IMG/VR virus record: IMGVR_UViG_3300017917_000127
Location: 1-33,669 of that record
Strand: one strand, 5' to 3'
Origin: a virus
Length of the DNA: 33,669 bases
Part shown: positions 1-33,669 of the stretch, one piece after another
Numbering within the stretch: the stretch's first letter is position 1
Layout: each line of letters opens with the position of its first letter
Notes under the pieces: model-generated
The model's database searches: none
What the model was told of the DNA's origin: nothing
The model's input: only the letters and a program-made list of their open reading frames with translations
Translations under genes and position numbers: made by a program

Positions 1-93
1 AAAGCGAAACTTGAAAGAGATCGCTTAAGAGATATCACAAAACGTGTAGATAGTCTAAACACTCTAGACTCTTTGAAAAAACTGCACCCATAA
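1..93 (+). CDS. C-terminal end of an unidentified protein (partial)
   Basis: An open frame runs in from the left edge and gives 30 residues before a TAA at 91-93. The fragment is highly charged and probably helical (KAKLERDRLRDITKRV at its start) and ends in KKLHP. It lies 13 nt upstream of a tail-fibre gene, so it may belong to the same fibre/baseplate cluster, possibly a small assembly protein, but too little is present to name it. The start lies outside the window. Confidence 0.5.
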   Translation, partial: KAKLERDRLRDITKRVDSLNTLDSLKKLHP

Positions 94-106
94 AATAGGA
101 AAATAA

Positions 107-823
107 ATGGCTGCGATCACCACAAGACAGACTGGAACTACAGGGGTAGATGGAGTTACCAGAAAAAACTTACCTCTCAACAACACAGAGATCGATAATA
201 ACTTTATTAGTTTAAATAATAACAAACTAGAAAAGTCTGAAAATTTAAATGATTTAGTTAACAAAGCTACAGCTAGAACTAACTTGGGTGTAGCGATTGG
301 TAGTGATGTACAAGCATATGATACAGATTTGGCTGCAATCGCACAATTAGCTACTAATGGTTTTATTGTTAGAACTTCTGAGGGAAATGCAGTAACAAGA
401 GCAATTGGTGGTTCTGGTAATAATATTATTGTCACTAATGGTGACGGTATTTCTGGTAACGTAGCTATTGCTGTTGGCTCTAATATTCCAAAACTAGACG
501 CCACATCTAACATTTTTAGTGGTGATATTACAGCTGCTAATTTAAACTCTACATCTGATGCAAACTTAAAGCATGATGTAGAATCTGTGCAAAATGCATT
601 GTCTATCGTAAAGCAGTTAGATGGTGTAGGATTTACATGGAATAACACTGGTAAAAGATCATACGGTGTTATAGCACAACAGTTAGAATTAATCCTACCA
701 GAACTGGTAGACGAACAAGACGGAGTAAAATCTGTTAACTATCTCGGTATTATTGCATTCTTAATCAATTCTGTAAAAGAACTAGACGAACAACTGCAAG
801 AATTGAAAAACAAAAACGCATAA
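107..823 (+). CDS. Tail fibre protein with C-terminal peptidase S74 (intramolecular chaperone) domain
   Basis: A 238-aa protein. The N-terminal part (about 15-65) has the phage-fibre motif NNTEIDNNFISLNNNK followed by an NLNDL..KATARTNLGV segment common in shaft proteins. Residues about 148-235 match the S74 endosialidase-type chaperone: TSDANLK (149-155), a G-F-W segment, YGVIAQQLE (186-194), LPELV and KSVNYLGIIAFLI. In this family the domain trimerises the fibre and then cuts itself off at a Ser using a Ser-Lys dyad spaced five residues apart. Ser150 and Lys155 fit that spacing, so the mature fibre would be about 150 aa and the released chaperone about 88 aa. The start has an AGGA site at 97-100. 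The receptor is unknown. Confidence 0.9.
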   Translation: MAAITTRQTGTTGVDGVTRKNLPLNNTEIDNNFISLNNNKLEKSENLNDLVNKATARTNLGVAIGSDVQAYDTDLAAIAQLATNGFIVRTSEGNAVTRAIGGSGNNIIVTNGDGISGNVAIAVGSNIPKLDATSNIFSGDITAANLNSTSDANLKHDVESVQNALSIVKQLDGVGFTWNNTGKRSYGVIAQQLELILPELVDEQDGVKSVNYLGIIAFLINSVKELDEQLQELKNKNA

Positions 824-826
824 ATA
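819..826 (+). promoter_or_regulatory. Putative T4-type late promoter (CATAAATA)
   Basis: CATAAATA overlaps the stop codon of the S74 fibre gene and sits 36 nt before the next start codon (862). It differs by one base from the T4 late -10 element TATAAATA. The same variant recurs upstream of gp13. It would give a transcript start near 832. Confidence 0.5.
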
Positions 827-861
827 ATAAGTATTAATGCCGAGTTCTAAGGGGAGCGAAG

Positions 862-1143
862 ATGGCAATCAAAATTCAAAATAGCACTGTCATTGATGAC
901 AGTCGTGCAGGGGCTTTACTTAGCCTGACTATCGGTCAGAACGCAGGTTCTGGCGCATCTTTCTTAAAAATCCCATTCTATTCTTCGGCTGCTGCAAGAG
1001 ACGCTGCTATATCCTCGCCAGAGGTTGGTATGATTTGCGTAACTGCAGGTCAATTCTTAGGTTATGATGGAACCAAATGGGGGTCTATTGTCGGCGGGAT
1101 TGAGGAAGATGCCTTGTGTCTAGCATTAATAGACCTGAACTAA
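862..1143 (+). CDS. Small fibre/virion structural protein (93 aa)
   Basis: A 93-aa protein with a good ribosome site (AAGGGGAG about 10 nt upstream). The C-terminal half has the arrangement AAARDAAISSPEVGM..., then FLGYDGTKWGSI. This segment recurs in many phage fibre and baseplate tip proteins, where a 'Y.G..W' hairpin ends a beta domain. The N-terminal half begins MAIKIQNSTVIDDSR, a short beta segment that could dock onto a partner. It sits between two fibre-type genes and has a probable late promoter on each side. The exact role is unknown; small tail-fibre or baseplate accessory protein is an inference from motif and context. Confidence 0.6.
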   Translation: MAIKIQNSTVIDDSRAGALLSLTIGQNAGSGASFLKIPFYSSAAARDAAISSPEVGMICVTAGQFLGYDGTKWGSIVGGIEEDALCLALIDLN

Positions 1144-1146
1144 ATA
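1140..1146 (+). promoter_or_regulatory. Putative late promoter (CTAAATA)
   Basis: CTAAATA overlaps the stop codon of the preceding gene and lies 25 nt before the start at 1172. The same 7-mer occurs upstream of the 889-aa fibre gene, gp18 and gp3. It is a plausible gp55-dependent late -10 element. Confidence 0.45.
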
Positions 1147-1171
1147 TAAAAATAACGATGGAGAAAAATAA

Positions 1172-2134
1172 ATGACTGTTAACATTTCATCATTAGAAGC
1201 AGTTATCCAAGGTAAGATGAATGCTCTCACTACAAGTAGTGACAGCAAAGAAGTCATTTATCTTGCAAAAGCACTAGAGTCTTTGGATAATGGCGTACTA
1301 ACATCAGTTGCTTTATACTCTCAACTACCAGCAGCAGCTAATTCTACTGGTCGTGTAGTATATGTTTCTGACACGCAAAAAGTTTACTACTCTAACGGTA
1401 GTTCTTGGGTTGTTCTTTCAACAGCACAAGATCCAAACTTCTCGATTTCTACTCTAGGTGTTGAATATCTAGAAACTGAAGACTACGCTTTATTAACAGA
1501 AGCTGTTGATACTTCTGAAGACTGGGATTTAATCACATCTCCTGTTGATTCATCTTCAGACTGGTTCCAGCTTTCTCTTGTTAACAAGGGAACACAAGGT
1601 GATATTTATATCGACCCAACATGGTTTACATTCACTGTCTATGATGGTGTTACACGTGCTGGTGTTAAACATTTGGCAGCACACAAAAATAACTTAGACT
1701 TTGAAAACATGGTTGCATCTCAACAAGGATTCTGCCATCTATTAAAAACAACTCATACTACAATCCCTTCAGGTACTCCAACACCTATCCCATTTAGTAC
1801 TGCACGTATTATTGATACACGCATGGGAACATTTGATGCTGGTTACTTTACATCTAACTGGGAAGGTTGGTATAAAGTTATGTTCTCTGTATGGACTGAT
1901 GGAGATGTTTACTTTATGCTTGGTGGTAGTCAGACATCTCTTGATAATACTACTACAACATTTGCTAACAATGAAAACTATGCGCATCGTGTTGTTTATC
2001 TAAAGAAATATGAAACTCTAAGACTTTATGCTATGTCTGACGGTATTGGTACATTGAGCACTAGAACTGTTTATGGTTATGACTACAACCATCCTAACTT
2101 GGCTCAGATGAGTATCGAGTTTCTTGGTAAATAA
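1172..2134 (+). CDS. Fibre protein with C-terminal C1q/TNF-like beta-sandwich
   Basis: A 320-aa protein. Residues about 1-40 look helical. Residues about 42-85 hold a P-A-A-N-S-x-G-R-V-V-Y...Y-Y-S-N-G-S-S-W segment typical of phage fibre tips. The C-terminal ~150 residues have the rhythm of a C1q/TNF-like jelly roll: TTIPSGTPTPIPFST, then a FDAGYF...WEGWYKVMFSVW segment, ETLRLYA, and a final MSIEFLGK beta strand. Such domains form trimeric, often sugar- or protein-binding heads. The assignment rests on pattern, not a search. Downstream, the glycine-rich adhesin trio begins after 19 nt, so this is probably part of the same adhesin-producing transcript. Confidence 0.6.
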   Translation: MTVNISSLEAVIQGKMNALTTSSDSKEVIYLAKALESLDNGVLTSVALYSQLPAAANSTGRVVYVSDTQKVYYSNGSSWVVLSTAQDPNFSISTLGVEYLETEDYALLTEAVDTSEDWDLITSPVDSSSDWFQLSLVNKGTQGDIYIDPTWFTFTVYDGVTRAGVKHLAAHKNNLDFENMVASQQGFCHLLKTTHTTIPSGTPTPIPFSTARIIDTRMGTFDAGYFTSNWEGWYKVMFSVWTDGDVYFMLGGSQTSLDNTTTTFANNENYAHRVVYLKKYETLRLYAMSDGIGTLSTRTVYGYDYNHPNLAQMSIEFLGK

Positions 2135-2153
2135 TTGATATAAGGAAAAAGAT

Positions 2154-2804
2154 ATGTCAAAACAAGTTAGATTTAGAAGAGGAACTACAGCACAACACTC
2201 TGTGTTTACTGGTCCAGCTGGAGAGATTACAGTAGATACAGATAAGAAAGCACTAGTCGTACAAGATGGTGTTACTGCTGGTGGTATCCCTATTGCAAGA
2301 GCAGATCGCCAAAGAGGCTGGTCTAGAACAGAAATTTTCACTGCAAACGGCACTTGGACACAATCTGGTAAAACAGACCTAAAACGCATTATTGTTACTA
2401 TTTACGGTGGTGGAGGAGGTGGTTCTACTGCTGGCGGTGGACAAGGTGGAGTTGGATTAGTTGTTTTAGATACTGCAACAATAACTACAACTGTTGCAGT
2501 GACAATTGGATCTGGCTCCACTGGTACAGGTGGTACTACTAGTTTCGGTACATATATCTCTGCTACTGGTGGTACTGCTGCAAGTAGTACTACTGGCGGA
2601 GTTGGTGGAACAGCAACTGGTTCTGGAGTTTATAGTTTAGGTGCACAAAGTGGAAGCACTGCGCCTTACAATCCATCAACATCTTCACATGGTGGTGGTG
2701 AAGGAAGCAGTTCTACTATTAGGGGTGTTTTTGGTTCAGGTGGAGTAAATGCAACAGGTGGACAAGGTTGCGTTATAGTTGAAGAAATTTATGGTTATGT
2801 ATAA
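2154..2804 (+). CDS. Glycine-rich adhesin-like tail fibre protein, paralogue 1 of 3
   Basis: A 216-aa protein. Residues 1-55 (MSKQVRFRRGTTAQH..., then GEITVDTDKKALVVQDG, TAGGIP) match the N-terminal fold of phage receptor-binding proteins of the major-tropism-determinant type, which attaches the protein to the fibre. Residues about 75-82 form a strand, then a polyglycine region starts (YGGGGGG at 84-90) with further Gly/Ser/Thr-rich repeats to the end. The C-terminus is GGQGCVIVEEIYGYV. Glycine-rich motifs separated by variable loops are how the T2/T6-type gp38 adhesins display receptor-binding loops, so an adhesin role is inferred. The N- and C-terminal ends are shared with the next two genes while the middle differs. 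Confidence 0.7.
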   Translation: MSKQVRFRRGTTAQHSVFTGPAGEITVDTDKKALVVQDGVTAGGIPIARADRQRGWSRTEIFTANGTWTQSGKTDLKRIIVTIYGGGGGGSTAGGGQGGVGLVVLDTATITTTVAVTIGSGSTGTGGTTSFGTYISATGGTAASSTTGGVGGTATGSGVYSLGAQSGSTAPYNPSTSSHGGGEGSSSTIRGVFGSGGVNATGGQGCVIVEEIYGYV

Positions 2805-2858
2805 GGAGATAATTTAAATGTCAAAACAAGTTAGATTTAGAAGAGGAACTACAGTACA
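2762..2858 (+). repeat. 97-bp perfect direct repeat, copy 1
   Basis: This stretch is identical to 3483-3579, at an offset of 721 bp. It covers the conserved 3' end of one glycine-rich gene, its stop codon, the AAGGAGAT ribosome site and the first codons of the next gene. A shorter part (37 bp from the start codon) is also identical at 2154-2190. Confidence 0.95.
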
Positions 2859-3525
2859 ACATTCTAGTTTCACTGGTATTGCTGGTGAAGTTACTGTAGA
2901 TACAGATAAAAAAGTTCCTGTTGTACATAACGGATCTACTGCTGGTGGTATTCCTTTATTAAGAGAAGATCGCCCACGTGGAATGACTAAAATAGAAATT
3001 TTTACTACTACTGGAACTACATATACTATTGCAAATAAAACAGATTTAAAACGAATTCGTGTAACTGTTTATGGCGGTGGTGGTGGTGGTGGATCGTATT
3101 CTGGCGGTGGTATGGGTGGTTATGGATTTCGTACATTAGAACTTAATGAATTAACAACTAACACTGCTGTTACTATCGGCGCTGGCGGGGCAAGTGGCGC
3201 TGCTGGTGGTACTACATCTTTTGGAACATTTATTAGTGCATCAGGTGGCGGTGCTGGTGGTGGAAATGATGCAGGCGGTGCACCTGGTGCTGCTAGTGGC
3301 ACTAACGTAGTTAATCTTGGTGCACAGGGAGGAAGAAATGGTCAATATTATTCTCACCCTGCATATGGTGGATCATATTTTCCAAACAATGGAGCGGCTG
3401 GTGGTGGCTTTGGTGCTGGTAGGGCAGGTGGATCAGCTTTAGGTATCCGAGGTGGTGGTGGTGGATCTGGTGCAGCTGGTGCACAAGGTTGCGTTATAGT
3501 TGAAGAAATTTATGGTTATGTATAA
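2818..3525 (+). CDS. Glycine-rich adhesin-like tail fibre protein, paralogue 2 of 3
   Basis: A 235-aa paralogue of the preceding gene. Its first 16 residues differ from it at one position, and its last ten residues are the same (VIVEEIYGYV). The N-terminal attachment segment continues GEVTVDTDKK...VVHNGSTAGGIP and RPRGMTKIEIF. The glycine-rich body (from about 84, YGGGGGGGS) includes GAGGASGAAGGTTSFGTFIS and AGGGNDAGGAPG, plus a Tyr/His-containing insertion QYYSHPAYGGSYFP not found in paralogue 1. Such aromatic loops in a polyglycine frame are good candidates for receptor contact. It starts 13 nt after paralogue 1 with an AAGGAG ribosome site, so the two are co-expressed. Confidence 0.7.
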   Translation: MSKQVRFRRGTTVQHSSFTGIAGEVTVDTDKKVPVVHNGSTAGGIPLLREDRPRGMTKIEIFTTTGTTYTIANKTDLKRIRVTVYGGGGGGGSYSGGGMGGYGFRTLELNELTTNTAVTIGAGGASGAAGGTTSFGTFISASGGGAGGGNDAGGAPGAASGTNVVNLGAQGGRNGQYYSHPAYGGSYFPNNGAAGGGFGAGRAGGSALGIRGGGGGSGAAGAQGCVIVEEIYGYV

Positions 3526-3579
3526 GGAGATAATTTAAATGTCAAAACAAGTTAGATTTAGAAGAGGAACTACAGTACA
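3483..3579 (+). repeat. 97-bp perfect direct repeat, copy 2
   Basis: Identical to 2762-2858; both copies straddle a gene junction (end of one glycine-rich gene, ribosome site, start of the next). Recombination between them would remove or add exactly one 721-bp gene unit. Confidence 0.95.
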
Positions 3580-4264
3580 GCACTCATCATTTACTGGTGC
3601 TGTAGCAGAAGTTACTGTAGATACAGATAAAAACGTAACAGTAGTTCATGATGGTGCCACAGCAGGTGGTGTTCCTTCTGCTCGTGAAGATCGTCCACGT
3701 GGAATGACTAGAACAGAAGTTTTTAGCACTGTCGGAGCTTCAACATGGACATCAACAGGTAAAACAGACTTAAAACGTATCATCGTTACTTGCTATGGCG
3801 GTGGTGGCGGTGGTGGTGCCAACGCTGGTGGCGGTTCTGGTGGAATTGGTACTAGAACTATTGAACTTGCAGATATAACCACTAACGTAACAGTTACTGT
3901 TGGTGCGGGTGGTGCCTCTAACGCTGCTGGTGGTACTACATCTTTTGGAACATATATTTCGGCTACTGGCGGTGCAGCAGGTTCTGGTACTAGTCCTGGT
4001 GACGGTGGTACAGCTAGTGGAACTAACGTAACTATTTTAGGTGGACAACGTGGCCAATCATATGGTTCAGCTAGCGTTGGAACATATTATTTTGGTTACT
4101 ACCAAGTTGGACCAGTTAGCGTAGCTGCTAACGGTGCTGGTGGTGGAATCAGCGGTGGTGGTCGCAGGGGTGACAATGCCAATGGTATTACTGGCGGTGG
4201 CGGTGGAGCTGGTGCAGCTGGTGCACAAGGATGTGTTATCATTGAAGAAATTTACGGACTTTGA
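3539..4264 (+). CDS. Glycine-rich adhesin-like tail fibre protein, paralogue 3 of 3
   Basis: A 241-aa third paralogue, with the same attachment segment (MSKQVRFRRGTTVQHSSF, then EVTVDTDKN, VVHDGATAGGVP, RPRGMTRTEVF) and the same terminal motif (GAAGAQGCVIIEEIYGL). The glycine-rich body starts at about 88. It shares AGGTTSFGTYISATGG with its neighbours but carries its own loop YGSASVGTYYFGYYQVGP, again rich in Tyr. The variable material therefore sits in the last third, just before a conserved GGGGGAGAAGAQG stretch. The gene ends TTTGA and is followed after 16 nt by a small gene with its own AAGGAGAT ribosome site. Confidence 0.7.
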   Translation: MSKQVRFRRGTTVQHSSFTGAVAEVTVDTDKNVTVVHDGATAGGVPSAREDRPRGMTRTEVFSTVGASTWTSTGKTDLKRIIVTCYGGGGGGGANAGGGSGGIGTRTIELADITTNVTVTVGAGGASNAAGGTTSFGTYISATGGAAGSGTSPGDGGTASGTNVTILGGQRGQSYGSASVGTYYFGYYQVGPVSVAANGAGGGISGGGRRGDNANGITGGGGGAGAAGAQGCVIIEEIYGL

Positions 4265-4280
4265 TCTTAAGGAGATATAA

Positions 4281-4502
4281 ATGAGTCAATTATACACTAT
4301 TGCACATATCAAGAATGGTGCAGTTGAAAATACATGCGTTTGGGACAGAATCCCTAATTCTACAGATGATGCCGCATTCGGCAGCTACGAATATGTAAAC
4401 GTTACTGGTTCTCCAGTTAGTATTGGGTGGGAATATGCTGATGGCGTTTTCACTAATCCAGAAGATGTTACCCAAGTTTGGTCTGTTCCTGCTGGAGAAT
4501 AA
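4281..4502 (+). CDS. Small fibre-associated protein (73 aa), possible assembly factor
   Basis: A 73-aa protein starting MSQLYTIAHIKNGAVENTCVW and ending with a GWEYADGVFTNP segment plus a short tail. The G-W-x-Y-x-x-G-x-F-x-x-P hairpin is common in small phage proteins encoded directly after fibre genes, including tail-fibre assembly chaperones. It is the fourth and last gene of the glycine-rich block and is followed at once by a terminator. The 'three paralogues, then one small gene' order repeats three more times downstream, supporting a helper role. A minor structural protein is the alternative. Confidence 0.55.
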   Translation: MSQLYTIAHIKNGAVENTCVWDRIPNSTDDAAFGSYEYVNVTGSPVSIGWEYADGVFTNPEDVTQVWSVPAGE

Positions 4503-4520
4503 TCTAGTCTAACAGATAAG

Positions 4521-4545
4521 AATCCCTCTGCGGAGGGATTTTTTA
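4521..4545 (+). terminator. Rho-independent terminator
   Basis: Perfect 8-bp stem AATCCCTC/GAGGGATT around a TGCG tetraloop (4529-4532), followed by TTTTATTT. It closes the glycine-rich adhesin block and separates it from the late promoter at 4563. Confidence 0.9.
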
Positions 4546-4562
4546 TTTGCATTCTCGATTAT

Positions 4563-4570
4563 TATAAATA
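4563..4570 (+). promoter_or_regulatory. T4-type late promoter (TATAAATA)
   Basis: Exact TATAAATA, the consensus late -10 element recognised by gp55 in T4. It stands in the intergenic gap just after a terminator and 26 nt before the next start codon. Predicted transcript start is near 4576. Confidence 0.8.
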
Positions 4571-4596
4571 ATAAACATAGAAATCAGGAATCTTAA

Positions 4597-4932
4597 ATGG
4601 CAACCATTAGTAATCTATACGTAGACGCTGGTGCAACATACAGCAATATAATAACTGTGAGTGCATCAAATGGTCAGGCATTAGACTTGACAGGATACAC
4701 TGTTGCTTCACAGATGAGAAAATCATATAGTTCTAGTCAAGCGTATAGTTTTAATGCCTCTATATACAATGCCACACAAGGCAAGGTTCGACTTCAATTA
4801 ACACCATCACAATCAGAAACGATCCCTGCTGGTAGATGGCTTTATGATGTTGAAATAACCTCTCCATCTGGTGCAAAAACCAGAGTTGTAGAAGGTATTG
4901 TTACAGTGAACCCACAAATAACACAAATATAA
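4597..4932 (+). CDS. Ig-like baseplate/fibre structural protein (111 aa)
   Basis: A 111-aa, all-beta protein. The pattern LYVDAGATYSNIITVSASNG, LDLTGYTVASQMR, then GKVRLQLTPSQSETIPAGRW and LYDVEITSPSGAKTRVVEG matches the N-terminal Ig-like domain of BppU-type baseplate/receptor-binding-protein adaptors (D-L-T-G-Y / I-P-A-G-R-W-x-Y-D-V-x-I). In that family the domain anchors receptor-binding proteins to the tail. Here it forms the whole protein and is the first gene behind a strong late promoter, just before the long fibre genes. Function as a fibre-baseplate adaptor is inferred. Confidence 0.65.
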   Translation: MATISNLYVDAGATYSNIITVSASNGQALDLTGYTVASQMRKSYSSSQAYSFNASIYNATQGKVRLQLTPSQSETIPAGRWLYDVEITSPSGAKTRVVEGIVTVNPQITQI

Positions 4933-4933
4933 A

Positions 4934-5185
4934 ATGACAGATACAGTAGTAACAGTTGAACCAGATGCAGCCTTGGCAGTTGCAGTTTCCGAAGGTGTTA
5001 TCACATTAGCTGCAACTAGCACCTCTTCACCTGCAATAGTTGAATCTATAGATTCTGTCGGGGATGTTGATACAATAACTAATGGAAAAATTAATGGTTC
5101 TGTTTTGGTTTATAGAACAGCAACAAATAAATGGACATCGACCACTACGCTAGATGCGCAGAACATGGAAGGTGGAGAATTTTAA
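4934..5185 (+). CDS. Small conserved fibre-cluster protein (83 aa)
   Basis: An 83-aa acidic protein whose start codon lies one base after the upstream stop codon, so it is probably translationally coupled. The second half reads GKINGSVLVYRTATNKWTST, then LDAQNMEGGEF. The 'G-x-V-L-V-Y...W-T-S-T-T' hairpin is familiar from phage fibre proteins, and the -GGEF end resembles the -GDEF end of the 889-aa fibre gene downstream. No catalytic motif is visible. It is likely a minor structural or fibre-connecting protein. Confidence 0.5.
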   Translation: MTDTVVTVEPDAALAVAVSEGVITLAATSTSSPAIVESIDSVGDVDTITNGKINGSVLVYRTATNKWTSTTTLDAQNMEGGEF

Positions 5186-5200
5186 CGGAGAAAATAAAAG

Positions 5201-7537
5201 ATGGCATCAATTATTAGAATTAAACGCTCATCAGTTAGTGGTAATCCAGCCACTCTTGGAGCTGGTGAATTAGCATACTCTGCCTTAGTAGATAATGGAT
5301 CTAATGGTGGTGATCGCCTATACATTGGTATGGGTACAGAAACTGCAGGTAATGCAGCTAACCACGTTGTTATCGGTGGTAAATACTTCACCGATATGTT
5401 GGATCATACAAAGGGTGTCCTAACTGCTAGTTCTGCTCTTATCACTGACGCTAGTTCTAAGTTAGATAATTTAAAAGTTGATAACTTAGATTTAAATGGC
5501 AACACAATTAGCACTACAGATACTAATGGTGACTTGCTATTAACTCCGAATGGTACTGGTAAGACAGTTATCACTAATCCATATATTGGAGATAACTCTA
5601 CATCTCTTGCTGAGTATATCTTTGATACTGTTGGTGGAGCGATTACTGCTGGAACTGGTATTACTATTGCAAATAGCGATGGTGGCAATACTTCTACTGT
5701 GTCTATCACTAATACTGGTGTCACTGCTGGTTCATATGGTTCTGCGACTGCTATCCCTGTTTTAACAATTAATGCGCAGGGACAAATTACTGCAGCAACT
5801 ACTGCTTCTGTTGCTTCTAACTTAAATATCGCTGGTGATACTGGTACAGACGGTATTGCTTTATTAAGTGAAACACTAACATTTGTTGGTGGTACAGGTA
5901 TCACTAGTGCAGTTACTGCAAATACAGTTACGTTCGATATCGACTCTACTGTTGCAACATTAACTGGCACTCAAACTCTTACTAACAAGACGTTAACTGC
6001 TCCAGTTATTGCTACTATTGTTAATAGCGGCACTCTGACACTACCAACTTCTACAGATACTCTGGTAGGTCGTGCAACAACAGATACATTAACAAATAAG
6101 ACTTTAACTGCACCAAATATTGCCACTATTGTAAATACTGGAACATTAACACTACCAACTTCTACAGATACTCTGGTAGGTCGTGCAACAACAGATACTC
6201 TAACCAATAAAACTATCAGCGGTTCTAATAACACGCTAACTGATATTGGTAATTCTTCTCTTACTAATAGTTCTGTAACTATTGGTTCTACTACAGTTTC
6301 TCTTGGTGGAACATCTACATCGCTAGCTGGGCTAACTGAAGTAACTGTCGATAATATTAACATCAACGGCAGCACAATTTCTTCTACAGATACTAATGGC
6401 AATATTGTTATTAGCCCGAATGGTACTGGTAAGGTTGATGTTGCAGGTTCTATTATTACTGGTCTTGCTGAACCTGTATTAGCATCTGACGCTGCCACAA
6501 AGAACTACGTTGATACTGTTGCAGAAGGTCTACACGTACACGAAGCAGCTCATTGCGCTACAACTGCATCGCTTGCCACACTTTCTGGCGGAACAGTTAC
6601 ATACAGCAATGGAGCTAGTGGCGTTGGAGCGACCCTTACACTTTCTAGCGGACTAACTGCTATTGACGGACACACGTTAGTCAACGGTGATCGTATCCTT
6701 GTTAAGAATGAAAGTACCCAAGCACACAACGGTATGTATGTTCGCACTAGTGCGACAGTACTTACCCGTGCAACAGACTTTGATACTGGTGCTGAAATCG
6801 GTGGTGGTGATTTTACATTCGTTGAGAATGGTACTACATACGCATCAACTGGTTGGGTTCAAACTTATGAAGTAATAACAGTTGGTACTGATCCAGTTAT
6901 CTGGCAACAGTTCTCTGGTACTGGAACATTTACAGCTGGTAATGGTTTAACTATTTCTGGCACAGAATTTAATGTTGTTGGTACTGCAAATAGAATTACA
7001 GTTAACCCAGATAGTATTGATATTGCATCAACATACGTTGGTCAGACTTCTATTACTACACTTGGTACTATTGGTACTGGTACTTGGCAAGGTACTATCG
7101 TTAGCCCAACATACGGTGGTACTGGTGTAAATAACGGCACAAAGACTATCACTCTTGGTGGTAACTTAACAACATCAGGTGCGTTTAACACAACACTAAC
7201 CGCAACTGCTAACACTAACGTAACATTACCAACTACTGGTACTCTTGCAACACTTGCTGGTACTGAGACATTTACTAACAAGACATTAACATCACCAACA
7301 ATCACTGGTGGTTCCATTAACAATACACCGATTGGTGCTACAACAAGATCAACTGGTGCATTTACAACATTAACTGCAGACGGAGCAGTAACATTTACTG
7401 CAACAACTGCTTCAAGTAGTTCTACTACTGGTGCATTAGTCGTTTCTGGTGGTGTTGGTGTTGCAGGAAATATTTACGGTGCTGGTGCTGCTACATCTAC
7501 TTTAGATGGTTTTAACATTGATGGTGGTACTTACTAA
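5201..7537 (+). CDS. Long tail fibre protein with repetitive shaft (778 aa)
   Basis: A 778-aa Thr/Gly/Asn/Ser-rich protein. The N-terminus (MASIIRIKRSSVSGNPATLG, GELAYS, GDRLYIGMGTE) is the attachment-type domain seen in phage fibres. The shaft is built from short beta repeats: SSTDTNGNIVISPNGTGK occurs in two versions (about 106-125 and 391-410), and TLTNKTLTAP recurs with STDTLVGRATTDTLTNK units. Around residues 425-555 a distinct module (GLHVHEAAHCATTASLATLS to DPVIWQQFSG) resembles fibre domains annotated in other T4-like phages. It ends GFNIDGGTY with no obvious adhesin tip. The next transcription unit starts 57 nt later. The ribosome site is an imperfect AACGGAG. Confidence 0.85.
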   Translation: MASIIRIKRSSVSGNPATLGAGELAYSALVDNGSNGGDRLYIGMGTETAGNAANHVVIGGKYFTDMLDHTKGVLTASSALITDASSKLDNLKVDNLDLNGNTISTTDTNGDLLLTPNGTGKTVITNPYIGDNSTSLAEYIFDTVGGAITAGTGITIANSDGGNTSTVSITNTGVTAGSYGSATAIPVLTINAQGQITAATTASVASNLNIAGDTGTDGIALLSETLTFVGGTGITSAVTANTVTFDIDSTVATLTGTQTLTNKTLTAPVIATIVNSGTLTLPTSTDTLVGRATTDTLTNKTLTAPNIATIVNTGTLTLPTSTDTLVGRATTDTLTNKTISGSNNTLTDIGNSSLTNSSVTIGSTTVSLGGTSTSLAGLTEVTVDNININGSTISSTDTNGNIVISPNGTGKVDVAGSIITGLAEPVLASDAATKNYVDTVAEGLHVHEAAHCATTASLATLSGGTVTYSNGASGVGATLTLSSGLTAIDGHTLVNGDRILVKNESTQAHNGMYVRTSATVLTRATDFDTGAEIGGGDFTFVENGTTYASTGWVQTYEVITVGTDPVIWQQFSGTGTFTAGNGLTISGTEFNVVGTANRITVNPDSIDIASTYVGQTSITTLGTIGTGTWQGTIVSPTYGGTGVNNGTKTITLGGNLTTSGAFNTTLTATANTNVTLPTTGTLATLAGTETFTNKTLTSPTITGGSINNTPIGATTRSTGAFTTLTADGAVTFTATTASSSSTTGALVVSGGVGVAGNIYGAGAATSTLDGFNIDGGTY
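6038..6087 (+). repeat. 50-bp direct repeat in fibre shaft, copy 1
   Basis: Identical to 6149-6198, a spacing of 111 bp (37 codons), coding LPTSTDTLVGRATTD. It is an in-frame shaft duplication. Confidence 0.9.
6149..6198 (+). repeat. 50-bp direct repeat in fibre shaft, copy 2
   Basis: Second exact copy of 6038-6087. Loss or gain by slippage would shorten or lengthen the shaft by 37 residues without a frameshift. Confidence 0.9.
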
Positions 7538-7540
7538 ATA
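7534..7540 (+). promoter_or_regulatory. Putative late promoter (CTAAATA)
   Basis: CTAAATA overlaps the stop codon of the 778-aa fibre gene. The predicted start (about 7546) is just ahead of the hairpin at 7549-7566. It would drive the 9.5-kb coupled fibre polycistron up to 17085. Confidence 0.55.
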
Positions 7541-7548
7541 ATTTGAAA

Positions 7549-7566
7549 GGGTAGTTTTTACTACCC
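7549..7566 (+). promoter_or_regulatory. Leader hairpin upstream of the 889-aa fibre gene
   Basis: Perfect 7-bp stem GGGTAGT/ACTACCC with a TTTT loop. No T-run follows it, so a terminator is unlikely. It would form at or very near the 5' end of the late transcript, where such stems commonly protect mRNA. Confidence 0.5.
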
Positions 7567-7593
7567 AGTTGTAACCTTTATTAAGGGATTGGC

Positions 7594-10263
7594 ATGTCAA
7601 ATAAAGTCTTACTGAAGAAATCTTCAGTAGTATCAAAAGTCCCATTAACAACGGACTTAGATTACGGCGAGTTAGCGTTAAACTACGCTGACGGTAAACT
7701 TTACTTTAAAAACTCATCTAACGTTATCAAAAGTTTTACTCTTGATGACAACGTAGTCACACTTGCTGGAACCCAAACCCTTACAAATAAAACTCTAACA
7801 TCACCTACTATTAATGGTGGTGCTCTTTCTGGCACATTCTCTGGATCTGCAACACTTTCAGGTGCCATTACACTTTCTAATACAACTGCTTCAACATCAA
7901 CGAGTACTGGTGCTTTGACCATTGGCGGTGGTCTTGGTGTAGCAGGTGCAATTTACGCCGATCAAATTCGTTTAACAAATAATGGTAATGGAACAAACGT
8001 CTACGTTGGTGATGATGTTCGAATAGGTGATATTAATACTGCCAACACATTAGGTATTCGTGGTCTTCAAGATTCGACTAAAGGTTATATCGTTTTTGGT
8101 GATTCTAATGGAACCGCATATATCGGGCGTGATGGAACAAATCCAATAACTGTTTATGGTGGACAGTTTGTAGTAAATGGTTCTGTTAATAATGGCGCTG
8201 CTGCGCTGCAGCTCACTGGTTATGCAAGCAAAGGTGGTACTGGTTATCACGACTTTTTAAGCGTAACTAATACATACGGATCTGCAACAAACGCAAACAA
8301 ATACTTCCGTTTGAACACCACTGGTCAACTTGAGATTATTAACAGTGCGTATACTGCTAATATTTTCACTTTAACAGACGCTGGTGTTTTAAGTGTTCCG
8401 CAAATCTCTGCTGGTGGATCTACTGGCACTAACGGACAAGTTCTTTCATCTACTGGCACTGGTCTTCAGTGGATCTCTGTTGGTGGTACTGGTACTGTAA
8501 CATCTATTACTGCAGGAACTGGACTTACTGGTGGAACGATCACCAGTTCAGGTACTATTGCTCTATCAAACACTACAGTTACTGCAGGGTCTTATGGTTC
8601 TGCTACTGCGGTTCCAGTTATCACTGTTGATGCACAAGGACGTATTACTGCTGCATCAACATCAACTATTTCTGGTTCATTAACATTCACAGGCGATGTC
8701 ACTGGAACTGGTTCGACTGGTTCTTCTACAGCATTAACACTAGCTAATTCTGGTGTAGTTGCTGGAACATATACTAAAATTACTGTAGATGCTAAAGGAC
8801 GTGCAACTGCTGGTGCTTCTGCAACAACTACTGATATTTCTGAAGGTACTAATCTTTATTACACTTCTGCTAGAGCTAACTCTGATTTTGATACTCGTTT
8901 AGCTACAAAAACAACAACCAATCTAGCAGAAGGAACAAACCTCTATTATACAGATACCAGAGCAAGAGCAGCACATTCAGCTGGAACTGGTATTTCTTAT
9001 AATAGCACTACTGGTGTTATATCAACATCACAAGATATTTCCACTGCAGGTTCTCCTACATTCGCAGGATTAACTACAACAGGTAATGCCAGCGTTGGTG
9101 GCAGTCTGACTATAACTGGAGATCTGACTGTTAATGGAACTACCACAACTGTTAATTCAACCACTGTTACAGTTGATGATAAAAACATTGAGTTGGGTTC
9201 TGTTACAACTCCAACTAATATAACAGCAGATGGCGGTGGTATTACTTTAAAGGGTACTACAGATAAAACATTCAACTGGGTTAATGCTACTTCTGCATGG
9301 ACATCTTCTGAACATTTAGCATTAGCTTCTGGTAAAAATATTATTCTTAATGGTGGTACTTCTGGTAGTATTACATTAACAGCAATTCAGATTGCAGGAT
9401 CGAACACAATAACATTCCCAGCAACAACTGGTAATGTTATAACATCAGGTGATTCTGGTACAGTCACAAATTCAATGTTGTTTGGTTTAATTGCTAATAA
9501 CAAATTAGCAAACTCAACAATTTCTGGTGTTTCTCTTGGTAGTAGTCTTAATGCCCTTTCCGTTGGTTCTGGGTTATCTTTAAGTAGTGGTACTACATAT
9601 GATGGTTCTGCAGCGCTGACTATTAGTCATGCCGACACTTCTTCTGCTGCAAACTTAACAGCTTCTGCTAGAACATACGTTACTGGTTTAACCTTCGATA
9701 CGTTTGGACACGTAACTGGTTATACTACTGGCACAGAAACTGTTGTTGACACTAATACTACATACAGTATTTCTGCAGAAACTGCAACTGGTGGAGTTAA
9801 TCTTCGTTTAACTGGTTCAGATTCTTCTACTGACGATGTTAAAATTGCAGCTGGAGCAAATATAACTGTTACCAGAACTGATGCTAGTACTATTACTATT
9901 GAGTCAACTGCAGCTGGCGGTGGTTCTACTCCATGGTTATTTAAAACAGCAAACTATACAGCAGCGGCATCAGACAGAATTATTGCAACAACTACTAGCG
10001 GTGGATTTACTATTACTCTTCCCGCTACACCATCTCAAGGTGATGAAGTTATTATTGCTGATGGAGATAACTGGCAGACAAACAATTTAACTGTGAATAG
10101 AAACGGATCTACAATTAAAGGATTGGCGGAAAATCTAGTTATGGATATCGCTGGAGTTAAAGCAGAGTTTGTATACAGTGGATCAACATGGTTAGTCTTT
10201 GCCTTTGCATCTGGCGCTGATGATACTCTTGCTACTTCTTTAGCAATAGGAGATGAATTCTAA
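7594..10263 (+). CDS. Long tail fibre protein with repetitive shaft and C-terminal tip domain (889 aa)
   Basis: An 889-aa fibre. The N-terminus (MSNKVLLKKSSVVSKVPLTT, DLDYGELALNYADGKLYFKN) is a well-known phage fibre attachment segment. The shaft again uses LAGTQTLTNKTLTSPTING-like units, plus SEGTNLYYTSARANSDFDTR and AEGTNLYYTDTRARAAHSAG repeats (about 415-475), which are familiar from many fibres. The C-terminal ~110 residues (STPWLFKTANYTAAASDRII to SGSTWLVFAF) form a compact beta domain that recurs at the ends of phage fibres, so this may be a real tip. It ends -GDEF; its stop codon overlaps the next start codon (TAATG). It likely forms a trimeric fibre. Confidence 0.85.
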   Translation: MSNKVLLKKSSVVSKVPLTTDLDYGELALNYADGKLYFKNSSNVIKSFTLDDNVVTLAGTQTLTNKTLTSPTINGGALSGTFSGSATLSGAITLSNTTASTSTSTGALTIGGGLGVAGAIYADQIRLTNNGNGTNVYVGDDVRIGDINTANTLGIRGLQDSTKGYIVFGDSNGTAYIGRDGTNPITVYGGQFVVNGSVNNGAAALQLTGYASKGGTGYHDFLSVTNTYGSATNANKYFRLNTTGQLEIINSAYTANIFTLTDAGVLSVPQISAGGSTGTNGQVLSSTGTGLQWISVGGTGTVTSITAGTGLTGGTITSSGTIALSNTTVTAGSYGSATAVPVITVDAQGRITAASTSTISGSLTFTGDVTGTGSTGSSTALTLANSGVVAGTYTKITVDAKGRATAGASATTTDISEGTNLYYTSARANSDFDTRLATKTTTNLAEGTNLYYTDTRARAAHSAGTGISYNSTTGVISTSQDISTAGSPTFAGLTTTGNASVGGSLTITGDLTVNGTTTTVNSTTVTVDDKNIELGSVTTPTNITADGGGITLKGTTDKTFNWVNATSAWTSSEHLALASGKNIILNGGTSGSITLTAIQIAGSNTITFPATTGNVITSGDSGTVTNSMLFGLIANNKLANSTISGVSLGSSLNALSVGSGLSLSSGTTYDGSAALTISHADTSSAANLTASARTYVTGLTFDTFGHVTGYTTGTETVVDTNTTYSISAETATGGVNLRLTGSDSSTDDVKIAAGANITVTRTDASTITIESTAAGGGSTPWLFKTANYTAAASDRIIATTTSGGFTITLPATPSQGDEVIIADGDNWQTNNLTVNRNGSTIKGLAENLVMDIAGVKAEFVYSGSTWLVFAFASGADDTLATSLAIGDEF

Positions 10264-10988
10264 TGGCATTATTAAGTCAAATTTTAGCAGCCTCAACAGT
10301 TAGGGGTGAAAAAGGTCCAACAGCTACGGTGGACTTGGGTACTGTTACAGTACTAAACCCAAATCAAAATCCAACAATAACTAACACAGGTTCTACTGGA
10401 TCTGCATTGTTTAGTTTTGGAATACCTGCAGCACCATCAGTAACGATGCATGCTACGCCAATGCTGGTTGGTAATCCAAATTCTAATCCTGCTATAAGCA
10501 ATAGTGGTACTGGTGGTAACGTTGTGTTACAAATGACTATGCCAAGAGCACCAGTTGTTTCTTTAGGTTCTGTTAGCGTCGCTACATCAGGACAAAATGG
10601 AACTGTTACTGCTACAACTAGTGGTGCTGGAGACGTTGCATTTAACTTTGTTGTACCACGTGGTATTGTGTGGAGATCTGGATATAATGGTGCCACAACA
10701 TACTATGTGAATGATGCTGTAACATATTTGGGGACAGCATATGTTTGTATACTAGAGAGCACTGGTAATTTACCAACAAACGCTACATACTGGAGCGTGT
10801 TTGCTAGTTCTGGTAGTGCTGGTGCAACTGGTGGTGGTTCAGATCAAATTTTCTGGGAAAACGATAAAACTGTAACAACTTCTTATACAATGACTACTAA
10901 TAAAAATGCAGTTACAGCAGGTCCAATAACAATTAACAACGGAGTAACTGTAACTATCCCAGATGGTTCAACATGGACAGTTGTTTAA
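10263..10988 (+). CDS. Fibre protein with beta repeats and a carbohydrate-binding-like module (241 aa)
   Basis: A 241-aa protein with three parts. Residues about 20-134 are three ~38-residue repeats, each of the form 'G-x-V-x-V...N-x-G-x-x-x-x-x-x-F/M-x-x-P-R/A'. Residues about 136-180 (WRSGYNGATTYYVNDAVTYL, then AYVC, N-L-P-T-N, YWSVF) look like a CBM5/12-type carbohydrate-binding module, with the usual aromatic positions Trp137, Tyr141, Tyr148 and Trp177. Residues about 195-241 (IFWENDKTVTTSYTMTTNKN, then GPITINNGVTVTIPDGSTWT) are a beta-solenoid cap common in environmental phage fibres. The gene is translationally coupled to both neighbours. It likely binds host surface sugar. Confidence 0.75.
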   Translation: MALLSQILAASTVRGEKGPTATVDLGTVTVLNPNQNPTITNTGSTGSALFSFGIPAAPSVTMHATPMLVGNPNSNPAISNSGTGGNVVLQMTMPRAPVVSLGSVSVATSGQNGTVTATTSGAGDVAFNFVVPRGIVWRSGYNGATTYYVNDAVTYLGTAYVCILESTGNLPTNATYWSVFASSGSAGATGGGSDQIFWENDKTVTTSYTMTTNKNAVTAGPITINNGVTVTIPDGSTWTVV

Positions 10989-10991
10989 ATT

Positions 10992-11516
10992 ATGAGTATT
11001 TTAAAAGTCTCTGGACTAAAAGATCTTAGTGGTAATACCATACAATCTGTAGCACAGATAGTATCAACTCAAAAAACCGATTCTTGGTATTCTAGTACTA
11101 CTTTATGGACAGATATTCCTGGTATGTCAGTAGTTATAACACCAACTGCAGCGTCTAGTAAAATATTAGTCTTAGTTTCTATACAATTTACTACTAGTGG
11201 ACATGCTGGCATTAGATTATACAGACATCAAAATCCTATAGCATTTGGAAACCCAACAGGTAATAGAACATTTGCGTTTGATTGGTATTATGGAACTAGT
11301 AGTTATAATACCGCTGGATATCCAAGAACAAATAAAGGTGGTCATTGGTTAGATTCCCCGAATACTACTTCTGCTATTGAATATAAAGTTCAATATGCTG
11401 CACCATATAGTAGCAGTTACTATATTGGTGTTAATTACAATCCTTATGATAATAGTAATGCAACATGGAATGCATCTACTGTGTCAACTATACATGCAGT
11501 GGAGTTTTTACAATGA
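10992..11516 (+). CDS. Cassette A, tip paralogue 1 (beta-sandwich fibre protein, 174 aa)
   Basis: A 174-aa protein with the family A pattern: short N-terminal segment (MSILKVSGLKDLSGNTIQSV), QKTDSWYS, W-T-D-I-P-G-M-S-V-V-I-T-P, SSKILVLV, GHAGIRLYR, YGTSSYNTAGY, WLDSPNTTSAIEYKVQYAAP and YIGVNYNPY. This is the common environmental-phage fibre domain where 'ITPTS..SKILV' strands and a 'DSP.TTSA..Y' loop make a beta sandwich. It lies 3 nt after the upstream gene, and its stop overlaps the next start. It is one of three similar genes in a row; the natural reading is receptor-binding tip protein, but the receptor is unknown. Confidence 0.65.
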   Translation: MSILKVSGLKDLSGNTIQSVAQIVSTQKTDSWYSSTTLWTDIPGMSVVITPTAASSKILVLVSIQFTTSGHAGIRLYRHQNPIAFGNPTGNRTFAFDWYYGTSSYNTAGYPRTNKGGHWLDSPNTTSAIEYKVQYAAPYSSSYYIGVNYNPYDNSNATWNASTVSTIHAVEFLQ

Positions 11517-12031
11517 GTGTAGTGAAAGCTAATAAATGGTTTAATTTAGATGAAGTACAGATGACGCCATATGTACAAGCAGTTACTGTTCAAAAGACTG
11601 ACACATTTTATAGTAATTCTACATCTTGGATAGATGTTACTGGTTTATCATTAACTATAACTCCAACATATGCAACAAGCAGAATAATGTTATACATATT
11701 TTTACATTTTTCTAGTGCTGGACATGGGGGCATGAGGTTGCTTAGAAATGGTACTGCGATAGCCATCGGAGATTATCAACAGTCAAATATTAATAGGGCT
11801 ACTTTTTGGCAATATGGTACAACGAGTTATAATACAGTAGGATATGATGCTGATAATAAAAGTATGGTTTGGGTAGATTCTCCCAACACAACATCTGCTG
11901 TTACATATAAATTTCAATATATTATTCCACAAGGTGGATATGTTGGGGTTAATTATAACGCATATACTGATCCAGATAGTAATTGGAACTATACTGTTCC
12001 TTCTTCTATCACTGCATTTGAGGTTCAATAA
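11513..12031 (+). CDS. Cassette A, tip paralogue 2 (172 aa)
   Basis: A 172-aa member of family A: QKTDTFYSNSTSWIDVTGLS, LTITPTYATSRIMLY, GHGGMRLLRNGTAIAIGD, YGTTSYNTVGYD, WVDSPNTTSAVTYKFQY and YVGVNYNAY. The start at 11513 is chosen over an upstream in-frame ATG (11465) because it makes an ATGA overlap with the preceding stop and gives the MSVVK... N-terminus expected from its paralogues. The N-terminal 20 residues (KANKWFNLDEVQMTPYV) differ most from the other two. This is where the protein would meet the fibre shaft or its partners. Confidence 0.65.
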   Translation: MSVVKANKWFNLDEVQMTPYVQAVTVQKTDTFYSNSTSWIDVTGLSLTITPTYATSRIMLYIFLHFSSAGHGGMRLLRNGTAIAIGDYQQSNINRATFWQYGTTSYNTVGYDADNKSMVWVDSPNTTSAVTYKFQYIIPQGGYVGVNYNAYTDPDSNWNYTVPSSITAFEVQ

Positions 12032-12558
12032 TGACACACTTGAATATATCAGAATTACGTGATTTAAATAATGTTAAAATAAAAACTTCTGCGCAAATAG
12101 TCACTGCACAAAAAACTGATACATGGTATAGTAATTCTACATCATGGATAGATGTTCCTGGGCTTTCTCTAAATATAACACCATACAGTAATACTAGTAA
12201 AGTATTTGTTATAGTTAAACTTTCTCATAGTTGTTATGGACATGGAGGGTTTAGACTTTATAGAAATTCTACATTAATTGCAGCAGGAGATCAAAGAGGT
12301 TCTAATAGAATATCAGAATTATTTGATTTTTATGGTACTAATAGTTACAATACTGCTGGATGGGAACCAAGAACCAGAATAGCATATTGGTTAGACTCAC
12401 CAGCAAGTAGTTCTGCATTAACATATAAAATACAGTTTGCAGTACCGCACAGTAGCAGTTATTATGTTGGAGTTAATTATAATGCATACTCTAATGATAA
12501 TTACTCATATAATTATAATACATCTTCCTCATTAACAGCAATGGAGATAATACAATGA
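12031..12558 (+). CDS. Cassette A, tip paralogue 3 (175 aa)
   Basis: A 175-aa member of family A, overlapping the previous stop as TAATG. Conserved blocks: AQKTDTWYSNSTSWIDVPGL, GHGGFRLYRN, AAGDQRGSN, YGTNSYNTAGW, YWLDSPASSSALTYKIQF and YYVGVNYNAYS. It shares SNSTSWIDV with paralogue 2 and SSYYxGVNYN with paralogue 1, so all three are close relatives. Its isoleucines are overwhelmingly ATA codons, unlike gp23, where ATC dominates. Translational coupling continues into the small gene that ends the cassette. Confidence 0.65.
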   Translation: MTHLNISELRDLNNVKIKTSAQIVTAQKTDTWYSNSTSWIDVPGLSLNITPYSNTSKVFVIVKLSHSCYGHGGFRLYRNSTLIAAGDQRGSNRISELFDFYGTNSYNTAGWEPRTRIAYWLDSPASSSALTYKIQFAVPHSSSYYVGVNYNAYSNDNYSYNYNTSSSLTAMEIIQ

Positions 12559-12890
12559 GAGCAGCGAAAGTAATATTAAAACTTAGACCAGGTGCAGAAT
12601 TTTCGCTAAATGGCGATATTGTTTGGCAAACAGATTCACAAGGTGTTACATTAGCTAGTAATATTGACTGGCATACTCAAACACAACCTATCACTAAACA
12701 AGAATATGAATCAGTTTTACAAGAAGTTATTGACGAAGAACCAAAACAATATCAGATTGATAGAGCTATGGCATATCCATCGTTGACACAATTAGCTGAT
12801 GCAATTTACTGGCAGTCTCAAGGTGATAATTCTAAAATGGAAAAATATCTTGCAGATGTTAAATTAGTAAAAGATACATACCCAAAATAA
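12555..12890 (+). CDS. Cassette A small protein (111 aa), possible tip chaperone
   Basis: A 111-aa, mostly helical and charged protein, very different from its beta-rich neighbours. It starts with a short beta part (LKLRPGAEFSLNGD and a WQTDSQG segment). The C-terminal half has the motif YPSLTQLADAIYW...KMEKYLADVKLVKDTYPK, shared with the last genes of cassettes B and C. Small proteins with this 'R-x-x-Y-P-S...D-x-x-Y-W...VK-x-x-Y-P' ending are common next to fibre genes in environmental myoviruses and are usually annotated only as hypothetical. Role as an assembly chaperone for the preceding three proteins is inferred from position, helicity and one-per-cassette occurrence. Confidence 0.6.
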   Translation: MRAAKVILKLRPGAEFSLNGDIVWQTDSQGVTLASNIDWHTQTQPITKQEYESVLQEVIDEEPKQYQIDRAMAYPSLTQLADAIYWQSQGDNSKMEKYLADVKLVKDTYPK

Positions 12891-12891
12891 A

Positions 12892-13593
12892 ATGCCTTCA
12901 TACGCTAAGATTGATCGTTGGAACAGGCTTGATGGTACGCCATATAATAATGTCATTCAAGTCAATCAAACCATTTTAACTAATGGTGATTATAGCGTGT
13001 CATTTTCTGGTGGTGCGCCAGATATAGATCAAGCATACAATAACGCAAGTTATCCACAAGGAGTATATACTGCTAATGCTTATGATCAATATGCTGGTGG
13101 TATGTCTCCAAGCGGATGGTATGTAGTACCTGATTTTAGTGTCAAAATAAAACCCAGACTATTAACTAGTAAAATATTAGTTATGCTCGAACTAACATAT
13201 GGTTCTTCATACTGGGAAGTGCAAGGTAGAATAATTAGAAATGGTGTTGGCATCGGGCTTGGTAAACCACGTGGTTCTAGGTTTGCATGCACGTTTGCAG
13301 ACAATAACTATGAACATCCTTCTAGCTACTCAGAATATTCAACATATAAAGCATCAGTTACATTGTTAGATGATCCGTTTGAATCACTTCAAGATGGAAC
13401 AGCATCAGGAACTAACAGCAGCGAAGCTACGGCTGGACCAATTTCTTCAATACAAACACTAGAATATTGGGTAGAATTAAATTCTTATGCTGGGGAAACA
13501 ATAACTGTTAATAGACCACAGTATACAAATAACGACACATCATATTGGGCTGAGCCAATATCTACATTAACAGTTATGGAGGTGACTTCATAA
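12892..13593 (+). CDS. Cassette B, tip paralogue 1 (233 aa)
   Basis: A 233-aa member of family B, starting MPSYAKIDRWNRLDGTPYNN one base after the previous stop. Shared core: VKIKPRLLTSKILVMLEL, SSYWEVQGRIIRNGVGIGLG, PRGSRFACTF, TLLDDPFESL, WVELNSYAGETITVNRP and ISTLTVMEV. It is about 55 residues longer than its two paralogues because of two insertions, one near residues 30-75 (AYNNASYPQGVYTANAYDQY) and one near 165-185 (SLQDGTASGTNSSEATAGPI). Those additional loops are the best places to look for distinct receptor specificity. In place of the usual DSP..TSA loop it has a DDPFES variant. Confidence 0.65.
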   Translation: MPSYAKIDRWNRLDGTPYNNVIQVNQTILTNGDYSVSFSGGAPDIDQAYNNASYPQGVYTANAYDQYAGGMSPSGWYVVPDFSVKIKPRLLTSKILVMLELTYGSSYWEVQGRIIRNGVGIGLGKPRGSRFACTFADNNYEHPSSYSEYSTYKASVTLLDDPFESLQDGTASGTNSSEATAGPISSIQTLEYWVELNSYAGETITVNRPQYTNNDTSYWAEPISTLTVMEVTS

Positions 13594-14132
13594 TGTCTAC
13601 ACTAAAATTTGATAAATGGTTAAATGCTGATGGTACTGTTAGACAAACAATAGTACAAGTTGTACAATCAGTTAAAACAGATACTTACGCTGGTTCTAGT
13701 ACTGATGTCTGGTTAGATACAGGATTTACTTGCTCCATAACTCCTAAATTTAATAAAAGTAAAATATTACTAATTATGACTCTCATGGGCGCATCTAGTT
13801 ATTGGGAAATGGCTGGAAAGTTTCAAAGAAAAATAGGTGCTGGTGTAGCTGTTGATGTTGGCACTGGTAATCGTGGAACACAAGATAATGCGAATATGGG
13901 TGCTGGATTTATTCACAGTCATTATATGAATAACTACAAAAGTTTTTGGTATCCGTGTAATTATACACTGTTAGATTCTCCAGAAACAACATCCGCAGTA
14001 GAGTATAGATTATGGCTAAATCCTTATAGTTCAAATACAGTTTATATTAATAGAACATTTTATGATGAAAATAGCGCTGACTACCATGGTTGTCCTATTA
14101 GCACTATAACATTAATGGAGGTTGCTGGATAA
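13593..14132 (+). CDS. Cassette B, tip paralogue 2 (179 aa)
   Basis: A 179-aa member of family B, coupled to the previous gene by TAATG. It begins MSTLKFDKWLNADGTVRQTI and has SVKTDTYAG, a C-S-I-T-P strand, SKILLIMTLMGASSYWEMAG, TLLDSPETTSAVEYRLWLNP, YINRTFYDENSADYHG and PISTITLMEV. The Y-W-E motif and the N-R-T/P motif are the family B signatures, absent from family A. The region between about 80 and 120 (GVAVDVGTGNRGTQDNANMG, HSHYMNNYKSFWYPC) differs from both sisters. Likely a tip protein acting with genes 1 and 3 of the cassette. Confidence 0.65.
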   Translation: MSTLKFDKWLNADGTVRQTIVQVVQSVKTDTYAGSSTDVWLDTGFTCSITPKFNKSKILLIMTLMGASSYWEMAGKFQRKIGAGVAVDVGTGNRGTQDNANMGAGFIHSHYMNNYKSFWYPCNYTLLDSPETTSAVEYRLWLNPYSSNTVYINRTFYDENSADYHGCPISTITLMEVAG

Positions 14133-14659
14133 TGTCCTCTGTAATGAATTTTACAAACTGGCAAAACTCTGCTGGAACGGCACAACAAACTGTACTTCAA
14201 GTTAAACACACAGTGAAACGAGACGTTTGGAGCGGTGGTGGTAGTGGTACTACTTGGTATAGCGTTACTGGATTAAGTGCTACTATAACACCAACATCTT
14301 CTAACAGCAAAATTTTAATTATGGTTAGATTAATAGCAGGAACACAATACTGGGAAATACAAGGTAGGGTTACCAGAAATAGTACAGCAATTGGATTAGG
14401 AACTGTAAGAGGAAATAGACAAGCATGTGGTTTTGCTCATCTTAAATATGATAGTGGCTATGACTATTATGACTGGTTCCCTATGCAATATACTTACTTA
14501 GATTCACCAGCAACAACTAGTGCACTAACGTATCAGGTAGATTTAAATCCTTACGGCACTAATACAATTTACGTAAACAGAACACATAACGATAGTGATA
14601 GTTTAGATTATATGGGTGCGCCATCTTCTACTATTACACTAATGGAGATCTCAGCATGA
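14132..14659 (+). CDS. Cassette B, tip paralogue 3 (175 aa)
   Basis: A 175-aa member of family B, again coupled by TAATG. It starts MSSVMNFTNWQNSAGTAQQT and carries SGGGSGTTWYSVTGLSATIT, SKILIMVRLIAG, YWEIQGRVTRNSTAIGLG, VRGNRQACGF, YLDSPATTSALTYQVDLNPY, IYVNRTHNDSDSLDYMG and SSTITLMEIS. The stretch YWE-x-Q-G-R-x-x-RN...IGLG...RG-x-R-x-A-C is shared closely with paralogue 1, and LDSPxTTSAxxY is shared with paralogue 2. The family therefore looks mosaic rather than simply descended by one duplication order. Confidence 0.65.
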   Translation: MSSVMNFTNWQNSAGTAQQTVLQVKHTVKRDVWSGGGSGTTWYSVTGLSATITPTSSNSKILIMVRLIAGTQYWEIQGRVTRNSTAIGLGTVRGNRQACGFAHLKYDSGYDYYDWFPMQYTYLDSPATTSALTYQVDLNPYGTNTIYVNRTHNDSDSLDYMGAPSSTITLMEISA

Positions 14660-14964
14660 TTATTGAAGCATTAAAAAGTTTAAGACCTAATTGTTCTTAC
14701 AGCGTCAACGGAGATACTGTTGATGGTATTAAATGGTTAAGCGATCCGTCATTAAGACCTACAGACGCAGAAATTATAACAGAATCTTTAAGATTAGAAG
14801 AAATAAAAAGATTACAAATGTACAAAATGAAACGTATGCATGAGTATCCTCCTATGACAGATTTTGTAGACGCTTGGGTTAAAAATGATGAGACTGCTTT
14901 AGAATCATATAGACAAAAGTGTATTGCAGTAAAAGAAAAATATCCAAAACCTGAAGGTCTATAA
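14656..14964 (+). CDS. Cassette B small protein (102 aa), possible tip chaperone
   Basis: A 102-aa protein in the fourth slot of cassette B. Start codon overlaps the preceding stop (ATGA). It opens with LKSLRPNCSYSVNGDTVDGI, comparable to LRPGAEFSLNGD of the cassette A small protein, so those two are clearly related along their length. A long charged helix follows (ESLRLEEIKRLQMYKMKRM), then HEYPPMTDFVDAWVKND and a C-terminal QKCIAVKEKYPKPEGL. It has the same YP...VK-x-K-Y-P-K-P ending as the other cassette helpers. Function as a dedicated chaperone is inferred. Confidence 0.6.
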   Translation: MIIEALKSLRPNCSYSVNGDTVDGIKWLSDPSLRPTDAEIITESLRLEEIKRLQMYKMKRMHEYPPMTDFVDAWVKNDETALESYRQKCIAVKEKYPKPEGL

Positions 14965-15566
14965 TGTCAGTTAGTTTTACTGGTATCGGTGGGTATAAAG
15001 AAGCACTACCAAATGGTGCAGTGCTACAGACAGCTGTAGCCACAAATAACACACCAGCCAGCAAAGTATTCTCAAGCAGATCTGTTTATGAAGAAGTGCC
15101 TGGAACTCTTAGAGTTTCTATTACACCAAGATCAAAGTATTCAGTATTTGTCGCCCGAGCACACATTTATTGGGGTGGGTGGAATGGTAGTACAGATGTT
15201 TCACCATTGTTTAGGATTTATTGGGGTTCTTCATTAGGATCATACACAAAACCACTTGGACCGTTTTGGGGAGGTGGTGCCGTTTCTGGAAACGCAAATT
15301 ATCCGCATGGAGTTAATACAGGAACATATCATTACGGTTTTGGTGATAATAATCACAGTGCACAGTCAGACCAAATACTTACAGTCGGTACTGCCAATGA
15401 TGGAACAAGTAATACAAAGTATTTTGCATTGATGTGGGCGTGTGGTTATGAGGCAAACACCAGAACGATTTATTGGAATAGAAGTATTAACACAAGCAAT
15501 GCATATAATCCTTATCATAACTGCACCTTGGCTATATCAGAAATATTAGTAAAGGACAAAGTATGA
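14964..15566 (+). CDS. Cassette C, tip paralogue 1 (200 aa)
   Basis: A 200-aa member of family C, coupled to the previous gene by TAATG. It begins MSVSFTGIGGYKEALPNGAV and has S-V-Y-E-E-V-P-G-T-L-R-V-S-I-T-P, AHIYWGGWNG, LFRIYWG, TGTYHYGFGDNN, ALMWACGYEANTRTIYWNRS, AYNPYHNCTL and a final SEILV strand. The signature blocks (H-x-x-W-G-G, GTYxYxxGDxN, MWACGYxxxxRTxxWNR, YNPxHxCT) are family C-specific. The overall 'P-G-x-L-x-x-x-I-T-P' beta-sandwich layout resembles families A and B at a distance. Likely a receptor-contacting tip protein. Confidence 0.65.
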   Translation: MSVSFTGIGGYKEALPNGAVLQTAVATNNTPASKVFSSRSVYEEVPGTLRVSITPRSKYSVFVARAHIYWGGWNGSTDVSPLFRIYWGSSLGSYTKPLGPFWGGGAVSGNANYPHGVNTGTYHYGFGDNNHSAQSDQILTVGTANDGTSNTKYFALMWACGYEANTRTIYWNRSINTSNAYNPYHNCTLAISEILVKDKV

Positions 15567-16144
15567 GTATTATTATTTCTGCGGGTAACCCTGGACTATC
15601 AAATGGTCATCCTAGTGGTACAGTTTTACAATGTGCTTGGGGTTTTAATACCGTCAATGGCTCTGCTACATTCGGCACCAGAAGTATATTCGGTCATGTT
15701 CCAGGTAAATTATTTTGTGAAATAAAACCATTAGCAGTCAATAATAAGATTGTAATAGACGCCCATTTATTTTGGGGTGGATGGCAAGGTACAGATATTG
15801 CAGTTAATTTTAGAGTAATGAAACGTGTCAATGGAAGTAGATGGACATTTGCTGGTATGTATGGTGGTGATCCTGTGCCTGGAACATCAGGAACGTATGG
15901 TGTAGCAACTGGAGAATATATTTACAGAAGAGGTAGTGGCGATTCTAATTCTTCGTCAAAATCAGATAATCTACAAGTTGAGGACACTGTAACATCTACT
16001 GACATTCATCAATATGCAATTATGTGGGCATGTGCATATGATGCAAACAGCAGAACATTGTTATGGAATAGAGCTAACAATTATGGTAATAGTTATAACC
16101 CACACCATACCTGCACTATTGTAGCTACGGAGTATCAAGCATGA
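15563..16144 (+). CDS. Cassette C, tip paralogue 2 (193 aa)
   Basis: A 193-aa member of family C, overlapping the previous stop by four bases. It has GHPSGTVLQCAWGFNTVNGS, FGHVPGKLFCEIKP, DAHLFWGGWQGTD, VNFRVMKRVNGSRWTFAG, GEYIYRRGSGDSNSSSKSDN, IMWACAYDANSRTLLWNRAN and YNPHHTCTIVATEYQA. Compared with paralogue 1, the N-terminus and the segment between the W-G-G-W and G-E-Y-I-Y blocks vary most; the back half is highly conserved. A role in the same complex as its two sisters is inferred from coupling and equal copy number. Confidence 0.65.
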   Translation: MSIIISAGNPGLSNGHPSGTVLQCAWGFNTVNGSATFGTRSIFGHVPGKLFCEIKPLAVNNKIVIDAHLFWGGWQGTDIAVNFRVMKRVNGSRWTFAGMYGGDPVPGTSGTYGVATGEYIYRRGSGDSNSSSKSDNLQVEDTVTSTDIHQYAIMWACAYDANSRTLLWNRANNYGNSYNPHHTCTIVATEYQA

Positions 16145-16731
16145 GTTTAACGTTTACCCCAACAGCAACACAAGCAGTAGCTTATTCTGATATACCTTCT
16201 GGTCATACCATTCAGATGGCTTATGGGCAAAATACAACTAATGGAACAAAAGTATTTTCAGCTTGGAATACTTTTGAAGCAGTTCCAGGAGGATTGTCTT
16301 GCACAATAACACCAAAAGCAGTTGGAAATATAATGCTTATACAAGCACACTTGTTCTGGGGTGGCTCTAACTACCAGTCTAACGACTGTGCAGCAAATTT
16401 TAGGATTTACAAATCTATAAATGGTGGATCTACATATACTTCAGCTGGTACATATTACACAGATGCTGGGCTTGGGCAACAAGCTGTTATCGGTGTAGCC
16501 ACTGGAACTTACCTTTATAACTGGGGTGACTCAAACGCTAGTGCTTTAGATGATCATATTCTTATGTATGACACTGTTTCTAGTACTAACTCTACTATTT
16601 ACGCTGTTTGGTGGGCATGTGGATATGCGCCGAGCAGCAGAACTTTATACTGGAATAGAACAGTAAATACTGGAAACTCTTACAACCCAACTCACGTTTG
16701 CTCAATAACTGTAAAAGAAATAAAGGCATAA
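16141..16731 (+). CDS. Cassette C, tip paralogue 3 (196 aa)
   Basis: A 196-aa member of family C, overlapping the previous stop by four bases. It has PSGHTIQMAYGQNTTNGTKV, AVPGGLSCTITPKAVGNIML, AHLFWGGSN, ANFRIYKSINGGSTYTSAG, TYLYNWGDSNASALDDHIL, VWWACGYAPSSRTLYWNRTV and YNPTHVCSITVKEIKA. It is closest to paralogue 2 (shared 'P-S-G-x-x-x-Q', 'AHLFWGG', 'NFR'). It ends three nt before the fourth gene of the cassette. The tip role is inferred as for its sisters. Confidence 0.65.
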   Translation: MSLTFTPTATQAVAYSDIPSGHTIQMAYGQNTTNGTKVFSAWNTFEAVPGGLSCTITPKAVGNIMLIQAHLFWGGSNYQSNDCAANFRIYKSINGGSTYTSAGTYYTDAGLGQQAVIGVATGTYLYNWGDSNASALDDHILMYDTVSSTNSTIYAVWWACGYAPSSRTLYWNRTVNTGNSYNPTHVCSITVKEIKA

Positions 16732-16734
16732 ACT

Positions 16735-17085
16735 ATGAAAGCACAACAAAAGAAACTAGAATTGTTAGACGTAATTCAATCTATTCAATCTAAAACAGAA
16801 GGATCTGAAACTTGGTCTTATACTATACTAGGAGATAAATTTCCAGAAAATGAAGAACAGTATTATTCTACAGTGTTTTTTAGTTTTGGAACAAAACCTA
16901 CTTGGGATCAAGTTCAGGCTGAATTACCTTTAGTTCAACAGAAATTTGAGAACGAAAAATACAAATATTCTAGAATTAATGAATATCCTTCTTTAGAAGA
17001 CCAGCTTGATATGATTTTTCACGGAGGTGTAGATGAGTGGAAAGCTAAAATTCAAGAAATAAAAGATAAGTATCCTAAACCATAA
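16735..17085 (+). CDS. Cassette C small protein (116 aa), possible tip chaperone
   Basis: A 116-aa charged protein and last gene of the fibre polycistron. Residues 1-20 are a helical, Lys/Gln-rich start, followed by a WSYTILGDKFPENEEQYYST segment and a second charged helix (PLVQQKFENEKYKYSR). The C-terminus carries INEYPSLEDQLDMIFHGGVD and WKAKIQEIKDKYPKP, the clearest version of the motif shared by the cassette A and B helpers. Its N-terminal half differs from theirs, as expected if that half recognises the different family C proteins. The stop codon overlaps the late promoter of the neck genes. Confidence 0.6.
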   Translation: MKAQQKKLELLDVIQSIQSKTEGSETWSYTILGDKFPENEEQYYSTVFFSFGTKPTWDQVQAELPLVQQKFENEKYKYSRINEYPSLEDQLDMIFHGGVDEWKAKIQEIKDKYPKP

Positions 17086-17088
17086 ATA
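17081..17088 (+). promoter_or_regulatory. Putative late promoter (CATAAATA) before gp13
   Basis: CATAAATA overlaps the stop of the last fibre-cluster gene, 28 nt before the gp13 start codon; same variant as at 819. Predicted transcript start is about 17094. It separates the fibre polycistron from the neck/terminase operon. Confidence 0.6.
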
Positions 17089-17116
17089 TACAAGAACTAA
17101 TTAACGGACGGGAATT

Positions 17117-18076
17117 ATGGCTGTCGCATCTAGAGACCAATTAAAACAATACGCACTCCGTGCTCTGGGTGCACCTGTAGTCGAAATTAACGTAGATGAC
17201 GATCAATTAGAAGATCGTATTGACGAAGCACTTGAACACTGGAGACAATATCACTGGGATGGTGTTGAGCAAATTTACATGAAACAAAAAATTAGCGCAA
17301 CAGAGATTGTGCTAACCACAGCTGTTGCTGCAAACTTTCAAATAGGCGAAATCATAACAGGAGCAACTACTGGTGCAAAAGCCATGGTATGTAAAGAAAC
17401 CAACAGACAACCTACTGGAACTTTACTGCTAGTTAGAAATGTAACAGGAACTTTCCAAGCTGGAGAGTCTATAAATGGTGCTAGTTCTAACCAATCCGCT
17501 ACAACTGTTTCTATAACTCTTGGCGAATATGATAAAAGATATATCACTATACCTGATTTAGTGTATGGTGTTACAAAAGTTCTTTCTATGGGGCAAGCAT
17601 CGTCCTCAAAAAATATCTTTGATTTGCAGTATCAATTAAGACTAAATGATTTATATGATTTAACTGCAACAAGTATCATCTATTACAAAACTGTAATGTC
17701 TCATTTAGCTTTGTTAGATTTAGAATTAAATGGACATACATCATTCCGTTTTAATCGTAGACAAGGTAGACTTCTTTTAGATATTAACTGGGAGACAGAT
17801 GTCATGCTTGGTGATTATGTTATCATACAAGGATATCGTGCTCTAGATCCAAATGAGTTTACAAAAGTTTGGAACGAATCTTGGTTAAAGCATTACGTGA
17901 CTGCACTGTTTAAAAGACAGTGGGCTACAAACATCAAGAAATTCTCTGGCATTCAACTTCCAGGTGGTGTTACACTAGACGGCGATAAGCTATATGATGA
18001 AGCAGTGACAGAGTGTAAAGAATTAGAAGACGTGTTAGTGAACAAGTCTGCTCCATTAGACTTTTTCTTAGGATAA
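17117..18076 (+). CDS. 13: Neck protein gp13 (head completion)
   Basis: A 319-aa protein matching T4 gp13, part of the neck that joins the filled head to the tail together with gp14. Diagnostic parts: LKQYALRALGAPVVEINVDD (residues about 9-28) with DDDQLEDRIDEALEHWRQYH and DGVEQIYMK, and the C-terminal HYVTALFKRQWATNIKKFSG and GVTLDGDKLYDEA. Residues about 60-134 are an insertion of beta-rich, non-T4 sequence (FQIGEIITGATTGAKAMV, FQAGESINGASSNQSATT) splitting the N-terminal region. The gene is the first of a tight run 13-14-15-17. The ribosome site is weak (GGA about 8 nt upstream). Confidence 0.92.
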   Translation: MAVASRDQLKQYALRALGAPVVEINVDDDQLEDRIDEALEHWRQYHWDGVEQIYMKQKISATEIVLTTAVAANFQIGEIITGATTGAKAMVCKETNRQPTGTLLLVRNVTGTFQAGESINGASSNQSATTVSITLGEYDKRYITIPDLVYGVTKVLSMGQASSSKNIFDLQYQLRLNDLYDLTATSIIYYKTVMSHLALLDLELNGHTSFRFNRRQGRLLLDINWETDVMLGDYVIIQGYRALDPNEFTKVWNESWLKHYVTALFKRQWATNIKKFSGIQLPGGVTLDGDKLYDEAVTECKELEDVLVNKSAPLDFFLG

Positions 18077-18078
18077 TA

Positions 18079-18996
18079 ATGTCAACAGTAAATGTTTATT
18101 TTTCTCATGGTACGAGAAATGAACAGTATCTTGTAGAAGACTTGATCATTGAATCTTTAAAGATTTATGGTCAAGAGTTTTTCTACATTCCAAGAACGCT
18201 GGTATCCAAAGATAAAATTCTTGGTGAAGATAGATTGTCCGAATTTAAAACATCGTTTCCTATCGAAATGTATTTCGAGAACGTAGATTCTTTAGATGGA
18301 CAAGGTGCATTTATTCAAAAATTTGGATTGATGATGGAGCAATCGGCTACGCTAGTAGTTGCTCGTCGTCGTTGGGATCAAATGGTTGGACGTTATGGTG
18401 CAACTATTTTACCTAATCGTCCATGTGAGGGTGATTTAATATATTTCCCATTATCAAAAGGTTTGTTTGAGATTAAATTCGTAAAACACCAAGATCCTTT
18501 CTATCAACTTGGTAAATTATATGTTTACAAATTACAAGTTGAATTGTTTCAGTATAGCAGCGAACGTATTGATACTGGTATTAAAGAAGTTGATGCGTTT
18601 GAGTCTCTTAAAACATTTACTACAAATACAACAAGAACACCATATGGACAAGTGATTAAAATTAATGTGACCAATCAAGGTAGCGGATATACTACTGCTC
18701 CAACTATATCATTTACATCAAGTTCTGGTTTCGGTGCGGCTGCAACAGCTGTGATGGGTACTGGTACCAACGCTGGTAAAGTTGTAGCTATTAACGTGAC
18801 AGAAGGTGGTGAACGTTATCAAACAGCACCAATAGTTTCTATAACTGGCGGTGGTGGAAGTGGTGCATTGGCAACAGCTGTTATTGAAGCGGATATCGAC
18901 AGAGTTGATTCCTTTGGCGACAATAACAAATTCAAAGAAGAAGCAACAGATGTTCTGTTTAGCGAAAGCAATCCATTTGGTGAGATTGGAGAATAA
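18079..18996 (+). CDS. 14: Neck protein gp14
   Basis: A 305-aa protein matching T4-like gp14, partner of gp13 in the head-tail neck. Recognisable core: FSHGTRNEQYLVEDLIIESL, IYGQEFFYIPRT, KTSFPIEMYFENVDSLDGQG, GLMMEQSATLVVARRRW, RPCEGDLIYFPLSKGLFEI and LYVYKLQVELFQYSSERIDT. Residues about 188-272 are an insert of two 'V-I-x-I-x-V-T-x-x-G-S-G-Y-x-T-A-P' repeats placed before the conserved tail (SFGDNNKFKEEATDVLFSES). The same repeat type is inserted in gp18. The start codon is two nt after the gp13 stop, with AGGA about 5 nt upstream. Confidence 0.92.
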   Translation: MSTVNVYFSHGTRNEQYLVEDLIIESLKIYGQEFFYIPRTLVSKDKILGEDRLSEFKTSFPIEMYFENVDSLDGQGAFIQKFGLMMEQSATLVVARRRWDQMVGRYGATILPNRPCEGDLIYFPLSKGLFEIKFVKHQDPFYQLGKLYVYKLQVELFQYSSERIDTGIKEVDAFESLKTFTTNTTRTPYGQVIKINVTNQGSGYTTAPTISFTSSSGFGAAATAVMGTGTNAGKVVAINVTEGGERYQTAPIVSITGGGGSGALATAVIEADIDRVDSFGDNNKFKEEATDVLFSESNPFGEIGE

Positions 18997-19739
18997 TGCT
19001 TAACAATAATGTCTTTTACCATGGAATAATTCGCAAAAGTATAGTGGCTTTTGGTCGCTTGTTCAGCGACATCTATATCGATCGCAAACAAGGCGATTCG
19101 GTTAATGGAACAACTATACAAAGATTGCAAGTTCCATTAGCGTATGCTCCAAAAGAAAAATGGTTAGTTCGTATAGAACAAGATCCAAATTTAGAAAACA
19201 ATACATACGTTTCTTTACCAAGAATGTCTTTTGAAATAACAGCTTATACTTACGATTCAATAAGAAAATTAAACCGTATGCAAAAAATAGAATGCGGAGA
19301 TGGATCAACATCTAAAACTTTTATGTATAGTCCAGTGCCATACAATATTGATATTTCTTTGTATGTGTTAACAAAAACTCAGGAAGATGGATTGCAAATT
19401 ATTGAACAAATTCTACCTACATTCACACCAGAATACACATTAACTATTAATGCTGTTCCAGATATGAATGTTAAATTAGATGTTCCTATTATTTTAAATA
19501 GTATTAATGTTTCAGATGAATATGATGGAGATTTTCAGACAAGAAGATTTGTTACGCATACATTAAATTTTACTATGAAAACTAGTCTATTTGGAGCTAT
19601 CGCAGGGCAAGGTGTTATTGATACTGTCTATGCAAATGTTGGTATGAAAGAAAACTTTACCCCTACAAGAATTTATACTGCAGATGGTGATGTTACAACA
19701 GCTACAGTTAATAATGAGAATTGGGAAAATAACTTTTAA
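18996..19739 (+). CDS. 15: Tail completion / sheath terminator gp15
   Basis: A 247-aa protein matching T4 gp15, which caps the head-proximal end of the contractile tail and provides the docking ring for the head. Typical segments: FYHGIIRKSIVAFGRLFSDI, LQVPLAYAPKEKWLVRIEQD, SLPRMSFEITAYTYDSIRKL, PVPYNIDISLYVLTKTQEDG, IIEQILPTFTPEYTLTIN, DVPIILNSINVSDEYDGDFQ and RRFVTHTLNFTMKT. Its ATG overlaps the gp14 stop (TAATG). In T4 the small terminase gp16 follows; here gp17 follows after 2 nt. Confidence 0.95.
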   Translation: MLNNNVFYHGIIRKSIVAFGRLFSDIYIDRKQGDSVNGTTIQRLQVPLAYAPKEKWLVRIEQDPNLENNTYVSLPRMSFEITAYTYDSIRKLNRMQKIECGDGSTSKTFMYSPVPYNIDISLYVLTKTQEDGLQIIEQILPTFTPEYTLTINAVPDMNVKLDVPIILNSINVSDEYDGDFQTRRFVTHTLNFTMKTSLFGAIAGQGVIDTVYANVGMKENFTPTRIYTADGDVTTATVNNENWENNF

Positions 19740-19741
19740 TA

Positions 19742-21319
19742 ATGGCTGAGATTTATAACAGCAACTCCAACTTAAAGGCAGCTGGAGTACAAGTACAATT
19801 TACACAAGAGAACATTCAAGAGTTTATCAAATGTTCTCAAGATCCTATTTACTTTGTTGAAAACTATTGTTACATCGTAACTCTTGATCATGGTTTGCAA
19901 TTATTTAAATTGTATGATTGTCAGAAACGTAAACTAGATATCATCCATAATAATCGTCGTGTTATTCTTATGGAAGGGCGACAGCAAGGTAAGACAACAA
20001 CTTCTGCTGCATATATTTTATGGTACACGTTGTTTCAACCAAATAAAAACGTAGCTATTCTGGCAAACAAAAAGGATGCTGCTCGAGAGGTTCTTGATCG
20101 TTATCAGACCATGTACGAGATGCTACCAAAGTGGATGCAACAAGGTGTCCTAACTTGGAACAAGGGTGACATTGAATTAGAAAACGGATCAAAAGTTTTC
20201 ACCGCTGCTACTGGAAAGTCTGGTATTCGTGGTAAATCTGTTAACTTGCTATACGTTGACGAAGCTGCTATCATTCCCAACAACGTTGCCGAAGAATTCT
20301 TCACGTCTGTTTATCCAACTATCTCTGCTGGTCAGACTACAAAAATTCTACTGTCTTCTACTCCGCTGGGTTATAACCACTTTTGGAAGTTTTGGACAGA
20401 CGCTGAAAAAGGTCGTAATGGATTTGTGCCCCTGTTCATTCCTTACTGGGAAATTCCAGGTCGTGATGAAGCGTGGGCTGCAGAACAGAAAGCAGCGCTG
20501 GGCGAACTTAAATTCACTCAAGAGGTTCTTTGTAACTTCTTAGGTTCTTCTTTAACCTTAGTTCGTGCAGATACGATCGCTAAAATGAGTCCAGAAGTGA
20601 TTATTCACCAAAAAGATGGACTAGATGTATACGTAGAACCACAAGCCAACCATACATATTGTTTGATTGCAGATATTGCTAAGGGTGTTGGTGGTGACTA
20701 TTCAGCGTTCCAGGTTATTGATATAACTGAGGTTCCATATAAGATTGTAGCAAAGTACAGAAATAACCAGATAAGCCCACTGCTTTATCCGAACGTAATC
20801 TACAAAGTTGGTATGGATTATAATAGTGCATGGGTTTTATTAGAAATAAATATATCTGAACAAGTCGCACATATTTTATATTCCGAGATGGAATATGAGA
20901 ATATACTGTTTGTAACTCGCCACACTCTAGGACAAACAGTATCAGGTGGTTTTGGTGGCGGTAAAACTCAGCTTGGTGTTAATACAGATAAAAAGATTAA
21001 ACGCATAGGCTGTCATAATTTTAAAGCATTAGTCGAAGAAAACAAGTTGCTTATACAAGATGCTGATACGATATCAGAAATCTCTACCTTTATCGAGAAA
21101 AAAGGATCGTACGAGGCTGACGAAGGATATCATGATGATCTAGTGATGCCATTAGTTCTATTTGCGTGGTTAACAACTAACTCTTACTTTAAAGACCTGA
21201 ATAATATCAATCTAAGAAAGGTCATGTATGAAAAACAAATGCAAGCTATCGAGGAAGAATTAACCCCATTTGGATTTTATGACGATGGTGGACCAGAAAA
21301 ACCACCACTAAATTTCTGA
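19742..21319 (+). CDS. 17: Large terminase subunit gp17 (DNA packaging ATPase/nuclease)
   Basis: A 525-aa packaging motor protein that pumps DNA into the prohead through the portal and cuts concatemers. ATPase domain: Walker A EGRQQGKTT (78-86), Walker B LLYVDEA (169-175, catalytic Glu174) and coupling motif LSSTP (204-208). Nuclease domain: acidic residues Asp311 in LIADIAKGVGGDYSAF, Glu369 in WVLLEIN, and Asp465/466 in EGYHDDLVMPLVLFAWL, matching the T4 gp17 RNase H-like centre. The C-terminus is short relative to T4 (610 aa). All catalytic positions appear intact. The gene is tightly coupled to gp15, with only a weak ribosome site. Confidence 0.97.
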   Translation: MAEIYNSNSNLKAAGVQVQFTQENIQEFIKCSQDPIYFVENYCYIVTLDHGLQLFKLYDCQKRKLDIIHNNRRVILMEGRQQGKTTTSAAYILWYTLFQPNKNVAILANKKDAAREVLDRYQTMYEMLPKWMQQGVLTWNKGDIELENGSKVFTAATGKSGIRGKSVNLLYVDEAAIIPNNVAEEFFTSVYPTISAGQTTKILLSSTPLGYNHFWKFWTDAEKGRNGFVPLFIPYWEIPGRDEAWAAEQKAALGELKFTQEVLCNFLGSSLTLVRADTIAKMSPEVIIHQKDGLDVYVEPQANHTYCLIADIAKGVGGDYSAFQVIDITEVPYKIVAKYRNNQISPLLYPNVIYKVGMDYNSAWVLLEINISEQVAHILYSEMEYENILFVTRHTLGQTVSGGFGGGKTQLGVNTDKKIKRIGCHNFKALVEENKLLIQDADTISEISTFIEKKGSYEADEGYHDDLVMPLVLFAWLTTNSYFKDLNNINLRKVMYEKQMQAIEEELTPFGFYDDGGPEKPPLNF

Positions 21320-21333
21320 GAAATCGTGAAAAA

Positions 21334-21341
21334 ACTAAATA
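21334..21341 (+). promoter_or_regulatory. Putative late promoter (ACTAAATA) before gp18
   Basis: ACTAAATA in the 76-nt gap between gp17 and gp18. Predicted transcript start is near 21347, exactly where the leader hairpin begins. It gives the highly used sheath gene its own late promoter. Confidence 0.6.
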
Positions 21342-21346
21342 AAATG

Positions 21347-21364
21347 TAGACATGAAATTGTCTA
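21347..21364 (+). promoter_or_regulatory. 5' leader hairpin of the gp18 transcript
   Basis: Perfect 6-bp stem TAGACA/TGTCTA with a 6-nt loop. It is not followed by a T-run. If transcription starts six nt after the late motif, this hairpin is at the very 5' end of the mRNA, as is the one before the 889-aa fibre gene. Confidence 0.45.
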
Positions 21365-21395
21365 AAGGTAAAACTTATTAACAAGGAGAATTACA

Positions 21396-23612
21396 ATGCC
21401 GTTTCAATTATCTCCAGGCGTTGCAGTCGTAGAAAAAGATTTCAGTTCTATCGTTCCAGCCGTATCTAGTTCCGTTGGTGCCTTTGCTGGAGCATTCCAG
21501 TGGGGTCCAGTTATGGAGCCAGTTACAGTCGGTTCTGAGAACGAGTTAGTTCGTCGTTTCGGAAAACCAAACGATAGCAACTTTGATTCTTTCTTTACAG
21601 CAGCAAACTTCCTATCTTATACAAATAACCTACTGTTGGTTCGTGCAGACGCTGGACACTTGAATGCGGTTGCTTCTCCGACTGGTGGCGTAACTGCAGT
21701 TACTGTTGGTACAGCAGGTACAGGTTATGTTTCTACAGCAGCTGCTCCAGCAGTTTCTTTTAGTGCGCCACAAGTTTCTGGCGGTGCTAACGCTACTGGT
21801 ACTGCAGTTCTTTCTGGTGGTGCTATCACTGCCATCGTTGTAGCTGGCACTATGGCTAACTACACTACTGCTACAATTACTATCACTCCAGCTGCTGGAG
21901 ATACTGGTAGCGGTGCAACTGCTACAGCAACTATTGCTGGTGGACAGATCACTGGTGTTACAATGACTAATGGTGGTTCTGGTTATAAAGCGGTTCCAAC
22001 TGTTACTATTTCAGGTGACGGTACTGGTGCTGTTGTTAACTCAGTTACTGTTGGTACATCTACTATTACTGGTGTTACAATCACTAACGCTGGTTCTGGT
22101 TATACTGCAGCACCAACTGTAACAATCGCTGCTCCTCCAACTGGTACTTCTGCACTTGCCACTGCAACTATTGCAACTGGTACTGGTCTAAAAATTAAAA
22201 ATGGTGAAGAATATCTACAACAGTACGCCAATGGCGCTGGTATTGTTGGTGAATTTGCTGCCAAGTATCCAGGTTCCCTAGGTAACTCTCTATTTGTTAC
22301 TATGGCTGATGCTGCAACATATTCTGGTTGGACTGTTACTATTAATGGTGCATCAATTAACTGTGCTACAGAATTTGATGCTGCTCCAGGAACTTCAACA
22401 TACGCTGCTTCAAATTCTGCTACAAATGACGAATTGCACATTATTGTGTTCGATCGTGATGGTGGTATTACTGGTGTAGCTGGTACAATTTTAGAAAAGT
22501 TTGCTTTCGTTTCTAAAGCAGCCGATGCTAAGAAATCTGATGGTACAAACAACTACTACAAAGATGTTATCAATTCACGTTCTGAATGGATCTGGTGGAT
22601 GGATCACACAACATCTGTTAACAACACAGGTGTAGATTGGGGTTCTCAAGCAGCTAATAACCAATTTAAGAGTATGTCTGCTCAAGTTAACCGCAACTTT
22701 AGCGGTGGTACTGATGACTACGCATTAACTGATGGTGAAAAACAAAACGCATTCGTGTTGTTCGAAAACTCAGAAGCATATGATGTTAGCTTAGTTCTAT
22801 TAGGTAAAGCATCTTCTACAGTGGCAAATTATGTTATTAATAACGTAGTTGAAAATCGTTTGGATTGCGTTGCATTTGTTTCTCCACAAAATGTATTAAC
22901 AGGTGCTGCTATTGTTGGAGCTACTTCTACAGAACAGAATGCTATTATTGCATATCGTAATGCTCTACCAAGCACTTCTTATGCTGTTCTTGACTCTGGT
23001 TACAAGTATCAATACGATCGCTACAATGACAAGTATCGCTATGTACCATTGAATGGTGACGTTGCTGGTCTATGTGCTCGTACTGATTACACTAATGATC
23101 CATGGTTCTCTCCAGGTGGTTTGAATCGTGGACAGATTAAGAATGTTGTTCGTTTAGCATTCAATCCAACTAAGACACAACGTGATGAGTTGTACAAGAA
23201 TGGTGTTAACCCAGTTGTTACTTTCCCAGGTGAAGGTACTGTCTTGTTTGGCGATAAAACACTTATGGCACGTCCATCTGCATTCGATCGTATTAACGTG
23301 CGTCGCTTGTTTATCGTTCTTGAGAAAGCAATTGCAACAGCTGCTAAATTCCAGTTGTTTGAATTTAATGACAGCTTTACACGTGCCCAGTTTAAAAACC
23401 TAGTTGAACCATATCTACGTGATGTTCAGGGTCGTCGTGGTATCACAGACTTCCGTGTTAAGTGCGATGAGTCTAACAACACTGGCGAAGTTATTGATCG
23501 CAATGAATTCATTGCTGATATCTTTATCAAGCCAAATCGTTCTATCAACTTTATCACTCTTAACTTCGTTGCTGCTCGTTCTGCGATTAACTTCTCAGAA
23601 ATTGGTGCGTAA
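21396..23612 (+). CDS. 18: Tail sheath protein gp18
   Basis: A 738-aa contractile sheath subunit (T4: 659 aa). N-terminal core LSPGVAVVEKDFSSIVPAVS, GAFAGAFQWGP, FGKPN and FFTAANFLSYTNNLLLVRA; C-terminal core RTDYTNDPWFSPGGLNRGQI, LYKNGVNPVVTFPGEGTVLF, RLFIVLEKAIATAAKFQLFE, LRDVQGRRGITDFRVKCDE and DIFIKPNRSINFITLNFVAA, the conserved part that polymerises and contracts. Residues about 97-262 are a Gly/Thr/Ala-rich insertion of roughly four 45-residue units with the motif TNAGSGYTAAPTVTI. The insertion should decorate the outer surface of the tail. A strong AAGGAG ribosome site lies 7 nt upstream. Confidence 0.97.
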   Translation: MPFQLSPGVAVVEKDFSSIVPAVSSSVGAFAGAFQWGPVMEPVTVGSENELVRRFGKPNDSNFDSFFTAANFLSYTNNLLLVRADAGHLNAVASPTGGVTAVTVGTAGTGYVSTAAAPAVSFSAPQVSGGANATGTAVLSGGAITAIVVAGTMANYTTATITITPAAGDTGSGATATATIAGGQITGVTMTNGGSGYKAVPTVTISGDGTGAVVNSVTVGTSTITGVTITNAGSGYTAAPTVTIAAPPTGTSALATATIATGTGLKIKNGEEYLQQYANGAGIVGEFAAKYPGSLGNSLFVTMADAATYSGWTVTINGASINCATEFDAAPGTSTYAASNSATNDELHIIVFDRDGGITGVAGTILEKFAFVSKAADAKKSDGTNNYYKDVINSRSEWIWWMDHTTSVNNTGVDWGSQAANNQFKSMSAQVNRNFSGGTDDYALTDGEKQNAFVLFENSEAYDVSLVLLGKASSTVANYVINNVVENRLDCVAFVSPQNVLTGAAIVGATSTEQNAIIAYRNALPSTSYAVLDSGYKYQYDRYNDKYRYVPLNGDVAGLCARTDYTNDPWFSPGGLNRGQIKNVVRLAFNPTKTQRDELYKNGVNPVVTFPGEGTVLFGDKTLMARPSAFDRINVRRLFIVLEKAIATAAKFQLFEFNDSFTRAQFKNLVEPYLRDVQGRRGITDFRVKCDESNNTGEVIDRNEFIADIFIKPNRSINFITLNFVAARSAINFSEIGA

Positions 23613-23618
23613 TTAGGG

Positions 23619-23626
23619 AATAAATA
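23619..23626 (+). promoter_or_regulatory. Putative late promoter (AATAAATA) before gp19
   Basis: AATAAATA, one base from the T4 late consensus, in the 36-nt gap between gp18 and gp19, with the start codon 22 nt downstream. Consistent with high tube-protein demand. Confidence 0.55.
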
Positions 23627-23648
23627 AGAAAGAACAAAGGAGAATTAA

Positions 23649-24236
23649 ATGGCAAATATTGCTGATTTTAAAGCGCAAATGATTGGTGGCGGTGCACGCC
23701 CTAATCAATTCCGTGTTGAGTTAACATTCCCGTCTTACGTTACTTTGGGTGTTGTTGCTGGACAGCGTGCACAGTTTTTGTGTAAAGCTGCTCAGTTGCC
23801 AGCATCCACAGTAGAGAACATCCCTGTTCTTTATCGTGGTCGTCCTGTTAACTTTGCTGGTGAGCGCACGTTCCAACCATGGACTATTTCAATCTATAAC
23901 GATACTACTTTCGGTATTCGTAATGCATTGGAACAGTGGCAATCTGGTGTTCAAAACTACAATGCCACTACTGGTCGTACTAACCCACGTGATTATCAAG
24001 TTGACTTAAACGTGCATCAATTAGATCGTAATGGTTCAACAATTAAGTCATACAAATTCGTGGATGCTTATCCAACTAGTATTTCTGCTGTTGGTTTAGA
24101 CTTTGAATCACAAAATGCAATTGAAATGTTTGATGTTGAATTTACATATAACTTCTTCACATCAAATACTGGGGCTGCTGCTGATTTTGGAGTTAATATT
24201 TCTATCGATACTCCAATCGGCACATTCCCAATTTAA
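23649..24236 (+). CDS. 19: Tail tube protein gp19
   Basis: A 195-aa inner tube subunit (T4: 163 aa), through which DNA passes during infection. Typical segments: MANIADFKAQMIGGGARPNQ, FLCKAAQLPASTVENIPVLY, RGRPVNFAGERTFQPWTISI, YNDTTFGIRNALEQWQSGVQ, YKFVDAYPTSISAVGLDFES and IEMFDVEFTYNFF. The C-terminal ~18 residues (FGVNISIDTPIGTFPI) extend beyond the shared tube fold. The ribosome site is AAAGGAG. It follows the sheath gene and a late promoter, and precedes the portal gene as in T4. Confidence 0.96.
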   Translation: MANIADFKAQMIGGGARPNQFRVELTFPSYVTLGVVAGQRAQFLCKAAQLPASTVENIPVLYRGRPVNFAGERTFQPWTISIYNDTTFGIRNALEQWQSGVQNYNATTGRTNPRDYQVDLNVHQLDRNGSTIKSYKFVDAYPTSISAVGLDFESQNAIEMFDVEFTYNFFTSNTGAAADFGVNISIDTPIGTFPI

Positions 24237-24258
24237 TATAAAATAGGGTCTTTACATT

Positions 24259-25914
24259 ATGCAAATTTTTGGCTTTGAAATAAAGCGTAAAACTCAACAG
24301 GACTTACCGAGCGTCGTACCTCCAAGTCCTGTTGAGTCAGGTGCAACCGTAATAAACACTGGTGTCAATGCTGGTGGTTATTACGGTGCAGTTTTAGATA
24401 TTGAAGGTACGATTAAGACTGAAAATGATCTTATTCGTAGATATCGTGAGGTGTCTCAATATTCTGATTGCGATGGTGCGATCGAAGACATCGTTAACGA
24501 AGCAATCGTTGCAGACGAAGACAAACGCTGTGTTGAAATTAAACTTGATGATGTCAAAGTTTCGGCTAATATTAAAAACAAAATCAAAGAAGAATTTGAT
24601 AATATATTACGCACTATAAAATTTGATGAAAGAGCACATGAAATCTTTCGTACATGGTACATCGACGGAAGATTATATTATCAAATTCTTATTGACGAAA
24701 ACAACGTAAAGGGTGGTATTGTAGAGTTACGATACATTGACCCACGTAAGATTCGTCGTATCAAAAACATCAAAAAAGAAAAGACTCCACAAGGGGTTGA
24801 AGTCGTTAAACAGATAGAAGAATACTATTTGTATAATGATAAAGGTATTACAGAGCAAACAACACACGGTGTTAAACTTGCATTAGATTCTGTTGTGTAT
24901 GCTCCATCTGGTTATGTAGACCAGAACACTGGTATGATGATGTCTTATTTACATAAGGCTATCAAACCTGTAAACCAATTAAAGATGATCGAAGACGCAT
25001 TGGTCATCTATCGTATTTCTCGTGCGCCAGAACGTCGTATATTCTATATCGATGTCGGTAACTTACCAAAACTAAAAGCAGAGCAGTATGTCTCTGACAT
25101 CATGAACAAGTTCCGTAACAAGATTGTTTACGATGCAACTACTGGTGAGACACGTGATGATCGTCGCCACTTGTCTATGATGGAAGACTTCTGGATGCCA
25201 CGTCGTGAAGGTGGTAAAGGTACAGAAATTACTACACTTCCAGGTGGACAAAATCTTGGCGAAATTCAAGATATCGAATACTTCCAAGGTAAGTTATATC
25301 ATGCGTTAAATGTTCCTGTGTCACGTTTGCAACCACAACAAGGTTTCAGCATTGGTCGTTCACAAGAAATTTCTCGTGATGAAGTTAAGTTTAATAAATT
25401 TATTGTCAGACTTCGTAAGAAGTTTTCTGTGCTATTCTCAGAAGCGCTGAGAGTCCAACTTGTTGCTAAGAATATTATCACAGCAGATGAGTGGGAAGAC
25501 ATTAGATACAGATTAAAGTATGACTACCTAGAAGACAATCACTTCTCTGAGTTAAAAGACCAAGAGATTTTGATGCAAAGATTGAATTCTTTACAAACTG
25601 TTGATCCGTTTGTAGGAAAGTATTATTCACAAGCATGGGTGAAGAAAAATATTCTCCGTCAAGATGATGAAGAAATTGAACAGATTGCTTCTGAGATAGA
25701 AGATGAGCGTGAACTACAACTAGCGCAAGCAGAGCAACAAGGACAGATGCAGTTGGCAATGCAGCAACCAATGATGGATGCACAAGCAGAGCAACAAGCG
25801 CAAGAAGAACCAGCACCTGAACAACAGAATCAAGACGCTGGTGATGAACAACAAGATGAACAACAATCTAAGGCTAAAGTAACCAAGTTAAAAACTGGCA
25901 CTTGGCCAAATTAA
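24259..25914 (+). CDS. 20: Portal vertex protein gp20
   Basis: A 551-aa protein forming the dodecameric portal ring, the starting point of prohead assembly and the docking site for gp17. Diagnostic segments: IKTENDLIRRYREVSQYSDC, DGAIEDIVNEAIV, ELRYIDPRKIRRI, SGYVDQNTGMMMSYLHKAIK, LVIYRISRAPERRIFYIDVG, NLPKLKAEQY, DDRRHLSMMEDFWMPRREGG, GTEITTLPGGQNLGEI and RDEVKFNKFIVRLRKKFSVL. Residues about 475-551 are a low-complexity Gln/Glu/Asp tail. Upstream spacing is short, with only a weak AGGG ribosome site. Commonly used as a marker gene for environmental T4-like phages. Confidence 0.97.
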   Translation: MQIFGFEIKRKTQQDLPSVVPPSPVESGATVINTGVNAGGYYGAVLDIEGTIKTENDLIRRYREVSQYSDCDGAIEDIVNEAIVADEDKRCVEIKLDDVKVSANIKNKIKEEFDNILRTIKFDERAHEIFRTWYIDGRLYYQILIDENNVKGGIVELRYIDPRKIRRIKNIKKEKTPQGVEVVKQIEEYYLYNDKGITEQTTHGVKLALDSVVYAPSGYVDQNTGMMMSYLHKAIKPVNQLKMIEDALVIYRISRAPERRIFYIDVGNLPKLKAEQYVSDIMNKFRNKIVYDATTGETRDDRRHLSMMEDFWMPRREGGKGTEITTLPGGQNLGEIQDIEYFQGKLYHALNVPVSRLQPQQGFSIGRSQEISRDEVKFNKFIVRLRKKFSVLFSEALRVQLVAKNIITADEWEDIRYRLKYDYLEDNHFSELKDQEILMQRLNSLQTVDPFVGKYYSQAWVKKNILRQDDEEIEQIASEIEDERELQLAQAEQQGQMQLAMQQPMMDAQAEQQAQEEPAPEQQNQDAGDEQQDEQQSKAKVTKLKTGTWPN

Positions 25915-25926
25915 CAGGAGAAATAT

Positions 25927-26118
25927 ATGAGCGATAACGTAACTGAACTAATTCATGCAATTGTAACTGGCAATGCGGTTGCAACAGAGACATCATTTCA
26001 AAGTGCAATGGCAGAAAAATTAGCACCGATGATTGATGCTAGACGTATAGAAGTAGCTCAATCACTGTTTGCTTCTCAAGAACAAGTTTCTGAAGAAGAT
26101 TCACAAGAGCAAGATTAA
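25927..26118 (+). CDS. 67: Prohead core protein gp67-like (63 aa)
   Basis: A 63-aa protein in the gp67 slot between portal and protease genes. The pattern VTELIHAIVTGNAVATETSF, then QSAMAEKLAPMIDARRIEVA, follows T4 gp67 (helix, F-x-x-A-M, then a helix with R/K-I-x-I/V-A). The acidic tail is shorter than in T4 (EEDSQEQD). In T4 this protein is part of the scaffold core and is degraded by gp21 during maturation. A clear AGGAG ribosome site is upstream, and its stop overlaps the start of the next gene. Confidence 0.8.
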   Translation: MSDNVTELIHAIVTGNAVATETSFQSAMAEKLAPMIDARRIEVAQSLFASQEQVSEEDSQEQD

Positions 26119-26663
26119 TGTTTTATTCTGAGTTTGTTAAATCATTCAAAAGATCTGATGTTGTAGAAAGCACCAGATCTTATACACACTTAATTGAAAA
26201 AATTCAGGACGGATCAATTTTAATAGACAACAACAAAACTGATTTTAAAACTATAGAAGAAGCGAGACAATACATCAAGCAAGACTATATTTCTAAACAA
26301 CTAGAAGAACAAGTATCTAAAGAGTTATATGAAGAAATTTCTGACAATAAAATTGCAACTATTATAAAAGAATATCACGATATTAAAGTAACAGATACTC
26401 TAATTGAATCATACATACAGCTCGCTTCTTCTCATATTTTTAGTGTCGATCCAGTTGTTCAAGATATAAGAAAATTAAATAAGTTAGATAATCTAATTGA
26501 AGGTAAATTGCATTACGTATTGAATGACGAATCAATTGTAGCAATTAGCGAACAAACTCAAGATAAGCTAAATAAATTATTGCAACAACAAACAGATATT
26601 ATCGAGTATATGAGAGAAAACAAAAGTAATTTCTTTCATGTTCTTGAACAAATAGAGGAATAA
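26118..26663 (+). CDS. Unidentified prohead-region protein in the gp68 position (181 aa)
   Basis: A 181-aa, predominantly helical and charged protein (MFYSEFVKSFKRSDVVESTR at the start; many Glu/Lys/Gln). I see no motif that identifies it. It sits where T4 has gp68 (a minor prohead core protein), is translationally coupled to the gp67-like gene (TAATG) and lies upstream of the protease. The long helices, for instance QDKLNKLLQQQTDIIEYMRE, suit a scaffold-core component. A gp68 equivalent is plausible by position only; the sequence resemblance is not evident to me. Confidence 0.55.
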   Translation: MFYSEFVKSFKRSDVVESTRSYTHLIEKIQDGSILIDNNKTDFKTIEEARQYIKQDYISKQLEEQVSKELYEEISDNKIATIIKEYHDIKVTDTLIESYIQLASSHIFSVDPVVQDIRKLNKLDNLIEGKLHYVLNDESIVAISEQTQDKLNKLLQQQTDIIEYMRENKSNFFHVLEQIEE

Positions 26664-26665
26664 AG

Positions 26666-27094
26666 ATGGCAGTCACTAAGACGATTCTTAAAAATACAAA
26701 TAACGAAACAGTCGTTAAGATTGCTGGTACTGCAGCATCAACAACTATTGATCTGCAGACTGATCTTCTAGCATCAACACAAGCCCTAGATGGTGCCACT
26801 CAAACAGTTAATATCGCAGGTGTGCAATGGGTTGGTTTGTCTGCTGCTACAGTAACTATTGCTAGAAACTCAGTTAATGTATTAACATTACCAGGTGGTG
26901 GTGCTGATTATATGGAATTTGCTGCTGGTAATGGTTTTGTAGATACTGTTGAAAATACTAGCGATATTGTTGTTACTATTGCTGGCGCAGAAGCGCAATG
27001 TTACTTAGTACTACGTAAGGTTGGTGGTTACGCTACTAAGGTTGAGACAGCAGTGTTTGGTGCATACGATAATCAATCTGTAGTAGGGAGTTAA
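26666..27094 (+). CDS. Small beta-rich virion protein between prohead genes (142 aa)
   Basis: A 142-aa protein, mostly beta, rich in Ala/Thr/Val. It begins MAVTKTILKNTNNETVVKIA and contains TIDLQTDLLAST, VNIAGVQWVGLSAATVTIAR, LPGGGADYMEFAAGNGFVDT, SDIVVTIAGAEAQCYLVLRK and a C-terminal KVETAVFGAYDNQS. It has no counterpart in the T4 67-68-21 order. Its beta-sandwich character and its location among capsid assembly genes suggest a capsid-associated or decoration protein, but a tail protein cannot be excluded. The start has a GAGGA site about 7 nt upstream. Confidence 0.55.
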   Translation: MAVTKTILKNTNNETVVKIAGTAASTTIDLQTDLLASTQALDGATQTVNIAGVQWVGLSAATVTIARNSVNVLTLPGGGADYMEFAAGNGFVDTVENTSDIVVTIAGAEAQCYLVLRKVGGYATKVETAVFGAYDNQSVVGS

Positions 27095-27097
27095 TTA

Positions 27098-27751
27098 ATG
27101 AAACTCATTAGAGAAGTAACAGAATCAGTTAAACTTGTTACCGAGGCTAAACTTGGTAAAGGTAAAGATTATTTTATTGAAGGTATTTTTCTTCAATCAG
27201 AATTAGTGAATCGCAATGGTCGTATGTATAAAGAAAGTACAATGGACAAAGAAGTTTCACGCTACATTAAAGAATATGTAGAAAAGAATCGTGCTTATGG
27301 TGAGTTAGGTCATCCAGATACTCCAAGTATCAACCTTGATCGTGTCTCGCACATGATTGTTGGTCTTCGTAAAGAAGGAACTAACTATATCGGTAGAGCA
27401 AAAATTCTTGAGACTCCAATGGGTAATATCGCTAGAGGTCTATTAGATGGTGGCGCAAACCTTGGTGTTTCAAGTAGAGCACTTGGATCTCTGAAAATGA
27501 ACGAAGACGGAGTACAAGTTGTTCAGGACGATTTTATGCTGTCTACAGCAGCTGACATCGTTGCTGACCCATCAGCCCCAGATGCTTACGTAACAGGTAT
27601 CATGGAGAGCAAAGACTGGGTATTTGTTGATGGAAAGTTTGTGGAAAAGAATATTGAAGAAGTAAAAGCTGTTATACAGAAAACTTCTTCTCGTAATCTA
27701 CAGGAAGCTAAGATAAAGGCTTTCAAGAATTTCCTGAGTAAAATCAGATAA
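27098..27751 (+). CDS. 21: Prohead core protease gp21
   Basis: A 217-aa serine protease (herpesvirus-protease-like fold) that cleaves scaffold, core and capsid proteins during head maturation and finally itself. Visible active-site regions: His72 in YGELGHPDTP, and Ser125/Ser126 in LGVSSRALGS. The downstream conserved DFMLSTAADIVADPSAPDAY stretch (145-164) helps form the fold. The N-terminus (KLIREVTESVKLVTEAKLGK) precedes the catalytic domain as in T4. The gene is placed right before scaffold and capsid genes. Length is close to T4 gp21 (212 aa). Confidence 0.95.
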   Translation: MKLIREVTESVKLVTEAKLGKGKDYFIEGIFLQSELVNRNGRMYKESTMDKEVSRYIKEYVEKNRAYGELGHPDTPSINLDRVSHMIVGLRKEGTNYIGRAKILETPMGNIARGLLDGGANLGVSSRALGSLKMNEDGVQVVQDDFMLSTAADIVADPSAPDAYVTGIMESKDWVFVDGKFVEKNIEEVKAVIQKTSSRNLQEAKIKAFKNFLSKIR

Positions 27752-27753
27752 AT

Positions 27754-27761
27754 TATAAATA
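27754..27761 (+). promoter_or_regulatory. T4-type late promoter (TATAAATA) before gp22-gp23
   Basis: Exact TATAAATA starting 3 nt after the gp21 stop and 32 nt before the gp22 start codon. It provides a dedicated late promoter for scaffold and major capsid protein. Confidence 0.8.
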
Positions 27762-27793
27762 ATTTAATAGAACTATCCAGTTAGGAGAAGACG

Positions 27794-28774
27794 ATGTCAA
27801 TCGAACAAAAAATTGCAGAACTCTTAGCAGAATCAAAAGCAGCTAAACTTGCCGAGCAAGCTGCCAATGAAGAAACTAATGAGATCGTAGAAAATCAAAT
27901 GGACGAAGAGGCTGTTAAACCAGCCCCAGAAAATCCAAATCCAGACAATGCTCGTAACAATGTCCAAGATGAGAAAGAAGCAGAAGGTGGCACTTCTAAG
28001 AAAGAAAATCGTGCCACTCAAGGTGCTTCTGCTCCAGAATCACGTGCAAGCGTGAAGGAAGACATGGACGCATTGTTCAATGGTGAAGAATTAACAGAAG
28101 AATTTAAATCAAAGGCGACTACTATTTACGAAGCTGCAGTTATGGCTCGTGTAAAAACAGAAGTTGCTCGTCTTGAAGAAGAATTTGCAAGTAAGCTAGA
28201 AGAAGCTACTGCTAAACAAATTGAGGGTCTTGTTGAACAGGTTGATGGATATCTCGGCTATGTAGCTGAGCAGTGGATGGAACAAAATGAAATTGCCCTT
28301 GAGCGTGGTATGAAGTCTGAAATTCTTGAAGGCTTCGTTGGTGGTCTTAAGTCTCTATTCGAAGAGCACTATATCGAAGTTCCAGAAGAACGTTTCGATG
28401 TGTTAGGCGAAATGGAACAACATATCGAAGATCTTGAAGCAAAACTTAACGAACAAGTTGCTACTAACATTGAGTTGAGCAAGACTCTTGCTGAACAAAA
28501 GCGTAGCGAAATCGTTAAAGTAGTAAGCGAAGGCTTGACTGATACTGAAACTGAAAAGTTTAATGCATTAGTTGAAGAACTTTCTTACGAAGATGCTGAG
28601 TCTTTCGAAACAAAAGTTAAGACTATCCGTGAAAACTATTTCACAACTAAGGCAGCTACAGAAGTTAAGTCTGTAGTTACTGATGCTCCAGTAGAAACAT
28701 TGACTGAAGAGAAGAAAGAGAAAATCGATCCATCTATGTCAGCGTATCTGTCTGTTCTAAACAAATTAAAATAA
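27794..28774 (+). CDS. 22: Prohead scaffold protein gp22
   Basis: A 326-aa, acidic, almost wholly helical protein, the main scaffold around which gp23 assembles. N-terminus MSIEQKIAELLAESKAAKLA, then an Asn/Pro/Glu-rich unstructured stretch (about 40-90), then SVKEDMDALFNGEELTEEFK and long coiled-coil helices (MEQHIEDLEAKLNEQVATNI) and a C-terminal PSMSAYLSVLNKLK typical of gp22. Several L/I-x-E sites for gp21 cleavage are present. It ends 10 nt before gp23. The ribosome site is AGGAGA. Confidence 0.95.
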   Translation: MSIEQKIAELLAESKAAKLAEQAANEETNEIVENQMDEEAVKPAPENPNPDNARNNVQDEKEAEGGTSKKENRATQGASAPESRASVKEDMDALFNGEELTEEFKSKATTIYEAAVMARVKTEVARLEEEFASKLEEATAKQIEGLVEQVDGYLGYVAEQWMEQNEIALERGMKSEILEGFVGGLKSLFEEHYIEVPEERFDVLGEMEQHIEDLEAKLNEQVATNIELSKTLAEQKRSEIVKVVSEGLTDTETEKFNALVEELSYEDAESFETKVKTIRENYFTTKAATEVKSVVTDAPVETLTEEKKEKIDPSMSAYLSVLNKLK

Positions 28775-28784
28775 GGAAATTAAC

Positions 28785-30089
28785 ATGACTACTCGTCAAC
28801 AATTAGTAGAAAAATGGGCACCAGTCCTAAATCACGAAGGTGCTGCACCAATCAAAGATCAGTATCGTAAAGAAGTTACTGCTGTTCTTTTAGAAAACCA
28901 AGAACGTGAAATGGCTAAACAACGTGAAGCGTTGTTTGAAGCTGCTCCAACTAACGCTGTTGGTTCATATCCAGACGCAGGTGGTATGGCTAAGTTTGAT
29001 CCAGTATTGATCAGCTTGGTTCGTCGTTCTATGCCACAACTTATCGCTTATGACGTTGCTGGCGTTCAGCCAATGACTCAGCCAACTGGCTTGATCTTCG
29101 CAATGAAGTCACGCTATGGTTCTATGGGCGGCACTGAAGCATTGTTCAACGAAGCAAACACAGAGTTCTCTGGTGTTGATGGTGCTGGTTCACAAGCTGC
29201 TTACGATTTCGGTGGTTCTGAAGTTATCGGTCGTGGTATCGCTACTTCTGATGCAGAACGTCTAGGTCAAGGTGGTGCTGGTGATGGTTCTTTCAACCAA
29301 ATGGCATTCTCTATCGAAAAGACTTCTGTTACTGCAAAGACTCGTGCTTTGAAGGCAGAATACTCTATCGAATTAGCACAAGACATGAAGAGCGTTCATG
29401 GTCTTGACGCTGAAGGCGAATTGAGCAACATCCTTTCAAGCGAAATTCTTGCTGAAATCAACCGTGAAGTTATCCGTACAATCTACAAGACTTCTAAAGT
29501 TGGTGCACAAGTTGGTACTGCTGCTGCTGGTACTTTCGACTTGGACGTTGACTCTAATGGTCGTTGGTCTGTTGAAAAGTTCAAGGGTCTAATGTTCCAA
29601 ATCGAACGTGAAGCCAATGCTATCGGTCAACAAACTCGTCGTGGTCGTGGTAACTTCATCATCACTTCTGCAGACGTTGCTTCTGCATTAGCGATGGCTG
29701 GTGTTCTTGACTACACTCCTGCCTTACAAGGAAACAGCAGCTTGAACATCGATGACACTAGCACTACTTTCGCTGGTGTTCTAAACGGCAAGTACAAAGT
29801 GTATGTTGATCCATATACTGCAAACGTATCTGCTACTCAGTTCTTCGTTGTTGGTTACAAAGGTACTTCTGCCTTTGACGCTGGCTTGTTCTACTGCCCA
29901 TACGTTCCTCTACAAATGGTTCGTGCAGTTGATCCACAGTCTTTCCAACCAAAGATTGGCTTCAAGACTCGTTACGGTCTAGTTGCTAACCCATTCGTGG
30001 ATCTTGACGATGGTTCTGGTACTGTTGGTGATTTGACTACTGACGCAAACTACTACTATCGTAAAGTTAAGGTTACTAACCTAATGTAA
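28785..30089 (+). CDS. 23: Major capsid protein gp23
   Basis: A 434-aa HK97-fold capsid subunit. Recognisable: QREALFEAAPTNAVG near the N-terminus, LVRRSMPQLIAYDVAGVQPM, PTGLIFAMKSRYGSMGGTEA, FSIEKTSVTAKTRALKAEYS, ELAQDMKSVHGLDAEGELSN and VPLQMVRAVDPQSFQPKIGF. The LFE|A sequence (Glu52-Ala53) fits the gp21 cleavage rule, so the first 52 residues would be removed during maturation (T4 removes 65). It is shorter than T4 gp23 (521 aa), as in other environmental relatives. Codon use is strongly biased (Ile almost always ATC), consistent with very high expression. A UUCG-loop terminator follows. Confidence 0.98.
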   Translation: MTTRQQLVEKWAPVLNHEGAAPIKDQYRKEVTAVLLENQEREMAKQREALFEAAPTNAVGSYPDAGGMAKFDPVLISLVRRSMPQLIAYDVAGVQPMTQPTGLIFAMKSRYGSMGGTEALFNEANTEFSGVDGAGSQAAYDFGGSEVIGRGIATSDAERLGQGGAGDGSFNQMAFSIEKTSVTAKTRALKAEYSIELAQDMKSVHGLDAEGELSNILSSEILAEINREVIRTIYKTSKVGAQVGTAAAGTFDLDVDSNGRWSVEKFKGLMFQIEREANAIGQQTRRGRGNFIITSADVASALAMAGVLDYTPALQGNSSLNIDDTSTTFAGVLNGKYKVYVDPYTANVSATQFFVVGYKGTSAFDAGLFYCPYVPLQMVRAVDPQSFQPKIGFKTRYGLVANPFVDLDDGSGTVGDLTTDANYYYRKVKVTNLM

Positions 30090-30119
30090 TCGACTGAGCC
30101 TACGTAGATAGGACTTTAT

Positions 30120-30147
30120 AGGGGATCTTCGGATCCCCTTTTTATTT
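30120..30147 (+). terminator. Rho-independent terminator after gp23
   Basis: Stem AGGGGATC/GATCCCCT (30120-30127 with 30132-30139) with the very stable TTCG tetraloop, followed by TTTTATTT. It closes the capsid operon. Confidence 0.95.
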
Positions 30148-30155
30148 CCTAAATA
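30148..30155 (+). promoter_or_regulatory. Putative late promoter (CCTAAATA) before gp3
   Basis: CCTAAATA directly after the gp23 terminator and ending only 5 nt before the gp3 ATG. The predicted transcript start would fall at or next to the start codon (30161). Confidence 0.5.
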
Positions 30156-30160
30156 ATAGT

Positions 30161-30691
30161 ATGACTACTCTATCTTGCCCAATACCATCAAACATAAATC
30201 CATTGTCTCCCAATGGGTTCTTGTTTAGCATTCAAAAATTACCTACTGTGACATTCTTTTGTCAGCAAGTTAATCTTCCAGGTATAACCCTAGGATCACC
30301 TGAATTTGGCAACCCATTTCAGACTCAACCTATTCCTGGTGAAACACTAACTTATGATCAATTGAACGTGCAATTCTTAGTTGATGACCAAATGGAAAAC
30401 TACATGGCAATCTATAATTGGATTGTAGCATTAGGGTTTCCTAATAACTATGAGCAATATACAACATTCTTTAATGAAGATCAGCGTTCTAATATATCTG
30501 AATTAGCAAAGAATTATTCTGATGCTACCTTACAGATATTAGGTGGTAATAATACTGCAATTAGAACAGTACAATTCATTGATATGTTTCCAGTAGTAAT
30601 TGATTCTTTAATGTTTCAATCAACAAACCAAGACGTCCAATACCTAGTAGGAAACGCAACATTCCGCTACGGATATTACAAATTCTTGTAA
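30161..30691 (+). CDS. 3: Tail tube terminator gp3 (tail completion and sheath stabiliser), probable
   Basis: A 176-aa protein, the same length as T4 gp3, located right after gp23 as in cyanophage-type genomes, where this gene is annotated gp3. Characteristic segments: INPLSPNGFLFSIQKLPTVT, FFCQQVNLPGITLGSPEFGN, NYMAIYNWIVALGFPNNYEQ, ATLQILGGNNTAIRTVQFID, MFPVVIDSLMFQSTNQDVQY and a final NATFRYGYYKFL, with the layout of a tube-like fold. gp3 terminates the tail tube at the head-proximal end. No Shine-Dalgarno sequence is visible and the late promoter is immediately upstream, suggesting a leaderless mRNA. Confidence 0.75.
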   Translation: MTTLSCPIPSNINPLSPNGFLFSIQKLPTVTFFCQQVNLPGITLGSPEFGNPFQTQPIPGETLTYDQLNVQFLVDDQMENYMAIYNWIVALGFPNNYEQYTTFFNEDQRSNISELAKNYSDATLQILGGNNTAIRTVQFIDMFPVVIDSLMFQSTNQDVQYLVGNATFRYGYYKFL

Positions 30692-30698
30692 GACAAAT

Positions 30699-30727
30699 TT
30701 GATTTTTTGTAATGAATGGGGTATAAT
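30699..30727 (+). promoter_or_regulatory. Host sigma70-type promoter for uvsY-uvsW
   Basis: TTGATT (30699-30704), 17-nt spacer, then TATAAT (30722-30727, full consensus). It precedes uvsY by 26 nt. This would allow transcription by host RNA polymerase before late sigma is made. Confidence 0.75.
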
Positions 30728-30753
30728 ACTCCAATCTAATAATTGAGGTGATT

Positions 30754-31191
30754 ATGAATATTGAACAATTGCAAGAAATGTGGGACAAAGATTGCGAGAT
30801 TGATGACAACTATCTCGGCGAACAATCCACAGCAACTCCAAAACTTCATGCCAAGTATGTTAAAATACTTGTACAGGTTAAACTCAAGCACACAAAACTA
30901 ACAGCAGAATATAATCTGTTGCGTAAAAATAAGTTTAGATATTTCCGTGGGGAAATGTCACGTGATGAATTGAAAGAAAATAATTGGGAACAGTGGCAAG
31001 GTATCAAGCCACTAAAAAATGAGATGGATGAATTTCTGACAGGTGATAATGAATTGAATCAGTCAGAAGTTAAGATCAAATATCTAGAAACTATGATTTA
31101 TCTTTTGGAATCAATCCTTCAACAGATTAAAGCCAGAGACTGGCAAATTAAAACACATGTTGAATGGAAGAAGTTCTTAGCAGGAATGTAA
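30754..31191 (+). CDS. uvsY: Recombination mediator UvsY
   Basis: A 145-aa protein matching T4 UvsY, which loads the UvsX recombinase onto gp32-covered single-stranded DNA for recombination-dependent replication and repair. It begins MNIEQLQEMWDKDCEIDDNY, comparable to MRLEDLQEELKKDVFID of T4, and ends with a helix LLESILQQIKARDWQIKTHV followed by EWKKFLAGM. The start ATG at 30754 has a TGAGGTG ribosome site; an in-frame GTG six bases upstream lies inside that site and was not chosen. The stop overlaps the uvsW start (TAATG), so the pair is coupled. Confidence 0.93.
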   Translation: MNIEQLQEMWDKDCEIDDNYLGEQSTATPKLHAKYVKILVQVKLKHTKLTAEYNLLRKNKFRYFRGEMSRDELKENNWEQWQGIKPLKNEMDEFLTGDNELNQSEVKIKYLETMIYLLESILQQIKARDWQIKTHVEWKKFLAGM

Positions 31192-32672
31192 TGCAGAATG
31201 TAGTTACCATTGAAAAGTTAGATGAAGTTTATGTTAGAGTTTTTTCTGAACCTAGCATCGAGCAAGAATTAGCTGACTTCTTTACATACGAATATCCAGG
31301 TGCCAGATTCACTCCACAATATCGTGCAAGATTGTGGGATGGTAAAGTTCGTTTGTATGATCAAGTTAGAAAAACTCTTTATGTCGGATTAATTGATTAT
31401 GTTGAACAGTTTTGTTCACGCAACGATTATCTTCTAACTTGGAAAACCGACATGAATTTATCCAATGGATATACTACTGATAATATTGAAACATATGTTC
31501 GTTCTCTAGATCTACCAGAAAAAATTGAAATTCGTGACTATCAGATAGAAGCAATAACTGTTGCACTTGATAAGCAGCGAACACTGCTATTATCTCCGAC
31601 TGCATCAGGAAAGTCATTTATAATTTACAGCATTATGAGATGGCATGTTGATGCAGGACGCAAGTGTATTCTTATAGTGCCAACTACATCTCTTGTTGAA
31701 CAGATGCACTCAGACTTTAAAGATTATTCTAGTGTCAACGGATGGGATGTATCATTTCACTGTCAAAAATTATATTCAGGTTTTCCAAAACAATTTCAAT
31801 CAGATGTTTTAATTACAACATGGCAGTCGATCTATTTACAACCAAAAGCGTGGTTCAAGCAGTTTGATGTAATGTTTGGTGATGAAGCACATAACTTTAA
31901 AGCCAAGTCATTGACTGGTGTTATGGAAAAGATGGATAACATATCTCATCGAATCGGAACTACTGGTACACTAGATGATAAGAAAATACACAGGCTGGTT
32001 TTAGAAGGTGTGTTTGGTAAAGTTCACAGGGTTACCACTACCAAAGCACTTATGGATTCTGGGAGATTGTCTAACCTAAATATAATGTGTGTGATACTGA
32101 AATACTCTGAAGAAATTCGTAAAGAACGAAAAAATAAAACATACCAAGAAGAAATGGATTGGTTAGTTTCAAATACAAAACGAAACAAATTCATTCGTAA
32201 CTTGGCAGTAACTTCTAAAGGCAACACGCTGGTTCTTTTTCAATACGTTGAAAAGCACGGCAAAGTTCTCTACGATCTTATTAAGGAAAAAGTTCATGAA
32301 GATCGTAAAATATTTTTCGTTTATGGTGGCACCGAAACAACTGATAGAGAGGCAATCAGGCATATCACCGAGGGAGAGGAAGATGCTATCATTATTGCGT
32401 CGTTCGGGACGTTTTCGACTGGGATCAATATACCTTCGATTGAGAATGTTATTTTTGCGTCCCCTTCTAAGAGTAAGATACGCAATCTACAAAGTATTGG
32501 GCGTGGTCTAAGATTAAAAGATGGAAAAACAAAATGTAATTTGTTTGACATCGCAGATGATTTGCATTGGAAATCTTGGAAAAACCATACTCTAAATCAT
32601 GCAGCAGAACGTTATAAAACGTATGCTGAAGAAGAATTTAAAACTAAAATTGTAGAGGTGGAAATATGCTAA
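31191..32672 (+). CDS. uvsW: DNA/RNA helicase UvsW
   Basis: A 493-aa superfamily 2 helicase (T4 UvsW: 503 aa) that unwinds R-loops and branched DNA, shifting replication from origin- to recombination-dependent. N-terminal DNA-binding domain (about 1-100) includes FFTYEYPGARFTPQYRARLW, then DGKVRLYD. Helicase motifs: Q-like RDYQIEA, Walker A SPTASGKS (135-142), DEAH box GDEAHNF (230-236), motif III TTGTL, and motifs V-VI in ASFGTFSTGINIPSIENVIF and LQSIGRGLRLKDG. The start at 31191 is preferred over an in-frame ATG at 31164 because it overlaps the uvsY stop and has an AGGA site. Confidence 0.96.
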   Translation: MQNVVTIEKLDEVYVRVFSEPSIEQELADFFTYEYPGARFTPQYRARLWDGKVRLYDQVRKTLYVGLIDYVEQFCSRNDYLLTWKTDMNLSNGYTTDNIETYVRSLDLPEKIEIRDYQIEAITVALDKQRTLLLSPTASGKSFIIYSIMRWHVDAGRKCILIVPTTSLVEQMHSDFKDYSSVNGWDVSFHCQKLYSGFPKQFQSDVLITTWQSIYLQPKAWFKQFDVMFGDEAHNFKAKSLTGVMEKMDNISHRIGTTGTLDDKKIHRLVLEGVFGKVHRVTTTKALMDSGRLSNLNIMCVILKYSEEIRKERKNKTYQEEMDWLVSNTKRNKFIRNLAVTSKGNTLVLFQYVEKHGKVLYDLIKEKVHEDRKIFFVYGGTETTDREAIRHITEGEEDAIIIASFGTFSTGINIPSIENVIFASPSKSKIRNLQSIGRGLRLKDGKTKCNLFDIADDLHWKSWKNHTLNHAAERYKTYAEEEFKTKIVEVEIC

Positions 32673-33121
32673 GTGGCGACGAACTATACGTTGTTCTAAA
32701 ACTAACCAGTGGTGAACAAGTAATGGCTGTCTTGTCTGCTGAAGATGAGGAGTATCTTGAGATAGTTTCGCCCATGTGTATAAAAACTATACCAGTACTA
32801 CAAACTGGCAGAGAGCATATTACTGCTGCACCACTCTGCCAATTCACAGACGATACAACTTATATCTTAGCGAAAAAAGATGTAATGTTTGTAAAGAAAA
32901 TGCATCATGTTTTCATTCCCCACTATCAAAGAATTGTTGCAGAGCACGAACAGTCTGCAGTATTTGAGCCAACACAAGAAGAAAAGAATAAAGAGTGGGA
33001 TGATCCTACTATGAGCCCACAAGAAGCAAAGAAACGTATGGACATGCTTAAACATCTAACGAATGAAGAACCAGAAGAACGAATACCAAATTTCGTTCCT
33101 GGAAATGATACGATTAACTGA
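32666..33121 (+). CDS. Sm-like (LSm) protein of cyanophage-type genomes (151 aa)
   Basis: A 151-aa protein. Residues about 6-80 show the Sm/Hfq-like strand order: YVVLKLTSGEQVMAVLSAED, then EYLEIVSPMCIKTIPV, AAPLCQF and TYILAKKDVMFVKKM. An Sm-like protein of putative cyanophage origin is known from marine metagenomes, and genes of this kind lie between uvsW and gene 55 in T4-like environmental phages; I match it by pattern and position. The C-terminal ~60 residues (EHEQSAVFEPTQEEKNKEWD onwards) are charged and probably flexible. It overlaps the uvsW end by 7 nt. Sm rings usually bind RNA or protein; the phage role is unknown. Confidence 0.75.
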   Translation: MLSGDELYVVLKLTSGEQVMAVLSAEDEEYLEIVSPMCIKTIPVLQTGREHITAAPLCQFTDDTTYILAKKDVMFVKKMHHVFIPHYQRIVAEHEQSAVFEPTQEEKNKEWDDPTMSPQEAKKRMDMLKHLTNEEPEERIPNFVPGNDTIN

Positions 33122-33201
33122 TGTCTTTATCATCCCTAGACACCCTGGATTATCTCCCAAGTCAAATATAAAAGCAAATTTATTTTGTAATACAATCAGA
33201 T

Positions 33202-33230
33202 TTGTCTTTTTATCATAGGTGTTGTATACT
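33202..33230 (+). promoter_or_regulatory. Host sigma70-type promoter for gene 55
   Basis: TTGTCT (33202-33207), 17-nt spacer, then TATACT (33225-33230), in the 139-nt gap that is the longest gene-free stretch of the window. The -35 region (ATTTG..TTTTT) resembles that of the uvsY promoter. Predicted start is near 33237. Confidence 0.7.
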
Positions 33231-33260
33231 TATGGAAATCATTGAAAGGAAAATGTATGT

Positions 33261-33669
33261 ATGGCTCATTATGTAAACAACGCTGATTTTTTGCAAGCAC
33301 TTATAGAATATAGAAAATTAAAGTCTCTTGCAGAACAAGAAGGTAAGGATAAACCAATTGTCAGTAATTACATTGGTGAGTGTATTTTAAAAATTGCAAC
33401 GCATCTTTCCTACAAACCAAATTTTATAAACTACTCTTACCGAGATGATATGATTCTCGATGGTGTGGAAAACTGTATTCAATATATTGACAACTTTGAT
33501 CCAACTAAATCCAACAACCCTTTTGCATATTTTACACAGATTATATACTACGCATTTCTTCGTAGAATCGCAAAAGAAAAGAAACAAAGTTATATTAAAG
33601 GTAAGTTGATTCAAGATATGCCATTCGAAGCGTTTGAACTACAAGAAGGCGACGAAGATAAAGAATTTC
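33261..33669 (+). CDS. 55: Late transcription sigma factor gp55 (partial, runs off window)
   Basis: An open frame continues to the window edge, giving 136 residues. The sequence matches T4 gp55: YVNNADFLQALIEYRKLK at the start (T4: YVNNKELLQAIIDWK), MILDGVENCIQYIDNFDPTK in the middle and NPFAYFTQIIYYAFLRRIAK, the most conserved sigma region 2-like stretch contacting the -10 element. gp55 directs host RNA polymerase to late promoters (TATAAATA), several of which occur in this window. The ribosome site AAAGGA (33245-33250) is 10 nt upstream. Two further ATGs in other frames (33253, 33257) lie between it and the start. Confidence 0.93.
   Translation, partial: MAHYVNNADFLQALIEYRKLKSLAEQEGKDKPIVSNYIGECILKIATHLSYKPNFINYSYRDDMILDGVENCIQYIDNFDPTKSNNPFAYFTQIIYYAFLRRIAKEKKQSYIKGKLIQDMPFEAFELQEGDEDKEF

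Follow-up and report, generated by a model that had tools for sequence, protein, structure and literature searches.

Three quartets of genes, A, B and C, each consisting of three paralogous fibre heads and one small helper, are located at positions 10992–17085 of a virus record. The record (IMG/VR; 33,669 bases) was analysed at its full length and is called the window. A sequence-only reading had proposed the quartets, and the twelve genes are confirmed here; all twelve ORFs (A1 to hC) are intact and lie on the + strand. The three-quartet arrangement is more than chance, and it is repeated in two independent contigs. From several lines of evidence, the favoured reading is that the three paralogues of each cassette assemble 1:1:1 into one heterotrimeric head, a proposal for which we consider the chances to be evenly balanced. 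Phage fibre tips are usually homotrimers encoded by one gene.

Gene layout and genomic setting

The window appears to be part of the genome of a T4-like marine myovirus. Fibre and adhesin genes come first, followed by genes for the neck, tail sheath stabiliser, large terminase, sheath, tube, portal, protease and major capsid protein. The quartets are flanked by the trunk gene K and by neck genes (from 17117 on). At the same position, the nearest backbone relative (L287) has different heads, and a further four backbone relatives (L288–L291) showed no recognisable head gene of this kind. As the head content differs among these relatives, the region from K to the neck genes is best explained as a swappable host-recognition island. 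DNA-level searches with the region were uninformative.

The features are listed in Table 1. The genes are tightly coupled, and the junctions match the overlaps of 1–4 nt and gaps of 1–3 nt given previously. In cassette A, K and A1 are separated by 3 nt, and the overlaps are 4 nt (A1/A2), 1 nt (A2/A3) and 4 nt (A3/hA). Cassette B follows after a gap of 1 nt (hA–B1), with overlaps of 1 nt (B1/B2), 1 nt (B2/B3) and 4 nt (B3/hB). Cassette C overlaps hB by 1 nt (hB/C1), followed by overlaps of 4 nt at both C1/C2 and C2/C3 and a gap of 3 nt at C3–hC. For A2, an upstream ATG at 11465 is the less likely start, and 11513 is most likely. RNA folding of three junctions of cassette A gave no signal beyond shuffles.

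Table 1. Trunk, head and helper genes of the island.
Feature	Position	Strand	Evidence
K, fibre trunk protein, presumed anchor for the heads, 241 aa	10263..10988	+	C-terminal HMM; tail-fibre PHROGs; 75% identical K in L287
A1 head, 174 aa	10992..11516	+	phrog_6942 C-terminus, 1.1e-11
A2 head, 172 aa	11513..12031	+	Within-cassette paralogy; start overlaps A1 stop by 4 nt
A3 head, 175 aa	12031..12558	+	phrog_6942 C-terminus, 5e-10
hA, cassette A helper, 111 aa, likely tail-fibre assembly chaperone	12555..12890	+	phrog_9114, 1.8e-10; orthologues
B1 head, 233 aa, inserts of ~34 and 22 residues	12892..13593	+	Within-cassette paralogy
B2 head, 179 aa	13593..14132	+	phrog_6942 C-terminus, 1e-13
B3 head, 175 aa	14132..14659	+	phrog_6942, 2e-16; AlphaFold model TNF/C1q-like
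hB, cassette B helper, 102 aa	14656..14964	+	phrog_9114, 9.7e-14
C1 head, 200 aa	14964..15566	+	phrog_6942 C-terminus, 6e-4
C2 head, 193 aa	15563..16144	+	phrog_6942 C-terminus, 3e-4
C3 head, 196 aa	16141..16731	+	AlphaFold model TNF/C1q-like, pLDDT 73.6
hC, cassette C helper, 116 aa	16735..17085	+	phrog_9114, 8.1e-21

According to its sequence, K is the fibre trunk and the presumed anchor for the heads. Its C-terminus is the motif AGPITINNGVTVTIPDGSTWTVV, which is also C-terminal in the trunk gp17 of P-SSP7, and it matches tail-fibre PHROGs in a profile search. Using an HMM of this motif, 125 proteins were detected in the loci of relatives at an E-value of ≤0.01, and the matches precede head genes in about 100 cassettes. 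These loci are mostly metagenomic, their genes were called by a simple script, and the layouts are incomplete where a contig ends.

Heads and helpers

The heads are 44–49% (A), 37–46% (B) and 39–47% (C) identical within cassettes, and about 21–35% identical across them. Those of A and B match the tail-fibre C-termini of phrog_6942 (2e-16 to 6e-10 for those heads that were scanned and gave a match; no direct match for B1), and this homology bears out the earlier assignment as fibre heads. Three distinct head families had also been claimed. The heads of A and B clearly belong together in a single family, whereas C is more distant, with weaker phrog_6942 matches (E 3e-4 to 7e-4) and the same predicted fold. 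No usable match for the heads was found in Pfam or NCBIfam, and for the C-family heads the phages collection gave no match and viral_contigs just two relatives. The N-terminal ~22 residues resemble each other within a cassette but not across cassettes (mean score 24.9 versus 6.7).

According to the AlphaFold models of B3 and C3, and to the sequence kinship of A with B, the heads are predicted to be TNF/C1q-like jelly rolls. The B3 model is confident (pLDDT 91) and matches the TNF-like lectin PLTL (9ib7; Z 14.3, 1.9 Å over 124 residues), the pGP3 C-domain (4jdn; Z 14.3) and BC2L-C (2wq4; Z 13.9). The C3 model is of middling confidence and matches 4jdn (Z 10.7) and 9ib7 (Z 10.4). The matched solved TNF/C1q-like proteins are trimers, and both models are thus predicted to have a fold of the trimeric type.

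All three helpers share the C-terminal YP...K.xYPK region noticed in the sequence-only reading, one such gene is present in each quartet, and all belong to phrog_9114. Orthologues of hA are 69% identical in L127 and 41% identical in L126. Genes of this family sit directly downstream of the head genes in most cassettes. The helper families phrog_9114, phrog_1787 and phrog_2687 carry no functional annotation in PHROGs, and the helper of RN05-S was labelled 'tail assembly chaperone' by its submitters. No Pfam match above the cut-off and no NCBIfam match was obtained for the helpers. From these sequence relationships, each helper is most likely the assembly chaperone of its head family.

Conservation and variation of the number three

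Three 3+1 quartets are also present in two distant relatives, L127 with L125 (one contig, about 63% identical) and L126. The orthology between the window and L127/L125 is strictly diagonal for all nine subunits. In the comparison with L126, the correspondence is position by position for B, but not for C. The first cassette of L126 carries a different head family, D, and again consists of three genes and an A-type helper. The third D gene starts with GTG at about 2848. Another relative, L293, has a short run of N inside its B3 gene.

In the tree, the triples of A, C, L126-D, L102 and S-WAM2 each form one clade with 99–100% support; therefore, they look like separate triplications. Either each family was triplicated on its own and stopped at three, or the copies were homogenised within the cassette. 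HTVC010P has another 3+1 set with an unrelated head family (gp30–32, and gp33 annotated as 'tail fiber assembly'). The S-WAM2 set is gp161–159 + gp158. At 38% identity, about 290 loci contained 26 tandem pairs and 16 tandem triples of paralogues, several of the pairs belonging to triples or to non-fibre genes and several of the triples to one glycine-rich family. No same-family tandem run longer than three was found in these loci.

'Exactly three per helper', as the quartets had been read, does not hold as a general rule. Relatives have one head per helper (HTVC025P, HTVC024P, Kolga, MED4-184 and AP013543), two (L049 and L061) or four with one helper (L045, and Lederberg, in which one gene crosses the record start). 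L287, in which K is 75% identical, has five heads and a single helper: g1, the pair g2/g3 (46% identical) and the pair e1/e2 (50% identical). As a counting rule, three per helper was therefore dropped. Relatives with one, two or four paralogues per helper, named as refuting cases in the sequence-only reading, thus exist; nevertheless, all three subunits are kept in every cassette of the A/B/C family seen (three genomes).

A second kind of three was found in podovirus- and siphovirus-like relatives, including P-SSP7. Here the trunk K precedes three slot proteins whose N-termini are unrelated to each other: alpha (INGTTGI...), beta (SGGGSVSLQAPS...TLPD) and gamma (VNSIxxxxAITL...). One of each per trunk is present in 41 of the 44 unique fully labelled cassettes, against at most 22 in 20,000 label shuffles; the N-terminal models were seeded from the same loci, and the cassettes, which group into no more than three trunk clusters, are not independent trials. 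Three genomes with two trunks (L120, L161 and L178) carry an alpha–beta–gamma set behind each. The helper arrangement varies in this class (abc-h, ab-h-c or a-h-b-h-c-h). The third slot gene, often 314–395 aa long, is also present in loci with no more than two TNF-like heads. In several cyanophage contigs, this longer gene and its own partner of 53–63 aa lie just downstream of two such heads. 'Three per trunk' fits this class better, but the rule has exceptions in L177 (four) and L287 (five).

Heads are swapped between slots: some pairs share as much as 85% identity in the head but have unrelated slot N-termini. Slots may also hold unrelated heads, and the S74 intramolecular chaperone was detected in the alpha slot of L108 (7e-11) and L060 (1e-4) and in the first slot of L034 (1.5e-9). 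S74 is known as a homotrimer. The slot proteins carrying it are very likely homotrimers, and thus for the podovirus/siphovirus class it is simplest to assume that each slot takes a single homotrimer.

Proposed assembly of the heads

In the proposed assembly, each head would attach to the trunk end through its short N-terminal segment, the fourth gene of the quartet would act as the assembly chaperone for that head family, and the three paralogues would form one 1:1:1 head, as in C1q or the DSLV2 tail. One phage would thus offer three heterotrimeric heads, A, B and C. By analogy with TNF-like lectins, the heads may bind glycans at the subunit boundaries. In BC2L-C, the sugar is bound between two protomers (PMC7024360), and the sugar site of the TNF-like Bdellovibrio MAT fibre tip Bd2439 is also located between protomers (PMC10769870). 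With such sites between neighbouring subunits, a head made of three distinct chains would have three distinct sites.

Heterotrimers of three paralogues are known from other systems. Human C1q is an A:B:C heterotrimer within the TNF/C1q superfamily (PMC5153404); its head (1pk6) is a jelly roll of the same type and is matched by the B3 model with Z 9.4, lower in the match list than the trimeric TNF-like lectins. However, C1q is eukaryotic and has a collagen stalk, so that only the fold is in common. According to the report on the DSLV2 virophage (PMC12724248, 2025), three consecutive tail paralogues (QIG59353–55) with a position-locked phylogeny make one receptor-binding head; they co-purify at ~55 kDa as a 1:1:1 heterotrimer, as indicated by co-expression and native PAGE. 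The fold there is of the T4 gp37-tip/collar type, in contrast to the TNF-like heads of the window, DSLV2 is a virophage and not a phage, and no mention of a cognate helper gene was found there. A literature search for three-paralogue or heterotrimeric phage tips found the virophage paper and, apart from it, systems that are unrelated.

The fold, the repeated triplication, the retention of the subunits, the one N-terminal signature per cassette, the gene coupling and the virophage precedent argue for the heterotrimer. The variable counts in relatives, the homotrimers expected for fused heads, the S74 slots, the head exchange and the C subunits of L126, which are not position-matched, argue against it. 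The sequence-only interpretation is partly supported: the fibre-head identity, a fold of the trimeric type, the helper per set and the three subunits of each cassette stand, whereas the general rule of three does not.

Alternatively, each cassette may encode three homotrimers that share a chaperone, either as a mixture or at separate docking slots, the helper following the head family and not the trimer. This is quite possible, although we would not put it at even chances. The closest solved folds, BC2L-C and PLTL (Z about 14), and the Bdellovibrio MAT tips have the TNF-like fold predicted for the heads, and they are homotrimers from one gene. Heads fused to the trunk (S-SSM7, Kolga and MED4-184) are expected to be homotrimeric if the trunk is. 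In the solved fibre 9efk, the last 171 residues of orf22 (chain residues 488–658) match the head profile with E 1e-41; unlike in the window, head and trunk are one gene. The structure contains 18 chains, which suggests six homotrimers; no describing paper for it was found in the literature. Thus, a TNF/C1q-like head encoded by a single gene can as such be a homotrimer. The S74 slot proteins, the closely similar heads behind unrelated N-termini and the relatives with 1, 2, 4 or 5 heads per helper point in the same direction. However, homotrimers with a shared chaperone do not account for independent triplications that stop at three, for the retention of all three members in every A/B/C cassette seen, or for the single N-terminal signature of each cassette.

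The number three could also reflect the docking slots of the trunk and not the chains of a trimer, the window cassettes being derived from an alpha/beta/gamma set; this is unlikely. The slot count, the two-trunk genomes and the third slot gene beside two TNF-like heads are in its favour, as far as related lineages and models seeded from the same loci allow. In P-SSP7, the layout resembles that of the window: the trunk gp17 with the C-terminal motif, three coupled small heads (037–039) and a helper (040) ending in KDKYPKP. Nevertheless, the P-SSP7 heads have three different N-terminal slot types and a fourth head (041) lies beyond the helper, whereas the three members of each window cassette share one N-terminal type. 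Furthermore, nine heads behind one K are at odds with three slots, except if a whole cassette goes into each slot. In the literature on P-SSP7, no oligomeric state of its heads was found.

Both classes of cassette could be reconciled by supposing that each slot accommodates a single trimer, for which most phages use one gene and the lineage of the window three; the 1, 2 and 2 heads of L287 would then be consistent with trimers built from one or two chain types.

It is very improbable that the paralogues are a reservoir for switching receptor specificity, not all present in one virion: the island is hypervariable, with other heads in L287 and none recognised in L288–L291, but no recombination gene was seen among its ORFs, and the intact, translationally coupled ORFs favour joint expression. 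We rejected serial stacking in the order K–A1–A2–A3, since the heads all have the same kind of strand at their end and are freely exchanged.

Returning to the 1:1:1 heads, we tentatively suggest, as a wider reading that is rather doubtful, that marine phages repeatedly turned a homotrimeric TNF/C1q-like head into an obligate three-paralogue heterotrimer with a cognate chaperone, giving three heads with nine chains and up to nine different inter-subunit binding sites on one fibre type here. If the 3+1 cassettes build such heads, abundant ocean phages would recognise their hosts through composite sites at the boundaries of non-identical chains, and therefore the host range could be altered by changing single subunits. 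Should the heads be homotrimers instead, one trunk with three slot proteins, fixed N-termini and exchangeable heads still explains the swapping of receptor-binding heads, and this rule helps annotators to recognise them. Similar 3+1 layouts are present in the cultured phages P-SSP7, HTVC010P and S-WAM2.

The head domains of two pairs of fibre-head proteins from related loci (L123/L164 and L120/L164) are 79-85% identical, and the N-termini, which correspond to the slot part, are unrelated in both pairs. These results indicate recent head exchange between slots. In L287, the nearest relative of the window by backbone, a wholly different head island is located at the equivalent position, with its five heads arranged as 1+2+2 and a single helper.

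In many cases a head of 314-395 aa, which begins after an NRNLIINGAM motif, occupies the gamma slot. This long head is followed by its own gene of 53-63 aa, whose product ends near DYQEYLxWVAEGNT and is perhaps another type of helper. According to the comparison with L120 and L161, where each of two trunks precedes an alpha-beta-gamma series, P-SSP7 041 resembles what would be left of a second set of one trunk and three slot genes after loss of the trunk, alpha and beta genes.

Coordinates of the features
Feature	Locus and positions	Remarks
Similar heads in different slots	L123 2377-2928, L164 9373-9906
Similar heads in different slots	L120 2221-2793, L164 8471-9052
Head island	L287 5886-9834	On reverse complement of G001:C1:1-19000
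Long gamma-slot heads	L076 6696-7865; L113 7222-8409; L072 2290-3462
P-SSP7 gene 041	L008 4798-5439	Additional gamma-type head, downstream of helper
Oxygenase-like genes	L128 3467-6214; L041 4936-5532; L126 379-1029	Adjoin fibre trunk or head island
Glycine-rich adhesin-like paralogues (n=3)	Window 2154-4264	phrog_863/9648
73 aa gene	Window 4281-4502	After glycine-rich triple

The oxygenase-like genes of L128 and L126 were judged by eye; that of S-WAM2 is annotated as a 2OG-Fe(II) oxygenase.

The window also carries a fourth set of three paralogues plus one small gene. The adhesin-like paralogues show 63-69% mutual identity, and all nine related loci (L208-L216) possess exactly three glycine-rich paralogues and one gene of 71-87 aa.
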